A stretch of 64,000 nucleotides of DNA from Sphingomonas quercus (GTDB lineage: Bacteria; Pseudomonadota; Alphaproteobacteria; Sphingomonadales; Sphingomonadaceae): positions 124,001 through 188,000 of the forward strand of contig NZ_JAHKRT010000007.1 in assembly GCF_018863195.1 (NCBI RefSeq), in the 5' to 3' direction. Shown here piece after piece: positions 1-64,000 of the stretch. The translations under genes and the position numbers were made by a program. Under the pieces are notes generated by a model. The model saw nothing but the letters and a program-made list of their open reading frames with translations. It did no database searches and had not been told where the DNA came from. Each line of letters starts with the position of its first letter. Position 1 is the first letter of the stretch.

Positions 1-353
1 TGATCGCGACGCTGGAGGATCTCGACGAGACGGCGCTGGTCAAGATCCTCGCCGAGCCGAAGAACGCGCTGGTCAAACAATATCAGAAGCTGTTCGACAT
101 GGAGGGCGTGAAGCTCTCCTTCACGGACGACGCGCTGATCGCCATCGCCCGCAAGGCGATCGACCGCAAGACCGGCGCGCGCGGCCTGCGCTCGATCGTC
201 GAGGCGATCCTGCTCGACACGATGTTCGATCTGCCGGGCTCGGAAGGCATTGACGAGGTGCTGATCGACCGCGACGTGGTCGAGGGCCGCAAGGACCCGG
301 TTCGCGTCTATGCCAAGAAGGGCAAGGAAGCGGCCGCGCCGGGCGCCGCCTGA
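1..353 (+). CDS. clpX: ATP-dependent Clp protease ATP-binding subunit ClpX, 3' end (partial)
   Basis: This is the C-terminal part of ClpX; the gene begins before the window and the readable frame starts at base 3. ClpX is the AAA+ unfoldase that feeds tagged substrates into ClpP in the cytoplasm. The visible part is the small AAA+ subdomain: a stretch reading [11 protein letters not shown], then [12 protein letters not shown], and the conserved [16 protein letters not shown] segment (sensor-2 arginine in GARGLR), followed by a short charged tail. The AAA+ core with the Walker motifs lies outside the window. Downstream are a terminator and, after two unrelated genes, lon, its frequent neighbour in proteobacteria. 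Confidence 0.95.
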
Positions 354-380
354 CGCCTCGCTTTATCGACAAGGCATGAA

Positions 381-415
381 GGGCCGCCGCGGGACATCTC
401 GCGGCGGCCCTTTTC
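381..415 (+). terminator. Rho-independent terminator after clpX
   Basis: A perfect 11-bp stem (381-391 with 400-410) closes on an eight-base loop and is followed by TTTTCC. It lies 28 bases after the clpX stop and separates clpX from the next gene. Confidence 0.85.
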
Positions 416-594
416 CTTTGCCTTTGCAAGGCGTTGCGGGAATTGCGGAGATTGGCTGTCGGAACGTTAGGGTTAATCGCCCGTCAATTGTCGGCTAAAG
501 TTACATATTGATTTTGTTAACTATATTTCCCTTTGGGCAAATGAATTGGCACGCCGCTTGCTCTTATCTCCCTTGTCACACCAGGGAGAAAGAC

Positions 595-1497
595 ATGCCT
601 ACCAAGCAGAACGCAATTTACGCACTCACCTTCATCGGCGCCCTTGTCGCTTATACTGCGCCGGCGGCTGCCGTCGTTACTTCGAGCAGCAGCGCTTATG
701 GCGTGAAGGCCAATGTAAACGTGCTCGCCAACGTTCTCGACTTGAAGGCCGGCATCGGCTCGACTTCAGGCAGCGCGCCCGGCGCCTATGACAAGAGCAA
801 CACTGTCGCCAAGGTAACGGCCGGCACGAACCTGACCACCCGGGTGTTCGGCGTTCCCGTGGTCAACGCCAAGGTCGGCATCGGCACCGGGGTCATCACC
901 ACCCGCGCCAAGTCCGACGTGCCGAACGCGGTCAATGCCTCCGCCAGCGCCACGGTCGACAATCTCGGCGTGAACTTCACCCCGCTCAACCTGCTCGGTC
1001 TCGACCTTGTCTCGCTGAATGTCGGCGCCAGGGCGATCACCTCCACCACCCAGGTTGGCGTCGGCCCGGACGGGCTGTGGGGCAGCGGCAGCTCCGACCT
1101 CGCCGGCCTCAACATCACCGGCGGCCTGCTCGGCCTGCTCAAGCTCGACTTCAGCGCGCTCGCCCATGCCGGCCCGAACACCGCGATCAACCTCGGCGCC
1201 ATCTCGCTGATCCTCAACGAGCAGCAGCAGACGATCACCGACGACAGCATCTCGTTCTTCACCAACGCGCTGCGCATCACGCTGACCGACTATGCGCTGA
1301 ACGGCCACCTGCTCAACGGCAACATCATCGTCGGCCACTCGGAGGCGCGCATCTCCGGTTACGTGCCGCCGGTCGTCACTCCGCCGGCCGCGGCGGTCCC
1401 CGAGCCCGCCACCTGGGCGATGATGATCCTCGGCTTCGGCATGGTCGGCTTCGGCGCCCGCCAGCGCCGCTCGCGGATGGCCCGGGTCACGGCCTGA
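595..1497 (+). CDS. Secreted PEPxxWA-CTERM sorting-domain protein
   Basis: An exported protein of 300 aa. It has an N-terminal signal peptide (residues 1 to about 26, ending TAPAAA), a Gly/Ala/Thr/Asn-rich body without a catalytic motif I recognise, and a C-terminal sorting signal: VPEPATWAMMILGFG, a hydrophobic helix, then basic residues (RQRRSR). This signal marks substrates of the exosortase/PEP-CTERM system and the PEPxxWA form is typical of sphingomonads. The body resembles 'choice-of-anchor' secreted proteins, but that is only an impression. I chose ATG 595 because GGGAGA lies 6-12 bases upstream and it places the signal peptide at the N-terminus; an in-frame ATG at 508 would add 29 unlikely residues. 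The 430-594 leader is clearly AT-richer than the surroundings and probably holds the promoter. No exosortase gene is in this window. Confidence 0.85.
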   Translation: MPTKQNAIYALTFIGALVAYTAPAAAVVTSSSSAYGVKANVNVLANVLDLKAGIGSTSGSAPGAYDKSNTVAKVTAGTNLTTRVFGVPVVNAKVGIGTGVITTRAKSDVPNAVNASASATVDNLGVNFTPLNLLGLDLVSLNVGARAITSTTQVGVGPDGLWGSGSSDLAGLNITGGLLGLLKLDFSALAHAGPNTAINLGAISLILNEQQQTITDDSISFFTNALRITLTDYALNGHLLNGNIIVGHSEARISGYVPPVVTPPAAAVPEPATWAMMILGFGMVGFGARQRRSRMARVTA

Positions 1498-1584
1498 GCC
1501 CCACGCGGGACGGATCGGGCCGCACTCTCCGGCCGCGATCTGTCCCGCGCTTGGAAAATCATTGCGGCCCCGCCACAAGAGGGC

Positions 1585-2520
1585 ATGGCCGAACCCGATC
1601 TCGCCCCCATCATCGCCGCCATCGCCGAAGAGATGAAAGCCGCGCCGGATCGCGGCACGGTGGCGAGCTATATTCCGGGCCTCGCCCGCATCGATCCGGC
1701 CCGTTTCGGCATCGCCGTCGTCACCGCCTCGGGAGAGGCGTTCACGGCCGGCGATGCCGAAATGTCTTTCTCGATCCAGAGCGTGTCCAAGGTCTTCGCG
1801 CTGACGCTGGCGCTCGGCAAGATCGGCGATGCCTTGTGGAGGCGGGTCGGGCGGGAGCCGTCGGGCACCGCCTTCAACTCCATCGTCCAGCTCGAGGCCG
1901 AGCGGGGCATTCCGCGCAATCCCTTCATCAATGCCGGCGCGATCGTGGTGTGCGACGTCAACCTGTCGCGCGCGCGGCCCGTCGAGGCGGTCGCCGAACT
2001 CCTTCGCTTCGTGCGCTATCTGGCCGAGGACGAGACCATCGGCATCGACCGGATGGTCGCCAGCTCCGAGGCCGAGACCGGCTTCCGCAACGTCGCGCTC
2101 GCCAATTTCATGCGCGCTTACGGCAACATCCTGCATGCGCCCGAAGAGGCGCTGTGGCTCTATTTCAACCAGTGCGCGATCGCGATGAGCTGCACGCAGC
2201 TTGCCATGTCCGGCCGTTACCTGATGGCATCCGGCCGACATCCCTCCGGGGCGAGCGTGGTCTCCCCCGGACGGGCGCGCCGCATCAACGCGCTGATGAT
2301 GATGTGCGGCCATTACGACGCCTCGGGCGACTTCGCCTTCCGGATCGGCCTGCCCGGAAAATCGGGCGTCGGGGGCGGCATATTGGCGATCGCCCCGGGC
2401 AAGGCCTCGATCGCGGTGTGGTCGCCCGGGCTCAATGCGCAGGGCAACTCCCAGCTCGGCACGCTGGCGCTGGAGCGGCTGGCGACGCGGACCGGCTGGT
2501 CGATCTTCGAAGGCAGCTAG
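1585..2520 (+). CDS. glsA: Glutaminase
   Basis: Serine-dependent beta-lactamase-fold glutaminase of 311 aa, the normal length for bacterial GlsA. It hydrolyses L-glutamine to glutamate and ammonia in the cytoplasm. The Ser-x-x-Lys dyad is visible as Ser66 and Lys69 in SIQSVSKVF. Other conserved segments are [17 protein letters not shown], the YFNQCAI region, and GKSGVGGGI near the C-terminus. It stands between the PEP-CTERM gene and lon on the same strand, with no operon-like spacing to either. Bacterial glutaminases are linked to acid resistance and nitrogen balance; nothing in the sequence shows which applies here. Confidence 0.93.
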
Positions 2521-2596
2521 GTACCGGCCGGGAGGCGAATCGCCTCATGATTCGACCTGTGTCATTTCAGGCGCTTGCAGGTTTAAAAGCCGTTCA

Positions 2597-2625
2597 TTGA
2601 TCGGAACCGCTCGCGTCTCCATATA
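2597..2625 (+). promoter_or_regulatory. Possible heat-shock (sigma-32-type) promoter of lon
   Basis: TTGATC (2597-2602) and TCTCCATATA (2616-2625) are separated by 13 bases and lie about 50 bases before the lon ATG. The downstream box resembles the CCCCATnTA element of sigma-32 promoters, which commonly drive lon. The -35 box is only a partial match, so this remains a suggestion. Confidence 0.35.
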
Positions 2626-2672
2626 TTGGACAAGTGGGGCAGAGCGTCAGGCCTGCCTCTGTTGGAGCCATC

Positions 2673-5084
2673 ATGTCCGATCTCATCCCCGTCCTGCCGC
2701 TTCGTGATATCGTCGTCTTCCCGCAGATGATCGTGCCGCTGTTCGTCGGCCGCGACAAATCGGTCGCCGCGCTGGAGGCGGCGATGGCTGCCGACAAGTC
2801 GATCTTCCTGGTCGCCCAGCTCGATCCGGCTGAGGACGATCCTGATGCCGAGGCGCTCTATGACATCGGCGTCACGGCGACGGTGCTGCAGCTGCTCAAG
2901 CTGCCCGACGGGACGGTGCGCGTGCTGGTCGAGGGGCGCCAGCGCGCCCGGCTCGACCGGCTGGTGACCGAGGGCAGCCACCTTACCGCCGAGATCCAGG
3001 AGATTGCCGAGACGGAATCGGAGGCCGATGGCGAGGAAGCGCAGGCGCTGATGCGCTCCGTCACCGAGCAGTTCGAAAGCTATGCCCGCCTCAACAAGAA
3101 GCTGTCCGAGGAAGTCGCCCAGCAGCTCGCCCAGATCGAGGATGCCGGCCGCCTGTCCGATGCGGTGGCGGCGCATCTGCAGGTCAAGGTCGCCGACAAG
3201 CAGGCTCTGCTCGTCGAGGATGATCCCGCCCGCCGGCTGGAGATGGCGCTGGCCTTCATGGAGGGCGAGCTCTCGGTAATGAAGGTCGAGAAGAAGATCC
3301 GCAGCCGCGTCAAGCGGCAGATGGAGAAGACCCAGCGCGAATATTATCTGAACGAGCAGCTCAAGGCGATCCAGCGCGAGCTCGGCACCGGCGAGGGCGA
3401 GGAGGGCGGCGACGAGATCGCCGAGCTCACCCAGCGCATCTCCAAGCTCAAGCTCAGCAAGGAGGCCAAGCAGAAGGCCACCGCCGAACTGAAGAAGCTG
3501 AAGACGATGGCGCCGATGTCCGCCGAGGCGACGGTGGTGCGCAATTATCTCGACGTGCTGCTCGGCCTGCCATGGGGCAAGAAATCGCGCGTCCGCAAGG
3601 ATATCGCCGCCGCCCAGCAGGTGCTGGACGATGATCATTACGGCCTGGAGAAGGTCAAGGACCGCATCGTCGAATATCTGGCGGTGCAGGCGCGCACCAA
3701 CAAGCTGAAGGGGCCGATCCTGTGCCTCGTCGGCCCGCCGGGTGTCGGCAAGACCTCGCTCGGTCGCTCGATCGCCAAGGCGACCGGCCGCGAGTTCGTG
3801 CGCCAGTCGCTGGGCGGCGTGCGCGACGAGGCCGAGATTCGCGGCCATCGCCGGACCTATATCGGCTCGCTGCCGGGCAAGATCGTGTCCAACCTGAAAA
3901 AGGCCGGGACCTCCAACCCGCTGTTCCTGCTCGACGAGATCGACAAGCTCGGCCAGGATTTCCGCGGCGATCCGGCGTCGGCGCTGCTCGAGGTGCTCGA
4001 CCCGGAGCAGAACGGCAAGTTCCAGGATCATTATCTGGAGATCGACCTCGATCTTTCTGACATCATGTTCGTCACCACCGCGAACAGCCTAAACCTGCCG
4101 CAGCCGCTGCTCGATCGCATGGAGATCATCCGGCTCGAGGGCTATACCGAGGACGAGAAGGTCGAGATCGCCAAGCGTCACCTGACGCCCAAGCAGATCG
4201 AGGCGCACGGCCTGAAGGCGGGCGAGTTCGTGCTGACCGATGCCGGCCTGCGCGACCTGATCCGCTATTATACCCGCGAGGCCGGCGTGCGCACGCTCGA
4301 GCGCGAGATCGCCAAGCTCGCCCGCAAGAGCCTGCGCCGTATCCTCGAGGGCAAGACGAGCAAGGTCGAGATCACCCCGGAAACGCTCGCCGAATTCGCC
4401 GGCGTCCGCAAATACCGTTTCGGCGTGTCGGAGGAGGAGGACCAGATCGGCGCCGTCACCGGCCTCGCCTGGACCGAGGTCGGCGGCGAGCTGCTGACCA
4501 TCGAGGCCGTCACCGTGCCCGGCAAGGGCCAGGTCAAGACCACCGGCAAGCTCGGCGAGGTGATGCAGGAGTCGGTGCAGGCCGCCTTCAGCTTCGTGCG
4601 CGCCCGCGCGCCGTCCTATGGCATCAAGCCGAGCGTGTTCGCCCGCAAGGATATCCATATCCACCTGCCCGAAGGCGCCGTGCCCAAGGATGGGCCGTCG
4701 GCGGGCATCGGCATGGTCACGGCGATCATCTCGACGCTCACCGGCCTCGCGGTGCGCCGCGACGTGGCGATGACCGGGGAGGTGACGCTGCGCGGCCGCG
4801 TGCTGCCGATCGGCGGGCTCAAGGAGAAGCTCCTGGCCGCGCTGCGCGGCGGCATCACCACCGTGCTCATCCCGCAGGAGAATGAGAAGGACCTCGCCGA
4901 GATCCCGGCCAATATTCGGGAAGGGCTGTCGATCATCCCCGTGTCGCATGTCGATGAAGTGCTGACGCGGGCGCTGGCCCAGCCTGTCACCCCGATCGAT
5001 TGGTCTGATGCGGATGAACTGGCGACGCAGCCCAGCCATGTCCTGCCCAGCAATGAAACAGTTGAGGCTTCAATACGCCACTGA
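2673..5084 (+). CDS. lon: ATP-dependent endopeptidase La (Lon)
   Basis: Full-length Lon, 803 aa: a homohexameric cytoplasmic AAA+ protease that degrades misfolded and regulatory proteins. Domains in order are the N-terminal LON substrate domain (from [10 protein letters not shown], residues about 3-200), a coiled-coil linker, the AAA+ module with Walker A GPPGVGKT (354-361) and Walker B FLLDEIDK, and the S16 protease domain with the catalytic dyad Ser676 (KDGPSAG) and Lys719 (second Lys of LKEKLL). I chose ATG 2673 because GGAG precedes it and family members begin at this point; an in-frame ATG at 2634 would add 13 residues. hupB follows 76 bases downstream, a conserved neighbourhood. Confidence 0.97.
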
Positions 5085-5160
5085 TCTGCTTGACCTTGAG
5101 ATGGAATCGCGGCTTCCTGTGTAAACCCGATGAAAGCGGGAAAATGAGGGGCCTGGAACC

Positions 5161-5433
5161 ATGAACAAGCAGGAGCTGATTACTGCGGTCGCGGATAGTA
5201 CCGGATTGGGACGATCTGAGATCGGCCGAGCGGTTGAGAGCGTCTTCGATACGATATTGAAGACGCTTCAAGTGGGGGACGAGGTGAGGCTGGTCGGCTT
5301 CGGCACTTTTTCTGTGTCGCGCCGCAAGGCGTCTACCGGGCGCAATCCACGAACCGGCGAGCCGATGAGCATCAAGGAATCGGCCCAGCCGAAATTCCGA
5401 CCTGGCAAGACGCTGAAGGAAGCGGTGAACTGA
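5161..5433 (+). CDS. hupB: HU family DNA-binding protein
   Basis: Nucleoid protein of 90 aa, the standard HU length. HU dimers bend DNA without strong sequence preference. Visible family features are MNKQELI at the start, VGFGTFSV, the DNA-minor-groove arm with GRNPRTGEP, and the closing FRPGKTLKEAV. It follows lon, as in many proteobacteria, and ends just before a strong hairpin. An IHF-beta-like paralogue is encoded at 62362-62640. Confidence 0.95.
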   Translation: MNKQELITAVADSTGLGRSEIGRAVESVFDTILKTLQVGDEVRLVGFGTFSVSRRKASTGRNPRTGEPMSIKESAQPKFRPGKTLKEAVN

Positions 5434-5440
5434 GTCGAAA

Positions 5441-5475
5441 AGCGGCGCCTGCCCTGAGGGTGGGCAGGCGCCGCT
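5441..5475 (+). terminator. Strong hairpin after hupB (terminator-like)
   Basis: A perfect 14-bp stem (5441-5454 with 5462-5475) lies seven bases after the hupB stop. It lacks a T-run on the plus strand, while the minus strand has TTTT next to it. It may therefore end hupB transcription poorly, act as an mRNA 3'-end stabiliser, or terminate antisense transcription. Confidence 0.5.
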
Positions 5476-5531
5476 CTCAAAAGGGCTTGCCGAGAACGGA
5501 TCGCTCCCCTAAGCGGCCGGCAGCGAAGCGT

Positions 5532-5606
5532 GGGCGCGTAGCTCAGTGGTAGAGCACTGTGTTCACACCGCAGGGGTCGCAAGTTCAATCCTTGCCGCGC
5601 CCACCA
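5532..5606 (+). tRNA. tRNA-Val (anticodon CAC)
   Basis: A full cloverleaf of 75 nt with encoded CCA. The acceptor stem GGGCGCG pairs with CGCGCCC and the discriminator is A. The anticodon stem CTGTG/CGCAG holds the loop TTCACAC, giving anticodon CAC for codon GUG. Confidence 0.95.
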
Positions 5607-5666
5607 CGCGCTTCGCGAATTCCCGGGCGGATGGATCGCTGGCGATCCGCCGCCCGTGCGGATTGT

Positions 5667-5744
5667 GGCGACCGTAGTTCAATTGGTTAGAGCGCCGGCT
5701 TGTGATGCCGGAAGTTGCGGGTTCAAGTCCCGTCGGTCGCCCCA
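5667..5744 (+). tRNA. tRNA-His (anticodon GTG)
   Basis: A cloverleaf with encoded CCA. The anticodon stem CCGGC/GCCGG holds the loop TTGTGAT, giving anticodon GTG. The acceptor GCGACCG (5668-5674) pairs with CGGTCGC. G at 5667 faces the discriminator C at 5741, so this is a canonical histidine tRNA with G-1:C73, the identity element for HisRS. Some other alphaproteobacteria have lost this pair. Confidence 0.95.
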
Positions 5745-5843
5745 CCCGCCTTTGCGCGGATACTGGCCTAATCGCCACTGGCCAAGCGCAGTCCAAAACA
5801 TTAATGCTCTCTCTCGCAACTTTGTTACGCGGGAGGGAAGGCA

Positions 5844-6893
5844 ATGACGGCGCCCTGGGATTATCCTGATTTCGACGACCATGAGGGGCTTCACCTCTTC
5901 CGGGATCGCGAATCCGGGCTCACCGCCATCATCGCGATTCACTCGACGGCCCTCGGCCCCGCCGCCGGCGGTACGCGCTTCTGGCATTATCCGGCGCCCG
6001 AGGCGGCGATCACCGATGTGCTGCGGCTGTCGCGCGGGATGAGCTTCAAGAATGCCATGGCCGACCTGCCGCTGGGCGGCGGCAAGGCGGTGATCCTCGC
6101 CGACGCGGCGCGCACCAAGACGCCGGCGATGATCGCCGCCTTCGGCCGGGCGGTGGAGTCGCTCGGCGGACGCTATGTCACCGCCGAGGATGTCGGCATC
6201 TCCACCGCCGACATGGCGGAAGTGGCGAAGCAGACGAAATATGTCTCGGGCCTGCCCGTGGCGGCGGGCAACGCCGGCGGCGATCCCGGCCCGCTGACGG
6301 CGCTGGGCGTGTTCCTCGGCGTCAAGGCGGCGGTACGCCGGGTGCTCGGCCGCGACACGCTCGCCGACGTGCGCATCGCCATCCAGGGCGTGGGCAGCGT
6401 CGGCGGTGGCCTCGCCCGCCTGGCGGCGGCGGAAGGCGCCAGGCTGGTGCTTGCCGATGTCGATCAGGCGCGGGCGGCGGCCCTGGCCGAACAGCTGGGC
6501 GGCCGAGCGGTCGCCCCGGCCGACATCCTCGCCGTCGAGGCCGACGTCGTCAGCCCCTGTGCGCTCGGTGCCGTGCTCGACGAACGGAGCATCGCCCGGC
6601 TCGACGCGCCGATCGTCGCCGGTGCCGCCAACAACCAGCTCGCCACGCCGGAGGACGGCGTCCGGCTTCATGCGAGGGGCGTGCTCTATGCGCCCGATTA
6701 TGTGATCAACGCCGGCGGCATCATCAATGTCGGCCTCGAATATCTCGGCAAGGGCGACCGGGCCGAGGTGGAAGCGCTGATCTCGCGCATCCCGGATCGG
6801 TTGGAGCGCGTCTGGGACGAGAGCGCCGCCACGGGCGATTCGGCGGACGCCGTCGCCGACCGCATGGCGCTGGCGCTGATCGGGCGCGGATAA
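5844..6893 (+). CDS. Glu/Leu/Phe/Val dehydrogenase family (leucine dehydrogenase-like)
   Basis: NAD-dependent oxidative deaminase of branched-chain or related amino acids, 349 aa, the leucine dehydrogenase length. The N-terminal domain carries LGPAAGGTRFW and the substrate-binding and catalytic lysine segment DLPLGGGKAVI. The C-terminal Rossmann domain carries the dinucleotide motif GVGSVGGGLA and ends with the conserved VINAGGIINV segment. The exact substrate cannot be read from sequence; leucine or another branched-chain amino acid is most likely. It is monocistronic and convergent with the transporter that ends seven bases downstream. Confidence 0.85.
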   Translation: MTAPWDYPDFDDHEGLHLFRDRESGLTAIIAIHSTALGPAAGGTRFWHYPAPEAAITDVLRLSRGMSFKNAMADLPLGGGKAVILADAARTKTPAMIAAFGRAVESLGGRYVTAEDVGISTADMAEVAKQTKYVSGLPVAAGNAGGDPGPLTALGVFLGVKAAVRRVLGRDTLADVRIAIQGVGSVGGGLARLAAAEGARLVLADVDQARAAALAEQLGGRAVAPADILAVEADVVSPCALGAVLDERSIARLDAPIVAGAANNQLATPEDGVRLHARGVLYAPDYVINAGGIINVGLEYLGKGDRAEVEALISRIPDRLERVWDESAATGDSADAVADRMALALIGRG

Positions 6894-6900
6894 GCGAAGC

Positions 6901-7821
6901 TTACTCCACCGGCACCGGTGCGGCCGTGGTCCTGTCGAGGCTCAGGCGATGCTCGCGCCACGCGGTGTAGAGGCCGCTCCCCGCGATCAGCGCCGCGCCG
7001 GCCAGCGTCGTCCATGCCGGGGCGTCGGCCCATAGCGTCCAGCCGAGCGCGATCGCCCAGACGATCTGCAGATAGTCGAAGGGCGCCACCGCCGAGACGG
7101 GGGCGAAGCGCAGCGACGCCGTCATCATCAATTGCATCGCCCCGCCGCACAGCCCGCCGGCGGCGAGGTAGGCGAAGGTGCCCCAGTCGTGATGGTGGCC
7201 GGTGAAGGGGAGGGCGACCAGCCCGACCACCGCGGAGCAGAAGAAGAACCAGAACACGATTGCCGCCGGATGCTCCGTCCTGCCCAGCCGGCGCAGCGTC
7301 ACCGTCACGCTGCCCTGGCCGAGCGCGGAGGCGATGGCGACGGCGACTCCGGCCAGCGGCAGGCCCGCCGATCCGGGCCGCGTGGCGACGACGATGCCGG
7401 CAAAGCCGATCGCCACCGCCGCCCAGCGCCGCGGCCCCACCGGCTCGCCGAGCAACACCGCGGACAGCAGGGTCGCGAAGATCGGCGCGGTGAAGCCGAT
7501 GGTGATCGCCAGCTCCAGCGGCAGCATGATGATCGCCTGGAAGGTGAGCAGGATCGAGACGATGCCGAGGGTCGAGCGCAGGATGTGGGCGATCGGCCGC
7601 CGGGTGGTCAGCGCGCCGAGGCCCGGCCCGCTCGCTACCCACGTCAGCACCACCAGCATGCCGAACAGCGCCCGGTAAAACAGCATCTCGAAAGGCACGA
7701 CGCCGCCGCGCTCGCTGGCGAGCTTGAGCAGCGCCGACATGATCGCATAGGTGCACGCGGCCCCCACGCGCAGCATGATGCCGGTGATCAGCCGGTCGCC
7801 GGATTGGGGGGCGGGGGCCAT
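6901..7821 (-). CDS. DMT superfamily (EamA) transporter
   Basis: Inner-membrane drug/metabolite transporter of 306 aa with about ten hydrophobic segments arranged as two EamA repeats. The first begins ITGIMLRVGAACTYAIMSAL and the second begins near GSAGLPLAGVAVAIASAL. Substrates of this family range from amino acids to nucleosides and drugs and cannot be told here. I chose ATG 7821 because it directly precedes the first membrane helix; the open frame continues upstream into sequence antisense to ccmC, which is not coding. It is divergent from the ccm operon. Confidence 0.82.
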   Translation of the reverse strand: MAPAPQSGDRLITGIMLRVGAACTYAIMSALLKLASERGGVVPFEMLFYRALFGMLVVLTWVASGPGLGALTTRRPIAHILRSTLGIVSILLTFQAIIMLPLELAITIGFTAPIFATLLSAVLLGEPVGPRRWAAVAIGFAGIVVATRPGSAGLPLAGVAVAIASALGQGSVTVTLRRLGRTEHPAAIVFWFFFCSAVVGLVALPFTGHHHDWGTFAYLAAGGLCGGAMQLMMTASLRFAPVSAVAPFDYLQIVWAIALGWTLWADAPAWTTLAGAALIAGSGLYTAWREHRLSLDRTTAAPVPVE

Positions 7822-7926
7822 GATTCCAGCCTTTGCGCCGGGCCGTGTCGCATCGCAAGGACGCAGCCGCACAATAGCTGCCGGCTTTCCCCGGCGGGCA
7901 AGCTGGGATAAGCCGCCTGGAACACG

Positions 7927-8643
7927 ATGCACATTTTCGCCAACCCTGCCCGTTTCCTGTCGATCGCGCGGCCGCTCACCCCCTGGCTGGGCTGGATCGG
8001 CGCGCTGCTGACCGCTGTCGGTCTCGGCGCAGGGCTGTTCATCACCCCGCCCGACTATCTCCAGGGCGAGAGTGTGCGCATCCTCTACCTGCATGTGCCG
8101 ACCGCGTGGCTCGGCATGGCCGGCTGGTCGGGCATCGCGGTGGCGAGCCTGATGCAGCTGATCTGGCGCCATCCGCTGGCGGCGGTGGCGGCCCGCGCCG
8201 TCGCCGTGCCCGGCGCGCTCTACACCGCCATCTGCCTCGCCACCGGCTCGATCTGGGGGCGGCCGACGTGGGGGACGTGGTGGGAATGGGACGGGCGGCT
8301 GACCTCGATGCTGATCCTGCTGTTCCTCTACATCGCGTTCATCGCGTTCGCCGCGGCGTCGGACGAGCAGGGCAAGGAGAATCGCGCCGTCGCCATTTTC
8401 GGCGTGGTCGGCTCGGCGATCCTGCCCGTCATTCATTATTCGGTGGAATGGTGGCGCACGCTGCATCAGGGCCAGTCGATCAGCCTCACCAAATCCTCGA
8501 TCGACGGCTCGATCCTTTGGCCGCTGCCATTCTCGCTGCTCGGCCTCACCCTGATCTTCGCGGCGGTGGTGTTGATGCGGATGCGGACGATGCTGGCGCG
8601 GCAGAAGGTGGAGGCCCGCATGCGGCGGATGGCGCGCGCATGA
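7927..8643 (+). CDS. ccmC: Heme exporter/handling protein CcmC
   Basis: Integral membrane protein of the system I cytochrome c maturation pathway, 238 aa with six predicted helices. CcmC presents heme to CcmE. The heme-binding tryptophan-rich WWD segment is visible as WGTWWEWDGRLTS between helices, with conserved histidines on either side (YLHVPTAW and IHYSVEWW). It is the first gene of a seven-gene ccm operon, and its stop overlaps the ccmD start in an ATGA junction. The usual upstream partners ccmA and ccmB are not here. Confidence 0.95.
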   Translation: MHIFANPARFLSIARPLTPWLGWIGALLTAVGLGAGLFITPPDYLQGESVRILYLHVPTAWLGMAGWSGIAVASLMQLIWRHPLAAVAARAVAVPGALYTAICLATGSIWGRPTWGTWWEWDGRLTSMLILLFLYIAFIAFAAASDEQGKENRAVAIFGVVGSAILPVIHYSVEWWRTLHQGQSISLTKSSIDGSILWPLPFSLLGLTLIFAAVVLMRMRTMLARQKVEARMRRMARA

Positions 8644-8768
8644 ATCACTGGCCGTTCATCATCGCCTGCTATGTTATCGGCATCGGCGGCACCGCAGGCG
8701 TGCTGCTGTGGAGCTATATCGCCATGCGTCGCGCCGAGGCCCAGGCAGAGGCCATTACCCGCAAATGA
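8640..8768 (+). CDS. ccmD: Heme exporter protein CcmD
   Basis: A 42-aa single-pass membrane protein. One hydrophobic helix (residues about 5-27) is followed by a charged tail MRRAEAQAEAITRK, the typical CcmD layout. CcmD helps release holo-CcmE from the CcmABC complex. It is linked by ATGA overlaps to ccmC before and ccmE after. Confidence 0.9.
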   Translation: MNHWPFIIACYVIGIGGTAGVLLWSYIAMRRAEAQAEAITRK

Positions 8769-9199
8769 AAGCCAAGCACCAGCGGCTGACCCTCGCCATA
8801 CTGGCGGTGGCGGCGATCATCGGCGCCGCCCTGCTCGCCATGTCGGCGCTCCGCGATCAGGCCGCCTATTTCTACACGCCCGGCGACGTGAAGAAGGACG
8901 GCATCCCGGCCGGGCGCGCGATAAGGCTTGGCGGCATGGTCGAGCAGGGCTCGATCGCCCGCGCCGCCGACGGCGTCACCGTCACCTTCCGCGCGACGGA
9001 CGGCGCAACGGCGGTGCCCGTGCGGTTCAAGGGCATATTGCCCGACCTGTTCAAGGAAGGGTCGGGCATGGTCGCCGAGGGCCGCTTCGAGCCCGGCGGC
9101 ACGTTCATCGCCGACAATATCCTCGCCAAGCATGACGAACGCTACATGCCGCCGCAGATGGCCGGCGAAATGCACAAGACCGAGAGCCTCAAGAAATGA
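8765..9199 (+). CDS. ccmE: Periplasmic heme chaperone CcmE
   Basis: A heme chaperone of 144 aa, tethered by one N-terminal helix (residues about 8-28) with an OB-fold domain in the periplasm. The covalent heme-binding histidine is His123 in the signature LAKHDERYMPP, with Tyr127 as the usual axial residue. CcmE receives heme from CcmC and passes it to CcmF/H. ATG 8765 overlaps the ccmD stop; its own stop overlaps ccmF. Confidence 0.96.
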   Translation: MKAKHQRLTLAILAVAAIIGAALLAMSALRDQAAYFYTPGDVKKDGIPAGRAIRLGGMVEQGSIARAADGVTVTFRATDGATAVPVRFKGILPDLFKEGSGMVAEGRFEPGGTFIADNILAKHDERYMPPQMAGEMHKTESLKK

Positions 9200-11136
9200 T
9201 CGCCGAGGCGGGATTGGCCGCGCTGTGGCTCGCCGCCGCGCTGGCCCTGCTCCAGTTCGTGTTCGGGGCGATGGCGTTGCGGCCGGGCGGCGGGGCGCTG
9301 CTCGGCGCGGTGCGGCCGGTGGCGGTGGTCCAGGGCGTGCTGGTGGCACTCGCCTTCGGCCTGCTGGTGCTGTGCTTCCTGCGTACCGACCTGTCGGTCG
9401 AGCTGGTGGCGCGCAACAGCCATTCGGCGACGCCGTGGCTCTACAAGTTTGCCGGCACCTGGGGCAACCATGAAGGCTCGATGCTGCTGTGGGTGATGAT
9501 CCTCGGCGTGGCGGGCGGGGCGGTCGCCCTGCTCGAGCGCCGGCTGCCCGAACCCACCCTGATCGCCACGCTCGCCGCGCAGGCGGTGATCGGCCTCGGC
9601 TTCTATGCCTTCCTGCTGTTCGCCTCCAATCCCTTCGCGCGGCTGGCGGCGCCGCCCGCCGAGGGGCTGAGCCTCAATCCGCTGTTGCAGGATCCCGGCC
9701 TCGCCTTCCACCCGCCGACGCTTTACATCGGCTATGTCGGCCTGTCGGTGGCCTTCTCCTTTGCGGTCGGCGCGCTGGTGACGCGCGACGTCGGCGCCGA
9801 TTTCGCCCGCGCGATGCGGCCGTGGGTGCTGGGCGCGTGGATCCTGCTGACGCTCGGCATCACCGCCGGCTCCTACTGGGCCTATTATGAGCTGGGCTGG
9901 GGCGGCTGGTGGTTCTGGGATCCGGTCGAGAACGCCTCGCTGATGCCGTGGCTGGCGGCGACGGCGCTCCTCCATTCGGTGACGGTGCTGGCGACGCGCG
10001 ACGGGCTGCGCGCCTGGACGGTGATGCTAGCGGTGGTCGCTTTCTCGATGTCGATGGTCGGCACCTTCCTGGTCCGCTCGGGCATCCTCACCTCGGTCCA
10101 CGCCTTCGCCGTCGATCCGCGCCGGGGCAGCTTCATCCTCGCCCTTCTGCTCATCTATATCGGCGGCGCGCTGGCGCTGTTCGCGCTGCGCGTCGGCACC
10201 GTGCGCGAGGGCTCCCGCTTTGACATGGTCAGCCGCGAAGGGGCGCTGGTCGTCAACAACCTGCTGCTCTCCGCGATCCTCGGCATCGTGCTTGTCGGCA
10301 CGCTCTACCCGCTCGCCGTCGAGGCGGTGAGCGGCGAGAAGCTGTCCGTCGGCCCGCCCTATTTCAACGCTGCCGCCGGGCCGCTGGCGCTGATCCTCGT
10401 CGCGGTGATGGGGGCGGGGCCGGTGATGCGCTGGCGGCGCGACGATCTCCTGCCGGTGGCGCGCCGGGTGGCGATGCCGCTGCTGCTGGCGGCGGCGGCG
10501 CTGCTGGCGGTGGCGCTGCTTGCCCCGGGCATCCATGTCCTGCCGCTGCTCGGGCTTGTTGCCGCGGCCGGTGTCGGCGCGGCCAGCCTGGCGCCGCTGT
10601 GGAAGCGCAATCTGCGCCGCACGCCGCTGTTCACCTGGGGGATGGTGATCAGCCACCTCGGCGTGGCGGTGTCGCTGGCCGGAATGGCCTCCGAAAGCGC
10701 CTTCACGCAGGAGACGCTGGTCGCCTCGCGCATCGGCGAGACCCACCGGGTCGGCCCCTACAGCGTCCGCCTCGACGGGGTGGAGCCCGTCGTCGGGCCG
10801 AACTGGACGGCGGTGGAGGCCAGTCTCACCGTACGTCGCGGCGACGGCCCGCCGACGGTGATGCATCCGCAGGCCCGGATGTTCTCGACCCCGCCGACGG
10901 AGACCAACGAAAGCGCCATCGCCACCCATGTCGATGGCCAGCTCTATACCGTGCTCGGCAAGGATGACGGGCAGGGTCGCTGGCAGCTGCGCCTGTGGTG
11001 GAAGCCGTTCGTCACCCTGATCTGGGCCGGCGGCGCGCTGATCGCGATCGGCGGGGCCTTGGCGCTGTTCGGCCGCATCCGTCGCGCCGGCCGCGCCCAG
11101 CGCGCCGAACGCGCGACGCAAGGGTATCTGGCATGA
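9196..11136 (+). CDS. ccmF: Heme lyase subunit CcmF
   Basis: Large polytopic inner-membrane protein, 646 aa, that attaches heme to apocytochrome c with CcmH and CcmI. The WWD domain is visible at about residues 236-247 (GGWWFWDPVENA), preceded by a conserved YYELGWG. Further conserved blocks are FAGTWGNHEGSMLLW near the N-terminus and ILTSVHAFAVDPRRG after the WWD loop. It is translationally coupled by ATGA junctions to ccmE and to the thioredoxin gene downstream. Confidence 0.97.
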   Translation: MIAEAGLAALWLAAALALLQFVFGAMALRPGGGALLGAVRPVAVVQGVLVALAFGLLVLCFLRTDLSVELVARNSHSATPWLYKFAGTWGNHEGSMLLWVMILGVAGGAVALLERRLPEPTLIATLAAQAVIGLGFYAFLLFASNPFARLAAPPAEGLSLNPLLQDPGLAFHPPTLYIGYVGLSVAFSFAVGALVTRDVGADFARAMRPWVLGAWILLTLGITAGSYWAYYELGWGGWWFWDPVENASLMPWLAATALLHSVTVLATRDGLRAWTVMLAVVAFSMSMVGTFLVRSGILTSVHAFAVDPRRGSFILALLLIYIGGALALFALRVGTVREGSRFDMVSREGALVVNNLLLSAILGIVLVGTLYPLAVEAVSGEKLSVGPPYFNAAAGPLALILVAVMGAGPVMRWRRDDLLPVARRVAMPLLLAAAALLAVALLAPGIHVLPLLGLVAAAGVGAASLAPLWKRNLRRTPLFTWGMVISHLGVAVSLAGMASESAFTQETLVASRIGETHRVGPYSVRLDGVEPVVGPNWTAVEASLTVRRGDGPPTVMHPQARMFSTPPTETNESAIATHVDGQLYTVLGKDDGQGRWQLRLWWKPFVTLIWAGGALIAIGGALALFGRIRRAGRAQRAERATQGYLA

Positions 11137-11663
11137 ACAGGAAGCGGCTGATCTGGGTTCCGCTGATCATCTTCGCGGTGCTGGCCCTGGTGTCGATCAT
11201 CGGCCTTACCCGCCCGAACGATCCGACGATCCGCTCCCATCTGATCGGCGAGGCGCTGCCCGACTTCGCGCTGCCCGCCTCGCAAGCCGGCAAGCCCGGC
11301 CTCGCCACCGCCGATTTCCGGCAGGGTCGGCCGCGGCTGCTGAACGTCTTCGCCAGCTGGTGCGTACCCTGCGCGGCGGAGGCGCCGCAGCTCCGCCAGC
11401 TCGCCGAGGCGGGCGTGCCGATCGACGCCATCGCCATCCGCGACCGGCCGGCCGACACCGCGCGCTTCCTCGCCCGCTACGGCGATCCCTATGCCCGCAT
11501 CGCCGACGACAAGGACAGCAGCGTTCAGCTGGCGCTCGGCTCGTCGGGCGTGCCGGAGACGTTCGTGATCGACGGCAAGGGCGTGATCCGTCATCAGCAT
11601 ATCGGCGACATCCGGCCGGAGGACGTTCCCGGCATCCTCTCCGCGCTTCAGGCCGCGCAATGA
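11133..11663 (+). CDS. ccmG: Periplasmic thiol:disulfide oxidoreductase CcmG/DsbE
   Basis: A membrane-tethered thioredoxin of 176 aa that keeps the CXXCH cysteines of apocytochrome c reduced. An N-terminal anchor helix (residues about 6-24) is followed by a thioredoxin fold with the active site WCVPC (Cys77 and Cys80). The DsbE-type cis-proline region reads GVPETFVIDGKG. It lies between ccmF and ccmH with four-base overlaps at both ends. Confidence 0.95.
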   Translation: MNRKRLIWVPLIIFAVLALVSIIGLTRPNDPTIRSHLIGEALPDFALPASQAGKPGLATADFRQGRPRLLNVFASWCVPCAAEAPQLRQLAEAGVPIDAIAIRDRPADTARFLARYGDPYARIADDKDSSVQLALGSSGVPETFVIDGKGVIRHQHIGDIRPEDVPGILSALQAAQ

Positions 11664-12070
11664 AGCGCGCGCTGATCGCTCTGGCGCTGATCGCCGCCGC
11701 GCCGGCCCTCGCCGATTCGTCGCTGCCGCCGGCCGCGCTGGCCAACACCCAGCTTCCCGATCCGAAGCAGGAGGCGGCGGCCAAGGCGCTGATGGTGACG
11801 TTGCGCTGCCTCGTCTGCCAGGGCCAGTCGATCGCCGATTCGGATGCGGAGATCGCCGGCGACATGCGGGCTTTGGTGCGCCGCCGCATCCAGGCCGGGG
11901 AGAAGCCGGAGGATATCCGCCAATGGCTGATCGCCCGCTACGGCAACTGGGTGAGCTACGCCCCGCCGGTCGAGCCGGTGACCTGGCCGCTATGGGGCGC
12001 GCCGATCCTGCTACTGGTGGCCGGCACCGTCATCGCCCGCGGCTCGCTCAAGCGGAGGCGTCGGACATGA
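11660..12070 (+). CDS. ccmH: Cytochrome c maturation protein CcmH (CycL)
   Basis: A 136-aa protein with a signal peptide (ends PALAD), a three-helix periplasmic domain carrying the redox motif LRCLVCQ (Cys50 and Cys53), and a C-terminal anchor helix followed by SLKRRRRT. It works with CcmG in reducing apocytochrome c and with CcmF in heme ligation. This is the short form; the TPR part is the separate next gene, as usual in alphaproteobacteria. Confidence 0.95.
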   Translation: MKRALIALALIAAAPALADSSLPPAALANTQLPDPKQEAAAKALMVTLRCLVCQGQSIADSDAEIAGDMRALVRRRIQAGEKPEDIRQWLIARYGNWVSYAPPVEPVTWPLWGAPILLLVAGTVIARGSLKRRRRT

Positions 12071-12690
12071 CCGGATGGGTGATCCTCGTCGTGCTGGCGG
12101 TGGCCGTGGCCGTGGCGTTGATCCGGTTCGGGCGGCTGTCCGGATCGGCGCGGGAGCTGGCGCTGGCGGCGCTGCTCCTCGGTATCGCCGGCTATGCGTG
12201 GCAGGGCTCGCCCGGCGAGCCCGGCCAGCCGACCCGCCCGCGCGACATCGGCATGCAGCCGGACAGCGCCTTTGCCCAGCAACGCGGCGCGCTTTTGCAA
12301 CGCTTCGGCACGTCGGCCCAGTGGCTCGACTTTGCCGACGCGCTGCATCGCATGGGGCGTGATCGAGAATCCGTGATCGCGATCAAGTCCGGCCTCAAGG
12401 AGCGGCCGCGCGACGCCAATCTGTGGGTCGGGCTTGGCAACGCGCTGGTATTGGCGGGCGACGGGATGGTCTCGCCGGCCGCGCGTCTCGCCTTCGAACG
12501 CGCCGCGCAGCTCGCCCCCGATCACCCCGGACCGCCCTATTTCCTTGCCCTTTCCTACGCCCAGTCGGGGCAGGTCGATCAGGCGCTGGAGATCTGGCGT
12601 GCCCTGCTCGCCCGTACTCCGCCGACCGTCGCCTGGCGGGCCGAGATCGAGAAGCGCATCGCCGAGGCCGAGGCTCAATTGCAGCGATAA
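12067..12690 (+). CDS. ccmI: Cytochrome c biogenesis TPR protein CcmI/CycH
   Basis: The last gene of the ccm operon, 207 aa. Two N-terminal membrane helices (about 3-18 and 29-45) precede a periplasmic tetratricopeptide region. Helical repeats are visible from SAQWLDFADALHRMGRD through LWVGLGNALVLAGD and PYFLALSYAQSGQVDQALEIW. CcmI chaperones apocytochrome c to the CcmFH lyase. It is shorter than many CcmI proteins, which carry a further C-terminal domain. It overlaps ccmH by ATGA. Confidence 0.88.
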   Translation: MTGWVILVVLAVAVAVALIRFGRLSGSARELALAALLLGIAGYAWQGSPGEPGQPTRPRDIGMQPDSAFAQQRGALLQRFGTSAQWLDFADALHRMGRDRESVIAIKSGLKERPRDANLWVGLGNALVLAGDGMVSPAARLAFERAAQLAPDHPGPPYFLALSYAQSGQVDQALEIWRALLARTPPTVAWRAEIEKRIAEAEAQLQR

Positions 12691-12909
12691 TCGGCGACGG
12701 CGCATCCATTGTCGCGCTCGACCATTTGAGCCGGATGAGCCAGGGAAGCGAGTTCTTGTGATGTTCCACTGGCCGCCGGTCCCGTTGCGGTGCAGAATGC
12801 CCCATGCTAGGGGCGCCGGCCTGCCGCATGGGGGCGGCTTTGGGGACTTGACCGCCGACATGGTTGCGGGACTGGCTTGTTGTTTCCATGGCTGCGCTGG
12901 CCCACGCCG

Positions 12910-14838
12910 ATGAGCGCCGACGCCTCCGCCACGCCGGGTATCGATCAGCCCGCACACGGTCATGAGTTGCATGGCCATTCCCGGCAAGGCACGCCCGCCC
13001 TCGCGCTGGGCGCGATTGGCGTGGTGTTCGGCGATATCGGCACCAGCCCGCTCTATTCGCTGAAAGAGGCGTTCGACGGCCATCATCCGCTGTTTCCGGA
13101 TGTGCTGCACGTCTATGGCGTGCTCAGCCTCGTCTTCTGGACGATGACGGTGATCGTCACGTTCAAATATGTCGCGCTGATCATGCGCGCCGATAACAAG
13201 GGCGAGGGCGGCTCGATGGCGCTGCTCGCCCTCATCCAGCGCGCCTCCGGCGCCAAGCGCTGGTCGTCGAGCCTGGTCATGCTGGGCGTGTTCGCCACCG
13301 CGCTCTTCTATGGCGATTCCATGGTCACGCCGGCGATTTCGGTGCTGTCGGCGGTGGAAGGGCTGACGACCGTGCAGGCCGGCCTCGAGCCCTTCGTCGT
13401 GCCGATCGCCGTCGTCCTGCTGATCGCCCTGTTCCTGCTCCAGGCGCGGGGCACGGAATGGGTCGGCAAGCTGTTCGGGCCGGTGATGCTGGCCTATTTC
13501 CTGACGCTGGCGGTGCTCGGCGCGATCAACATCGCCTATCGGCCGGAGGTGCTCACCGCGCTCAACCCGATGTGGGCGGTGCGGTTCTTCGCGGCGGACG
13601 GGATGCTGGCCTTTCTCGCGCTGGGCGCGGTGATCCTGTCGGTGACCGGGGCTGAGGCGCTCTATGCGGATATGGGCCATTTCGGGCGCCGGCCGATCAC
13701 GCTCGCTTGGCTTTATCTGGTCTTCCCGTCGCTGATCCTCAACTATCTCGGCCAGACCGCGCTGCTCGCCAATCATCCCGAGGCCGCACAGAGCAGCCCC
13801 TTCTTCCTGCTCGCCTCGGATGAATGGCGCCTGCCGCTGGTGATCCTCGCCACGCTGGCGACGGTGATCGCCAGCCAGTCGGTGATCACCGGCGCCTTCT
13901 CCGTCACCCAGCAGGCGATCCAGCTCGGTTTCATGCCGCGCCTGCGCATCGCCCACACCAGCGCCAGCCGGATCGGGCAGATCTACATCCCCGCGCTCAA
14001 CTGGGGGCTGATGATCATGGTGCTGGGGCTGGTGCTCGGCTTCCGCAACTCGACCAACCTCGCCGCCGCCTATGGCATCGCCGTCACCGGCACGATGTTC
14101 ATCACCAGCTGCATGCTCGGCGTGCTGCTCTATCGCGTGTGGAACAAGCCATTGTGGATGGCGGTGCCGGTGGCGCTGCTGTTCCTGGTGGTGGATGGCG
14201 CCTATTTCTCGTCGAACCTGACCAAGGTGGTGGATGGCGGCTGGTTCCCGCTGCTCGTCGGCCTGATCACCTTCACCATGCTCACCACCTGGGCGAAGGG
14301 CCGCCGGCTGATGCTGGATCGGCTGCGCGAGGCGGCGATCCCGGTGAAGGTGTTCGTCCAGTCGGCGGTCAATTCGGCGGTGCGGGTGCCCGGCACCGCG
14401 GTGTTCATGACGACCGCGTCGGACGGCGTGCCGCACGCGCTGCTCCACAATCTCAAGCACAACAAGGTGCTGCACGAGCGCGTCATCCTGCTCACCGTCC
14501 GCATCGAGGACGTGCCCTATGTCGAGCGCAGCAAGCGGGTGGACTTCACCGATCTCGGTGAGGGCTTCTACCGCGTCGTGCTCCGTTACGGGTTCATCGA
14601 GGATCCGGACGTGCCGGCGGCGCTGGCGCTGGTCACCCAATGCGGGCCGCAGTTCCGCATGATGGACACGAGCTTCTTCCTCGCCCGCCAGACACTGCTC
14701 GCCTCGTCGCGGCCGGGAATGGCCTTGTGGCGGGAACGTCTGTTCGGCTGGATGATGCGCAACGCCGAAAGCGCGATGGAGTTTTTCCGCCTGCCGACCA
14801 ATCGCGTCGTCGAGCTGGGCAGCCAGGTCGAGATCTAG
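12910..14838 (+). CDS. kup: KUP family potassium uptake protein
   Basis: Low-affinity K+/H+ symporter of the inner membrane, 642 aa. About twelve membrane helices (from [20 protein letters not shown], the family signature) are followed by a cytoplasmic C-terminal domain with [10 protein letters not shown] and [11 protein letters not shown]. coli Kup is of similar length. ATG 12910 gives the short hydrophilic N-terminus common in alphaproteobacterial Kup; an in-frame TTG at 12877 would add 11 residues. The 12691-12909 gap after ccmI shows no convincing gene, riboswitch or terminator. The gene is convergent with the GST, three bases apart. Confidence 0.93.
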
Positions 14839-14841
14839 CGA

Positions 14842-15507
14842 TCAGACCAGGATCGCCCGTGCCCGCTCGGTGCGCACCCGATCGTCTTCGACAGTGGCGG
14901 AAGGGCGGGGCGGCACCTGCTGGGCGCGCTGCACGGCGGGCCGGGCGGCGATCGCGTCATGCCAGCGGGCAAGATGCGGATAAGCCTCGAGGCTGAGCCC
15001 CGGCCACCCATGGATCGCCACCCACGGCCATGCCGCCATGTCCGCCACGCCATAGTCAGCGCCGGCGAGATATTCATGCTCGGCGAGTCGTCCGTCCATC
15101 ACGCCGAACAGGCGGTAGCTTTCCCGCTCATAGCGGGCGATGGCGGCGGGGATCTGCTCGGGGAAATAGCGTTTGAAGACGTTGAGCTGGCCCATCATCG
15201 GCCCCAGCCCACCCATCTGCCACATCAGCCATTGTACGGCGACGCTGCGCTGCCTCGGGTCGAACGACAGGAAGCGCCCGGTCTTCTCGGCGAGATAAAG
15301 CAGGATCGCCCCCGACTCGAACACCGCAAACCCATCATCGACGATCGCGGGGATGCGACCATTGGGGTTGATCGCCAGGAAATCCGGCTGTTTCTGCTCA
15401 TTGTCGGACAGAGTGAGAAAATGCGGCGTGTAGGGCAGCGCCGTCTCCTCCAGCATGATCGCCACCTTGTAGCCGTTGGGAGTCGCGGCGGTGTAGAATT
15501 CGATCAT
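14842..15507 (-). CDS. Glutathione S-transferase family protein (YfcG/YghU-like)
   Basis: A 221-aa protein with the N-terminal thioredoxin-like GST domain and C-terminal helical domain. The start [14 protein letters not shown], with Thr and Asn in place of the usual Tyr/Ser, and the glutathione-binding NGRIPAIVD and [13 protein letters not shown] are typical of nu-class GSTs such as YfcG, which act as glutathione-dependent disulfide reductases. I chose ATG 15507 on that alignment; the frame stays open to 15579. Confidence 0.85.
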
Positions 15508-15624
15508 GCTCCGAGCTCTCCTGACAATCCGCGAGTCTGTTATGGCGAGCATCTGGGGAGAGGGCAGGCCGCTTGCCAAGTGCTATGTTGAAATTTCGCG
15601 GCGACCCGATTTTTTGAAACGGAT

Positions 15625-16128
15625 ATGCGCGGCCCGATCATTTTAACAGCTTTGTTCAGCGCGGCCGACCACGCCCTGCTGGACGGTCTCCGGCGGGCGC
15701 ACTACCCGCCCGGCCGCGACCGGGTGCCCGCCCATCTCACCCTGTTCCACCATCTACCGCCCTCGCTGGAGGACGCGCTGAGCGGGCAGGTGCGGCGCAT
15801 GGCGGCCGGGCCGCCGCCCGCCGCGATCCTCGCCGGAACGATCAATCTCGGCGGCGGCACCGCGCTGCGCGTCCGCTCGCCGGGCCTGGAGACGATACGC
15901 GCGGAGCTGGCCGACGCGTTTGCCGGCATGCTCATCCCGCAGGACCGCGCTGCCTGGCGCCCGCACGTCACCATCCAGAACAAGGTGCCCGCCGCCGAGG
16001 CCCGCGCGCTCCAGCACGCTCTGGCCGGACGATTCGAGAACCGCCCGCTGGCCATCGCCGGCCTCGGCGCCTGGGAATATCGCGGCGGGCCCTGGGCGCC
16101 GCTGGGCCGCTGGGCGTTTCGCGGCTAG
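15625..16128 (+). CDS. 2'-5' RNA ligase family protein (2H phosphoesterase)
   Basis: A 167-aa protein with two HxTx motifs characteristic of the 2H phosphoesterase superfamily: HLTL in AHLTLFHHL (N-terminal half) and HVTI in RPHVTIQNK (C-terminal half). Family members (LigT/ThpR) hydrolyse or form 2',3'-cyclic or 2'-5' RNA phosphodiester bonds; the natural substrate is unknown. Its stop overlaps the stop of the convergent DUF3775 gene by three bases. Confidence 0.8.
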   Translation: MRGPIILTALFSAADHALLDGLRRAHYPPGRDRVPAHLTLFHHLPPSLEDALSGQVRRMAAGPPPAAILAGTINLGGGTALRVRSPGLETIRAELADAFAGMLIPQDRAAWRPHVTIQNKVPAAEARALQHALAGRFENRPLAIAGLGAWEYRGGPWAPLGRWAFRG

Positions 16129-16538
16129 TCGATCTGGCCGATGCCTTCGCAGCTCAGGTCGAATGCGGCGAGGCCGGAATCGAGATAGGCCGACAGCATC
16201 GGCATCTCGAGCAGGCGTTCCACCGGGTCTTCCGCATCGGGATCGTTGGCGGCTTCCAGCGCCTCATCCCATTCGGAGGCGTCATAGGTGCCGCGCCCGA
16301 TCAGCGCGAGCGCCAGCACCTCGGCGATCTGGTCGTCCGCCAGGTCCTCCAGCGCCGAGCGCATCTCCTCCTCGACCGCTTCGTTGATGTCATCGTCGAG
16401 CACGGCGAACTCGTCATCGACGTCGTCGGGCTCATCCTCATTGTCGGGATCGGTGCCGGGAACCTGCGCCTCCATCTCGCGGCCGCGGATGATCAGGCGG
16501 CAGATGGTCTCCAGTGAGATGGATAGGTCCAATGCCAT
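16125..16538 (-). CDS. DUF3775 family protein
   Basis: A small, very acidic protein of 137 aa. The N-terminal helix LDLSISLETICRLIIRGREM and the later DQIAEVLALALIGRGTYDASEW segment match the pattern of the alphaproteobacterial DUF3775 family, whose function is unknown. The middle is a low-complexity Asp/Glu stretch. I chose ATG 16538 because the family begins at MALDLSIS; the frame is open to 16598. It looks monocistronic. Confidence 0.7.
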   Translation of the reverse strand: MALDLSISLETICRLIIRGREMEAQVPGTDPDNEDEPDDVDDEFAVLDDDINEAVEEEMRSALEDLADDQIAEVLALALIGRGTYDASEWDEALEAANDPDAEDPVERLLEMPMLSAYLDSGLAAFDLSCEGIGQID

Positions 16539-16670
16539 GCGTGCCTCGTCTGCCGGATAACGCGCCCTCAACGTGATCCATGGCAGCGGGTTCCGCAATC
16601 GCGAAGGAGGCGGTGCGAGAGGGCAGTTGACCGCATGGTCCGCCCTGTTATAGGGCGCCCCTCGCCTCGG

Positions 16671-16747
16671 GGCGGAGTAGCTCAGCTGGTTAGAGCAGCG
16701 GAATCATAATCCGCGTGTCGGGGGTTCAAGTCCCTCCTCCGCTACCA
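16671..16747 (+). tRNA. tRNA-Met (anticodon CAT, elongator type)
   Basis: A 77-nt cloverleaf with encoded CCA and discriminator A. The acceptor GGCGGAG pairs with CTCCGCT, including one G-T pair. The anticodon stem GCGGA/TCCGC holds the loop ATCATAA, giving CAT. It lacks the three G-C pairs of an initiator anticodon stem, so elongator Met is preferred. An Ile2 tRNA with a lysidine-modified CAT cannot be fully excluded. Confidence 0.85.
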
Positions 16748-16821
16748 TTCATCCCTTGGGGCCGCTAGGATGCCGGCCGATGCCGAAGCATATCGGCACG
16801 CAATGGGGAGGGGGGGCTTTC

Positions 16822-18987
16822 ATGACCTACGCAGCACGCGCCGTGATCCTCGCGGCACTGGCGCTCGCCGGCTCGCCGGTCGAGGCTGCCGAGGGCATGG
16901 CCGCCTGGAAGGCGCAGGCGAGCCGCGTCACCATCACCCGCGACGATTGGGGCATCGCCCATGTGAAGGGACGGACGGACGCGGATGCCGTGTTCGGCAT
17001 GATCTATGCGCAGGCCGAGGACGACTTCAACCGCATCGAGACCAACTATCTCGTCAATCTCGGCCGCCTCGCCGAGGCCGAAGGCGAGAAGGCGGTGTGG
17101 CAGGATCTGCGCCAGCGGCTCTACATCGACCCCGTCGCTCTCAAGGCCGATTACGCCAGGAGCCCGGCGTGGCTGAAGACGCTGATGCAGGCCTGGGCGG
17201 ACGGGCTGAACTTCTATCTCGCCACTCATCCCGGCAAGGCCCGGGTGCTCACCCGATTCGAGCCATGGATGGCGCTGTCGTTCAGCGAGGGCTCGATCGG
17301 CGGCGACATCGAGCGCATTCCGCTGTCTCAGCTCGAGGCTTTTTACGGCAAGCGCAAGCTCGCCATGACCGATGTCGAGCTCGGCCGGGTGTTCCGCGAG
17401 CCGCAGGGCTCGAACGGCATCGCCATCGCGCCGGGCAACACGCAGGGCGGCCACGCGCTGCTGCTGATCAACCCGCACACCAGCTTCTTCTTCCGTTCCG
17501 AGCTGCAGATGACGAGCGACACCGGGCTCAACGCCTATGGCGCGGCGACGTGGGGCCAGTTCTTCATCTATCAGGGCTTCAATGCCCATGCCGGCTGGAT
17601 GCATACCTCGGCCGGTGTCGACAATGTCGACGAGTTCGCCGAGACGATCGTCCACAGGGGCGACAAGCTCTTCTACCGCTACGGCACGGGGGAGCGGCCG
17701 GTAACCACCGCCACCGTCACCTTGAAGGTGAAGGACGCCGGCACGCGTCGCTTCACCGTCTATCGCACCCATCACGGGCCGATCGTGCGCGAGGCCGACG
17801 GCAAGTGGATCGCCTTTGCGATGATGTACCGGCCGGTGGCGGCGCTGGAGCAGAGCTTCCTGCGCACCAAGGCGACCAATTACGCCGCCTTCAGCAAGGT
17901 CGCCGAGCTCAAGGCCAATTCCTCGAACAACACCCTCTATGCCGACGACCGCGGCACGATCGCCTTCCTGACGCCGCAATTCATGCCGGTCCGCGACAAT
18001 CGCTTCGACTATACCAGGCCGGTCGACGGCAGCGACCCGGCCACCGACTGGAAAGGCCTGCACCGGCTCGACGAGCTGCCGCGACTCGTCAATCCGGCCA
18101 ATGGCTGGGTGTTCAACACCAATGACTGGCCATGGTCGGCCGCCGGCAAGGACAGCATCAAGGCGGCCGCCTTCCCGCGCTATCTCGATCAGGTCGGCGA
18201 GAACCCGCGCGCCGAACATGCGATCAGGGTGCTGGACGGGATCAAGGACTTTACCCTGCCGTCGCTCATAACCGGCGCCTATGATAGCTGGCTGCCCGCC
18301 TTCACGCGGATGATGCCGGCGCTGCTGCGCGCCTATGAAGGGCTTCCGGCGGGCGATTCGCGCCGCGCCGAGCTTGCCGCGCCGATCGCCCTGCTGCGCG
18401 GCTGGGACCAGCGCTGGGCGGGCGACTCCACGGCCACCACGCTTGCGGTGTTCTGGGGCGAGAACATGTGGCGCGAGGCGACCGAGCGACTGCCCGCCCA
18501 CAAGGGCATGTCGCGCTATGACATCATGGCCGATGCCATGCCGGACGACAGCACGCTGGCGGCGCTGTCGCAGGCGGTGGCGCGGCTGAAACAGGATTTC
18601 GGCGAGTGGCGGGTGCCGTGGGGCGAGGTCAATCGCTACCAGCGCAACGACGCCGCCATCGTCCAGCAGTTCGACGACGCCAAGCCGAGCGTGCCGGTGC
18701 CGTTCGCCTCGGCGCAATGGGGCTCGCTCGCGTCGTTCGGCGCGCGCCGCTATCCGGGCACGAAGCGCTTCTACGGTACCAGCGGCAACAGCTTCGTCGC
18801 CGCCGTCGAGTTCGGCCCGAAGGTGACGGCGCGGGCGGTGTCCGTCGGTGGCGAGAGCGGCGATCCGGCCTCGCCGCATTTCTCCGACCAGATCCAGCGC
18901 TATGCCAGCGGCGACCTCCGCCCGGTTTATTTCTATCCGGACGATCTCGCCAGCCACGCCCGGCGCCGTTATCGCCCCGGTGAGTGA
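16822..18987 (+). CDS. Secreted penicillin acylase family amidase (Ntn hydrolase)
   Basis: A 721-aa periplasmic or secreted N-terminal-nucleophile amidase. It has a signal peptide (residues 1 to about 24), an alpha-subunit region starting ITRDDWGIAHVKG, and the autoprocessing site at Gly196-Ser197 in QGSNGIAIAPG; Ser197 would become the nucleophile of the beta chain. LLINPHTSFFF and the TSAGVDNVDEF segment are typical of this family, which includes beta-lactam acylases, AHL acylases of the PvdQ type and aculeacin-type acylases. Substrate cannot be told from sequence. ATG 16822 follows a strong GGGGAGGGGGGG Shine-Dalgarno. Confidence 0.85.
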   Translation: MTYAARAVILAALALAGSPVEAAEGMAAWKAQASRVTITRDDWGIAHVKGRTDADAVFGMIYAQAEDDFNRIETNYLVNLGRLAEAEGEKAVWQDLRQRLYIDPVALKADYARSPAWLKTLMQAWADGLNFYLATHPGKARVLTRFEPWMALSFSEGSIGGDIERIPLSQLEAFYGKRKLAMTDVELGRVFREPQGSNGIAIAPGNTQGGHALLLINPHTSFFFRSELQMTSDTGLNAYGAATWGQFFIYQGFNAHAGWMHTSAGVDNVDEFAETIVHRGDKLFYRYGTGERPVTTATVTLKVKDAGTRRFTVYRTHHGPIVREADGKWIAFAMMYRPVAALEQSFLRTKATNYAAFSKVAELKANSSNNTLYADDRGTIAFLTPQFMPVRDNRFDYTRPVDGSDPATDWKGLHRLDELPRLVNPANGWVFNTNDWPWSAAGKDSIKAAAFPRYLDQVGENPRAEHAIRVLDGIKDFTLPSLITGAYDSWLPAFTRMMPALLRAYEGLPAGDSRRAELAAPIALLRGWDQRWAGDSTATTLAVFWGENMWREATERLPAHKGMSRYDIMADAMPDDSTLAALSQAVARLKQDFGEWRVPWGEVNRYQRNDAAIVQQFDDAKPSVPVPFASAQWGSLASFGARRYPGTKRFYGTSGNSFVAAVEFGPKVTARAVSVGGESGDPASPHFSDQIQRYASGDLRPVYFYPDDLASHARRRYRPGE

Positions 18988-19018
18988 CAACCCCGCCGAT
19001 GTGGCGTAATCGCCGCCC

Positions 19019-19423
19019 ATGACCGCGGGGATCCGGCAATCGAGGGCGTCGCGCGACCTGTTCGTCGCGCTGGCTTTCCTCGTCCTGCTGATTCGCACCC
19101 TGGTGCCCTCCGGCTTCATGCCGGTGGCGATGGACGACAAGGTCGTCATCCAGCTCTGCACCGGCGCCGGCCCCGCCAGCATCGTCATTGATCGTGACGG
19201 CGGCAGCGATCACCATCCGGCCGACGAACACAAGGCGTCCGATCACCCGTGTACTTACTCGGGCGGCTTCACCGGGGGCCTGCTCGATGCCGTCCCGCCG
19301 CGATTGGCCGCGCCGCTGGTTCACGCGGTGACGCTGCCCTTCGGCGCGGCGCTGGCGGACCTCACCGTCCACCGGCTCGCTGCCCCGCCGCCGCCGGCGA
19401 TCGGCCCGCCGCCCACCCTCTGA
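19019..19423 (+). CDS. DUF2946-like membrane protein
   Basis: A 134-aa protein with one N-terminal helix (about residues 13-29) leading into RTLVPSGFMP and a CTGAG segment, then a His/Asp-rich stretch DHHPADEHKASDH with a later Cys, and a hydrophobic, proline-rich C-terminus. This is the DUF2946 layout; such genes often sit next to TonB receptors and copper genes. The His cluster suggests metal contact, which is inference. It precedes the TonB receptor gene by 59 bases. Confidence 0.65.
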   Translation: MTAGIRQSRASRDLFVALAFLVLLIRTLVPSGFMPVAMDDKVVIQLCTGAGPASIVIDRDGGSDHHPADEHKASDHPCTYSGGFTGGLLDAVPPRLAAPLVHAVTLPFGAALADLTVHRLAAPPPPAIGPPPTL

Positions 19424-19482
19424 CCGCCACGCGCGACGCCCGTTCGTCGCTCGTTTCATGCTGTCGGACATGGGGGCTTCCC

Positions 19483-21738
19483 TTGAAAACCATCTGTTTC
19501 CTCGCGCTCGCGGCCGGTGTGGCCGCGGCGCCCGCCTTTGCTGGCGAAGGCCCGGGCCAGCCGGGCGACGACGCCATCCTCGTCATCGGCCAGCAGGACG
19601 CGCCGATCACGGTCGCGCCGCGTGGCCTGTCCGTCTCGCTCGGCAAGGCCGAGTTCGATGCCGTCAACGCCGTCAATGTCGAAGATCTGATGAAGTACGC
19701 GCCCAATTTCTACGTGCGCAAGCGCTTCGCCGGGGATGACAATGCCGTGGTCGCGCTGCGCGGCGCGAACACCGTGCAGAGCGCCCGCACGATCGTGCTC
19801 GTCGACGGCTTTCTCGTCTCCAACTTCCTCGGCAACCGTTATGATTATCCGCCGAAGTGGAATGTCGTCGGCCCTTCCGAGGTGCGCCAGTTCGACATCG
19901 TCTACGGTCCCTATTCGGCCCGCTATGGCGGCAATTCGATGGGCGGCGTCATCTCCGTCACCACCGACGCGCCGGAGGGCACCGCCATCTACGGCACGGC
20001 GCAGAGTTTCGTCATGCCGTTCAAGGACTATGGCATCGACGAAAGCTTCGCGGGGTACAGTGTCGAGGGCGGCGCCTCGTGGACGCAGCGGGATGGGCCA
20101 TGGCGTATCCGCGGCAGCTTCCGCCACTTCGCCAATACCGGCCAGTCGATGACCTACAACCTGCTCAGCCCGGCGAGCGGAGCAGGGGCGGCCATCCCCG
20201 TGACCGGTGCCTATGACGATGCGCGCCTGTCCGCGCCGGTGTTCGGCGCCGCCTCCCCCGTCGATGTGGCGCAGGATCAGGCGCGCCTGCGCATCGGCTA
20301 TCAGGCAGGCGACTGGCTGATCGAGGCGCTCGGCTTCGTCTGGAAGACCCGGCAGGACCTCACCGATCCGCGCAGCTTCCTTACCAATGCCGCCGGCGAC
20401 CCGGTCTATCAGGGCCGCGTTTCCTATGAGGGGCAGGTGTGGAACGCCACCGGCCTCAACTCTTCGGTCAGCCGCCGCACCGAATATCTTGCCGGCCTCA
20501 AGCTCGACGGCCCGATCGCGGGGTGGGACATCTCCACCAATCTGTCGCGCTACTGGATCCCCCACGCGGACAGCCGCACCTCCAACAACTACGCCACCGG
20601 CCGGTCGTTCGGCGCCGGCACGCAGGCGGTGCAGGATAATCCCGGCTGGTGGAGCGGCGACGTCACCGCCGAACGTCGGATCGGCGCGCACAAGCTCGCC
20701 TTCGGGCTTAACGCCAGCCTCTACGAGACCGCGCAGGACAGCTATGCCACCGCCAATTGGCGCAGCGCCGCCGCGCCGCTGTTCACCGCCGCGACCGGCG
20801 GCAAGACAAGCCTGTGGGGCCTGTGGCTGGAGGATGGCTGGGCGCTGGGCGCATTCACCCTCACCGGTGGGGTGCGTTATGATCGCTGGCGGGCGTTCGG
20901 CGGGGCGATCAGCGGGGTCATCTTCGGCGGAACACGGGTCGATTCCCGTTACCCCAGCCGCCGGGACGATTCGATCAGCCCTAAGCTCAGCCTTCAGGGC
21001 CGGCTGCCCGGCGAGATCGACCTGCAACTGAGCTTCGGCACGGCGACCCGCTTCCCGACCGTGGGCGAGCTGTTCCAGGGCCGCTTCGACACCGACCTGC
21101 GGGCAATCGATCCGCAAAGCTTCGATCCGAATCTCAAGCCGGAGAAATCAAAGGACGCCAATCTTGTCCTGGCGCGGCGCTTCGGCCGGGTGCGGGCGAC
21201 GGCGAGCGTCTTCTACCAGTCCATCGACGACGCCATCTTCAGCTTCAGCGGGCTCAACCAGTTCGGCACCGTCGTCACCTCGTACAAGAATGTCGACCGG
21301 GTCCGGCAATATGGCGTGGAGCTGATCCTCGAGGCCAAGAACTTCCTCGACGGGCTCGATATCGATGCCAATGCCGCCTGGACCGACGCGGAAACCGTGC
21401 GCAACCGCGCCAATCCGGCGGCGGAGGGCGTGCAATTCCCGCGCATCCCGCGCTGGCGGGCCAATGGCAATATTCGCTATCGCCTCGCCGGGCCGGTGAA
21501 GCTGTCGCTCGGCTGGCGTTACGCTTCGCGGCCCAATTCGGACCTGTTCGGGCTGCAGCGTGGCGGCGCCTATGGCTTCCAGACCGAATATTTCTTCGTC
21601 GACACCCGCGCCTCCTGGGCGATCAGCAAGACGCTGGAGCTGAGCGCGGGCGTCGACAACCTCCTCAACGACCGGGCCTACGTCTCGCATCCGCTGCCGC
21701 AGCGGACGTTCGTGGCCGACATCAAGGCGAAATGGTGA
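19483..21738 (+). CDS. TonB-dependent outer-membrane receptor
   Basis: A 751-aa TonB-dependent receptor. It has a signal peptide (ends APAFAGEG), a possible TonB box AILVIG, a plug domain (VEDLMKYAPNFYVRKRF, ALRGANTVQSARTIVLVDG, YGPYSARYGGNSMGGVISV) and a 22-strand-type barrel ending in a terminal Trp (VADIKAKW). The start is TTG 19483, preceded by GGGGGC and placed directly before the signal peptide; no ATG is usable. Its stop overlaps the PepSY gene, so the two form an operon for uptake of a metal or metal complex. The substrate is not readable. Confidence 0.9.
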   Translation: MKTICFLALAAGVAAAPAFAGEGPGQPGDDAILVIGQQDAPITVAPRGLSVSLGKAEFDAVNAVNVEDLMKYAPNFYVRKRFAGDDNAVVALRGANTVQSARTIVLVDGFLVSNFLGNRYDYPPKWNVVGPSEVRQFDIVYGPYSARYGGNSMGGVISVTTDAPEGTAIYGTAQSFVMPFKDYGIDESFAGYSVEGGASWTQRDGPWRIRGSFRHFANTGQSMTYNLLSPASGAGAAIPVTGAYDDARLSAPVFGAASPVDVAQDQARLRIGYQAGDWLIEALGFVWKTRQDLTDPRSFLTNAAGDPVYQGRVSYEGQVWNATGLNSSVSRRTEYLAGLKLDGPIAGWDISTNLSRYWIPHADSRTSNNYATGRSFGAGTQAVQDNPGWWSGDVTAERRIGAHKLAFGLNASLYETAQDSYATANWRSAAAPLFTAATGGKTSLWGLWLEDGWALGAFTLTGGVRYDRWRAFGGAISGVIFGGTRVDSRYPSRRDDSISPKLSLQGRLPGEIDLQLSFGTATRFPTVGELFQGRFDTDLRAIDPQSFDPNLKPEKSKDANLVLARRFGRVRATASVFYQSIDDAIFSFSGLNQFGTVVTSYKNVDRVRQYGVELILEAKNFLDGLDIDANAAWTDAETVRNRANPAAEGVQFPRIPRWRANGNIRYRLAGPVKLSLGWRYASRPNSDLFGLQRGGAYGFQTEYFFVDTRASWAISKTLELSAGVDNLLNDRAYVSHPLPQRTFVADIKAKW

Positions 21739-23135
21739 TGACGATGCGCACGCTATCGACCGCTTTCGACCGGGCCGGCCTTTATCGCACGATCTGGCGC
21801 TGGCATTTCTACGCCGGGCTGCTGGTGATCCCGTTCGTGCTGCTGCTGTCGGTGACCGGCAGCTTCTACCTGTTCAAGCCGCAGGTGGAGCGCTGGGAGG
21901 AACGCGCCTTTCAGGGCCTGCCGGGCACCGGCGCGGTGTCGGCAGAGCGGCAGGTGGCGGCAGCCCTCGCCGCGTTCCCCGGGGGCCGCTTCAACGCCTA
22001 TCGCCTTCCGGAGCGGCCGGGTGACGCGCCGATGGTCCATCTCGCGCTGGCCGATGGCCGGGCGATGCGCGACGTGTTCGTCTCGCCGCAGGGCAGGGTG
22101 CTTGGCAGCCTCGATCCCGACGCGCGGCTGATGGAACTGGACAAGCGCATCCATGGCGAGCTGCTGCTCGGCAAGCGCGGCAGCTGGCTGGTCGAGCTGG
22201 CGGCGAGCTGGGCGATCGTGCTGGTGCTTTCCGGCCTCTACCTGTGGTGGCCGCGGGGGCGGGGACTCGCCGGGGTGCTCTGGCCGCGCCTTGGCGCCGG
22301 CCGCAGGATGTTCTGGCGCGACCTGCACGCCGTCACCGGTTTCTGGATATCGGCGCTGGTGCTGGTGCTGCTCACCACCGGCCTGCCCTGGGCCGGGCTA
22401 TGGGGCAGCGCCTTCAAGGCGGCGCGTACCGAACTCGGCTGGGTCAAGGGGCCGCAGGACTGGACGATCGGTGGCGAGGCGCCGGTCGACGAGGTCAACG
22501 ATCCCCATGCCGGACATGATCACGCCGCGATGATGCAGATGGCGTCGATGGAGCCGGCCAGCGCCCCCGCCGGCCTCGACGCGATGGTCGCAAGCGCGGC
22601 GCAGGCGCGGCTTGCCTTCCCGGTGATCGTGACCCCGCCGGGCGCACCCGGCGCCTTCGGCCGGCCCGGGGCAATGGTGTGGAGCGTCCGTTCCGACGCG
22701 CAGAACCGCCCCTTGCGCGCCAGCATCACCTACGACGCCGCCACCGGGCGCGAGCTGTCCCGCGAGGGCTTTGCCGATGGCCATCTCGCCGATCGCGTCG
22801 TGGGCTATGGCATCGCCTGGCATGAGGGGCAGCTGTTCGGCTGGGTGAACCAGCTGATCGGCGTGCTCACCGCGATCGGGCTGCTGACGATGGCGGTAAG
22901 CGGCTTCGTGCTGTGGCGACGGCGCAAACCGCAAGACGCGCTTGGCGCCCCGCCACCGGCCAGCGTGCCGGCGCGCATCGGCGGCGTGGCGCTGATTCTG
23001 CTGGCGCTGGCGGCGCTGCTGCCGCTGCTCGCCGCCTCGCTGCTCCTGCTGTGGCTGGTCGAGCGCCTGGTGCTGCCCCATCTGCCCGGGCTCGCGCGCT
23101 GGCTGGGTGTGCCACTGCGGGACGTTCGTGCTTGA
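21732..23135 (+). CDS. PepSY-associated membrane protein (PiuB-like)
   Basis: Inner-membrane protein of 467 aa with four clear helices in the PepSY_TM arrangement: RTIWRWHFYAGLLVIPFVLL, a second at ELAASWAIVLVLSGLYLWW, one after FWRDLHAVTGFW, and a C-terminal pair. The histidines in WHFY and LHAV are those usually linked to heme or metal handling in this family. A loop reads DPHAGHDHAAMMQMASM, a His/Met-rich stretch of the sort seen in copper proteins. It overlaps the TonB receptor by seven bases. Likely role: reductive release or transport of a metal taken up by the receptor. Confidence 0.82.
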   Translation: MVMTMRTLSTAFDRAGLYRTIWRWHFYAGLLVIPFVLLLSVTGSFYLFKPQVERWEERAFQGLPGTGAVSAERQVAAALAAFPGGRFNAYRLPERPGDAPMVHLALADGRAMRDVFVSPQGRVLGSLDPDARLMELDKRIHGELLLGKRGSWLVELAASWAIVLVLSGLYLWWPRGRGLAGVLWPRLGAGRRMFWRDLHAVTGFWISALVLVLLTTGLPWAGLWGSAFKAARTELGWVKGPQDWTIGGEAPVDEVNDPHAGHDHAAMMQMASMEPASAPAGLDAMVASAAQARLAFPVIVTPPGAPGAFGRPGAMVWSVRSDAQNRPLRASITYDAATGRELSREGFADGHLADRVVGYGIAWHEGQLFGWVNQLIGVLTAIGLLTMAVSGFVLWRRRKPQDALGAPPPASVPARIGGVALILLALAALLPLLAASLLLLWLVERLVLPHLPGLARWLGVPLRDVRA

Positions 23136-23301
23136 TGCGATTGATTCGCGCCAGTCAGGCCGCTTATGAGGCATTCCCGAGGGTGGGCGGCCAGGTGAAG
23201 GCCGCCGTGTGCTTACCGGCGAACATCTTTCGTTCTACCGCAGAAATTGCCCGATCTACAGGTTTTCCCCAAGAAAATCCCCAGGAGGCGGAGGATCGGG
23301 G

Positions 23302-23574
23302 ATGTCCTCGGGCACAGAAACGGGTAGAAATTCGTTAGGACCGCCGGTCGAACCATTCATCTTCAGGGAATTGGTACGGGTCTTGTCCATGGAGCGTGTG
23401 CGAATCTTGCAGTCGACCGCGGAACGCTATCGGATGATGGCGGGCACCATCACCGATCAGGACGTTGCGCGTCGTCTGCTTGACTATGCGGACGAGCTGA
23501 GGGCCAAGGCGCGCCAGCTCAGTGACGCTCAAGGCGGCGATCCGGGCCGCCAAGGGGAAGCCGCCGAGGTCTGA
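23302..23574 (+). CDS. Small conserved-looking protein of unknown function
   Basis: A 90-aa soluble protein I do not recognise. It has a short N-terminal tail, then two predicted helices: FRELVRVLSMERVRILQSTA and VARRLLDYADELRAKARQLS. No metal, nucleotide or membrane motif is visible. ATG 23302 follows AGGAGGCGGAGGAT and is the best start; in-frame upstream starts would add 31 unlikely residues. It stands alone before acpP. It is probably real because of its ribosome site and helical periodicity, but it could be spurious. Confidence 0.5.
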   Translation: MSSGTETGRNSLGPPVEPFIFRELVRVLSMERVRILQSTAERYRMMAGTITDQDVARRLLDYADELRAKARQLSDAQGGDPGRQGEAAEV

Positions 23575-23641
23575 CCTATTGCCAGCATGCTAGGCTACGT
23601 TTAGGGCACGGCAAAACAGGCCTGATGAAAGGTAACGGGAC

Positions 23642-23878
23642 ATGAGCGAGACCGCCGAGCGCGTGAAGAAGATCGTCGTCGAGCATCTGGGCGTCGAGCA
23701 GGAGAAGGTGACCGAGGACGCGAGCTTCATCGACGACCTCGGTGCCGACAGCCTCGACATCGTGGAGCTGGTGATGGCGTTCGAAGAAGAGTTCGGGGTC
23801 GAGATCCCGGACGACGCCGCCGAGAAGATCACGACGGTGAAGGACGCCATCAGCTACATCGACAACAATAAAGGCTGA
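23642..23878 (+). CDS. acpP: Acyl carrier protein
   Basis: The fatty-acid-synthesis acyl carrier protein, 78 aa, acidic and helical. The phosphopantetheine attachment serine is Ser37 in [10 protein letters not shown]. It carries growing acyl chains between the FAS II enzymes in the cytoplasm. fabF follows, as in most bacteria, but with a terminator hairpin between them. Confidence 0.98.
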
Positions 23879-23920
23879 CGGCTTTCAGGCCCGGTGACGG
23901 GCGAGCCGCGGATTCAATGA

Positions 23921-23950
23921 CGGCTCCCCGGAACCTCCGGGGAGCCGTTT
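23921..23950 (+). terminator. Rho-independent terminator between acpP and fabF
   Basis: An 11-bp perfect stem (23921-23931 with 23937-23947) on a five-base loop, followed by TTTCC. It probably lowers fabF expression relative to the abundant acpP. Confidence 0.75.
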
Positions 23951-23986
23951 CCATTCTCAGCCGATAATGCCCCAAGGAGAACGTGG

Positions 23987-25249
23987 ATGCGCCGCGTTGT
24001 AGTGACTGGATTGGGTCTCGTGACGCCGCTCGGCGCCGACGTGGAAACCGCCTGGGCCAACCTCATCGCCAGCAAATCGGGTGCCGGCCCCATCACCCGC
24101 TTCGACGCTTCCGACCAGGCATGCCGGGTGGCCTGCGAGGTGAAGCCGGCCGATCACCCCTGGGGCTTCGATCCCAACAAGCGCGTCGACCACAAGGTGC
24201 AGCGCCAGGTCGACCCGTTCATCATCTACGGCATCGACGCTGCCGGTCAGGCACTCGAGGACGCCGGCCTCACCGGAATGTCCGAGACGGAGCGGCTGCG
24301 CGCCGGCCTGTCGATCGGCGCGGGCATTGGCGGCCTGCCCGGCATTGAGCACGAATCGATCGTGCTGCACGAGAAGGGGCCGCGCCGCGTTTCCCCGCAT
24401 TTCGTGCATGGCCGGCTGATCAACCTGATCTCCGGTCAGGTCTCGATCAAATATGGGCTGATGGGCCCGAATCACGCGGTCGTCACCGCCTGCTCGACCG
24501 GCGCCCACTCGATCGGCGACGCCGCGCGGATGATCGCGCTCGGCGACGCCGACGTGATGCTCGCCGGCGGCGCGGAGGGCGCGATCTGCCCGCTCGGCAT
24601 CGCCGGCTTCGCGCAGGCGCGGGCGCTGTCCACCGCTTTCAATGATCAGCCGGAAAAGGCCAGCCGCCCCTATGATCGCGACCGCGACGGCTTCGTCATG
24701 GGCGAGGGCGCAGGCGTCGTCGTGCTCGAGGAATATGAACGGGCCAAGGCGCGCAGCGCCAAGATCTATGCCGAGCTGGTCGGCTACGGCCTGTCGGGCG
24801 ATGCCTATCATGTGACCGCCCCGCACCCGGAAGGCTCGGGGGCGTTCCGCTCGATGGAAATGGCCCTGAAGAAGTCCGGCCTGACGCTGGCCGACATCGA
24901 CTATGTCAACGCCCATGGCACTTCGACGCCGCTCGGCGACGAGCTGGAGCTGGGCGCCGTCCGCCGCCTGTTCGGTGATCAGATCGGCCATATCTCGATG
25001 TCGTCGACCAAGTCGGCGATCGGGCATCTCCTCGGCGGGGCCGGGGCGGTGGAGTCGATCTTCTGCATCCTCGCCATGCGCGACCAGATCGTGCCGCCGA
25101 CCCTCAACCTCGATAATCCGAGCGAGAGCTGCGAGGGGGTCGACCTGGTACCGCTCGTCGCCAAGAAGCGGCAGGTGCGCGCCGTGCTCAACAACAGCTT
25201 CGGCTTCGGCGGCACCAACGCCAGCCTAATCTTCAAGCCGGCCGAATAG
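23987..25249 (+). CDS. fabF: 3-oxoacyl-[acyl-carrier-protein] synthase II (FabF)
   Basis: Condensing enzyme of fatty-acid elongation, 420 aa. The catalytic triad of this thiolase-fold family is visible: Cys169 in TACSTGAHS, His310 in NAHGTSTPLGD and His347 in IGHLLGGAG, followed by the terminal NNSFGFGGTNASL. It extends malonyl-ACP onto acyl-ACP and is responsible for cis-vaccenate formation in many bacteria. ATG 23987 has AAGGAGA at seven bases. mltG starts one base after its stop. Confidence 0.97.
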   Translation: MRRVVVTGLGLVTPLGADVETAWANLIASKSGAGPITRFDASDQACRVACEVKPADHPWGFDPNKRVDHKVQRQVDPFIIYGIDAAGQALEDAGLTGMSETERLRAGLSIGAGIGGLPGIEHESIVLHEKGPRRVSPHFVHGRLINLISGQVSIKYGLMGPNHAVVTACSTGAHSIGDAARMIALGDADVMLAGGAEGAICPLGIAGFAQARALSTAFNDQPEKASRPYDRDRDGFVMGEGAGVVVLEEYERAKARSAKIYAELVGYGLSGDAYHVTAPHPEGSGAFRSMEMALKKSGLTLADIDYVNAHGTSTPLGDELELGAVRRLFGDQIGHISMSSTKSAIGHLLGGAGAVESIFCILAMRDQIVPPTLNLDNPSESCEGVDLVPLVAKKRQVRAVLNNSFGFGGTNASLIFKPAE

Positions 25250-25250
25250 G

Positions 25251-26222
25251 ATGCGCCGCCCGGTCCGCGTTCTCCTGCTGCTGCTGATCGTGGCGGCGGT
25301 GGTCGGACTGGGCACCGTCTGGCGTTTCTGGTGGGCCGAAGGCCCCCTCGCCAGGCCGGCGACGGTGACGATCGCGGACGGCTCGACGATCATCACCGCC
25401 TCACGACAGCTGGAACGGGCCGGCGCGATCCGGTCGGCGGACTGGTTTCGCCGGCTGGCGACGCGGCTCGGCGCGCATGATCCGATCAAGGCCGGCGAGT
25501 TCGAGCTGCCGGCCCATGCCAGCGCCTCGCGCATCCTCGACATCCTCCAGCATGGCCAGCCGGTCCGCCGCCTGATCAATGTGCCCGAGGGAATGCCGTC
25601 GGTGCTGGTCGCCGAGAAGCTTGCCGCCGAACCCTTGCTGGCCGGCCCGGTCACCGTGCCGGCGGAAGGCTCCGTCCTCCCTGACAGCTACAGCTTCGAG
25701 CGCGGCGAGGCCCGCGCCGCCGTGCTCAAGCGCATGCAGGCGGCGATGGACAAGGAACTCGCCGCGCTGTGGGCGAAGCGTCGCCCCGACACCGTGGTCA
25801 AGACCCCGCGCGAGGCGATCATCCTCGCCTCGGTGGTCGAGAAGGAAACCGGCGTCGCTGCCGAGCGGCCGATGGTCGCCGCCGTCTATGCCAACCGGCT
25901 GCGGCTCGGCATGCCGCTCCAGGCGGACCCGACCGTCATCTACCCGATCACCCGGGGCAAGCCGCTCGGGCGCCGCATCCGCGTGTCGGAGCTGCGCGCC
26001 AAGAACGGCTACAACACCTATGCGGAGCCCGGCCTTCCGGCCGGGCCGATCGCCAATCCCGGGCGCGATTCGATCGCAGCGGTGCTGGCGCCCGCGGATA
26101 GCAAGGCGCTCTACTTCGTCGCCAACGGCAAGGGCGGCCACGTCTTCGCCGACACGCTGGCGGAGCATAATGCCAATGTCGCCAAATGGTATGCGATCAG
26201 GCGGTCGCGCGGGGAGATGTAG
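25251..26222 (+). CDS. mltG: Endolytic peptidoglycan transglycosylase MltG
   Basis: Membrane-anchored lytic transglycosylase of 323 aa that cuts nascent glycan strands and sets their length. An N-terminal helix (about 6-27) is followed by a LysM-like region and the YceG catalytic domain. The catalytic glutamate is Glu197 in ILASVVEKET; PLQADPTVIY and NTYAEPGLPAGPIANPG are family signatures. It is encoded directly after fabF, a common alphaproteobacterial order. Confidence 0.95.
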   Translation: MRRPVRVLLLLLIVAAVVGLGTVWRFWWAEGPLARPATVTIADGSTIITASRQLERAGAIRSADWFRRLATRLGAHDPIKAGEFELPAHASASRILDILQHGQPVRRLINVPEGMPSVLVAEKLAAEPLLAGPVTVPAEGSVLPDSYSFERGEARAAVLKRMQAAMDKELAALWAKRRPDTVVKTPREAIILASVVEKETGVAAERPMVAAVYANRLRLGMPLQADPTVIYPITRGKPLGRRIRVSELRAKNGYNTYAEPGLPAGPIANPGRDSIAAVLAPADSKALYFVANGKGGHVFADTLAEHNANVAKWYAIRRSRGEM

Positions 26223-26236
26223 GCGCTCGTCGGCGC

Positions 26237-27169
26237 CTAAAGCCGCAGCCCCGCCGTCTCGTTAAGGCCAAGCGCCAGATTGCCGTTCTGCACCGCGGCG
26301 CCGGCAGCGCCCTTGCCGAGATTGTCCAGCGCCGCAACCAGCCGCACCTGTCCCGCGGCCTCGTTGGCGAACACGAACAGCTCGATGCGATCGGTGCTGG
26401 CGCAGCGCTCCAGGGTCAGCGTGCCGCTCTCCGGCCGCTCCTGCAACGAGATCAGCCGGCTGCCTGAATAGGCATCGCCCAGCGTCTGCCTGATCTCCCG
26501 GACGCCCCCATTCAGATAGGCAAGCGGCAGCGGCACCTCGACCAGCATGCCGCGATAGCTGCGTGCCACCGCCGGCGCGAACAAGGGCGAGTGGGTGAGG
26601 CCGGCGTGCTGGCGCATTTCCGGCACATGCTTGTGCGCCAGATCGAGGCCATAGATGCGGAAACCGGTACCGGTGGCGCCGGGCGCCGAGGGATCCTCGA
26701 AGTCGGCGATCATCGCCTTGCCGCCGCCGGAATAGCCCGAGGTGGCGTTCACCGTGACGGCGAGGTCCACGGAGATGATGCCGGCGCGAACCAGGGGCCT
26801 CACCAGCGCAAGAAAGCCGGTCGGATAGCAGCCCGGATTGGAGATCCGCGTCGATCCCGCGATCGCCGCCGCCCCGCCCGGCTCAAGCTCGGGGAAACCA
26901 TAAGCCCAGCCCGGCGCGGTGCGATGCGCGGTCGAGGCATCGACGATGCGGGTGCGATCATTGTCGATCAGCGCCACCGCCTCGCGCGCCGCATCGTCGG
27001 GCAGGCAGAGGATGACGAGGTCGGCCGCGTTCAGCGCTTCGGCGCGCGCGCCGGCATCCTTGCGCCGCTCATCCGGCAGGGTGAGCAGCTCAAGCTCCGG
27101 ACGTCCGGTCAGCCGCTCGCGAATCTCCAGGCCGGTGGTGCCGGCCGCGCCGTCGATAAAAACCTTCAT
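26237..27169 (-). CDS. argC: N-acetyl-gamma-glutamyl-phosphate reductase, short type
   Basis: Third enzyme of arginine synthesis, 310 aa, the type-2 AGPR length. It reduces N-acetylglutamyl phosphate to the semialdehyde using NADPH. The start [20 protein letters not shown] is the dinucleotide-binding loop, and the nucleophile is Cys114 in [11 protein letters not shown]. The conserved HKHVPEM follows. It overlaps the NlpC/P60 gene stop by four bases, so the two are coupled, though no functional link is obvious. Confidence 0.95.
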
Positions 27170-28104
27170 AGCCGCCTCCGCGCCGTCACCGGCTGCATGT
27201 AGGCGGGCGCCAGCCGGGCGACAACGTCATCGAGCGGCTCCGCGACAGTCGCCATCCAGAAGGCGTTGGCGTGGAGCAGTGTCGCCTCGTCGGCCATGAT
27301 GCCGACATGGCCGGGGAAGAAGATCAGGTCGCCCCGCCGCAGCGCCTCGCCCTCGGCAATCTCCTCGCCGAGCGCGGCCTGTTGGTCGCTGTCCCGCGGG
27401 GCGGCGATGCCGGCAGCGGCGAGAGCCGTCTGCACGAGGCCGGAACAGTCCAGCCCGTCGCCGCTGCGCCCGCCCCAGCGATAGGGTGCGCCGATCAGCC
27501 GTTCGGCGACGCCGGTGTAATCGGCCTCATCGTCATCGAGCGCCCGAACGTGGCGCATGTGGACGAAGCCCTCCGCCGTATCGAGAAAGGCATCGCCCGA
27601 CGTGCCGGCCAGCAGCACGCCCATCGGCAGGCGGGCGACGATCGGCGCCTTGATGTCGGGTGCGGAGAACAGGTAGCCGGCCGGCGCGCTCACGCGGTGC
27701 GTCGCCGCCAGCGGTGTGCCAAGCGCATCAAGCGCGACATAGCCGACATAATGATCGTGCAGGCTGTAGCCCCAGGCCCAGCCACCCGCCACGTCGACCA
27801 CCGCAAAGCCCTCGCCGCGCAGCAGCTCGGAGACGGCGCGGGCCTCCAGCGACGGTTCGGCGCGGATCGGCGCCGACACTGCCGCGCAGCCATGCTCCAG
27901 CGGCAGCGCATAATGCGGCGCGAACACGCGATCGGCGAGCGCGACGTCGGCGATGTCCCCCCGGGCTGCGTGAATTCGTGGGTCGATCCGCCGGGACGGA
28001 CCGGTCAGCCGGATCCGCTCAACCGTGAGCGAGGCCGGCGAACTGTTGGCCCGGTGGGGGGCTTCGGCCCGTATCGCCGCCGATGAGGCCACTGAAACCT
28101 TCAA
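27166..28104 (-). CDS. NlpC/P60 family cell-wall peptidase
   Basis: A cysteine peptidase of about 312 aa, probably a gamma-D-glutamyl-diamino-acid hydrolase acting on wall peptides. Bacterial SH3-like regions (about 65-190) precede the NlpC/P60 domain with the catalytic Cys220 in GLDCSGLVQ, His266 in PGHVGIM and His278 in LLHANAF. No clear signal peptide is visible. The start is uncertain: TTG 28104, preceded by AGGGGCGG, lies inside the 3' end of the marR gene. An in-frame GTG lies at 28092. The region before residue 40 looks poorly conserved. Confidence 0.85.
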
Positions 28105-28390
28105 GAAAATCCGCCCCTGACTGCGTGCGCGTGATGAAGATATTGCGACGATCCTTTTCGTCGCGTTCGCGGCGCAGATAGCCCAGCGCGGAGAGGGTGT
28201 TCAAGGCTCGCGTCACCACGGGCTTGGAGACGCCCAGCATGCCGGCGAGGCCGCGAACCGTATGCGGCCCGTTAGTGCGATAGACGATCAGCAGCAGCGC
28301 CATCTGCCGATTCGTCAGGTCCGGCCTTCCGGAGCGGACATAGCCGATCAGGGTCTTCATCCACTTCCAGAGTGCGTCATTCTCCGCCAT
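28019..28390 (-). CDS. MarR-like winged-helix regulator
   Basis: A 123-aa transcription factor. Its helices and wing match the MarR family: TNRQMALLLIVYRTNGPHTVRGLAGML leads into the recognition helix VSKPVVTRALNTLSALGYLRRE and the wing RRNIFITRTQSG. The C-terminus is low-complexity (GRSPPPGQQ) and overlaps the next gene by 86 bases. I chose ATG 28390 over an in-frame ATG 30 bases upstream because family alignments begin near it. It lies 145 bases downstream of the gasdermin-associated protease on the same strand; whether it regulates that operon is unknown. Confidence 0.78.
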   Translation of the reverse strand: MAENDALWKWMKTLIGYVRSGRPDLTNRQMALLLIVYRTNGPHTVRGLAGMLGVSKPVVTRALNTLSALGYLRRERDEKDRRNIFITRTQSGADFLEGFSGLIGGDTGRSPPPGQQFAGLAHG

Positions 28391-28535
28391 CACATTTCCC
28401 TCAGCCCCGGGGATACGCAACCTTGCGCTAGGGTTAACAAACTCGTGAATGACACAATCGTTTCCTGCGCGTTCTTATTTTTTCCCGAAACCGGACAGTT
28501 TGCCCTCGATCAGCGCTGAATCGTTACGGGGCCGA

Positions 28536-29702
28536 TCAAGCGAAGCATTTGATGAGGTCGGGGAGCGAGGCGCGGATCGCGGCGAAGCCGTGACCATAAT
28601 TCTCCTCCCGGCTGATGCCGCCGAAATGGATGCCGATGATGCGCCCGCCGTCGGCATCAAGATCGACCAGTGCCGAGCCGGAATTGCCGCCGAGCGTCGA
28701 TGCGTCATGGGAGAGGACCCATTTGCGCCGGTCGCCGGGCAGGGCGCCGGGCATGTCCTCGATGCGGCCGGGCGCCAGCTTCTTGACGCCGAAATCGCCG
28801 TGGAAGACGGAGCTGATCACCGCGCTGGTCTCGAAGCCGGGCGGCGGCACGGCGTCGCCGACCTGCACCAGCGGCCGCGCCGGAAAGCCGATGGCGCAAA
28901 AGGCGCCGCTTTCCGCCAGCCGGTCCGGCCCGGCGTCGAGCGACACGGCGTCGGGAAGCCGGGCGCCGCCGATCCCGGTGCAGCGCAGGACGGCCACGTC
29001 GAGATGGCCGAAATCGACCATGCCTGCGATCGGATCGGGCCCGGCGAAGGGGATGTCGGTGACCCGGGCGGATGGCCTGGCGGGGGCGCCGTCCTCGGCG
29101 AGGAAATCCAGCGTGGTCGCGTCGGGCCAGCGCAGCGTCCAGGTGCCGCGCGGCCCTTCCACGGCGATCGCCTCGGCGACATGGCGATTTGTGATGACGA
29201 GATCGTCGGCGACGACGAAGCCGGTGCCGGCGAAGAACGGCTTTACCGGCACGTTGATCCGCGCCACCGAGCGGATCACCTTCTCGATCGCCGGCCGGAA
29301 CAGCGACAGGGCCGTGCGCCATTCGCCGACCTCCGCGGCGGCGAGATCGATATAGCCGTCGCGGATGGTGAGGCTCGGCCGCGTGCCGTCGGTCAGCACC
29401 ACCGCCTCAAGCGCGACCGCCTCGCGGATGGTGAAGTCGTCGCGGCCGTCGTCGAGCTTGGGCAAGGCCGTCTGCGCACCGGCGACGAGCGCCGCGGCCA
29501 GCTCCGGGTCGGCATTGCGCGCGTCGAGCCCGGCGCGGAGCATCTCCACGCGATCCTCCCGCGGCAGCCCCGGCGCCGCGGCGAGCCCCCGGGAGGGCGC
29601 CGCCGCCTCCAGGCCGAGGCCGGCGCTCCCCCTGGGCTGCCCTGTTCGCGCGAGGCGCGCCGTGCTTCGCGGCACGCGCACCGTTCCATCCATCCAGTGC
29701 AT
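28536..29702 (-). CDS. Trypsin-fold (V8-like) serine protease associated with the gasdermin
   Basis: A 388-aa protein without signal peptide, so cytoplasmic. Residues 1 to about 150 form a domain I cannot assign, with a helical part and TRPSLTIRDGYIDL. The protease domain follows. Its triad is His174 (VITNRHVAEA), Asp235 (GHLDVAVLRC) and Ser341 (STLGGNSGSAL), and it ends with IIGIHFGG. The Thr five residues before the serine and the His of GIH are those that give glutamyl endopeptidases (S1B, V8) a taste for acidic P1 residues. The gene follows the gasdermin gene at once. ATG 29702 has GAGGGG at seven bases; a GTG at 29717, overlapping the gasdermin stop as GTGA, is the alternative. Bacterial gasdermins are activated by such neighbouring proteases. 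Confidence 0.88.
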   Translation of the reverse strand: MHWMDGTVRVPRSTARLARTGQPRGSAGLGLEAAAPSRGLAAAPGLPREDRVEMLRAGLDARNADPELAAALVAGAQTALPKLDDGRDDFTIREAVALEAVVLTDGTRPSLTIRDGYIDLAAAEVGEWRTALSLFRPAIEKVIRSVARINVPVKPFFAGTGFVVADDLVITNRHVAEAIAVEGPRGTWTLRWPDATTLDFLAEDGAPARPSARVTDIPFAGPDPIAGMVDFGHLDVAVLRCTGIGGARLPDAVSLDAGPDRLAESGAFCAIGFPARPLVQVGDAVPPPGFETSAVISSVFHGDFGVKKLAPGRIEDMPGALPGDRRKWVLSHDASTLGGNSGSALVDLDADGGRIIGIHFGGISREENYGHGFAAIRASLPDLIKCFA

Positions 29703-29713
29703 CGGCTTGCCCC

Positions 29714-30520
29714 TCACAGATCGGTTGCGATCAGGCCGCCCTGGTCGAGATAGACATAGCCCTGGGGCCCTTCGCCCAGCGCTGCCTCCAGCGCGATGCT
29801 GCCGGCATCGGCGAGCTTCATCGTGCGATAGCGGCCGTCGTCGAAGATCAGGCGCACCGCCTGAAAGCCGAACACCAGTGGAACCTGTCCCTCGTAAGTG
29901 ACCACGGAACTGCTCGCGCCGCTGCCCGAGACCTTCAGGCTGCCGCCCACCGCGCCCTGGATCACCGGCACGTCGAGGCCGATCGAGTTCTTGTGGTCGT
30001 CCTTGGCGGCGACGTTGATCTTGCTGGATTTCAGGGTCGAGGTGATGACGAACACATCGTCCGAATCCAGCATGTCGCTAATCGCGTGCGCAAAGGGATT
30101 GATGGTCGCGCCTGCAAAAAACTGGTCGAGAAGCGCCGGCTCGGCATTGCTTTCCAGCACCCCGGCGAACTCGAACTGCACGGACCGCGCCTGGGTATAG
30201 CCCGCGTTCAGTGCGAGCGTGGAGCCGCCGAGCGCCGAGATCAGCCCGCCAAGGATGTTGAGCCCGATGCCGATGTCGATATCGGCCGATTTCGTGCCGG
30301 ACACGTTCGGCGCCGGATTGTCGGCGGAAATGGCCGGGACCGGCGCCGCCGGTGCCGGTGTGAACACGGACGTGAGCGAGCCGATGCGCTGCAGCTTGCT
30401 GCCCTTGCGCGCCAGCAGCAGCGTCGGCGTCAGGTCCGCCTTGGGCAACCGGACGACATTATAGCCCATCGCCTTGAGGGCGGTGAGGGCAGGATCCTTG
30501 CAGTTCGGTATCAATCCCAT
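29714..30520 (-). CDS. Bacterial gasdermin (pore-forming cell-death effector)
   Basis: A 268-aa protein matching the bacterial gasdermin family in length and pattern. Cys7, the only cysteine, sits where bacterial gasdermins carry a palmitoylated cysteine. It is followed by DPALTALKAMGYNVVRLPKA, then LLLARKGSKLQRIGSLTSVF, a proline-rich loop (54-72), and alternating hydrophobic beta-hairpin segments (GLNILGGLISALGG, VQFEFAGVL, DVFVITSTLK, PLVFGFQAVRLIFDDG). The last roughly 20-30 residues would be the autoinhibitory tail. Cleavage of the tail by the adjacent protease would let the protein assemble large membrane pores and kill the cell, typically in anti-phage defence. The start has AGGAGA at six bases. 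The family call is from recognition; no search was run. Confidence 0.85.
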   Translation of the reverse strand: MGLIPNCKDPALTALKAMGYNVVRLPKADLTPTLLLARKGSKLQRIGSLTSVFTPAPAAPVPAISADNPAPNVSGTKSADIDIGIGLNILGGLISALGGSTLALNAGYTQARSVQFEFAGVLESNAEPALLDQFFAGATINPFAHAISDMLDSDDVFVITSTLKSSKINVAAKDDHKNSIGLDVPVIQGAVGGSLKVSGSGASSSVVTYEGQVPLVFGFQAVRLIFDDGRYRTMKLADAGSIALEAALGEGPQGYVYLDQGGLIATDL

Positions 30521-30577
30521 GTCCGTCTCCTGGAATAGGCCGGCCGGAAAGCCGGCGGCGAGAAAGTTGAGGGGGCG

Positions 30578-32110
30578 TCAGCGCGATGCCGGCATCGGTC
30601 GGAACGGCAGCACGCGCCCCGGCGCCGCCTCCAGCGCGCCGCCGGCGAACAGATGATCCCGCACCGCCGGGAAGACGATGTCGGTGCGGGCGATGACGAA
30701 GGCGGCATGGCCTATGGCGCCGCCCGGTCCCTCCGCGCGCAGATCGAGCCGGATGGCGCCGTCGTCGCGCAGCTCGGCGGTGCCGATCGGCGCTGCCGGG
30801 TCGGGCTCGGCGACGGCGAGCGGCGATTCGAGCACCGGCCCGGCGGCAAGCGGCGCCGCCTCCCAATAGCCGAACAGATTGGGCCAGTCGCCGTGCAGCG
30901 CTGCGGACTCGACGCAGAAGCGCGCGCCGCTCTCGGCGAAGGTCTCCTCCAGTCCGGCATCGCCCGGCTGCGATTCATAGACGCCGAGCCGGGCCAGATC
31001 GCCGTCGCGGGCCGTCTGGAAGCCGGCGGCGCGGATCACCTGATGTCGGCCGCTATAGTCATGGCCGTGCAGCGATTCATGCACGACCAGCGACGCCGAA
31101 CCATGTTTGCCCGACGCCGCGGTGGGCACCACCCGCTCGCCCGCCGGCCCGGCGATGGTCGCGATCACCACCCGCTTGCGGTCGTCCAGATAGGTGCCGG
31201 GCACGTCGTCCCAGGTGCGCCCGGTATTCTCCCAGCCGCGCGGCACGACGCCGCGCAGCCCGGTCTCGAAATCGGTGACCGCTTCGCGGCAGGCGATGAT
31301 GCGGATGCCCAGGTCCTCGAACCGCGCCATCACCGCATCGGGAAGGGACGCCGCCTCGCGGGCGACCGCTTCCAGATCCTCGCCGGTGCCGCTGCCGCCG
31401 GTGACGACCAGCAGCCGGGCGCGGGCGATGCGCTCCGCCGGGGCGTCGAGCGCGCCCTCCACGGCCGCCCGCACCGTGTCGCGGGCATCGGCCAGCGCCT
31501 CGATCTCGGCGAGGTTGAGGCCGTGGCCGACGATCGCCTCGCTGTCGGCGACCAGCGTCGCGGCATCCGCATCGCCCGGCTGGCGCATTGCCTCCAGCGC
31601 GCCTTCCAGCGCCACGCCCGGCGCGTTCCAGCGCGGGCCGAAGCGGTAGACGGCGTAGAACATGATCTTCGCCTGTACCGCCGACACGCCGCTGCACCGC
31701 ATGGCATCGTGGAACATGCGGTGCGTATCCCGCCACGGGCGCGATCTGGCGTCGCAATAATGATCGTGGACGATCGAGGCGTTGAGATACCGGCCCTCGA
31801 ACGGCCCGCCGATCAGCGACCAGAAGACGCGCGGGATCGAGGCCCCGTCGAGGGCCGAGCCGAGCGGCACCGGCCAGGCGCTGCCGTCGGGCCGCGTGTA
31901 GGAAATGGGCGCGAGCAGCGTTGCGTTGCGCCCCTCGTCGGAGAACTCGACCCTGGACGGCAGCCCGTCATAATGGCCGAAGCCGGGCGCTGGAGCGGCG
32001 CCCTCCAGCCCGATCGCGGGCGTGGCCTGCGTGAACAGGTCGCCGATCGCCTGGATGGCGGCGGCGAGATCGGAACAGGTACGCACCGGAGACAGGGATG
32101 TGATCGGCAT
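30578..32110 (-). CDS. DUF1353-like / HExxH metallopeptidase protein, first gene of the gasdermin operon
   Basis: A 510-aa protein without signal peptide. Residues about 65-165 resemble DUF1353 (DGASIPRVFWSLIGGPF, then IVHDHYC and MFYAVYRFGPRW). Residues about 235-400 look like a zinc peptidase: the HExxH motif is His344-Glu345-Ser-Leu-His348 in VVHESLHGHDY, and 40 residues later comes Glu389-Thr-Phe-Ala-Glu393. HExxH followed by ExFAE is the pattern of lethal-factor-like gluzincins. The C-terminal part (about 430-510) looks like a beta-rich domain. AGAGGA precedes the ATG by seven bases. It is 57 bases upstream of the gasdermin on the same strand. A role as phage sensor, second activating protease or accessory toxin is inference. 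Confidence 0.7.
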   Translation of the reverse strand: MPITSLSPVRTCSDLAAAIQAIGDLFTQATPAIGLEGAAPAPGFGHYDGLPSRVEFSDEGRNATLLAPISYTRPDGSAWPVPLGSALDGASIPRVFWSLIGGPFEGRYLNASIVHDHYCDARSRPWRDTHRMFHDAMRCSGVSAVQAKIMFYAVYRFGPRWNAPGVALEGALEAMRQPGDADAATLVADSEAIVGHGLNLAEIEALADARDTVRAAVEGALDAPAERIARARLLVVTGGSGTGEDLEAVAREAASLPDAVMARFEDLGIRIIACREAVTDFETGLRGVVPRGWENTGRTWDDVPGTYLDDRKRVVIATIAGPAGERVVPTAASGKHGSASLVVHESLHGHDYSGRHQVIRAAGFQTARDGDLARLGVYESQPGDAGLEETFAESGARFCVESAALHGDWPNLFGYWEAAPLAAGPVLESPLAVAEPDPAAPIGTAELRDDGAIRLDLRAEGPGGAIGHAAFVIARTDIVFPAVRDHLFAGGALEAAPGRVLPFRPMPASR

Positions 32111-32144
32111 AGTCGATCCTCTTTCCCCGGAGCATCGCTATTGC

Positions 32145-32159
32145 CCGGATGCTATCCGG
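32145..32159. promoter_or_regulatory. Inverted repeat upstream of the gasdermin operon
   Basis: A perfect CCGGAT-GCT-ATCCGG palindrome lies in the 85-base gap between the hydrolase-OsmC stop and the first gene of the gasdermin operon, 35 bases before its ATG. No T-run follows on either strand, so an operator is as likely as a terminator. Confidence 0.3.
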
Positions 32160-32195
32160 TTTCGCGGTCGCCGCAAAGCCGTCATTTGCGCGATC

Positions 32196-33458
32196 TCAGC
32201 CGCCCGGGTGTTCCATCATCCGTGCCATTTCCTCGGCGTGCGCCTCGATGCGCTCGGCCTGGGCAGGCGGGTCGCCGAGGCGGGTCATCACCCGCGATCC
32301 CTTCTCGAGCGTGCGGTGGACCGGGCAGCGATCGGCGATCTCCAGAAGCCGCGCGCGCTGCGCTGCGTCGAGCGCGCCGTCGACGGCGATGCGGCGGGTG
32401 AACAGGTCGGCAGGCTCCACGCCCGCCTCGCGGACATGCCCGACCGCGGTCTGGATGCGGTTGACCGGCCAGCCCTTGCCGTCGGCATAGAGCCGCAGTG
32501 TCATCGTCGTGCAGGCGCCGAGCGCGGCCGACAGCAGGTCATAGGGCGTCGGCCCCGATCCCATCCCGCCGACGCTGACCGGTTCGTCGGCCAGGAAACG
32601 CAGACCGCCGGCGCGGATCGCGACCTGGTAACGTCCCTCGCGCGTTTCCTCGGCGACGACGTCCTGCGCGTCGAAGCCTTCGCGGGTTTGCTCCAGCGGC
32701 GGCAGATAGCGGCTTGCCCACGCCGCGATCAGGCCGGCGGCGTAGCGCGCATCCTCGGCGCCCGACAGGAGGTGATCGGCATTGTCCAGAGAAATGAAGC
32801 TCTTGGGATGGCGCGCTGCCATGAAGATGCGGGTGGCGTTGTCGATGCCGACCACGTCATCCTGCGGAGCGTGGAGGATGAGCAGCGGCCGGTGCAGCGC
32901 GGCGATGCGAGCGCCCTGATCGTGGCTGCGCAAATCGTCCAGAAACTGTCGCCCTACGGCAAAGGTGCGGCCTGCCAGCGGCACCTTCGCCATGCCGTCG
33001 CGTGCGATCGCCTCGAGGCTGTCCGGCGCGAAATGATGGAGGACGTGGGCGACATCAAACGGCGCGGCGATCGTCGCCACCGCCTTGATCTGCTCCAACT
33101 GACCCGCAGCGGCGAGTACGGCGGCGCCGCCAAAACTGTGCCCGATCAACAGGCTGGGCGTCATTCCTGATGCGGTCATCGAAGTGACGGCGGCGACGAG
33201 GTCGGCGACATTGGTGGCGAAGCTGGTTTCGGCGAACTCGCCCTCGCTGTCCCCGAGTCCGGCGAAATCAAAGCGCAGCACGCCGATGCCCTGCGCCGCC
33301 AGAGCGCGGGCGATGCGCACCGCGGCGATATTGTCCTTCCCGCAGGTGAGGCAGTGGGCGAACACCGCCCAGGCGCGCGGCAGCCCTTCCGGCATCTCGA
33401 CACGGCCGGACAATGGCATGAGGGTGCTGCCGGTGAATTCCAGGCTGCGGGTTGGCAT
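32196..33458 (-). CDS. Bifunctional alpha/beta-hydrolase / OsmC fusion protein
   Basis: A 420-aa two-domain protein. Residues 1 to about 255 form an alpha/beta hydrolase with the nucleophile elbow GHSFGG and a late Asp-His pair (HAPQDDVVG, NADHLLSG). The rest is an OsmC-type domain with GPTPYDLLSAALGACTTMTL, containing the redox cysteine, and the second cysteine in RCPVHRTLEK. OsmC domains reduce organic hydroperoxides with a cysteine pair; the hydrolase may release acyl or peroxy-ester groups. It leads a minus-strand set with another OsmC and a pirin gene. Confidence 0.9.
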   Translation of the reverse strand: MPTRSLEFTGSTLMPLSGRVEMPEGLPRAWAVFAHCLTCGKDNIAAVRIARALAAQGIGVLRFDFAGLGDSEGEFAETSFATNVADLVAAVTSMTASGMTPSLLIGHSFGGAAVLAAAGQLEQIKAVATIAAPFDVAHVLHHFAPDSLEAIARDGMAKVPLAGRTFAVGRQFLDDLRSHDQGARIAALHRPLLILHAPQDDVVGIDNATRIFMAARHPKSFISLDNADHLLSGAEDARYAAGLIAAWASRYLPPLEQTREGFDAQDVVAEETREGRYQVAIRAGGLRFLADEPVSVGGMGSGPTPYDLLSAALGACTTMTLRLYADGKGWPVNRIQTAVGHVREAGVEPADLFTRRIAVDGALDAAQRARLLEIADRCPVHRTLEKGSRVMTRLGDPPAQAERIEAHAEEMARMMEHPGG

Positions 33459-33483
33459 TGCCGGTCTCTCCTCGGAAATCGTC

Positions 33484-33870
33484 TCAGGCGAGCTGGGTGT
33501 GGATGGGAAGGCCGGACTTGAGCGTCAGGGTCACCGGCGTGCGCTCCGCGATATCGGCGAGGCGGGCGCGCTGCTCCTCGCTGAGTGCGCCGGCGGGGCG
33601 TAGCGTCCGCTCGATACGCATGTCCTCGCCGGCGCGGACGATGCGCAGGCTCACATCCAGCGACTCCAGCGGCCATTCCTTGCGATCGGCATACATGCGC
33701 AGCGTGATCGCGGTGCAGGCGCCGAGCGCGGAGAGCAGCAAGTCATAGGGAGCCGGCCCGGCATCGCCGCCGCCGACACGCTGCGGTTCGTCGGCGGTGA
33801 TCGGATGGCCCGATACCTCGATGGTCGTGCGATAGCGGTCGCGCCCGATATGGGCGGTGGCGTGGGTCAT
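33484..33870 (-). CDS. OsmC family protein
   Basis: A stand-alone OsmC-domain protein of 128 aa, closely similar in layout to the C-terminal half of the fusion encoded next. [20 protein letters not shown] holds the first conserved cysteine. At the position of the second cysteine this protein reads ERTPVTLTL, so the RCPVH-type cysteine is missing and classic two-cysteine peroxidase activity is doubtful. ATG 33870 was chosen because OsmC homology begins right after it. It overlaps no neighbour and lies 13 bases after the pirin stop. Confidence 0.85.
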
Positions 33871-33883
33871 GGCGAGGCTCCTT

Positions 33884-34804
33884 TCAGGGATAGCGGACCG
33901 GCCGGGGATCGTCGGGAAGGGGAATGAACTCGCTCTCCTCCGGCACCGGCGCAAAGCGTTGCCCGCGCCAATCCTCCTTCGCCTGTTCGATCCGATCGGC
34001 AGAAGATGACACGAAGTTCCAGTAAATATGCCTTTTTTCCGGGAAAGGCTCGCCGCCTGCAAGCATCAGCCGGGTCGGACCCTTGGCGCGGACGACGATC
34101 TCGGCGCCGGGTTTGAACACGACCAGCTCATGTTCGGTGAAGCTGCCGGCCTGGCCCTCCACCTCGATCGCGCCGGACACCACATAAATGGCCCGCTCCA
34201 CATGCTCGGCCCTGAGCTGGTAACGTGCCCCGTCGACGAGCAGGATCTCGGCATAGACCATGTCCGAGAAGGTCTTCACCGGCGAGACCAGCCCGTCGGA
34301 GCGGCCCGCGACGAGGGTCAGGGTAACCCCGTCCGCGTCCAGCTTCGGAATTTCGCTTTCCTTGTAGTGCGAGAAACTTGGGTCAGATTCCTCATAAGCC
34401 GTAGGAAGCGCGACCCAGGTCTGCAGTCCGTGCAGCGGGCCGCCCGCAGCGCGCAGCTCCGGCCCGGTGCGCTCGGAATGGACGATGCCGGAGCCTGCGG
34501 TCATCCAGTTCACTTCACCCGGGCGGATCGACTGGACCGAGCCCACCGAATCCCGGTGCATGATCTCGCCTTCGATAAGATAGGTGACGGTGGCGAGCCC
34601 GATATGCGGGTGCGGGCGGACGTCCAGTCCATCGCCGCTGTTGAAGGCGGACGGGCCCATATGGTCGAAGAAGATGAACGGCCCGACCATGCGGCGATGC
34701 GCGGATGGCAGCGCGCGCCGCACGCTGAACCCGTCGCCGAGGTCGCGCACCGGCGGCAGGATGACGAGGTCGACGCCGTCGACGTCGCTGGAGCGGAGGG
34801 TCAT
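33884..34804 (-). CDS. Pirin family protein
   Basis: A bicupin of 306 aa. The iron-binding residues of pirins are visible: the His pair in [15 protein letters not shown] and the His/Glu in [10 protein letters not shown]. The C-terminal cupin carries [11 protein letters not shown] and ends with [16 protein letters not shown], typical of pirin_C. Pirins can act as quercetin dioxygenases or as redox-sensing partners of regulators. Start ATG 34804 follows AGGAG (minus strand) at about seven bases. Confidence 0.9.
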
Positions 34805-34854
34805 GCTGGCAACTCCTGGGTCGGGTCGCGCCACTGTCGCAGGGTGGGGCGAGA

Positions 34855-34900
34855 AAGAAAAGTTGGTGCCGCCGGGCGGAGGGGAGAGGCCCGGCGGCAC
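34855..34900 (-). terminator. Rho-independent terminator after the second pirin gene
   Basis: An 11-bp perfect stem (34866-34876 with 34890-34900) is followed on the minus strand by CAACTTTTCTTTC. It lies 65 bases after the 34965-35663 stop, so the two pirin genes are probably separate transcription units. Confidence 0.75.
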
Positions 34901-34964
34901 ACTGGACCGGCAGATCGCGGAGAGGGGGGCCACGCGATCGATGTTGCCGGTCCGAGGCAGTGGT

Positions 34965-35663
34965 TCAGGCGGCGTCGACCAGCACGATCTCGCTATCTTC
35001 GAGCGCGGTCACCGTGATCGTGTCGACCTCGCTGATCGCGGCGCCATCGCGGGCGTTGATCCGCTGGCCGTCAATCTCGATGGCGCCGGTGGCCGGCACC
35101 AGGTAGCCGCGCCGATCCCGGCCGAGCGGATACTCCGCCGTCTCGCCGGCCTTCAGCGTCGCGCCGACCACCCGCGCATCGGTGCGGATCGGCAGCGCGT
35201 CATCGTCGTTGGCGAAGCCCGAAGCGAGCACGACGAACTGGCCGGCGCGATCGCCCTTGGGGAAAGGCTTGGCGCCCCAGCTGGGCTTTTCGCCGGTGCG
35301 CGTCGGCAGGATCCAGATCTGGAAGATCCGGGTCGTCACGTCCTCCATATTATACTCCGCATGGGCGATGCCGGTGCCGGCCGACATCACCTGCACGTCG
35401 CCGGCTTCTGTACGGCCCTTGTTGCCGAGATTGTCCTGATGGGTGATCGCGCCCTCGCGGACATAGGTGATGATCTCCATGTCGCGATGCGGATGCGGCG
35501 GAAAGCCCGACTGCGGCGCGATCGTGTCGTCGTTCCAGACGCGCAGATTGCCCCAGTTGGTGCGGGCGGGATCGTGATAATTGGCGAAGGAGAAATGATG
35601 CTTGGCATCGAGCCAGCCGTGGTTCGCGCCGCCAAGGGAGGCGAAGGGACGAAGTTCGATCAT
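34965..35663 (-). CDS. Pirin family protein, YhhW (quercetin dioxygenase-like) type
   Basis: A 232-aa bicupin of the short YhhW type. The N-terminal cupin has the metal ligands in PPHPHRDMEIITYV and GTGIAHAEYN. E. coli YhhW, of the same length, shows quercetinase activity in vitro; the physiological substrate is unknown. The gene follows the small unknown gene by 33 bases, and both are divergent from the LysR gene at 36092. Confidence 0.9.
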   Translation of the reverse strand: MIELRPFASLGGANHGWLDAKHHFSFANYHDPARTNWGNLRVWNDDTIAPQSGFPPHPHRDMEIITYVREGAITHQDNLGNKGRTEAGDVQVMSAGTGIAHAEYNMEDVTTRIFQIWILPTRTGEKPSWGAKPFPKGDRAGQFVVLASGFANDDDALPIRTDARVVGATLKAGETAEYPLGRDRRGYLVPATGAIEIDGQRINARDGAAISEVDTITVTALEDSEIVLVDAA

Positions 35664-35696
35664 GTCGCGGTTCCTTTCGGTGAGGTCGGAGGAAGG

Positions 35697-35996
35697 TCAG
35701 GCGGCGAGCAGCGCGATCGCGCGCACCTGCGCCGGATTGTAGCCCTGGTCGATCAGCGCCGGGACGAGGCTCTCCGCCGGCTTGCGGCTGCGGCGCGTGT
35801 CACAGACGAACAGGCGCAGTGCCTCCAGCCGGGGATCGGCCAGCGGCTTCGGCCGCTCGATGCCGGTCAGCGCGGCGAAGATGCGCCCGAGCCGGCCCGG
35901 CTCGCCGCTGGCGCAGCCGCAATTGGCGGCGTCGTTGATGGCGACGGTAACGGCCTTCCACTCGGTCTGGCTCAGCGCGGGAATGTCCTGGTTCAT
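35697..35996 (-). CDS. Unknown 99-aa protein divergent from a LysR regulator
   Basis: I do not recognise this family. The protein is soluble, with a compact cysteine cluster NCGCASGEPGR near residue 26 and another Cys in LRLFVCDTRR, and a C-terminal helical hairpin ESLVPALIDQGYNPAQVRAIALL. The CGC cluster could be a redox or metal site, which is inference. It is the first gene transcribed from the divergent promoter shared with the LysR gene, followed by the YhhW pirin, so it probably belongs to the same redox response. Confidence 0.65.
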   Translation of the reverse strand: MNQDIPALSQTEWKAVTVAINDAANCGCASGEPGRLGRIFAALTGIERPKPLADPRLEALRLFVCDTRRSRKPAESLVPALIDQGYNPAQVRAIALLAA

Positions 35997-36091
35997 CTCG
36001 ACCCTCCTTCGATCTGTCCCGTCCCAGATAGTCGCGCTGGACTTGCGTGCTCAGCCGGATAAATTCTGGGTGAACGTTCGAGGAAGTTGAA

Positions 36092-37021
36092 ATGTCGAGC
36101 CCGGGAACGCCTACTTTCGATCAGCTCCGCGTGTTCCTGACGGTGGTCGAGACGGGCAGCTTCGCCGCCGCGGCGCGCAAGCTCAACCGGGCAGTGTCGG
36201 TGATCAGCTACGGCATCGGCAATCTCGAGGCGCAGCTCGGCCTTGCCCTGTTCGATCGGGAGGGCACGCGCCGGCCGAAGCTCACCGTCGCCGGCCATGC
36301 CGTGCTCGCGGAGGCGCGGGCGGTGTCGCAGGGAATTGACGGCCTGCGCGCCAAGGTGAAGGGCCTGCTTGACGGGCTGGAGGCGGAGGTCAATCTCGCC
36401 GTCGACGTGATGCTGCCGTCGGAGCGGCTCGGCCGCGTGCTGCGCGCTTTCAACGCGGCTTTCCCGACCGTGTCGCTGCGCCTCCATGTCGAGGCGCTCG
36501 GCGCGGTGACGGGGCTGGTGCTGGACAGGCAGGCGGTGATCGGGATCAGCGGCCCGCTCGCTTCCGAGATGGACGGCATCGCCTGCCAGACGATCGGGTC
36601 CGTGCTGATGGTGCCGGTGGCGGCGCCCGATCATCCGCTGGCCCGCACCAATCCGCTGCCGCCGGGAGCGGGGCGAGATCATATCCAGATCGTCCTCACC
36701 GACCGCTCGCCCCTGACCCAGGGACGCGACTTTTCGGTGATGAGCCCGCGCACCTGGCGGCTGGCCGATCTCGGCGCCAAGCACGCCCTGCTGCGCGAGG
36801 GCATTGGCTGGGGCAACATGCCGCTGCCGATGATCGAGAGCGACCTGGTGGCGGGCACGCTGGTCCGCCTGGCGATGCCGGATCATCCCGGCGGCAATTA
36901 TCGGCTGTCGAACATCTGGCGGCGCGATACCCCGCCGGGGCCGGCCGCCTCCTGGCTCCTGCAGCAATTCGCCGATTGCCTGCGCGAGGACGGTGCGGCA
37001 GCGATGATGGCCGATGTCTGA
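36092..37021 (+). CDS. LysR family transcriptional regulator
   Basis: A 309-aa LysR-type regulator. The N-terminal winged helix reads FDQLRVFLTVVETGSFAAAARKLNRAVSVISYGI, and the effector-binding domain covers about residues 95-300. LysR proteins usually regulate the divergent gene from the shared intergenic region, here 95 bases (35997-36091), so the 99-aa/pirin unit is the likely target. Binding to the further OsmC genes is possible. The recognition helix is unusual in carrying AVSVISYGI where most members have QPAVSRQI. Confidence 0.9.
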   Translation: MSSPGTPTFDQLRVFLTVVETGSFAAAARKLNRAVSVISYGIGNLEAQLGLALFDREGTRRPKLTVAGHAVLAEARAVSQGIDGLRAKVKGLLDGLEAEVNLAVDVMLPSERLGRVLRAFNAAFPTVSLRLHVEALGAVTGLVLDRQAVIGISGPLASEMDGIACQTIGSVLMVPVAAPDHPLARTNPLPPGAGRDHIQIVLTDRSPLTQGRDFSVMSPRTWRLADLGAKHALLREGIGWGNMPLPMIESDLVAGTLVRLAMPDHPGGNYRLSNIWRRDTPPGPAASWLLQQFADCLREDGAAAMMADV

Positions 37022-37034
37022 GGGTCGCGCCCGG

Positions 37035-39365
37035 TCAGGCGACGTGGCGCTCCGCCGGCACGCCGGCCAGCAGCCGCGCCTCGCACGCGGCGACCGGGTG
37101 GCCGAACAGATAGCCCTGTGCCTGGGTGCAGCCGAGGCGTCGGATCAGTTGATACTCGTCCTCGGTCTCGGTGCCTTCGGCGGTGACGACAATGCCCAGG
37201 CTGTCGGCCATCGCCACCACCGCGCGGATCACCGCCAGACTGTCCGAGGCATTCTGGCTGGCCCCGACGACGAAGCTGCGGTCCAGCTTGATCGACGAGA
37301 AGCGTGCGTTGCGGATATAGCCCAGCGAGGCATAGCCGGTGCCGAAATCGGAGAGGGCGATACGCACGCCGGTGGCGTGGATGCGATCGATCACCGCCTG
37401 GGTCTGGCCGCCGTCGCGCAGGAACACGGATTCGGCGACCTCCAGCTCCAGCCGCGTCGGCGCCAGTCCGCTGGACGAGAGCGCGGAGACGAGCGTGCTG
37501 ACGAGTTGCGGATCATGGAACTGCCCGCGCGACAGGTTGATCGCCAGCCGCGTCTGGCCCGGCCAGCCGGCGGCCTCCTGGCAGGCGGTGCGGATCACCC
37601 ATTCGCCGATCCGGCCGATCAGCCGCGCTTCCTCGGCGATCGGCACGAAGCGCTCCGGCGGCACCTCGCCCAGCTCGGGATGCGTCCAGCGCAGATAGGC
37701 CTCGAAGCCCTCGATGCGGCTGTCGGCCGAGGCGACGATCGGCTGGTAGACGAGGCGGAACTGGCCCTTCTCCAGCCCTTCGCGCAGCGCGATCTCGATG
37801 ACGCGGCGCTCCTCGGCGCGGGCGGAGAGATGCTGTTCATAGCGGCGGTGGCAGCCGCGCCCCTCCTCCTTGGCGCGATAAAGGGCGAGGTCGGCATTGC
37901 GCACCACCGTCTCCGCCGAACGGCCGTCGCGCGGGGCGGTGGCGCTGCCGATCGAAGCGCCGATGAACAGGCGCTGCGCCTCGATCTCATAGGGGGCGGA
38001 CAGGGCGGCGATGATCTCGTCGGCCAGCCGGTCGATGCGCGCGGTGTCGCTGGCGTCGTGGACGACGACGGCGAACTCGTCGCCGCCCAGCCGCCCGGCC
38101 TGGGCGAAATCGCCGCATATCTCGATGAGGCGGCGCGCCACCTGCTTGAGGAGCTGGTCGCCGATCGGGTGGCCGAGCGTGTCGTTGACCTGCTTGAAGC
38201 GGTCGAGATCGATGATGAAGAAGCTGGCGCGATGGCCGTCGCGATGCGCCGAAACGAGCGCTTCGGAGAGCGCGTCCATGATCTGGCGGCGATTGGCGAG
38301 GCCGGTCAGCGCGTCGAACCGGGCCATGCGGTCGATCCTGTCGGCCGAGCGGCGCTGGTCGGTGATATCGGACCCGACGCCCTGGAAGCCGATGAAGCGG
38401 CCGGTCTCGTCATGTCGCGGTGTCGCCGAAAGCGACCACCAGCGCATCTCGCCCGCCACCGGCACCGGCAGCACGAGGTTGCCGAAGCTCTCCCGCAGGC
38501 GGAATTTCTCGGCCAGATCGCGCAGGCCATGGGCGACCTTGCCGCTGCCCCAGGCGTCGCCGGCAAGCAGCTCGAGCAGCGGCTGTCCTTCCAGCGCCGC
38601 CACCTCGCGCCCGAAGCGGCGCGCGAGATTGGGGGTGACGCCGGTCAGCATCTTGGCGGTGTCGATCTGCCATAGCCAGTCGGCGCCTTCGTCGAACTCG
38701 CGCAGCAACAGGCTGATCACGGCGTTGCGCTCGTCGAGCAGTATCTCGATGCCGCGGCGCTGCATCAGCGTGCGCGCGTGGCGCAAATAGGCAGCCGCCA
38801 TCAGCACCGTCGCCACCAGCGCGGCCGCGGCAAGCAGGGGCGATCCGACGCGCAGGATCATCACGGCGCCGCCGATCCCCTCCAGCGCGATGAAGATCAG
38901 CGCGGCGAGCGGGGCGGCCGAGAGCAGGAACGCGGCGCCCGCCATCATGATCGGAACCAGCATCGCCAGCACGATGACGTCCGCGGTGTCGCACCAGCGC
39001 GAGAACAGCGCCGAGGGCACCATCCACAGCAGGCCGAACAGCATCGCGTTGAAGGTCGTGTTGCGGAGCAGCCGGCGCGGGGCGAACTCGCTGCCGACGC
39101 GGCAATGGCGCCGGATATCGCGCACCGCGAGGGCGGTGAGCCCGGCCAGCGCCGCCAGCCACAGCGCCAGCGGCGCCAGCGGCATGATCGGCCCGAGCAG
39201 CAGGGCGAGCATCGCCGCTGTCGCCAGGCTGAGCGTCAGCGCCAGCGGGCAGGAAGCGGCGAGGTCCTCCGCCTGCACCGAGCGCGCGCTGTCGAGTTCG
39301 CCTTCGGCATGCGTGGCAAAGCCCAGCACCCTGGCCAGAGTCGGAAGGCGTGGCTCGTCGGACAT
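37035..39365 (-). CDS. Membrane GGDEF/EAL protein with PAS domain; EAL half degenerate
   Basis: A 776-aa cyclic-di-GMP signalling protein. Order: about six membrane helices (residues 40-195), a PAS-like sensor (about 215-335), GGDEF (about 345-500) and EAL (about 515-765). The cyclase site is intact (RLGGDEFAVVV) and no RxxD inhibitory site precedes it. The EAL domain has EAYLRW in place of EAL-LRW and SDFGTGYAS where catalytic members have DDFGTGY, losing one metal-binding Asp. Other motifs (INLSRGQF, EGTETED) remain. The protein is therefore more likely a cyclase, with the EAL half acting as a binding or regulatory domain. Confidence 0.9.
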   Translation of the reverse strand: MSDEPRLPTLARVLGFATHAEGELDSARSVQAEDLAASCPLALTLSLATAAMLALLLGPIMPLAPLALWLAALAGLTALAVRDIRRHCRVGSEFAPRRLLRNTTFNAMLFGLLWMVPSALFSRWCDTADVIVLAMLVPIMMAGAAFLLSAAPLAALIFIALEGIGGAVMILRVGSPLLAAAALVATVLMAAAYLRHARTLMQRRGIEILLDERNAVISLLLREFDEGADWLWQIDTAKMLTGVTPNLARRFGREVAALEGQPLLELLAGDAWGSGKVAHGLRDLAEKFRLRESFGNLVLPVPVAGEMRWWSLSATPRHDETGRFIGFQGVGSDITDQRRSADRIDRMARFDALTGLANRRQIMDALSEALVSAHRDGHRASFFIIDLDRFKQVNDTLGHPIGDQLLKQVARRLIEICGDFAQAGRLGGDEFAVVVHDASDTARIDRLADEIIAALSAPYEIEAQRLFIGASIGSATAPRDGRSAETVVRNADLALYRAKEEGRGCHRRYEQHLSARAEERRVIEIALREGLEKGQFRLVYQPIVASADSRIEGFEAYLRWTHPELGEVPPERFVPIAEEARLIGRIGEWVIRTACQEAAGWPGQTRLAINLSRGQFHDPQLVSTLVSALSSSGLAPTRLELEVAESVFLRDGGQTQAVIDRIHATGVRIALSDFGTGYASLGYIRNARFSSIKLDRSFVVGASQNASDSLAVIRAVVAMADSLGIVVTAEGTETEDEYQLIRRLGCTQAQGYLFGHPVAACEARLLAGVPAERHVA

Positions 39366-39409
39366 CGCGACGAGTTACGCGGGAGCAGGTTAAGACGGGG
39401 TAAGCCGCC

Positions 39410-41179
39410 TCAGGCGGCGAGGTCGTAAGGCTGGATCTCGCCGGACAGATAGAGGTTGCGGGCCTTGGCGCGGCTGAGCTTGCCGGACGAAGTGCGCGGC
39501 AGCGTGCGCGGGGGCACCAGCTCGACCACGCAGTTCATGCCGGTGATGGTGCGCACCTTGTCGCGGATCATGTCGCGCAGCCGCGTTCGCTCGCTCGGGT
39601 CCGAGGTGCGGCACTGGACGAGCACCGCCGGCGTCTCCTCCCCGCCGGGGGTCGTGATCGCGAAGGCGGCGATGTCGCCCGATTTGAAGCCCGGCAGCTG
39701 CTCCACCGCCCACTCGATGTCCTGGGGCCAGTGATTCTTGCCGTTGATGATGATCATGTCCTTCGCCCGGCCGACGATATAGACATAGCCGCCCGACATG
39801 TAGGCCATGTCGCCGGTGTCCAGCCAGCCGTCCTGCATGCAGGCGGCGGTCGCCTCCGGATCGCGGAAATAGCCTTCCATCACCGAGGTGCCGGAGCACC
39901 ACAGCTTGCCGATCGCCTTGTCGGGAAGGACGTTGCCGTCCTCGTCGCGAATCTCGATCGCCATGCCGCGCGCCGGCACGCCGCAATTGACGACCGCGCG
40001 ATAACGCTGCGGCCGATGCGCCGAGACCGAGCCGCCGGACAGCTGCGTCTCCTCCACCAGCTCGACGACGATGCCTTCGCCCGGGGGCATGATCGACACC
40101 GCCAGCGTCGCCTCGGCAAGGCCATAGGATGGCAGGAATGCGGAGGCCTGGAACCCCGCCGGCGCGAAGGCGTCGACGAAGGCCTGCATCACGTCCGGGC
40201 GGATCATGTCCGCGCCGTTGCCGGCGATGCGCCAGCGCGACAGGTCGAACCGTTCAGCGACCGGCGTCTGGCTGCCGATGCGTCGCGCGCAGATGTCGTA
40301 GCCGAACGTCGGCGAATAGGAGAGGGTGGTGCCCGGATTGCGGCTGATCAGATCGAGCCAGGCGAGCGGGCGGCGGGCGAAATCCTCGGTCTTCAGGTAA
40401 TCCACCGACACCTGGTTGGCCACCGGCGACAACAGGCAGCCGACCAGCCCCATGTCGTGATACCAGGGAAGCCACGATACGCAGCGGTCGCCGTCGCGGA
40501 TGTCCATGCCGATCGAATGGGCGGCGAGATTGCTGAGCAGCTGGCGGTGGGTGACGGCGACGCCATGCGGGAAGCGCGTCGAGCCGCTCGAATATTGCAG
40601 ATAGGCGATCTCGTCCGGGCGCGCGTCGGGCAGCGCGATGTCGGGCGCGTCGCCCTCCGCGAAATGTTCCCAGACGATGCCGGTGACGCCGACCGCCTCG
40701 GCCGCCGCGCCGCACAGCGCGGCCAGTTCGTCCGGATAGAAGAGCAGGCTCGGATCACAGGAGCCGAGCTGCACCTTGAGCTGATCGATATAGGCTTCCC
40801 GCCCGCCGAAGCTGGTCGGCAGCGGCAGTGGCACCGGCCACGCGCCGGCATAGACCGCGCCGAAGAACAGGGCGGCGAATTCAGGGCCGGTCTCGGCGAT
40901 CAGCGCCAGCCGGTCGCCCGGCTTCACGCCCTGCGCCAGCAGCCGGCGCGCCGCGGCCAGCGCATCGGCGCGCAGCATCGCGAACGGATAGGCGCGCACC
41001 AGGGTGCCGCGCGCGTCATGGAAATTCAGCCCGCGCTCGGTGCCCGCTGCGTAATCCAGCGCCTCGCCCAGCGTCCCGAAATCGGAATAGCGACGCGGGC
41101 GGGGGCAATCGGAAGGCGTCGGCAGGAGCCGGTCCGCATCGTCCAACCCCTTGTCGGTGCTAATAATCTCGTTCAGCAC
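39410..41179 (-). CDS. Fatty acyl-AMP ligase (FAAL-type adenylate-forming enzyme)
   Basis: A 589-aa member of the ANL superfamily. The core P-loop is YLQYSSGSTRFPHGVAVTH; WLPWYHDMGLVG, SYGLAEATLAVS, the DTGD motif in WLDTGDMAYM, and the C-terminal catalytic lysine in LPRTSSGKLSRAKAR are clear. The SSGST form and the short insertion are FAAL features, suggesting that it makes acyl-AMP for transfer to an acyl carrier protein rather than to CoA. No polyketide, peptide-synthetase or carrier gene adjoins it, so its partner is elsewhere. It is divergent from recX. Confidence 0.85.
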   Translation of the reverse strand: MLNEIISTDKGLDDADRLLPTPSDCPRPRRYSDFGTLGEALDYAAGTERGLNFHDARGTLVRAYPFAMLRADALAAARRLLAQGVKPGDRLALIAETGPEFAALFFGAVYAGAWPVPLPLPTSFGGREAYIDQLKVQLGSCDPSLLFYPDELAALCGAAAEAVGVTGIVWEHFAEGDAPDIALPDARPDEIAYLQYSSGSTRFPHGVAVTHRQLLSNLAAHSIGMDIRDGDRCVSWLPWYHDMGLVGCLLSPVANQVSVDYLKTEDFARRPLAWLDLISRNPGTTLSYSPTFGYDICARRIGSQTPVAERFDLSRWRIAGNGADMIRPDVMQAFVDAFAPAGFQASAFLPSYGLAEATLAVSIMPPGEGIVVELVEETQLSGGSVSAHRPQRYRAVVNCGVPARGMAIEIRDEDGNVLPDKAIGKLWCSGTSVMEGYFRDPEATAACMQDGWLDTGDMAYMSGGYVYIVGRAKDMIIINGKNHWPQDIEWAVEQLPGFKSGDIAAFAITTPGGEETPAVLVQCRTSDPSERTRLRDMIRDKVRTITGMNCVVELVPPRTLPRTSSGKLSRAKARNLYLSGEIQPYDLAA

Positions 41180-41314
41180 CTATGGCTGCTCCACTTCTCT
41201 AAAGGTACAGGCATTGGCGTTTTTTGTCGCGTCGGTCCAGTCCCAAGCTCCTTGGCCCTTACACTGTCGAATGGCGGCGTTCAAAATTCGACTCGACTGT
41301 GGCACAAACATGGC

Positions 41315-41845
41315 ATGAGCCGGCAAGCGCAAGGGGACAGGCGGCAACGGCCGATCGACGCGCCCGCGCTGGAGGCGCTCGCTCTGGCTTATGCGGCGCG
41401 CTACGCGACGACGCGGGCGAAGCTCGCCGCCTATTTATCGCGAAAACTGACGGTGCGGCAATGGGTCGGCACAGGTTCACCGCCGGTGGAGGACATCGTC
41501 GCCCGCATGGCCGAGGCCGGCTATGTCGACGATCGCGCCTTCGCCGAGGCGCGCGGCCGCTCGCTTGCCCGGCGCGGCTACGGGCGGCGGCGGGTCGCCG
41601 CGGCGCTCGCGGCGGACGGCATCGCGGCGGAGGATCGCCAGGGCGCGCTTCCCGACGACGAGGAGGGGGCCCGCGCGGCGGCGCTCGCCTTCGCGCGCCG
41701 CCGGCGCATCGGGCCTTATGCCGCCGAGCCCGCGACGGGCGATGTCCGCGCCAGGGCGATCGCGGCGATGATCCGCGCCGGCCATGAGCCGGAGCTTGCC
41801 CGCGCGATCATCTCTGCCCCGCCGGGAGACAATGATGCCGACTAG
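41315..41845 (+). CDS. recX: RecX family regulatory protein
   Basis: A 176-aa basic, helical protein matching RecX. The repeats read LEALALAYAARYATTRAKLAAYL, VARMAEAGYVDDRAFAEA and RRVAAALAADGI. RecX inhibits RecA filament extension. No recA lies in the window, so it is not in the usual recA-recX pair. ATG 41315 fits the start of the helical repeats; the long open frame upstream is antisense to the acyl-AMP ligase. Confidence 0.88.
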   Translation: MSRQAQGDRRQRPIDAPALEALALAYAARYATTRAKLAAYLSRKLTVRQWVGTGSPPVEDIVARMAEAGYVDDRAFAEARGRSLARRGYGRRRVAAALAADGIAAEDRQGALPDDEEGARAAALAFARRRRIGPYAAEPATGDVRARAIAAMIRAGHEPELARAIISAPPGDNDAD

Positions 41846-42019
41846 GTCATCCTATGCTTAATCGCCTGTTGTTACTGCTTCGCATCTCCGTTTCGTCGTG
41901 TTAACGTCGTGCTCTCGGGGGAGAATTCGGGAATGCGCAGCGATCCGTCGTCCGCATCCGGGTTTGGCACCGTGTTCCCGGGGGGGAGCGTGGAACGAAC
42001 GTCGGGGGCGGATTTTGAA

Positions 42020-42574
42020 ATGAGTGATGCCGGTGTCGATGACGACGCCGGAGCGTCGGAAGTCGTCTTGGACGTATGTGGCGTCGTCAAATGGTTCGAC
42101 GCGACACGCGGCTTCGGCTTCCTGGTTGGTGATCATGGCGAGGGCGATGTCCTCGTTCACTTCTCCGTGTTGCGCGAACATGGCCGCCGCACCCTGCCCG
42201 AAGGGGCGACGGTGCGTTGCCAGGCGGTGCAGCGGGAACGCGGGCTTCAGGCCCGCTCGCTCGTTTCCTTCGATCTCAGCACCGCGACCGGGCCCGATCC
42301 CGACGCGGTCGCCCGCCGGCAGACGGATCATGTCGATCCGATTGCGCTGCTCGAGGGCGCCGGGGACGAAGAGGCCGTGCGCGTGAAATGGTTCAACCGG
42401 CTCAAGGGCTATGGCTTCGTGCTGCGCGAGGGCCAGACCGAGGACATCTTCGTCCATATGGAGACGGTGCGCCGCGCGGGCTTGCGCGATCTGATTCCGG
42501 AACAGCGGCTCGTCGCCCGCATCGCCGCCGGCCGCAAGGGCCCGCTCGCAGTGACGCTCCGCGACCCGGATTGA
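42020..42574 (+). CDS. Double cold-shock domain protein
   Basis: A 184-aa protein with two cold-shock domains. The first has GVVKWFDATRGFGFLVGD and GDVLVHFSVL, with RNP1/RNP2-like aromatic residues. The second has RVKWFNRLKGYGFVLREG and EDIFVHMETVRRAGL. Such two-domain cold-shock proteins are common in alphaproteobacteria and bind single-stranded RNA or DNA. The start is uncertain: in-frame ATG 41932, just after CGGGGGAGAATTCGGG, and GTG 41909 would add an N-terminal Ser/Gly-rich tail. Confidence 0.85.
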   Translation: MSDAGVDDDAGASEVVLDVCGVVKWFDATRGFGFLVGDHGEGDVLVHFSVLREHGRRTLPEGATVRCQAVQRERGLQARSLVSFDLSTATGPDPDAVARRQTDHVDPIALLEGAGDEEAVRVKWFNRLKGYGFVLREGQTEDIFVHMETVRRAGLRDLIPEQRLVARIAAGRKGPLAVTLRDPD

Positions 42575-42836
42575 GGGGGAAGGACGCCCACTTCCCGTTT
42601 GTCCCGGGCAGGGCTGTTTGAGACCCGCTTCGGCAAGCCGGGCGGCTTCTTCAGGGTCGACGGGTCCGGCTTTGCCCCGGCCGGCGCGATCCCGCCCGTT
42701 CGTTGCGGGCATGGACTGGGCGTAGTCGAGGGGACCGAGCCCTTCGTCATCCCGGACGACGGCGCCCGCACGGGAAAACCATCCTTCCATCCCTTTGCCG
42801 TTGCGCGGCCACCCGCATCCCGGCTAGGGGCAGGGC

Positions 42837-43226
42837 ATGGGTTTGTTGAAGAGCATCTTCACCTGGTGGGATGGGGCCACGATCGGCACCAGCCTGTTCA
42901 GCCGCCGCAATGGCAGCGAAGTCGGCCGCGACGCGCTCGGCAACGTCTATTTCGAGACGAAGGCCGGCCGCAAGGGCCCGCGCCGCCGTTGGGTGATCTA
43001 TGCCGGCGCCAATGACGCGAGCCGCGTGCCGCCGGAATGGCATGGCTGGCTGCACAACACCGTCGATCAGACGCCGGATCAGGCGCCCCCGCCGCGCGAA
43101 TGGCAGAAGCCGCCGCTCGCCAACATGACCGGCACTGCCCAGGCCTATCGCCCGGCCGGCGCGCTGGAGGCCGGCGGCGTGCGCGCCGCGGCCACCGGCG
43201 ATTATGAGGCCTGGAGCCCGAACTGA
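42837..43226 (+). CDS. NDUFA12 family complex I accessory subunit
   Basis: A 129-aa homologue of the mitochondrial complex I subunit NDUFA12/B17.2, found in alphaproteobacteria. Signatures are SIFTWWDGATIGT near the start, YFETK, and the stretch RRWVIYAG.NDASRVPPEWHGWLH, with WLHNTVDQTP next. It probably stabilises the peripheral arm of NADH:quinone oxidoreductase at the membrane. It is followed after three bases by mlaD on the same strand. The 262 bases before it (42575-42836) show no gene. Confidence 0.93.
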   Translation: MGLLKSIFTWWDGATIGTSLFSRRNGSEVGRDALGNVYFETKAGRKGPRRRWVIYAGANDASRVPPEWHGWLHNTVDQTPDQAPPPREWQKPPLANMTGTAQAYRPAGALEAGGVRAAATGDYEAWSPN

Positions 43227-43229
43227 GCG

Positions 43230-43760
43230 ATGCGTGGCGTTTTCCGTGAGAATCTGACCGAGGCCCTTGTCGGCTTCGTCGTCGTCGCGCTCGCCCTGTG
43301 GTTCGCGGTGTTCGCCTGGCAGCGCACCGGCGGCGGCGGTGCCACCTCGGCGGTCCACGTCACCGCGCTGTTTCCCAACGCCACCGGCGTCAGCGTGGGC
43401 ACCGATGTGCGCATCGCCGGCCTCAAGGTGGGCACGGTCTCGACCCAGCGGCTCGATCCCAAGACGTGGCAGGCCGAAGTCGTCCTCGCGCTCGATCCGT
43501 CGACGAAGGTGCCGGCGGATTCGACGGCGGTGATCACGTCCGAGGGGCTGCTCGGCGGCACTTATATCCAGCTCGTGCCCGGTGCGGATCAGGTCGCGCT
43601 GAAGGAAGGCGACATGATCGTCGACACCCAGGGCTCGCTGGACCTGATGAGCCTGATCGGCCAGTTCATCAACCGCACCGGCTCCGGCGACGACAAGTCC
43701 GGCGGCGCGGCCGCCGGCGGCTCCGGCACGATGGGAACGGCCCCGGCGCCGGGCAAGTGA
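43230..43760 (+). CDS. mlaD: MlaD family outer-membrane lipid asymmetry protein
   Basis: A 176-aa protein with one N-terminal membrane helix (about 11-29) and a periplasmic MCE domain: LFPNATGVSVGTDVRIAGLKVGTV, the family signature, and LLGGTYIQLVPG. The C-terminus is a Gly/Ser-rich tail. MlaD forms a hexameric ring that carries phospholipids for the MlaFEDB transporter. The other mla genes are not in the window. Its stop overlaps the next gene in a GTGA junction. Confidence 0.92.
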   Translation: MRGVFRENLTEALVGFVVVALALWFAVFAWQRTGGGGATSAVHVTALFPNATGVSVGTDVRIAGLKVGTVSTQRLDPKTWQAEVVLALDPSTKVPADSTAVITSEGLLGGTYIQLVPGADQVALKEGDMIVDTQGSLDLMSLIGQFINRTGSGDDKSGGAAAGGSGTMGTAPAPGK

Positions 43761-44443
43761 AGGGCTGGCAACTCGGCCTGCTCGGCGCGGCCGGCGTTGC
43801 CGCTGCGTGGCAGGGCCTGCACGCCTACCAGGAAGCCACCGCGCCTGCCATCCAGCCGGACAGCGCCGCCCCCGCCGCGGCGGACCCCGCCGCCACGCCG
43901 GCCGCGGCGCCCCGGCCCCGTGCCGCGCCGCCGGTGTTGCCGACGCGCCCGATCAGCAAGGGCGAGACGCCGCTCGTCGATCGCGTCGCCGTGCTTGGCG
44001 TGCTCAACAAGCGCAACGGCGTCTGGCGCGACGTCACGCTGAAGCCGGGACAGGCGATCCGCCTCAACGACCTCATCATCCGCCTGCGCGCCTGTGAGAC
44101 CACCGCCGATTGGGAGCCGGAGCAACTTACCGGCGCGTTCGTGCAGGTGGATGTACAGGCGCGCGACGGCACATGGTCGCGTATCTTCTCTGGCTGGCTC
44201 TACAAGGAATCGCCGTCGCTCAACGTCGTCGAGCACCCGATCTACGATGTCTGGCCCAAGAGCTGCGCGATGACGCATCCGGATATCGGGCCGGACACCG
44301 TCTCGCTGGCCGGCGGGGGCGAGACGAGCTTGTCGAGGGCCGCGAAATCGACGCCTGCCGATGCCGCGACCAATGCCGAGGGCAGGCCAGCGCCGGGGCC
44401 GACCCCGCCGGCGACCAGCGCGGAATCCAGCAACGCGCGATAG
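43757..44443 (+). CDS. DUF2155 domain protein (periplasmic)
   Basis: A 228-aa protein with an N-terminal hydrophobic segment, an Ala/Pro-rich linker (residues about 28-66), and the DUF2155 core: [43 protein letters not shown] and YDVWPKSCA. The cysteines in ACE and KSCA are conserved in the family. Function is unknown; DUF2155 genes are commonly next to mlaD and NDUFA12 in alphaproteobacteria. The start is GTG 43757, coupled to mlaD. Its last 202 bases lie antisense to the end of aat. Confidence 0.82.
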
Positions 44444-45015
44444 GCCGCTCGGCTCACCTCCACCGCGCCCATCGAGGCGAGGTGATCGGTGATGAACTGG
44501 CAGTCGAGCAGGCGATACCGCCCGACCCTCAGCCGCGCGACGAGATGGGCGAGCGCGATCTTCGAGGCGTCGCGGGCGCGGCTGAACATGCTCTCGCCAA
44601 AAAAGGCCGCGCCCAGCGACACGCCATAGAGCCCGCCGACCAGCTCGTCGCCCTGCCAGCATTCGATCGAATGGGCATTGCCGCGGCGGTGAAGCTCTCC
44701 ATAGGCATCTTCGATCGCCGGATTGATCCAGGTATCGGGCCGGTTCTCGACCCGCTCCGCACAGGCCGACACCACTTGGCCGAAAGCGCGATCGGCGGTC
44801 ACCTCGAAGCGATCCGCCTTCAGTGTCTTGGCCAGCGAGCGGGCGAGGCGGAACCCGTCCAGCGGCAGAATGCCGCGCTGTTTGGGCTCGACCCAGAAAA
44901 TATCGGGTGCCTCGCGGCTGTCGGCCATCGGGAAAACGCCGATCGAATAGGCCCCGAGGAGCAGATCGGGGTCGATGTTCGGCGATACGTCGCGGTCGGC
45001 GCGGGCGCGGTTCAT
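44242..45015 (-). CDS. aat: Leucyl/phenylalanyl-tRNA-protein transferase
   Basis: A 257-aa enzyme that adds Leu or Phe to N-terminal Lys/Arg, marking proteins for ClpAP degradation (N-degron pathway). Motifs: [13 protein letters not shown], the catalytic-region [39 protein letters not shown] (in parts), [19 protein letters not shown] and [17 protein letters not shown] 45015 is chosen; a TTG at 45066 would lengthen it by 17 residues. Its 3' end overlaps the DUF2155 gene by 202 bases on the opposite strand. It completes the common alphaproteobacterial accB-accC-aat neighbourhood. Confidence 0.93.
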
Positions 45016-45072
45016 TCCAGCGTCTTTATATGCCCGAATGGCGGCGGTGCGCCAAGCATCCGCCAAAGCGGT

Positions 45073-45852
45073 TCATCGCAGCGTCAGGAACATGATGACC
45101 GCCATGACGATGCCGCCCAGCAGCAGCATCGTCTTCCACGCCGGGCCCCGGCCCCGGCGGCGCGGGTCCGGGCGGAGCAGACGGGCGACGCCCGGCGGCA
45201 GCGCGCTGAGCAGCACGGCCTGCGCCTGCGTCGAGAGGGCACCGCTCATCACCGCCGCGGTGATGTCCTTGCTGCCCTGGAAGATGGTCACGCCATGCGC
45301 ATCGGCATGGATCTGAAAATTGCCGGCGGCCGGCGGCGGCTTGTCGTCCTGTTCGGGAAGCGCGGGGTGGCCGGCCGGCCGACCGCTTGCCGGCGTGGCA
45401 CCGCCGCCACCGCCGGGGTAGAGCCGCCGGTCCTGCTCGACGAGGAACTGAACGAGGTGGCGCAGCTGTTCGGGCGTCGGCTGGGGCAGGCGGGGCATGT
45501 CAGCGGCGGCCGCGGTTTGGGGCAGCGGGCCGTCCTTCGTGCGGGCTCCGGCCCGCGCCGCCGCGTCGCTCAGCGCGCGGTCGGGCAGGGCCCTGAGCAT
45601 CTTTTCCAGACCGCCGGTGGTTTGCGCGGCGGCGATGTCGATGCCGGTCAGCCGGGCCAACGCCTTCTGCGCCTCGGGCGAAAGATTGACGATCGCTGCC
45701 GGGCCGAAGCCGTTGGCGCCCGCGCTCGCCCCGGCATTGGCGCCATAGCCGTAGCTCGTCGTGCCGGACTGGGCGCTGGCGGGAGGAACAGGCTGGACGG
45801 TGCCCGAGGCCGCGCCCGTGCCGCCTGTCGGCGTGATCGCTGGAATCGCCAT
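45073..45852 (-). CDS. Unknown tail-anchored protein, 259 aa
   Basis: I do not recognise this protein. The N-terminal 55 residues are a Gly/Ala/Ser/Pro-rich low-complexity region, followed by AAIVNLSPEAQKALARLTGID, a Pro/Gly-rich middle, a small domain (FQIHADAHGVTIFQGSKDITAAV), then RPDPRRRGRGPAW and a C-terminal membrane helix (about 240-257). With no signal peptide and a terminal helix it should be tail-anchored, with the bulk in the cytoplasm. It sits between arsC and aat with gaps of 83 and 57 bases. Confidence 0.7.
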   Translation of the reverse strand: MAIPAITPTGGTGAASGTVQPVPPASAQSGTTSYGYGANAGASAGANGFGPAAIVNLSPEAQKALARLTGIDIAAAQTTGGLEKMLRALPDRALSDAAARAGARTKDGPLPQTAAAADMPRLPQPTPEQLRHLVQFLVEQDRRLYPGGGGGATPASGRPAGHPALPEQDDKPPPAAGNFQIHADAHGVTIFQGSKDITAAVMSGALSTQAQAVLLSALPPGVARLLRPDPRRRGRGPAWKTMLLLGGIVMAVIMFLTLR

Positions 45853-45935
45853 GAAACCCGTCCTTGCTGAGCCCTCCATCCCCCACGGGAAAGACGACAG
45901 CCATAGACGGGCGCGGGTTTACGATTTGCTAATCC

Positions 45936-46274
45936 CTAAAGGATCGCACCGATTCGCTCCGGCGGGCGGCCCAGCGCCACGCCTTTTTCGGTCTCGACCA
46001 GCGGACGCTCGATGAGGATCGGGTTGGCCGCCATCGCCGCCAGCACGGCCGCGTCGTCGGCGCCGGCCAGCGCCTTCGCGCCGTCCTCGCCTTTGCGCAG
46101 CCCGTCGCGCGGGCTCATGCCGGCGCGGGCATAGAGCCGCTCCAGCTCGGCCGCGCTCGGCGGGGTCTTGAGATAATCGACGATTTCGATTTCGACTCCG
46201 GGCGCCGCCTCAAGCAGCGCCAGCGCCTCGCGCGACTTGGAGCAGCGCGGATTGTGAAAGATGCGCGCCTTCAC
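45936..46274 (-). CDS. ArsC family reductase (glutaredoxin-type arsenate reductase-like)
   Basis: A 112-aa thioredoxin-fold protein of the ArsC/Spx superfamily. The catalytic Cys is in [13 protein letters not shown], and [12 protein letters not shown], where ArsC places a substrate-binding Arg, is present. True arsenate reduction needs glutathione/glutaredoxin and no ars genes are nearby, so a general role is possible. The start is GTG 46274, overlapping the accC stop as GTGA, so it is translated with the acetyl-CoA carboxylase genes. Confidence 0.88.
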
Positions 46275-47626
46275 GATTTCGGCTCCTGCCGCGCGAGCCA
46301 CGCCTCCAGCCACTTGATGGTATAGTCTCCGGCCTGGAATTCCGGATCGTCGAGCAGCGCCTGGTGGAGTGGGATGGTCGTCTTCACCCCGTCGATCACG
46401 AACTCCTCCAGTGCCCGGCGCAGCCGGCGCAGCGCACCCTCGCGGCTGTGGCCCCACACGATCAGCTTCGCGATCATCGAGTCGTAGTAAGGCGGGATGC
46501 GGTAGCCGGCATAGAGCCCGGAATCGACGCGCACGTTCATCCCTCCCGGCGCGTGATACTGCTTCACCAGCCCGGGCGACGGCGCGAAGCTGCGCGGATC
46601 CTCGGCGTTGATGCGCACCTCGATGGCATGGCCGCGGAACTCGACATCCTCCTGGCGCAGGGTCAGCGGATGGCCCTCGGCGATGCGGATCTGCTCGCGC
46701 ACAAGATCGAGCCCGGTGATCGCTTCGGTCACCGGATGCTCCACTTGCAGGCGGGTGTTCATCTCGATGAAGTAGAAGCGCCCGTCCTCGTAAAGGAACT
46801 CGATGGTGCCCGCGCCGCGATAGCCCATCTCGGCCATCGCCCTGGCGACGACGCCGCCCATTTCGGCGCGCTGCTCCGCCGAGATCACCGGCGAGGGGGC
46901 CTCCTCGAGCACCTTCTGGTGGCGGCGCTGCAGTGAGCAATCGCGCTCGCCGAGATGGATGGCGTGGCCCTGGCCGTCACCGAAGATCTGGAATTCGATA
47001 TGGCGCGGATCGCCGAGATATTTCTCCATGTAGACGGTGGCGTCGCCGAACGCCGCCTTCGCCTCGGAGCCGGCCTGTGCCATCAGCGACTCGAGCTCGC
47101 TCTCCTCGGGCACCACTTTCATGCCGCGCCCGCCGCCGCCAGAGGCGGCCTTGATCAGCACCGGATAGCCGATCTCCGCAGCGACGCGCTTGGCCTCGCC
47201 GAGATCGGTAAGCGGCCCGTCCGAGCCCGGCACCAGCGGCAGGCCGAGGCGGGCGGCGGTGGCCTTCGCCTCGATCTTGTCGCCCATGGTGCGGATATGC
47301 TCGGGCTTGGGGCCGATCCAGATCAGGCCGTGGCTCTCCACGATCTCGGCAAAGCGGGCATTCTCGGAGAGGAAGCCATAGCCGGGGTGGATGGCATCGG
47401 CGCCGCTGATCTCCGCGGCGGCGATGATATTGGGCACGTTGAGATAGGATTCGCCCGCCGGCGGCGGCCCGATGCACACCGCCTGATCCGCGAGGCGGAC
47501 ATGCATCGCGTCCGAATCCGCGGTGGAATGCACCGCCACCGTCTGCAGCCCCATCTCATGGGCGGCACGATGGATGCGAAGCGCGATCTCGCCGCGATTG
47601 GCGATGAGGATCTTCTGGATGGCCAT
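46271..47626 (-). CDS. accC: Acetyl-CoA carboxylase biotin carboxylase subunit
   Basis: A 451-aa ATP-grasp enzyme that carboxylates biotin on AccB, the first step of fatty-acid synthesis. Visible motifs: the start [20 protein letters not shown], the glycine-rich ATP loop [11 protein letters not shown], the [14 protein letters not shown] segment with the catalytic metal ligands, and RINAEDP. It is co-directional with accB, ten bases upstream, and coupled to arsC downstream. Confidence 0.97.
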
Positions 47627-47635
47627 GGCCCGGCC

Positions 47636-48115
47636 TTACTCGACGATCACGAGCGGCTGGTCGAACTCGACGGGCTGGCCATTGTCGACGAGTATCTGGC
47701 GCACCGTGCCGGCATGGGTGGCGACGATCGGGTTCATCACCTTCATCGCCTCGACGATGAGCAGGGTCTGGCCGGCCGACACCTGCGCGCCCGCGGTGAC
47801 GAAGGGCGCGGCCTCGGGATTGGGCGACAGATAGACGGTACCGACCATCGGCGAGCGAACCGTGCCGGGATGATCAGCCGGCGCGGTGGCCGTCGTCGGG
47901 GCAGCGGCGGGGGCCGCAGCGGCGACCGGGGCGGGCGCGGCCGCCATCGGGGCGGGGGCCGCGATCACCGGGGCCGCCGGCTCGCGCGCGACGCGGATGC
48001 GCCGCTCGCCGTCCTGCACCTCGATCTCGGTAAGCCGGGTCTCGTCGAGCAGCTCGGCGAGCTGCCGGACCAGAGTGGGATCAATCTGCATGATGGAGCT
48101 TTCCTGCTCGGCCAT
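47636..48115 (-). CDS. accB: Biotin carboxyl carrier protein
   Basis: A 159-aa carrier of acetyl-CoA carboxylase. An N-terminal helical segment ([23 protein letters not shown] in part) is followed by a long Ala/Pro linker (about 47-82) and the biotinyl domain. The biotinylated lysine is Lys125 in [10 protein letters not shown]. It lies between aroQ (38 bases upstream) and accC. Confidence 0.96.
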
Positions 48116-48153
48116 TCACTGACCCTTTTTTCCGTTCATGCGCGCGGGCTTTG

Positions 48154-48588
48154 TCAGAGCTTGGCCGCCGCGTCCAGCGCGAGCGCATAGGACAGCGCGC
48201 CAAAACCCGCGATAGTTCCCTTCGCCGCCTGCCCGACGAGGCTGACATGGCGGAAGGATTCGCGCTTGTGCGGGTTCGACAGATGCACCTCGATCACCGG
48301 CACGGCGATCGCCTTGATCGCGTCGTGGATTGCGACGGAGGTATGGGTGAAGGCGGCGGCGTTGAGGATCACCGCCCTGGCGCCCACCGCGTTCGCCTCC
48401 TGCAGCCAGTCGACGATATGCCCTTCATGGTTGGACTGGCGCATGTCGATGGCGATGCCCAGCGCCTGCGCCTGATCCTCCAGCCGGCTGGCGATGTCGT
48501 CCAGCGTGTCGTGGCCGTAGATGTCCGGCTCGCGCAGGCCGAGCATGTTGATGTTCGGGCCGTTGAGGACGAAGACGGTGTCGGTCAC
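48154..48588 (-). CDS. aroQ: 3-dehydroquinate dehydratase, type II
   Basis: A 144-aa shikimate-pathway enzyme that converts 3-dehydroquinate to 3-dehydroshikimate. The dodecameric type II family is recognised by [19 protein letters not shown], with catalytic Tyr24, [25 protein letters not shown] and [11 protein letters not shown], with the catalytic His. It heads the aroQ-accB-accC unit and is divergent from thiSG, with only 46-55 bases between the starts. Confidence 0.96.
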
Positions 48589-48643
48589 ATGGGCTCTCCA
48601 TCGCGTGTTGCGGGCGGGTGCGCCCCCTCCCTATATGCGAGCC

Positions 48644-49648
48644 ATGCACACAGACGGAACCATCTCCATCCGCGTCAATGGCGAACACCGGCGCGTCACC
48701 GACGGGCTCAGCCTTGCCGAGCTTGCCTCCGAACTCGGCTTCGTGCCCGAAAAGATCGCGGTCGAGCGCAATCTGGCGGTGGTCCCGCGCTCGACGCTGG
48801 CCGAGGTGAAGGTCGAGGATGGCGACGAGCTGGAGATTGTCCACTTCGTCGGCGGCGGCGATCACGCCGGCCCGGTCGACGAGGATCGCTGGACGGTGGC
48901 GGGACGCAGCTTCCGCTCGCGCCTGATCGTCGGCACCGGCAAGTACCGGACGCTGGAGGAGAATGCCGCGGCGGTGGTCGCCGCCGGCGCCGAGATCGTC
49001 ACCGTCGCGGTGCGCCGGGTCAACATCTCCGACCCCAAGGCGCCGATGCTGACCGATTATATCGATCCGAAGCTTTACACCTATCTGCCCAACACCGCCG
49101 GCTGCTTCACCGCCGACGAGGCGATCCGCACGTTGCGGCTCGCCCGCGAGGCCGGCGGCTGGGACCTCGTCAAGCTGGAGGTGCTGGGCGAGGCGCGTAC
49201 CCTTTATCCCGACATGGTCGAGACGCTGCGCGCCACCGAGATACTGGCGAAGGAGGGCTTCCTTCCGATGGTCTATTGCGTGGACGATCCGATCGCCGCC
49301 AAACGGCTGGAGGATGCCGGCGCGGTGGCGGTGATGCCGCTCGGCGCGCCGATCGGCTCCGGGCTTGGCATCCAGAATCAGGTGACGATTCGCCTTATCA
49401 AGGAAGGCGCTGGCGTGCCGGTGATCGTCGATGCCGGCGTCGGCACCGCCTCCGATGCCGCGGTGGCGATGGAGCTGGGCTGCGACGGCGTGCTGATGAA
49501 CACCGCCATCGCCGAGGCGCGCGAGCCGATGCTGATGGCTGCCGCGATGAAGGCGGCGGTCGAGGCCGGCCGGCTCGCCTACCGCGCCGGCCGCATGGGC
49601 AAGCGCCGCTACGCCGACCCCTCCAGCCCGCTCGCCGGTCTGATCTGA
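48644..49648 (+). CDS. thiG: ThiS-ThiG fusion: sulfur carrier and thiazole synthase
   Basis: A 334-aa fusion. Residues 1 to about 67 are the ThiS sulfur carrier ([12 protein letters not shown] to IVHFVGGG); the GG at its end is normally the free C-terminus that becomes a thiocarboxylate. The rest is ThiG, the TIM-barrel thiazole synthase, with [19 protein letters not shown], the Schiff-base lysine region [11 protein letters not shown] and [13 protein letters not shown]. No other thiamine gene and no thi-box riboswitch is visible in the short leader. Starts at 48635 and 48644 are both ATG and in frame. Confidence 0.93.
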
Positions 49649-49738
49649 ACCCTTCCCGGGCGGGCCTCCGGGGGGTGACAGGAACCTCCCGCCCTCTCGC
49701 GCGCTTCATGACGCGAGAGACAGCGAATGGAGGCTTCT

Positions 49739-49930
49739 ATGGGTGAGTTGAAGGATCGGGTCGAAGGCGCCGCCAATGAGGCGATCGGCAAGGCCAAGCG
49801 CGCCATCGGCGACGCCACCGATCGGCCGGACATTCGTGCCGAGGGTGACGCACAGGAGGCCAGGGGCGACGTCCAGTCCGCCATCGGCCGCGCCAAGGGC
49901 GGCGTGAAGAACGCCGTCGACAGGATCTGA
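49739..49930 (+). CDS. CsbD family stress protein
   Basis: A 63-aa hydrophilic protein with the CsbD pattern: MGELKDRVEGAANEAIGKAK, then GDVQSAIGRAKGGVKNAV. CsbD proteins are small general-stress proteins of unknown action. ATG 49739 has GGAGG at six bases, which favours it over the ATG at 49727. It is monocistronic and ends in a terminator. Confidence 0.88.
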   Translation: MGELKDRVEGAANEAIGKAKRAIGDATDRPDIRAEGDAQEARGDVQSAIGRAKGGVKNAVDRI

Positions 49931-49962
49931 ATTCGACCGTTGCCGCGAGAGCGGACGCGACC

Positions 49963-49996
49963 AGGGCGTCGCCCCACATGGGGCGGCGCCCTTTTC
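49963..49996 (+). terminator. Rho-independent terminator after the CsbD gene
   Basis: A 13-bp stem with one G-T pair (49963-49975 with 49980-49992), a four-base loop and a following TTT. Confidence 0.85.
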
Positions 49997-50077
49997 ATGT
50001 TGCGCTGCATCGCATTGCGCTCGCCCGGGGCCGGGCCTAAGACCGCGGCAACGGCGCGGGGGAGCAGGAAAGGCGAG

Positions 50078-50785
50078 ATGGGAAAAGTCTATCCGAACGC
50101 AACGGCGGCGCTTGAAGGCCTGCTGCATGACGGCATGATGATCTGCGCGGGCGGCTTTGGCCTGTGCGGCATTCCGGAGCGATTGATCGACGCTGTGCAG
50201 GCGTCCGGCGTGAAGGGGCTGGTGATCGCCTCGAACAATGCCGGCATCGACAATGTCGGTCTCGGCAAGCTGCTCCGCACCCGCCAGGTCGCCAAGATGA
50301 TCTCCTCCTATGTCGGTGAGAACAAGGAGTTCGAGCGGCAATATCTGGCCGGGGAGCTGGCCGTGGAATTCTGCCCGCAGGGCACGCTGGCCGAGCGCAT
50401 CCGCGCCGGGGGCGCGGGCATTCCGGGCTTCTACACCAAGACCGGCGTCGGCACGATCGTCGCCGACGGCAAGGAGACCAGGGAGTTCGACGGGGAGACC
50501 TACGTCCTCGAACGCGGCATCCGCGCCGACCTGTCGATCATCAAGGGCTGGAAGGCGGACGAGGCGGGCAACCTCATCTTCCGCAAGACGGCGCGCAACT
50601 TCAATCAGCCGATGGCCACCGCCAGCCACATGACGGTGGCCGAGGTGGAGGAGATCGTGCCGGTGGGCTCGCTCGATCCGGACGCGATCCACGTGCCCGG
50701 CATTTTCATCAAGCGGCTCGTCCTCGGCGCGCCCTATGAGAAGCAGATCGAATTCCGAACCACCCGCGCGAGGGAGGCCGCCTGA
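50078..50785 (+). CDS. scoA: 3-oxoacid CoA-transferase subunit A
   Basis: The alpha subunit of succinyl-CoA:3-ketoacid CoA-transferase, 235 aa. It activates acetoacetate with CoA from succinyl-CoA for ketone-body and PHB catabolism. Typical segments are [26 protein letters not shown], and [21 protein letters not shown] in parts. ATG 50078 follows AGGAAAGGCGAG. Its stop overlaps the scoB start by one base. Confidence 0.95.
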
Positions 50786-51426
50786 TGTCCTGGACCCGCG
50801 ACGACATGGCGGCGCGCGCCGCCCGTGAACTGCGTGACGGCTTCTACGTCAACCTCGGCATCGGCATCCCGACCCTGGTGGCGAACCATATCCCGGCCGG
50901 CCTCGAGGTGACGCTCCAGTCCGAGAACGGCATGCTCGGCATCGGGCCCTTTCCCTATGAGGACGAGGTCGACCCGGATCTGATCAACGCCGGCAAGCAG
51001 ACGATCAGCGAACTGCCGTCATCCAGCTATTTCTCCTCGGCGGACAGCTTCGCGATGATCCGCGGCGGCCATATCGACCTGACCGTGCTTGGCGCGATGG
51101 AAGTGTCGGAAGGCGGCGACATCGCCAACTGGATGATCCCCGGCAAGATGGTGAAGGGCATGGGCGGGGCGATGGACCTCGTCGCCGGCGTCAAGAAGAT
51201 CATCGTCGTCATGGAGCATAATGCCAAGTCGGGCGATGCCAAGTTCATCCCGGAATGCACGCTGCCGCTCACCGGCAAGAACGTCGTCGACATGATCATC
51301 ACCGACATCGCCGTATTCCAGCGCCCCGACCATCAGAGCCCGTTCGCGCTGATCGAGCTGGCGCCGGGCGTCACGGCGGAGGAGGTCAAGGCCCGCACCA
51401 CGGCGCATTATATCGAGCGGGTGTAG
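50785..51426 (+). CDS. scoB: 3-oxoacid CoA-transferase subunit B
   Basis: The beta subunit, 213 aa, which carries the catalytic glutamate in [12 protein letters not shown]. Further family segments are [17 protein letters not shown] and [18 protein letters not shown]. With scoA it forms the active heterotetramer. The two genes are coupled (TGATG). No thiolase gene adjoins them. Confidence 0.95.
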
Positions 51427-51561
51427 CAGTTCGCGGGGCGTCTCTCGCGCGCCGGCGTGCCGCATTCGTCGTTTGGCATCCGCCGCGCGACGGGCTCCGG
51501 AGAGTCAGTTGCGCGGACCGACGCACGTTCAGGCTGACGGAATCCTCTTCCCGAGGCTTTG

Positions 51562-51570
51562 TTATCCACA
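51562..51570 (+). other. Perfect DnaA-box sequence
   Basis: TTATCCACA matches the consensus high-affinity DnaA box exactly. It lies in the 271-base gap after scoB, inside the near-palindrome TTGTTATCCACAACAA. It is a single copy with no AT-rich unwinding region, so it is not an origin. It may be a titration or regulatory site or chance. Confidence 0.4.
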
Positions 51571-51697
51571 ACAAACCTCTTCGGTTCATCCCGGCTCGGC
51601 GGCGCTCTGCCGCCGGGACGGCTTGTGGTAGAGAGGGGCAGGGCTAGAAGATTGCCCTTCCGCGCAGATCATTTGCGCCCCCTGCTTCCCGAGGCCC

Positions 51698-52984
51698 ATG
51701 AAACAGGTCGTGATCCGTCCCCCGAAGCGCCCGCGCCGCGCGCGTCCCGGCTTCGTGGCGATCCTCGTCGCGGCTGGTGTGATCGCCCTGCTGGCGGCCG
51801 CCATGTCGATGGACCTGTTCACCCGCCGCATCGGCCCGACGAAGCTCGCCCCGGCGCTGACGGCCGATGCCAGCGGCGCCATCGTCGAGGCGCCGCCGGT
51901 GGGCAGCCGCATCGATTACCGGCGGCTGGATCAGCGGCTGACCCGGCTCGCCGGGATGAAGGGCGTGGTCGGCTTCGCCGTCGCCGTGGTCGAGCAGGGG
52001 CGCATCCGCTTCCTCAAGGGCTATGGCGTGCGCGCGCCGGGCTCCACCGATCCGGTCGATCTCAAGACCCGCTTCGCCTGGGCCTCGCTGTCCAAGACGG
52101 TGGCGGCGACGCTGATGGAGCGGCTGGCGCAGGAAGGCCGCGTGCGGCTCGATCGGCCGGTCGCCGATTACGGCACGTCGCTGCGCCTGCCCAATGGCGG
52201 CGAGCAGGTGGTGACGGTGGAGGACGTGCTGTCGCACCGCACCGGGCTGGTGAAGAACGCCTGGGACGACCGGCTGGAAGATGGCCAGGATCCGGCGGTG
52301 ATCCGGGGCGACTATGCCAAGCTTTCCAATCTCTGCCGTCCGGGCACCTGCTTCGCCTACCAGAATATCGCCTATGACACCGCGCACGAGATCGTCGAGA
52401 AGGTGACCGGCACACCCTATGCGCAGGCGGTTCGTCAGCTGATCTTCGGCCCGCTCGGCATGACCGGCGCCTCGATCGGGCAGGAGGGGCTGGAGGCGGA
52501 TGATGATTGGGCGCGCCCGTCCAACGGCCTGCGCGCCTATCCGGTGCAGCAAAATTATTATCATGTGCCGGCCGCCGGCGGGGTCAATTCGACGATCGTC
52601 GATCTTGGCATCTGGCTGCGCGCGCAGATGGGCGGCGTGCCCGCCATCCTGCCGCCGGCGCTGCTCGACGATCTCCACCGCGCCCGCGTCGATACCTGGT
52701 CGGAGCATCGCACCGAATATGACGTGCCGATGCGCGATACCAGCTACGCGCTCGGCTTCCGCAACGCCTGGTATGACGGACGGCGGCTGATCGGCCATCG
52801 CGGCGCCGTGCGTGGCTATCGCTCGCTCATCTCCTTTGATCCGGAGGCGGGGGTCGGCGTCGCCGTGCTGTGGAATTCGGAAAGCACGCGGCCCGTCGGC
52901 ATCCCGATGGAAATCTGGGACATGCTCGCCGGGCGACCGGCAAAGGACTGGCTGAGGCTCGACGATCGCAAGAAAGCATCCTGA
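51698..52984 (+). CDS. Membrane-anchored serine hydrolase (class C beta-lactamase family)
   Basis: A 428-aa penicillin-binding-protein-like hydrolase. A basic N-terminus and one helix (about 18-36) anchor it, and the catalytic domain faces the periplasm. The SxxK motif is Ser130-Leu-Ser-Lys133, YxN is Tyr221-Gln-Asn223, and the third motif is HRGAVRG in place of KTG. The beta-lactamase/transpeptidase-like family includes carboxypeptidases, esterases and aminopeptidases, so true beta-lactamase activity should not be assumed. The 271-base gap before it holds a small GC hairpin and the DnaA box but no gene. Confidence 0.85.
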   Translation: MKQVVIRPPKRPRRARPGFVAILVAAGVIALLAAAMSMDLFTRRIGPTKLAPALTADASGAIVEAPPVGSRIDYRRLDQRLTRLAGMKGVVGFAVAVVEQGRIRFLKGYGVRAPGSTDPVDLKTRFAWASLSKTVAATLMERLAQEGRVRLDRPVADYGTSLRLPNGGEQVVTVEDVLSHRTGLVKNAWDDRLEDGQDPAVIRGDYAKLSNLCRPGTCFAYQNIAYDTAHEIVEKVTGTPYAQAVRQLIFGPLGMTGASIGQEGLEADDDWARPSNGLRAYPVQQNYYHVPAAGGVNSTIVDLGIWLRAQMGGVPAILPPALLDDLHRARVDTWSEHRTEYDVPMRDTSYALGFRNAWYDGRRLIGHRGAVRGYRSLISFDPEAGVGVAVLWNSESTRPVGIPMEIWDMLAGRPAKDWLRLDDRKKAS

Positions 52985-53041
52985 AACCGTCTTCCTGCGA
53001 TCTTTCCTTTCGCCGCAATTGCGTTTAGAGCAGCTTCCATC

Positions 53042-54472
53042 ATGACCAAGCCCCGCACGCTCTACGAGAAAATCTGGGACGCCCATGTCGTCGAACGACG
53101 CCCCGATGGCACCTGCCTGATCTATATCGACCGCCATCTCGTCCATGAGGTGACGAGCCCGCAGGCGTTCGAGGGGCTTCGCGCGACGGGCCGTGGCGTG
53201 CGGCGGCCCGATCTCACCCTCGCGGTGCCCGATCACAATCTGCCGACGACGCCGCGCCGCAACCCGGACGGCTCGCGCATCCCGATCGCAGACGCGGAAT
53301 CGGCCAACCAGCTCGCCACGCTGGAGCGCAACGCGCCGGCCTTCGGCATACGCTATATCGGCGATGCCGATCCGGAGCAGGGCATCGTCCATGTCGTCGG
53401 GCCGGAACAGGGCTTCTCGCTGCCGGGCACGACCATCGTCTGCGGAGACAGCCATACCTCGGCGCATGGCGGGATCGGCGCGCTGGCCTTCGGTATCGGC
53501 ACGTCCGAGGTCGAGCATGTGCTGGCGACCCAGACATTGCTGCTCCAGCAGTCGAGGACGATGGAGGTCCGCGTCGATGGCGCGCTCGGCTTCGGGGTCA
53601 GCCCGAAGGACGTGGTGCTGGCGATCATCGGACGCATCGGGGCAGCGGGCGGCACCGGCCACGTCATCGAATATACCGGCTCCGTATTCCGCGAGATGTC
53701 GGTGGAAGGGCGGATCACCGTCTGCAACATGTCGATCGAAGGCGGCGCCCGCGCCGGCCTGGTCGCGCCGGACGACACCGTGTTCGACTATCTCAAGGGT
53801 CGTCCGATGGCCCCTGCGGGCGCGGACTGGGAGGCCGCCGTCGCCTGGTGGCGCACGCTGCCGAGCGACCCGGGAGCGACCTACGACAAGGTCGTGGTGC
53901 TCGATGCCGCGGCCATCGCGCCCGGCGTCACCTGGGGCACCAGCCCGGAGGACGTGGTGCCGATCACCGGCGCCGTTCCGGATCCGGAGAGCTTCGCCGA
54001 CCCGTCCAAGCAGGCCGCCGCCGCCAAGTCGCTCGCCTATATGGGCCTGACCCCGGGTACGCGGATGGAGGATGTGGCGGTGGAGAATATCTTCATCGGC
54101 AGCTGCACCAACAGCCGCATCGAGGATCTGCGTGCGGCCGCCGCCGTGGCCCGCGGCCGCCGCCGCGCGGACGGCGTCAAGCGCGTGTGGGTGGTGCCCG
54201 GCTCCGGCCTGGTCAAGCGGCAGGCGGAAGCCGAGGGGCTGGACCGCGTCTTCATCGAGGCGGGGTTCGAATGGCGCGAGCCCGGCTGCTCGGCCTGCCT
54301 CGGCATGAACCCGGACAAGATCCCCGCCGGCGAGCGCTGCGCCTCCACCTCGAACCGCAATTTCGTCGGACGGCAGGGCCCGGGCTCACGCACCCATCTC
54401 GTCTCGCCGGCGATGGCCGCGGCCGCGGCGGTAACCGGCCGGCTGACCGACGTCCGGGAGCTGATCGGCTGA
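53042..54472 (+). CDS. leuC: 3-isopropylmalate dehydratase large subunit
   Basis: A 476-aa aconitase-family subunit with a [4Fe-4S] cluster, for the second step of leucine synthesis. Cluster cysteines are in [11 protein letters not shown] (first), [13 protein letters not shown] and [24 protein letters not shown] at the start is typical. It is coupled to leuD by a TGATG overlap. Confidence 0.97.
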
Positions 54473-55083
54473 TGCAGAATTTCACCCATGTCGAGGGGCG
54501 CGCCTATCCGTGGGGCGCCAAGAACATCGACACCGATGTCATCATCCCGGCCCATTACCTCAAGACGGTGAGCCGCGAGGGGCTTGGCAGGGGCGCGTTC
54601 GAGACGGTGCGCGCGACCGATGGGAACATCTTCGACGATCCCCGCTACGCCGGCGCGCCGGTGCTGATCGCGGGCGACAATTTCGGCTGCGGCTCCAGCC
54701 GCGAGCATGCCGCCTGGGCGCTGGGCGACATGGGCGTGCGCGCGGTAATCGCGCCGAGCTTCTCGGATATCTTCTCCGGCAATGCGGTGAAGAATGGCAT
54801 CCTGCCCGTGGTCCTGCCGCAGGCGGCGGTCGACCGGCTGATCGAGGTCGCCCGCGATCACCCGATCACCGTCGATCTCGAGACCTGCACGGTCACCACC
54901 CCGTTCCAGGATCGCTTCCCGTTCGAGATCGACCCCTTCCGCCGGCAATGCCTGCTCGAGGGGCTGGACGAGATCGGCATCACGCTCGCCATGGCCCCAG
55001 CGATCACCGGATTCGAGGCCGAGATGGCGCGAGACCGGCCGTGGCTCGCCGGCCGCACCGGGGCGGCGCCGCACGCGGCCTGA
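54472..55083 (+). CDS. leuD: 3-isopropylmalate dehydratase small subunit
   Basis: A 203-aa swivel-domain partner of Leu[17 protein letters not shown], the substrate-loop [16 protein letters not shown], and [19 protein letters not shown] are typical. leuB is not in the window. Confidence 0.96.
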
Positions 55084-55155
55084 ACGCCCGGTTGCGCGCG
55101 GGCCGGCCTGTCCCTATCTCTCCGGCGAATTTCGCTAGGATAGCAAGGGGCGGCA

Positions 55156-55479
55156 ATGACGACTTTCGACGATCGCGAGCGGGGATTCGAGACCAAGTTC
55201 GCCCATGATCAGGAAATGGCATTCCGCGTCACGGCGCGGCGCAATCGCCTGATCGGCCAATGGGCTGCCGGGCTGATGGGCCTTACCGCGGCCGAGACCG
55301 ACGCCTATGCCAAGGCGGTCGTCCAGGCCGATTTCGAGGAGGCCGGCGACGAGGATGTGATCCGCAAGCTGCTCGGCGACCTCGTCAGCGCCAATGTCGA
55401 CATGGACGAGGCGCGCATCCGCGCCCAGCTCGATGCGTCGACGATCGAGGCCCGCCGCCAGCTCATGGAGGCGAAGTAA
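55156..55479 (+). CDS. F1Fo-ATPase inhibitor zeta subunit (DUF1476)
   Basis: A 107-aa four-helix protein of the DUF1476 family, identified in Paracoccus and relatives as the zeta inhibitor of F1-ATPase. The start MTTFDDRERGFETKFAHDQE is the inhibitory N-terminus; RRNRLIGQWAAGLMGLT and the DEDVIRKLLGDL segment follow. It limits wasteful ATP hydrolysis. It lies six bases before bolA and far from any atp gene seen here. Confidence 0.9.
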   Translation: MTTFDDRERGFETKFAHDQEMAFRVTARRNRLIGQWAAGLMGLTAAETDAYAKAVVQADFEEAGDEDVIRKLLGDLVSANVDMDEARIRAQLDASTIEARRQLMEAK

Positions 55480-55484
55480 CCGAG

Positions 55485-55718
55485 ATGCCGATGGCGGCGG
55501 ACGAGATTGCGGCGATGATCCGGGAGAATATCCCGGATGCCGCCGTGGAGATCACCGATCTCGCCGGTGACGGCGATCATTATGCGGCGCGCGTCACCGC
55601 GGAAAGCTTCCGCGGCACCTCTCGCGTCGCCCAGCACCAGCGCGTCTACGCCGCGCTCGGCGGCCGGATGGGCGGCGTGCTCCATGCGCTCCAGCTTACC
55701 ACCGCCATTCCCGACTGA
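55485..55718 (+). CDS. BolA family protein
   Basis: A 77-aa BolA/IbaG-like protein with the class II KH fold. The conserved His ligand region reads SRVAQHQRVYAAL, with VTAESFRGTSRVAQH upstream. BolA proteins form [2Fe-2S]-bridged pairs with monothiol glutaredoxins, and the next gene is such a glutaredoxin. A second in-frame ATG lies at 55491. Confidence 0.92.
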   Translation: MPMAADEIAAMIRENIPDAAVEITDLAGDGDHYAARVTAESFRGTSRVAQHQRVYAALGGRMGGVLHALQLTTAIPD

Positions 55719-55730
55719 GGATTTTGCGAC

Positions 55731-56063
55731 ATGTCGAATGAAGCCCAGGCCCGTATCGCCGAGACGGTGAACACCAATCCCGTCGTGCTGTTCATGAAGG
55801 GCACGCCGCTTTTCCCGCAGTGCGGCTTTTCCAGCCGTGCGGTGGCCATCCTCGACCATATCGGCGTCGAATATGCTTCGGTCGACGTGCTGCAGGATCA
55901 GGGCATCCGCCAGGGCATCAAGGAATATTCCGACTGGCCGACCATCCCCCAGCTTTATGTGAAGGGCGAATTTGTCGGCGGTTCGGATATCCTCATGGAG
56001 ATGTACGAGGCCGGCGAGCTGGTGCAGCTGTTCGAGGAGCGGGGCATCGCGCACAAGGCGTGA
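55731..56063 (+). CDS. grxD: Monothiol glutaredoxin (Grx4/GrxD)
   Basis: A 110-aa class II glutaredoxin with the CGFS active site (Cys31 in [11 protein letters not shown]) and the glutathione-binding [16 protein letters not shown] and GGSDIL. It carries [2Fe-2S] clusters with glutathione and delivers them, together with BolA, to targets. It overlaps the following gene by one base (TGATG). Confidence 0.96.
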
Positions 56064-56995
56064 TGGCGCGCGCACCCCGTTCGGGTGGAAGGGCGACAAA
56101 GCGTGACCTTCTGCCCGAACGTCCCCATATCTCTTCCGTGACAGAGCAGGCGCCCGACCACGTCCAGCCCCTCTCGCCGCTCGTGCGGCGGGTGCTGGCT
56201 GCCAATCCGTCGCCCTTCACCTTCACCGGCACGCAGACCTATGTAGTGGGGAAGGGCGAGGTGGCGGTGATCGACCCCGGGCCCGATCTCTCGGCCCATA
56301 TCGACGCCATCCTCGCCGCCACGGCGGGCGAGCGCGTCACCGCGATCCTCTGCACCCACACCCATCGCGATCACAGCCCCGGCGCCGCCCCGCTCAAGGC
56401 GGCGACCGGCGCCGAGGTGATCGGTTGCGCGCCGCTGTCGCTCGACGATGACGGGCCGCGCGCCGATGCCGCGTTCGACACCGGCTACGCCCCCGACCGG
56501 GTGCTCGCCGACGGCGAGCGCGTGTCCGGCCCCGGCTGGACCCTGGAGGCGGTCGCCACCCCCGGCCACACCTCCAACCACCTGTGCTTCGCGCTGGCGG
56601 AGGAGCGGGCGCTGTTCAGCGGCGATCATGTCATGGGCTGGTCGACTACCGTCGTCTCGCCCCCGGACGGCGACATGGCCGCCTATATGGCGAGCCTCGA
56701 CCGGCTGATGGCGCGGGCCGATCATCTCTATTATCCCGCCCATGGCGAGCCGATCGCCGAGCCGCAGCGCTGGGTGCGCGGCCTCATCGGGCATCGGCGG
56801 CAGCGTGAGGGGCAGATATTGCGGCTGCTCGGCGAGGATGTCGGCCTGATCCCGGAGATGGTGGCGCGAATGTATTCCGGGATCGATCCGCGCCTGCATC
56901 CGGCGGCCGGCCGCTCCGTGCTCGCCCATCTCATCGACCTTGAGGCGCGCGCCCGCGTCGCCCGCGACAATGACCGGTGGAGGCTGGCTGCGTGA
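56063..56995 (+). CDS. Metallo-beta-lactamase-fold hydrolase (LACTB2-like)
   Basis: A 310-aa MBL-fold protein. Zinc ligands are in THTHRDH (His99, His101, Asp103, His104), then PGHTSNHL, the Asp in FSGDHVMGW and the His of PAHGEP. The C-terminal part is a winged-helix region as in LACTB2, a single-strand RNA endonuclease relative; the true substrate is unknown. ATG 56063 overlaps the grxD stop. GTG 56138, just before TEQAPDHVQPLSP, would give 285 aa and may be the real start, because the first 25 residues are basic and look unstructured. Confidence 0.85.
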   Translation: MARAPRSGGRATKRDLLPERPHISSVTEQAPDHVQPLSPLVRRVLAANPSPFTFTGTQTYVVGKGEVAVIDPGPDLSAHIDAILAATAGERVTAILCTHTHRDHSPGAAPLKAATGAEVIGCAPLSLDDDGPRADAAFDTGYAPDRVLADGERVSGPGWTLEAVATPGHTSNHLCFALAEERALFSGDHVMGWSTTVVSPPDGDMAAYMASLDRLMARADHLYYPAHGEPIAEPQRWVRGLIGHRRQREGQILRLLGEDVGLIPEMVARMYSGIDPRLHPAAGRSVLAHLIDLEARARVARDNDRWRLAA

Positions 56996-57672
56996 AGCGC
57001 ACGATCGTCATCCTGCTCGCCGCCGCCCTGATCGGACTGGGCGCGTGGTTGGGCCTTTCCAACCTCGGGCGCTGGTCGACGACCCCGCCCGATCCCGAGA
57101 CAGTGGCCTCGGCCAGCCTGCAGGGTCTGCGCGAGCAGAATCGGCTGACGCCGTTCGCGGCCCGCTTCGTGGCGGTGGTCACCTCCAGCCAGTCCCGCTT
57201 CGGCCTGTCCGCGCGCAAGACGATGATCATGCCGGGCACGGTGCGTTACGAGCTTGACCTTGCCCGTCTTCAGCAGCGCGACCTTGCGTGGAATCCGACG
57301 ACGCGGACGCTGACGATCACCCTGCCGCCGGTCGAGGTATCCGGCCCGGAAGTCGATATGGCCGGCATCAAGGAATATGATTCGGGCGGCGTGCTGATGG
57401 CGCTCACCCATGCCGAACAGGCGCTCGATCAGGCAAACCGCGCCGCCGCCCAGCGCCAGCTGGTGGCACAGGCGCGGGAGGCAGCGCCGCTCCGCCTTGC
57501 CCGGGACGCCGCGCGCAGTGCCGTCGAGCGCAGCTTCGCGATGCCGTTGCGCGCCGCCGGCATCGACGCGACGGTCAAGGCCCGCTTCGCCGACGAGCCC
57601 GATCCCGCCGCCGCGCCGGAATATGTCGACCATTCCACCTCGCTGAACGAGGTCTACGCCTCTCCCCGATAG
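56992..57672 (+). CDS. DUF4230 family protein
   Basis: A 226-aa protein with an N-terminal helix (about 4-20) and a periplasmic domain of the DUF4230 type: LVAVVTSSQSR-like strand, MPGTVRYELDL, then LTITLPPVEVSGPEVDM and a helical C-terminal half (HAEQALDQANRAAAQRQLV). Function is unknown. The start is GTG 56992, overlapping the MBL-fold gene stop as GTGA. Confidence 0.75.
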   Translation: MKRTIVILLAAALIGLGAWLGLSNLGRWSTTPPDPETVASASLQGLREQNRLTPFAARFVAVVTSSQSRFGLSARKTMIMPGTVRYELDLARLQQRDLAWNPTTRTLTITLPPVEVSGPEVDMAGIKEYDSGGVLMALTHAEQALDQANRAAAQRQLVAQAREAAPLRLARDAARSAVERSFAMPLRAAGIDATVKARFADEPDPAAAPEYVDHSTSLNEVYASPR

Positions 57673-57765
57673 GTCGGCCGACATCCCCTGCTTCGTCAAC
57701 TTCGCCTCAACTCTGGCGGGGCGGGCGGGTCTCGCCTATCTGGGCGGCGAAGAGGAGTTTCGACC

Positions 57766-58764
57766 ATGAACGCCGTCACCGAGAGCCTCAAGGGCGTCGA
57801 CATCCGCGCCGAGATCGATCGGCTTCGCAAGGAGCGCAATGCCGTCATCCTGGCCCATTATTATCAGGATCCGGTGATCCAGGATCTCGCCGATTTCGTC
57901 GGTGACAGCCTCGACCTGTCGCGCAAGGCGGCCGACACCGATGCCGAGGTGATCGCCTTTTGCGGCGTGCGCTTCATGGCCGAGGTCGCCAAGATCCTGT
58001 CGCCCGAGAAGACGGTGATCCTGCCGGACATGGCCGCCGGCTGCTCGCTGGAGGACAGCTGCCCGCCGCAGGAGTTCGCAGCCTTCCGCGCTGCCCATCC
58101 CGATCACATCGCGCTCACCTACATCAACTGCTCCGCGGCGGTGAAGGCGCATTCAGACATCATCGTCACCTCCTCCTCGGCGGAGAAGATCCTTGCCCAG
58201 CTGCCGCTGGATCAGAAGATCATCTTCGCCCCCGACAAGAATCTCGGCGCCTATTTCAATCGCAAGACCGGGCGGGACATGCTGCTCTGGCCGGGCGCCT
58301 GCATCGTTCACGAGGCGTTTTCGGAGACGGAGCTGCTGAAGCTCAAGGCGCTGCATCCCGGCGCGCCGGTCGCCGCCCACCCGGAATGCCCGGCCTATAT
58401 CCTCGATCATGCCGATCAGGTCGGGTCGACGCGCGCCATCCTCGAATTCGCGCTGGCGACGCAAGCGGACACGATCATCGTCGCCACCGAGCCGCACATC
58501 ATCCACCAGATGGAGAAGGCAGCGCCGCACAAGACCTTCATCGGCGCGCCCGGCGCCGACGGCAACTGCAACTGTAACATGTGCCCCTATATGGCGCTGA
58601 ACACGCTGGAGAAGCTTTACGTCGCGCTGCGCGACATGCAGCCCCGCATCGAGCTGGACGAGGCGACCCGCCTAGCCGCCAAGGCGCCGCTCGATCGCAT
58701 GCTGGCCATGGCCGCCGGCACGGTCGGCCTCGGCGATCTCGGCCTGCGCCAGGTGAAGGGGTGA
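57766..58764 (+). CDS. nadA: Quinolinate synthase
   Basis: A 332-aa [4Fe-4S] enzyme that condenses iminoaspartate with dihydroxyacetone phosphate to quinolinate in NAD synthesis. Conserved parts are [37 protein letters not shown] and the cysteine group [14 protein letters not shown]. nadC overlaps its stop. nadB is absent from the window. Confidence 0.96.
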
Positions 58765-59597
58765 TCGCGGGCTTCGACGTCGCCGCGTTCGTCGCCGCGA
58801 CTCTGGCCGAGGATCTGGGCGACGGCGGCGACATCACGTCGGCGGCCGTCATTCCCGAGCAGGCCCGCTTCACCGGCGTCATGGACAGTCGCGACGCGAT
58901 CACCGTCGCCGGCCTGCCCCTCGCCGAGGCGTTTTTCCGCACGCTCGATCCGGATGTCCGCATCGAGCGGCTGGTCGAGGATGGCGATCGCGTGTCGCGC
59001 GGCACCGATCTGATGCGGATCGAGGGCAGGGCGCGCGCGCTGCTCACCGCCGAGCGCTCGGCGCTCAACACCCTTCAGCATCTCTCGGGGGTCGCGACGC
59101 TGACGCGCACCTATGTCGACGCCATCGCGGGCACCGGCGCAGTGCTGCTCGACACGCGCAAGACCATTCCCGGGCTGCGCCTGCTCGAGAAATACGCCAC
59201 CCGCATGGGTGGAGCGACCAATCACCGCATGGGCCTGTGGGATGCGGCGATGATCAAGGATAATCACGTCGCCGTCGCCGGCGGCGTCGCCGAGGCCGCG
59301 GCGCGCGCCAGGGCAGCGGGTATCGCCCGCATCATCGTCGAGGTCGATCGCGTCGACCAGATCGAGCCGGCGCTGGCCGCCGGCGCCACCCATTTGCTGC
59401 TCGACAATATGCCGCCGGCAATCCTGCGCGGCGCCGTCACGCTGGTCGGCGGGCGCGTGCCGACCGAGGCATCGGGCGGCGTCACGCTGGAGACGATCCG
59501 GGCGATCGCGGAAACCGGCGTCACCTATATTTCGGTCGGCCGCTTGACCCAGTCGGCGCCGGCGGCAGACATCGGTCTCGACCTCGCCACTGCCTGA
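58761..59597 (+). CDS. nadC: Nicotinate-nucleotide pyrophosphorylase (carboxylating)
   Basis: A 278-aa quinolinate phosphoribosyltransferase, the next step after NadA. Motifs: [49 protein letters not shown] and [10 protein letters not shown]. The start is GTG 58761, four bases before the nadA stop, so the two enzymes are translated together. Confidence 0.96.
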
Positions 59598-59609
59598 CCC
59601 GGAGCCTTG

Positions 59610-60323
59610 ATGCGCGCCCTGATCCTCGCTTTGCCGGCCCTGCTTGCCGCGCCCACGATGCTCTCCGCCCAGACGCCGGCGAGCTGCCCGTTGCCGGGCG
59701 CGCTGATCACCCCGCACGATGCGCTGCCGAACGAGAACGAGCCGCGCCGCGTCGTGCCGATCGGCGGCTATACCCTGGCGATCAGCTGGTCGCCGGAATT
59801 TTGTCGCGGCAAGCCGGCGAGCTACAGCTTCCAGTGCAGCGGGCGTGCCCGGTTCGGCTTCGTGCTCCACGGGCTGTGGCCGGACGGGAAGGGGAAGGAT
59901 TGGCCCCAATATTGCGCGCCGACCGGGATCGTCTCCCCGCGCACGATCCGCGGCATGATGTGCGCAACGCCCTCCGAACAGCTCATCCAGCATGAATGGG
60001 CCAAGCACGGCACCTGCATGCCCGGCGAGACGCCCGAAAGCTATTTCGCGCGCTCCTCGGCGATGTACCGCCAGCTCCGCTTCCCGGACATGGACCGTCT
60101 GTCGCGTGATCGGTCGCTGACGGTGGGCGGCTTCCAGCGCGCCTTCGCCGCCGTCAATCCTGGCCTGCGTGCGGACATGATGCGCGTCACGGTGACGCGG
60201 GCCGGCTGGCTCGATGAACTATGGCTGTGTCGCGACACGCGGCTCCGGCCGGTGCGCTGCCCGGCGCATCAGGGCGGCGCGGCGCCGCAGCGTCCGCTCA
60301 GGATCCAGCGCGGTCGAGCGTGA
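59610..60323 (+). CDS. Secreted ribonuclease T2 family protein
   Basis: A 237-aa periplasmic RNase with a signal peptide (residues 1 to about 20, ends MLSAQ). Both catalytic segments are intact: FVLHGLWPDG with His87, and HEWAKHGTC with His128, Glu129 and His133. It cleaves RNA through a 2',3'-cyclic phosphate. Several cysteines fit disulfides. GGAG precedes ATG 59610. Its last 26 bases overlap the convergent DUF4112 gene. Confidence 0.92.
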   Translation: MRALILALPALLAAPTMLSAQTPASCPLPGALITPHDALPNENEPRRVVPIGGYTLAISWSPEFCRGKPASYSFQCSGRARFGFVLHGLWPDGKGKDWPQYCAPTGIVSPRTIRGMMCATPSEQLIQHEWAKHGTCMPGETPESYFARSSAMYRQLRFPDMDRLSRDRSLTVGGFQRAFAAVNPGLRADMMRVTVTRAGWLDELWLCRDTRLRPVRCPAHQGGAAPQRPLRIQRGRA

Positions 60324-60687
60324 CGATCGCCTGACCCGGGTGATGCCGGTCGAGGTGGCGGCGAACGATGCGCAGGTTGCGGCTGTTGGAGCGCCAGGCG
60401 AAATCGAATATGTCGCCGACCACCGGGATCGCGCCGAGCAGCGTGTCGATGCCGATGTTCGCCGCCATCCGCGTCATCTGCCATTTCGACATGCCGAGGT
60501 TGCGCGCTTCCCAGATCAGGTAGGCGCCGAGCATCGCCCCCATGACGTCGCCGACCACCGGCACCAGCCCCATCACCGCGTCGAGGCCGATCGGGCGGTT
60601 GATGATCGGCAGCGTCATGCTCCGCTCCAGCATCAGCTCCATCCGCTCGACGCGGCGGCGGACGGTGAGCGGGTCGGGGCGTGGCAT
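60298..60687 (-). CDS. DUF4112 family protein
   Basis: A 129-aa protein with two amphipathic or membrane-facing segments, LDAVMGLVPVVGDVMGAML and IDTLLGAIPVVGDIFDFAW, the repeated GxxPVVGD pattern of DUF4112. Function is unknown; the family is probably membrane-associated. It lies five bases after the substrate-binding-protein gene stop... i.e. downstream of it on the minus strand, and may be cotranscribed with it. Confidence 0.82.
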   Translation of the reverse strand: MPRPDPLTVRRRVERMELMLERSMTLPIINRPIGLDAVMGLVPVVGDVMGAMLGAYLIWEARNLGMSKWQMTRMAANIGIDTLLGAIPVVGDIFDFAWRSNSRNLRIVRRHLDRHHPGQAIVTLDRAGS

Positions 60688-60692
60688 GGCGA

Positions 60693-62171
60693 TCAGCGGC
60701 GGTCGCGGTCGGCGCGGAGATGGCGGGCCGGGTGGAAGGCGCGGGGGCTTTCCCGCCAACCGGTCATCCGCCGCCCGACCAGCGACCAGCGCAGCGGCCG
60801 GGCGAGCGCGATATAGGGCACGTTCTGGGTGATCAGCCGGTCCGCCTCGCGCAGCATCACCGTCCGCTCGGCAAGCGTCGGCGCGTTGCGCGCGGCGATC
60901 AGCGCGCGGTCGCTCTCGCTGGTGCAGGGCACCTTCATCGCGCAGGCAAATCGGCGCAGATACCAGCTGGCGATCTCGCCCGGGGCGACCTGATCGACCA
61001 GCCGCAGGTCGGCCGGCGCATCCGCCGCCACCCGCGTCACCGCGACGCCAAGCGCCCGCCAATCCTGCGCCAGCCGGGCGAACACCAGCCGGCTGCCCGG
61101 GCCGTCGGGCAGGGCGACGCGCAATGCCGGAGGTTCGCCGTGCGCGCTACGCCAGATCGCGATCGAAGCGGCGGCGTCGGTGCGCCGGGTGTCGAGCGGC
61201 TGGTCCGCCCAGTCCGGCTCGCTTGCCATCGGCAGGTCGGCGACGTCTCCGCCGATCAGCCGCGTCTCGGGTTGCCAGCCGGGCGCGTCGAAGGCGGCGA
61301 CGAGGGCCTCGCGGTCGATCGCCATGGCGAGCGCGCGGCGCACTGTCGGCGTACCAATGAACGAATCGGACGGCGCCTCGGCAAACGTCAGGCCGAACAG
61401 ACCCGTCGCCGGATCGAAGCGCAGCGCCCCCGGCGGCAATTCGCTCGCGGCATGGGCGATGGGCAGGTCTACGAAGCGGCCGCCGAGCACGCCGTCCGAG
61501 CGGCCCATGGCGAAGCGGACCACCGCCGCCGCCACCCGCTCGCCGCGGAGCCGGATGGTGTCGGCGTCGGTCTGTAGCGGCGCGCCGGGATCGGCTTCCG
61601 GGTCCTGCATCACCCGCGGGCGCAGCACGATCGCGCCGTCCTTCGCTACCGAGGCGAGATAGGGCCCGGAGCCCTCGTCATCCTGCATCACCGCGAACTC
61701 GGGCTGGGCGAACAGCTGAAGCAGATTCGGGCGCGGCGAGGACAGGCGCACGTCCACCACCTGCGGCGTGACCGCGACGATATCGGTGATCGCGCCGGTG
61801 ATCGGCAGATAGGGGTTGCGGCTGCGCTGGGCGATGGCAAGCTTCAGCCGCCTGGCGACGTCTGCCGCCTCCACCGGCCGCCCGTCCGCCCAGTCGACGT
61901 CCGACAGGCGGAAGATGATGCTGAGGCCGTTGTTCGAAACCGTCCAGCGTTCGGCAAGCGCCGGTTCGGTCTGGCCGGATGCATCGAAGGCGACGAGCCC
62001 TTGCGCGGTGGCATCGGTGAGGAGGGCGGCCGGCGCCTCCAGCGGATGGCGTGCGCGATCGGCGAGCTTCGGTGCTGGCCCGATCACGCTCACCACGATC
62101 GGCTTGTCGTCCCCGCCGAGACCGCAGCCGGCGAGGAGCAGGGGCATGAGGAGACGGACGCATTGCTTCAT
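60693..62171 (-). CDS. Lipoprotein substrate-binding protein, ABC peptide/nickel type (SBP family 5)
   Basis: A 492-aa lipoprotein: the signal MKQCVRLLMPLLLAGCGLGG has a lipobox LAGC with Cys16. The body follows the DppA/OppA pattern (EPALAERWTVSNNGLSIIFRL, VDWADGRPVEAADVARRLK, VRRALAMAIDREALV). It would bind peptides or similar solutes in the periplasm. No permease or ATPase gene is next to it. ATG 62171 was chosen for the lipoprotein signal; the frame runs open through the tRNA, which is not coding. Confidence 0.85.
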   Translation of the reverse strand: MKQCVRLLMPLLLAGCGLGGDDKPIVVSVIGPAPKLADRARHPLEAPAALLTDATAQGLVAFDASGQTEPALAERWTVSNNGLSIIFRLSDVDWADGRPVEAADVARRLKLAIAQRSRNPYLPITGAITDIVAVTPQVVDVRLSSPRPNLLQLFAQPEFAVMQDDEGSGPYLASVAKDGAIVLRPRVMQDPEADPGAPLQTDADTIRLRGERVAAAVVRFAMGRSDGVLGGRFVDLPIAHAASELPPGALRFDPATGLFGLTFAEAPSDSFIGTPTVRRALAMAIDREALVAAFDAPGWQPETRLIGGDVADLPMASEPDWADQPLDTRRTDAAASIAIWRSAHGEPPALRVALPDGPGSRLVFARLAQDWRALGVAVTRVAADAPADLRLVDQVAPGEIASWYLRRFACAMKVPCTSESDRALIAARNAPTLAERTVMLREADRLITQNVPYIALARPLRWSLVGRRMTGWRESPRAFHPARHLRADRDRR

Positions 62172-62217
62172 CGGCGCAACCATAGACCGACGAAGGGCCG
62201 CTCGTCCAAGAGAGGAA

Positions 62218-62301
62218 TGGTGCGGACGGCGGGACTCGAACCCGCACTCCATAGGAAGCCGATTTTAAGTCGGCTGCGTCTACCGGTTTCGCCACGTCCG
62301 C
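62218..62301 (-). tRNA. tRNA-Leu (anticodon TAA)
   Basis: An 84-nt cloverleaf with a long variable arm and encoded CCA (read on the minus strand). The acceptor GCGGACG pairs with CGTCCGC and the discriminator is A. The anticodon stem GCCGA/TCGGC holds the loop CTTAAAA, giving TAA for codon UUA. Confidence 0.95.
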
Positions 62302-62361
62302 GCCGCCCCCAGAAGGCGCGCGGAGGGACATCCGTCAAGCGGGAAGCCGAATGCGAACGCC

Positions 62362-62640
62362 TCAGACGTTGAGGCGCGCGCGCATTTCCTTGCCCGGCTT
62401 GAAATAGGGCACGCGCTTGGCCTGCACATCGACGGCATCGCCGGTGCGCGGGTTGCGGCCCGTGCGCGCTTCACGCCCCCGAGTGGAAAAGGCGCCGAAG
62501 CCGCGCAGTTCGACGCGGCCGCCGCTGGCGAGGTGAACGGTGATCGTGTCGAAGAAGGTCGTCACGATGCGCTCGACATCCTTGATCGGAAGATCAGGAT
62601 GGTCCCTGGACAGCAGCTGGATCAGCTCGGAACGGATCAT
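62362..62640 (-). CDS. ihfB: Integration host factor subunit beta
   Basis: A 92-aa HU/IHF-family DNA-bending protein. [22 protein letters not shown] and the arm [10 protein letters not shown] are as in IhfB, including the extra residues that separate it from HU. IHF bends DNA sharply at specific sites. It is downstream of rpsA on the same strand, the classical rpsA-ihfB order. Confidence 0.93.
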
Positions 62641-62832
62641 TGCACCCCCTTGCGCTGACTTGACCGCCCCTCGTCACCGCATGTGCGCACCACAAACAGC
62701 ATCGGATCAGGCTCGGTGTCGCCACTGCCCCCCGCAGTAAGCCGTGGCGGGAGCGGATGGCATAAAAACAGATCAATGTCACCTGTTGCGTCATTGCCGT
62801 GCGGCGGGTCGCTATCTGCCGACGCCGAAACG

Positions 62833-62859
62833 AAAAACGGCCGGCGCAAAGGCCGGCCG
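62833..62859 (-). terminator. Rho-independent terminator after rpsA
   Basis: On the minus strand an 8-bp perfect stem (62852-62859 with 62838-62845) with a six-base loop is followed by TTTTT. It lies 30 bases after the rpsA stop and separates it from ihfB. Confidence 0.85.
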
Positions 62860-62888
62860 CTTCCGTTTTTTGAGGGAATCACCCCGGC

Positions 62889-64000
62889 TTACTGATTCTC
62901 CTGACGGGCCTTCAGCGCCTCGCCAAGGATATCGCCGAGCGACGCGCCCGAATCGGAGGAGCCATACTGGGCCACCGCCTGCTTCTCTTCCGCCATCTGC
63001 ATCGCCTTGACGGAGAAGTTCGGCTTCTTCGAGCGATCGAAGCCGATCACCATCGCGTCGAACTTCTGGCCGACCTGGAAGCGCTCCGGACGCTGCTCGT
63101 CGCGGTCGCGGCCGAGATCGGCGCGACGGATGAACCCGGTGACGCCATCGTCGCCGACCTGCACCTCGAGGCCGCCGTCGCGAACCTCGAGCACGGTGAC
63201 GGTGACGACCTCGTTCTTGGACACGCCGCCGGCCGAAGTGCCGCCGGTGGCGACGCCGCCACGCTCAAGCTGCTTCATGCCGAGCGAGATGCGCTCCTTC
63301 TCCGGATCGATGTCGAGCACGACGGCGGTCACCGTCTCGCCCTTGTGATGGAGGTTCAGCGCTTCCTCGCCGGACACGCCCCAGGCGATGTCGGACATGT
63401 GGACCATGCCGTCCACATCGCCGTCCAGGCCGATGAACAGGCCGAATTCGGTGGCGTTCTTCACTTCGCCCTCGACGGTCGAGCCGACCGGGTGCTTCTC
63501 GGCGAAGGCCTCCCACGGATTGGCCTGGGCCTGCTTCAGGCCGAGGCTGATGCGACGCTTCTCGGCGTCGACCTCGAGGATGACGACCTCGACCTCCTGG
63601 GAGGTGGAGACGATCTTGCCCGGATGGACGTTCTTCTTGGTCCAGCTCATCTCCGAGACGTGGACCAGGCCCTCGATGCCCGGCTCCAGCTCGACGAAGG
63701 CGCCATATTCGGTGATGTTGGTGACGCGGCCGGTGAACTTGCCGCCGATCGGGTACTTCGCGGCGGCGCCTTCCCACGGATCGCTCTCGAGCTGCTTCAT
63801 GCCGAGCGAGATGCGCTGCGTGTCCTTGTTGATGCGGATGATCTGGACGCGCACGGTGTCGCCGATATTGATCATCTCGGACGGATGGCCGACGCGCTTG
63901 TAGCTGAGGTCGGTGACGTGCAGCAGGCCGTCAATGCCGCCGAGGTCGACGAAGGCGCCGTAATCGGTGATGTTCTTCACCACGCCGTCGATCACCTGGC
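62889..64000 (-). CDS. rpsA: 30S ribosomal protein S1 (partial, 3' part)
   Basis: The C-terminal roughly 370 residues of ribosomal protein S1, with the 5' part beyond the window. Four S1 RNA-binding repeats are visible: one starts GVVKNITDYGAFVDLGGIDG, then GRVTNITEYGAFVELEPG, GEVKNATEFGLFIGL and a more divergent last one (VLEVRDGGLEVQVGDD). S1 unfolds and recruits mRNA leaders to the 30S subunit. The C-terminus is a short charged tail (GEALKARQENQ). Confidence 0.97.
   Translation of the reverse strand, partial: QVIDGVVKNITDYGAFVDLGGIDGLLHVTDLSYKRVGHPSEMINIGDTVRVQIIRINKDTQRISLGMKQLESDPWEGAAAKYPIGGKFTGRVTNITEYGAFVELEPGIEGLVHVSEMSWTKKNVHPGKIVSTSQEVEVVILEVDAEKRRISLGLKQAQANPWEAFAEKHPVGSTVEGEVKNATEFGLFIGLDGDVDGMVHMSDIAWGVSGEEALNLHHKGETVTAVVLDIDPEKERISLGMKQLERGGVATGGTSAGGVSKNEVVTVTVLEVRDGGLEVQVGDDGVTGFIRRADLGRDRDEQRPERFQVGQKFDAMVIGFDRSKKPNFSVKAMQMAEEKQAVAQYGSSDSGASLGDILGEALKARQENQ

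What the first reader, a model, noticed from the sequence alone, without database searches (positions are those of the whole stretch)
28536..32110. Three-gene bacterial gasdermin operon: metallopeptidase-like protein, gasdermin, V8-like protease
Directly seen: three minus-strand genes with gaps of 57 and about 11 bases (or a GTGA overlap). The middle protein matches the bacterial gasdermin pattern: 268 aa, N-terminal Cys7 followed by DPALTALKAMGYNVVRLPKA, beta-hairpin-rich body, short tail. The third gene is a trypsin-fold protease without signal peptide and with an intact triad. Known for the family: bacterial gasdermins are lipid-modified, autoinhibited by a short C-terminal peptide, and activated by proteases encoded next to them, giving membrane pores and cell death during phage infection. 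Inference: this is such a defence unit, with an additional unusual upstream partner.
Basis: partly seen in the sequence, partly recalled or inferred. Interest (0 to 1): 0.92.

Follow-up and report, generated by a model that had tools for sequence, protein, structure and literature searches.

The report
Gasdermin suicide operon with lipase-like partner
A bacterium carries a compact three-gene cell-suicide cassette built around a gasdermin, the pore-forming protein of animal inflammatory cell death, together with a protease and an unusual protein that joins a lipase-family domain to a second protease; it looks like a new version of a known kind of defence against viruses.

Summary
Three minus-strand genes lie 57 bases and about 11 bases (or a GTGA overlap) apart. 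The middle protein is a bacterial gasdermin: PADLOC bGSDM 271.6 bits, NCBIfam 234.3 bits (cut-off 100), solved structure 7n51 at E 2.2e-49. The third is a trypsin/V8-fold protease with an intact triad.

The first gene is more than metallopeptidase-like. It joins a DUF1353 domain to a Pro-Pro-endopeptidase-like zinc protease domain with HExxH. One DUF1353 protein is a proven phospholipase A2 (PMC11525133, passages). Here, though, the position of its dyad aspartate holds histidine, as in 9 of 13 aligned sequences.

The closest gasdermin found elsewhere (61% identity, Sphingomonas MAG) lies in an operon whose last gene fuses a related trypsin, a NucA-type endonuclease and a DUF1353. I read the window cassette as a slimmed-down relative of NucA-trypsin / CARD-NLR gasdermin systems.

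Likely mechanism: the trypsin-like protease removes the gasdermin tail and pores open; the DUF1353-metalloprotease is a second effector or the trigger. Pore formation, phage defence and phospholipase activity are untested. New variant of a known kind.

The parts
30578..32110 (-). Gene 1 (P0001, 510 aa): DUF1353 domain fused to a Pro-Pro-endopeptidase-like (MEROPS M34-type) zinc protease domain
   Evidence: ORF; DUF1353 80.9 bits and ATLF 24.5 bits, the latter below its 27.4 cut-off; PPEP-type solved chain 6fpc 45.6 bits
31649..31921 (-). DUF1353 domain (residues 64-154); H115-D116 conserved, His130 at the place of the phospholipase dyad Asp
   Evidence: domain limits; conserved residues
30821..31417 (-). 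Pro-Pro-endopeptidase-like domain (about residues 232-430; the 3' limit is approximate)
   Evidence: match 232-353; homologue L025 aligned through the third zinc ligand
31067..31081 (-). HESLH zinc-binding motif (residues 344-348); Glu389 is the likely third ligand
   Evidence: motif; Glu389 inferred from the alignments
30581..30808 (-). C-terminal stretch of gene 1 (about residues 435-510), shared with the stand-alone metalloprotease of L025
   Evidence: Alignment
29714..30520 (-). Gene 2 (P0002, 268 aa): bacterial gasdermin
30500..30502 (-). Codon of Cys7, the only cysteine, predicted lipidation site
   Evidence: aligned with the N-terminal Cys of 7n51 and 7n52 and of L012, L013, L014
29717..29818 (-). 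C-terminal stretch of the gasdermin (about residues 235-268), candidate autoinhibitory tail; ends in an LDxGGL motif shared with 7n51
   Evidence: Alignment; autoinhibition by this tail is known for the family (PMC10989679, passages), not tested here
28536..29717 (-). Gene 3 (P0003, 393 aa from GTG; ATG at 29702 more likely): trypsin/V8-fold protease with an N-terminal extension of about 150 residues
   Evidence: Trypsin_2 49.6 bits; PADLOC PDLC03010 'nacht' 137 bits over residues 76-387
28629..29228 (-). Trypsin_2 domain (residues 164-363) with triad H179, D240, S346
   Evidence: limits; triad invariant in 6 of 6

Best explanation
A compact bacterial gasdermin cell-death operon. The gasdermin is held inactive by its short C-terminal tail and is anchored by a lipid on Cys7 (known for the family, inferred here). 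The co-encoded trypsin-fold protease cuts off the tail, the gasdermin assembles pores, and the infected or damaged cell dies. The first gene, a DUF1353 domain fused to a Pro-Pro-endopeptidase-like zinc protease, belongs to the same pathway, either as a second membrane-attacking effector (DUF1353 is a phospholipase-A2-type family) or as the upstream protease that switches on the trypsin. Shown here: family memberships, intact protease motifs, gene order, and that a gasdermin, a trypsin of this family and a DUF1353 meet again in the operon of the closest gasdermin found. Inferred: cleavage, pores, phage defence, and the role of gene 1.
For: Gasdermin by three independent comparisons, with the N-terminal Cys and C-terminal LDxGGL shared with 7n51. 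Protease triad invariant. In L012 a 61%-identical gasdermin is followed by an EAD5-trypsin, a protein with a similar N-terminus, an nSTAND1-like protein and a trypsin-Endonuclease_NS-DUF1353 fusion. The window's DUF1353 core is most like that of this fusion family (68% to L024), and the similarity runs past the domain to residue 208. Gasdermin (1 of 396 order genomes over cut-off), gene-1 relatives (8 of 396) and gene-3 relatives (7 of 396) are each rare, own genome included, so their meeting twice is unlikely to be chance. The gene-1 protease domain has a homologue beside a CHAT protease gene in L025. Another gasdermin found, L013, has a subtilase next to it.
Against: No activity was tested. 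The exact three-gene trio was seen only in the window. The L012 and L024 fusions are close to each other (70% identity), so they are one independent witness. The window trypsin is not closest to the L012 one (33% against 36% for lone trypsins of G080 and G202). In plasmids, DUF1353 relatives (34 records) and gene-3 relatives (32 records) share no record, so the pairing is not general. No sensor or NTPase gene was recognised among the flanking genes checked, so the trigger is unknown. Gasdermin relative L014 has no evident protease beside it on its 9.2-kb contig, and its gene holds an in-frame stop. In L031 the neighbour matches CHAT only below cut-off.
Confidence: 0.72

Rival explanations
1. 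Gene 1 is the switch, not an effector: its Pro-Pro-endopeptidase-like domain cuts the trypsin-fold protease, which then cuts the gasdermin (a two-step cascade), and DUF1353 is a binding or sensing domain.
For: The only Pro-Pro site in the three proteins is PPP at residues 291-293 of gene 3, inside an 11-residue insertion absent from the 5 other sequences aligned. The DUF1353 dyad Asp is His here. Proteolytic cascades are proposed for NucA-trypsin systems (PMC7159879, section 32 read).
Against: The number of Pro-Pro pairs is what shuffling gives (gene 3: 2 observed, 2.21 expected). Known Pro-Pro endopeptidases are secreted and need flanking residues (recalled), and no specificity was tested.
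Confidence: 0.25
2. Genes 2 and 3 are a two-gene gasdermin-protease pair, and gene 1 is an unrelated neighbour that shares the transcript.
For: 57-base gap against about 11 bases or an overlap for genes 2 and 3. The trio as such was seen once. Lone DUF1353 genes exist (L026-L030).
Against: A DUF1353 of the same group lies four genes after the closest gasdermin, fused to a trypsin of the gene-3 family. Gene 1 and the gasdermin are each absent from the other 9 genus genomes searched, as one lineage-specific block would give.
Confidence: 0.2
3. A decayed or domesticated remnant: the sensing genes and the nuclease were lost and the cassette no longer works as a defence system.
For: The STAND-like, EAD5 and nuclease parts of L012 are missing from the cassette; no Endonuclease_NS in the own genome (0 of 1; the control search rang in 4 of 14 genomes). 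It lies at a lineage-specific break of gene order.
Against: Three full-length open frames; both protease active sites and the gasdermin Cys are intact. Base composition is like the surroundings.
Confidence: 0.12

Closest known systems
Bacterial gasdermin (bGSDM) systems, Johnson et al. 2022 (paper not held; known here through PMC10989679 passages)
   Same: Gasdermin with N-terminal Cys, short C-terminal tail and no large C-terminal domain, encoded with a protease; sequence match to solved chains 7n51, 8sl0, 7n52, 7n50
   Different: Third gene is a DUF1353 + Pro-Pro-endopeptidase-like fusion; I found no report of this partner
CARD-NLR gasdermin systems, Wein et al. 2025 (not held; seen through PMC13236601 passages)
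   Same: Trypsin-like protease thought to activate a gasdermin; in other variants phospholipases or endonucleases take the gasdermin's place
   Different: No NLR-like gene in the cassette; a gasdermin and a phospholipase-family domain occur together
NucA-trypsin conflict systems, Kaur et al. 2020 (PMC7159879, section 32 and passages)
   Same: Gene 3 is of the trypsin family that in L012 and L024 is fused to Endonuclease_NS; a proteolytic cascade is proposed there
   Different: No NucA endonuclease in the cassette or the own genome. DUF1353 and gasdermin are not mentioned in that paper's main text
DUF1353 phospholipase A2 (TtaP, PMC11525133, passages)
   Same: DUF1353 domain with the His-Asp pair (H115-D116)
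   Different: Dyad Asp replaced by His130; fused to a zinc protease. The TtaP sequence was not fetched; positions are mapped by spacing and through other DUF1353 proteins
Pro-Pro endopeptidases (PPEP-2 6fpc, Zmp1/PPEP-1)
   Same: 45.6 bits to 6fpc, with the GVVPRGWExTGxTWDDVPG stretch and HExxH
   Different: No signal peptide seen (by eye); fused behind DUF1353

Membership tests
Bacterial gasdermin | Profile match over the whole pore-forming domain | tested here: met
   271.6 bits, residues 7-260; 234.3 bits, cut-off 100
Bacterial gasdermin | N-terminal cysteine at the lipidation position | tested here: met
   Cys7 aligned with the Cys of 7n51 and 7n52; lipidation itself not testable
Bacterial gasdermin | Short C-terminal inhibitory tail instead of a large domain | tested here: met
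   268 aa; tail aligned to 7n51 through LDxGGL; inhibition not testable here
Bacterial gasdermin | Protease encoded next to it | tested here: met
   Gene 3, Trypsin_2 49.6 bits, intact triad
Bacterial gasdermin | Gasdermin fold in a predicted model | not tested
   The two prediction jobs went to genes 1 and 3; fold inferred from 41% identity to 7n51
Bacterial gasdermin | Pore formation and cell death after cleavage | not testable with these tools
   Needs expression
CARD-NLR gasdermin system | NLR-like/STAND ATPase gene in the operon | tested here: not met
   No such domain in the three genes or in five flanking genes scanned; the rest of the genome was not searched for NLR genes
CARD-NLR gasdermin system | CARD-like N-terminal domain on the protease | tested here: inconclusive
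   The gene-3 model failed (mean pLDDT 31.1); no Pfam domain in residues 1-163
NucA-trypsin system | Trypsin-like peptidase of this family | tested here: met
   33.8% identity over 299 columns to the trypsin of the L012 fusion
NucA-trypsin system | NucA/Endonuclease_NS domain | tested here: not met
   None in the own genome
DUF1353 phospholipase A2 | DUF1353 domain over cut-off | tested here: met
   80.9 bits, cut-off 22.5
DUF1353 phospholipase A2 | Catalytic His with adjacent Asp | tested here: met
   H115-D116, invariant in 13 of 13
DUF1353 phospholipase A2 | Second dyad residue Asp | tested here: not met
   His130 in the window; His in 9 of 13 and Asp in 4 of 13
DUF1353 phospholipase A2 | Fold match to group XIV phospholipase A2 structures | tested here: inconclusive
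   No PDB match at E 0.001 or better for the gene-1 model, none by profile; 7 viral-library matches at that level, the best named DUF1353
Pro-Pro endopeptidase (M34-type) | Sequence match to the family | tested here: met
   6fpc E 3.9e-11; but the Pfam ATLF score of 24.5 is below its cut-off of 27.4
Pro-Pro endopeptidase (M34-type) | HExxH plus downstream Glu ligand | tested here: met
   HESLH 344-348; Glu389 by alignment
Pro-Pro endopeptidase (M34-type) | Cleavage between two prolines | not testable with these tools
   Needs an assay

The most novel reading that the evidence does not exclude
A three-tier bacterial death cascade in three genes: a DUF1353 domain, of a kind also found in phage tail regions, serves as bait or sensor for an incoming phage; it releases the Pro-Pro-endopeptidase-like domain fused to it, which cuts the trypsin-fold protease at its unique PPP insertion; that protease frees the gasdermin pore. 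A milder form of the same reading is a double membrane attack, pore plus phospholipase, from one operon.
Probability: 0.15. Interest if true: 0.82.

Novelty: new variant of a known kind. Interest (0 to 1): 0.62.

Why it matters
Known gasdermin systems pair the pore with a protease, often with a large sensing ATPase. Here three genes suffice on paper, without any recognisable sensor, which makes the trigger question directly testable in a small construct. The window and the L012 operon together suggest that DUF1353, a family whose one tested member (of those described in PMC11525133) is a phospholipase A2, is a recurrent partner in protease-driven death systems. If so, a gasdermin and a lipid-attacking domain work side by side in one operon, whereas reports on related systems describe one replacing the other (PMC13236601, passages).

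Tried and rejected
Single-protein scan of 84,980 genomes with the gasdermin: no relative. Scans of viral contigs with gasdermin alignments: none; with gene 1 alone: none; with gene 3 relatives: none; with a DUF1353 alignment: 7 loci. Gasdermin in 72,556 plasmid records: none. Structure prediction of gene 3 failed (mean pLDDT 31.1). In gene 1 only about residues 41-160 came out usable (blocks of 69-93), mean 50.0. PDB fold search of that model found nothing significant, so the phospholipase link rests on the paper, not on my own fold match. A Pro-Pro-endopeptidase-domain search in 362 class genomes gave two weak matches besides the own genome; looking at them showed no metalloprotease gene, and I dropped them. 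Promoter and terminator scans gave no minus-strand site. Chance meeting of the families was considered and rejected because each is rare. Anthrax-lethal-factor-type naming of gene 1 (Pfam ATLF) was set aside: the score is below cut-off and the closest solved relatives are Pro-Pro endopeptidases. In one search one flank query (a pirin-type gene) was cut out of frame, so its absence there says nothing.
Full report
1. The observation. The three genes are there, on the minus strand, at 30578-32110, 29714-30520 and 28536-29717. The first gap is 57 bases. The third gene starts either at a GTG that overlaps the gasdermin stop or, more likely by eye, at the ATG at 29702 after GAGGGG, which leaves an 11-base gap. 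The promoter and terminator scan found no site on the minus strand here, which neither helps nor hurts.

2. The gasdermin. The 268-aa protein matches PADLOC bGSDM at 271.6 bits, NCBIfam NF051890 at 234.3 bits against a cut-off of 100 and solved chain 7n51 at E 2.2e-49; Pfam has no match. Identity to the 7n51 stretch is 41%. Cys7 is the only cysteine; it aligns with the N-terminal Cys of 7n51 and 7n52 and of L012, L013 and L014, but not of the distant L031. The tail ends in an LDxGGL motif that 7n51 shares. In the family, this tail holds the protein inactive and a protease removes it (PMC10989679, passages). No structure was predicted for the gasdermin.

3. The protease. Gene 3 has Trypsin_2 (49.6 bits) and triad H179/D240/S346, invariant in 6 of 6 aligned sequences. 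Its best PADLOC match is PDLC03010, named 'nacht', 137 bits over residues 76-387; that this model was built from gasdermin-associated proteases is my guess from its number lying near that of bGSDM. Solved relatives are weak V8-type matches. About 150 residues precede the protease domain; their fold is unknown because the model failed (mean pLDDT 31.1).

4. The upstream gene. It carries DUF1353 (80.9 bits, cut-off 22.5) and, behind it, a domain closest to Pro-Pro endopeptidases (6fpc, 45.6 bits, E 3.9e-11; 16 of the 19 listed sequences are Pro-Pro endopeptidases or Zmp1), with HESLH at 344-348 and Glu389 as likely third ligand. The Pfam ATLF match to the same region is below its cut-off (24.5 against 27.4). 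DUF1353 of Salmonella TtaP was shown to be a phospholipase A2 with a His/Asp dyad, and its authors expect the same of other DUF1353 proteins (PMC11525133, passages). In the window His115-Asp116 are kept, invariant in 13 of 13 aligned sequences, but the dyad Asp position holds His130. It is His in 9 of 13 and Asp in 4 of 13, and His in all 7 viral-contig relatives. Phospholipase activity is therefore open. The model of gene 1 is usable for about residues 41-160 only; it matches phage DUF1353 proteins in the viral library (7 at E 0.001 or better) and nothing significant in the PDB. A profile of the 13 sequences found no PDB sequence either.

5. Linkage. The decisive find is L012, from a Sphingomonas MAG. 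Its gasdermin is 61% identical; behind it come an EAD5-trypsin, a protein whose N-terminus resembles that of the EAD5-trypsin, a protein with a marginal nSTAND1 match (27.7 bits, cut-off 27.1), and a 940-aa fusion of Trypsin_2, Endonuclease_NS and DUF1353. Both the gene-3 trypsin and the gene-1 DUF1353 are related to parts of that fusion (33.8% over 299 columns and 49.8% over 207 columns). L024, from a genome of the window's family, has the same four genes at 51.6-70.6% identity and no gasdermin in the 18.9-kb stretch, so there the gasdermin is optional. In a tree of DUF1353 cores, the window groups with L012, L024 and the long-branched L008 (support 83/98, not starred by the program); its highest identity is 68%, to L024. 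Against a general rule: in plasmids the 34 records with gene-1 relatives and the 32 with gene-3 relatives share none (compared by accession). The window trypsin is slightly closer to lone trypsins (36%, L038 and L039) than to that of L012 (33%).

6. More of the pattern. I opened 6 of the 34 plasmid hits of gene 1 with wide flanks. One is unannotated; in the other five, all near the top of the list, a peptidase gene lies within 5 kb: a subtilase next to DUF1353 in L009 and L011 and next to an 'M12 metallopeptidase' gene that holds the match in L008, and a caspase-family gene about 4-5 kb away in L006 and L010. Three more, opened with narrow flanks, showed one aspartic-protease gene. L025 has a homologue of the gene-1 protease domain, as a separate 271-aa gene, beside a gene with CHAT and DUF7379. 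The Pedobacter gasdermin L013 is followed by a subtilase and an alpha/beta-hydrolase-like gene. In L031 the neighbour is CHAT-like only below cut-off. L014 has an in-frame stop and no evident protease neighbour.

7. Distribution. The gasdermin family reaches its cut-off in 1 of 396 genomes of the order and 1 of 398 of the phylum, the own genome in both; one weaker match each besides. In the genus, gene 1 and the gasdermin are each found in 1 of 10 genomes, the own. In 8 of 8 relatives whose stretch was fetched, the neighbouring MarR, NlpC/P60 and semialdehyde-dehydrogenase genes are together, and none of the three cassette genes is there. Beyond MarR the gene order of the relatives differs from the window (6 relatives looked at), so the cassette sits at a lineage-specific break. 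Base composition gives no sign of a foreign island.

8. Mechanism. Best supported: gene 3 cuts the gasdermin tail, pores form, the cell dies. Gene 1 is a partner of the same pathway, as a second effector or as a switch. The PPP at 291-293 of gene 3 is the only Pro-Pro site in the three proteins and lies in an insertion that the other 5 aligned sequences lack, which suits a cascade. But the count of Pro-Pro pairs is what shuffling gives, so this stays a lead. Nothing in the cassette or in the five flanking genes scanned looks like a sensor.

9. Place among known systems. The gasdermin itself is an ordinary family member. The cassette works like a gasdermin defence system, but it does not meet the tested features of CARD-NLR systems (no NLR-like gene nearby) or of NucA-trypsin systems (no Endonuclease_NS in the genome, where the control search rang in 4 of 14 genomes). 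DUF1353 appears in 4 papers of the library, and the two full-text terms gasdermin and Pro-Pro endopeptidase never together. The two founding gasdermin papers are not held, so I cannot exclude that this locus is in their tables.

Noticed in passing
L012:14959-17781 and L024:7534-10305: Fusions of Trypsin_2, Endonuclease_NS and DUF1353 in one protein; L024 has the operon without a gasdermin.
   Followed up: partly
L025:5221-10294: Stand-alone Pro-Pro-endopeptidase-like gene next to a 1159-aa CHAT + DUF7379 protein and a 252-aa protein of unknown kind; the metalloprotease shares a C-terminal stretch of about 70 residues with gene 1 of the window.
   Followed up: partly
L008:5996-7564, L009, L011: DUF1353 in rhizobial and Sphingopyxis plasmids next to subtilase genes, in one case within a gene annotated as M12 metallopeptidase.
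   Followed up: no
DUF1353 family: The dyad Asp of the phospholipase is His throughout one large group of DUF1353 proteins, viral-contig copies included (9 of 13, 7 of 7), which suggests a changed chemistry rather than decay.
   Followed up: partly
L013:10004-17866: Pedobacter gasdermin followed by a subtilase, an alpha/beta-hydrolase-like gene, a weak TIR match and a ParA-like ATPase + glycosyl hydrolase 25 gene.
   Followed up: no
L014:2848-3645: Gasdermin gene with an in-frame stop in a Sedimenticola MAG; assembly error or broken gene.
   Followed up: no
window 28019-37021: Gene order breaks after MarR: relatives do not carry the cassette or the following OsmC genes there.
   Followed up: partly
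phage records: DUF1353 relatives in 46 phage records, several annotated as tail assembly chaperone; gene 1 also matches PHROG 1158, category tail.
   Followed up: no
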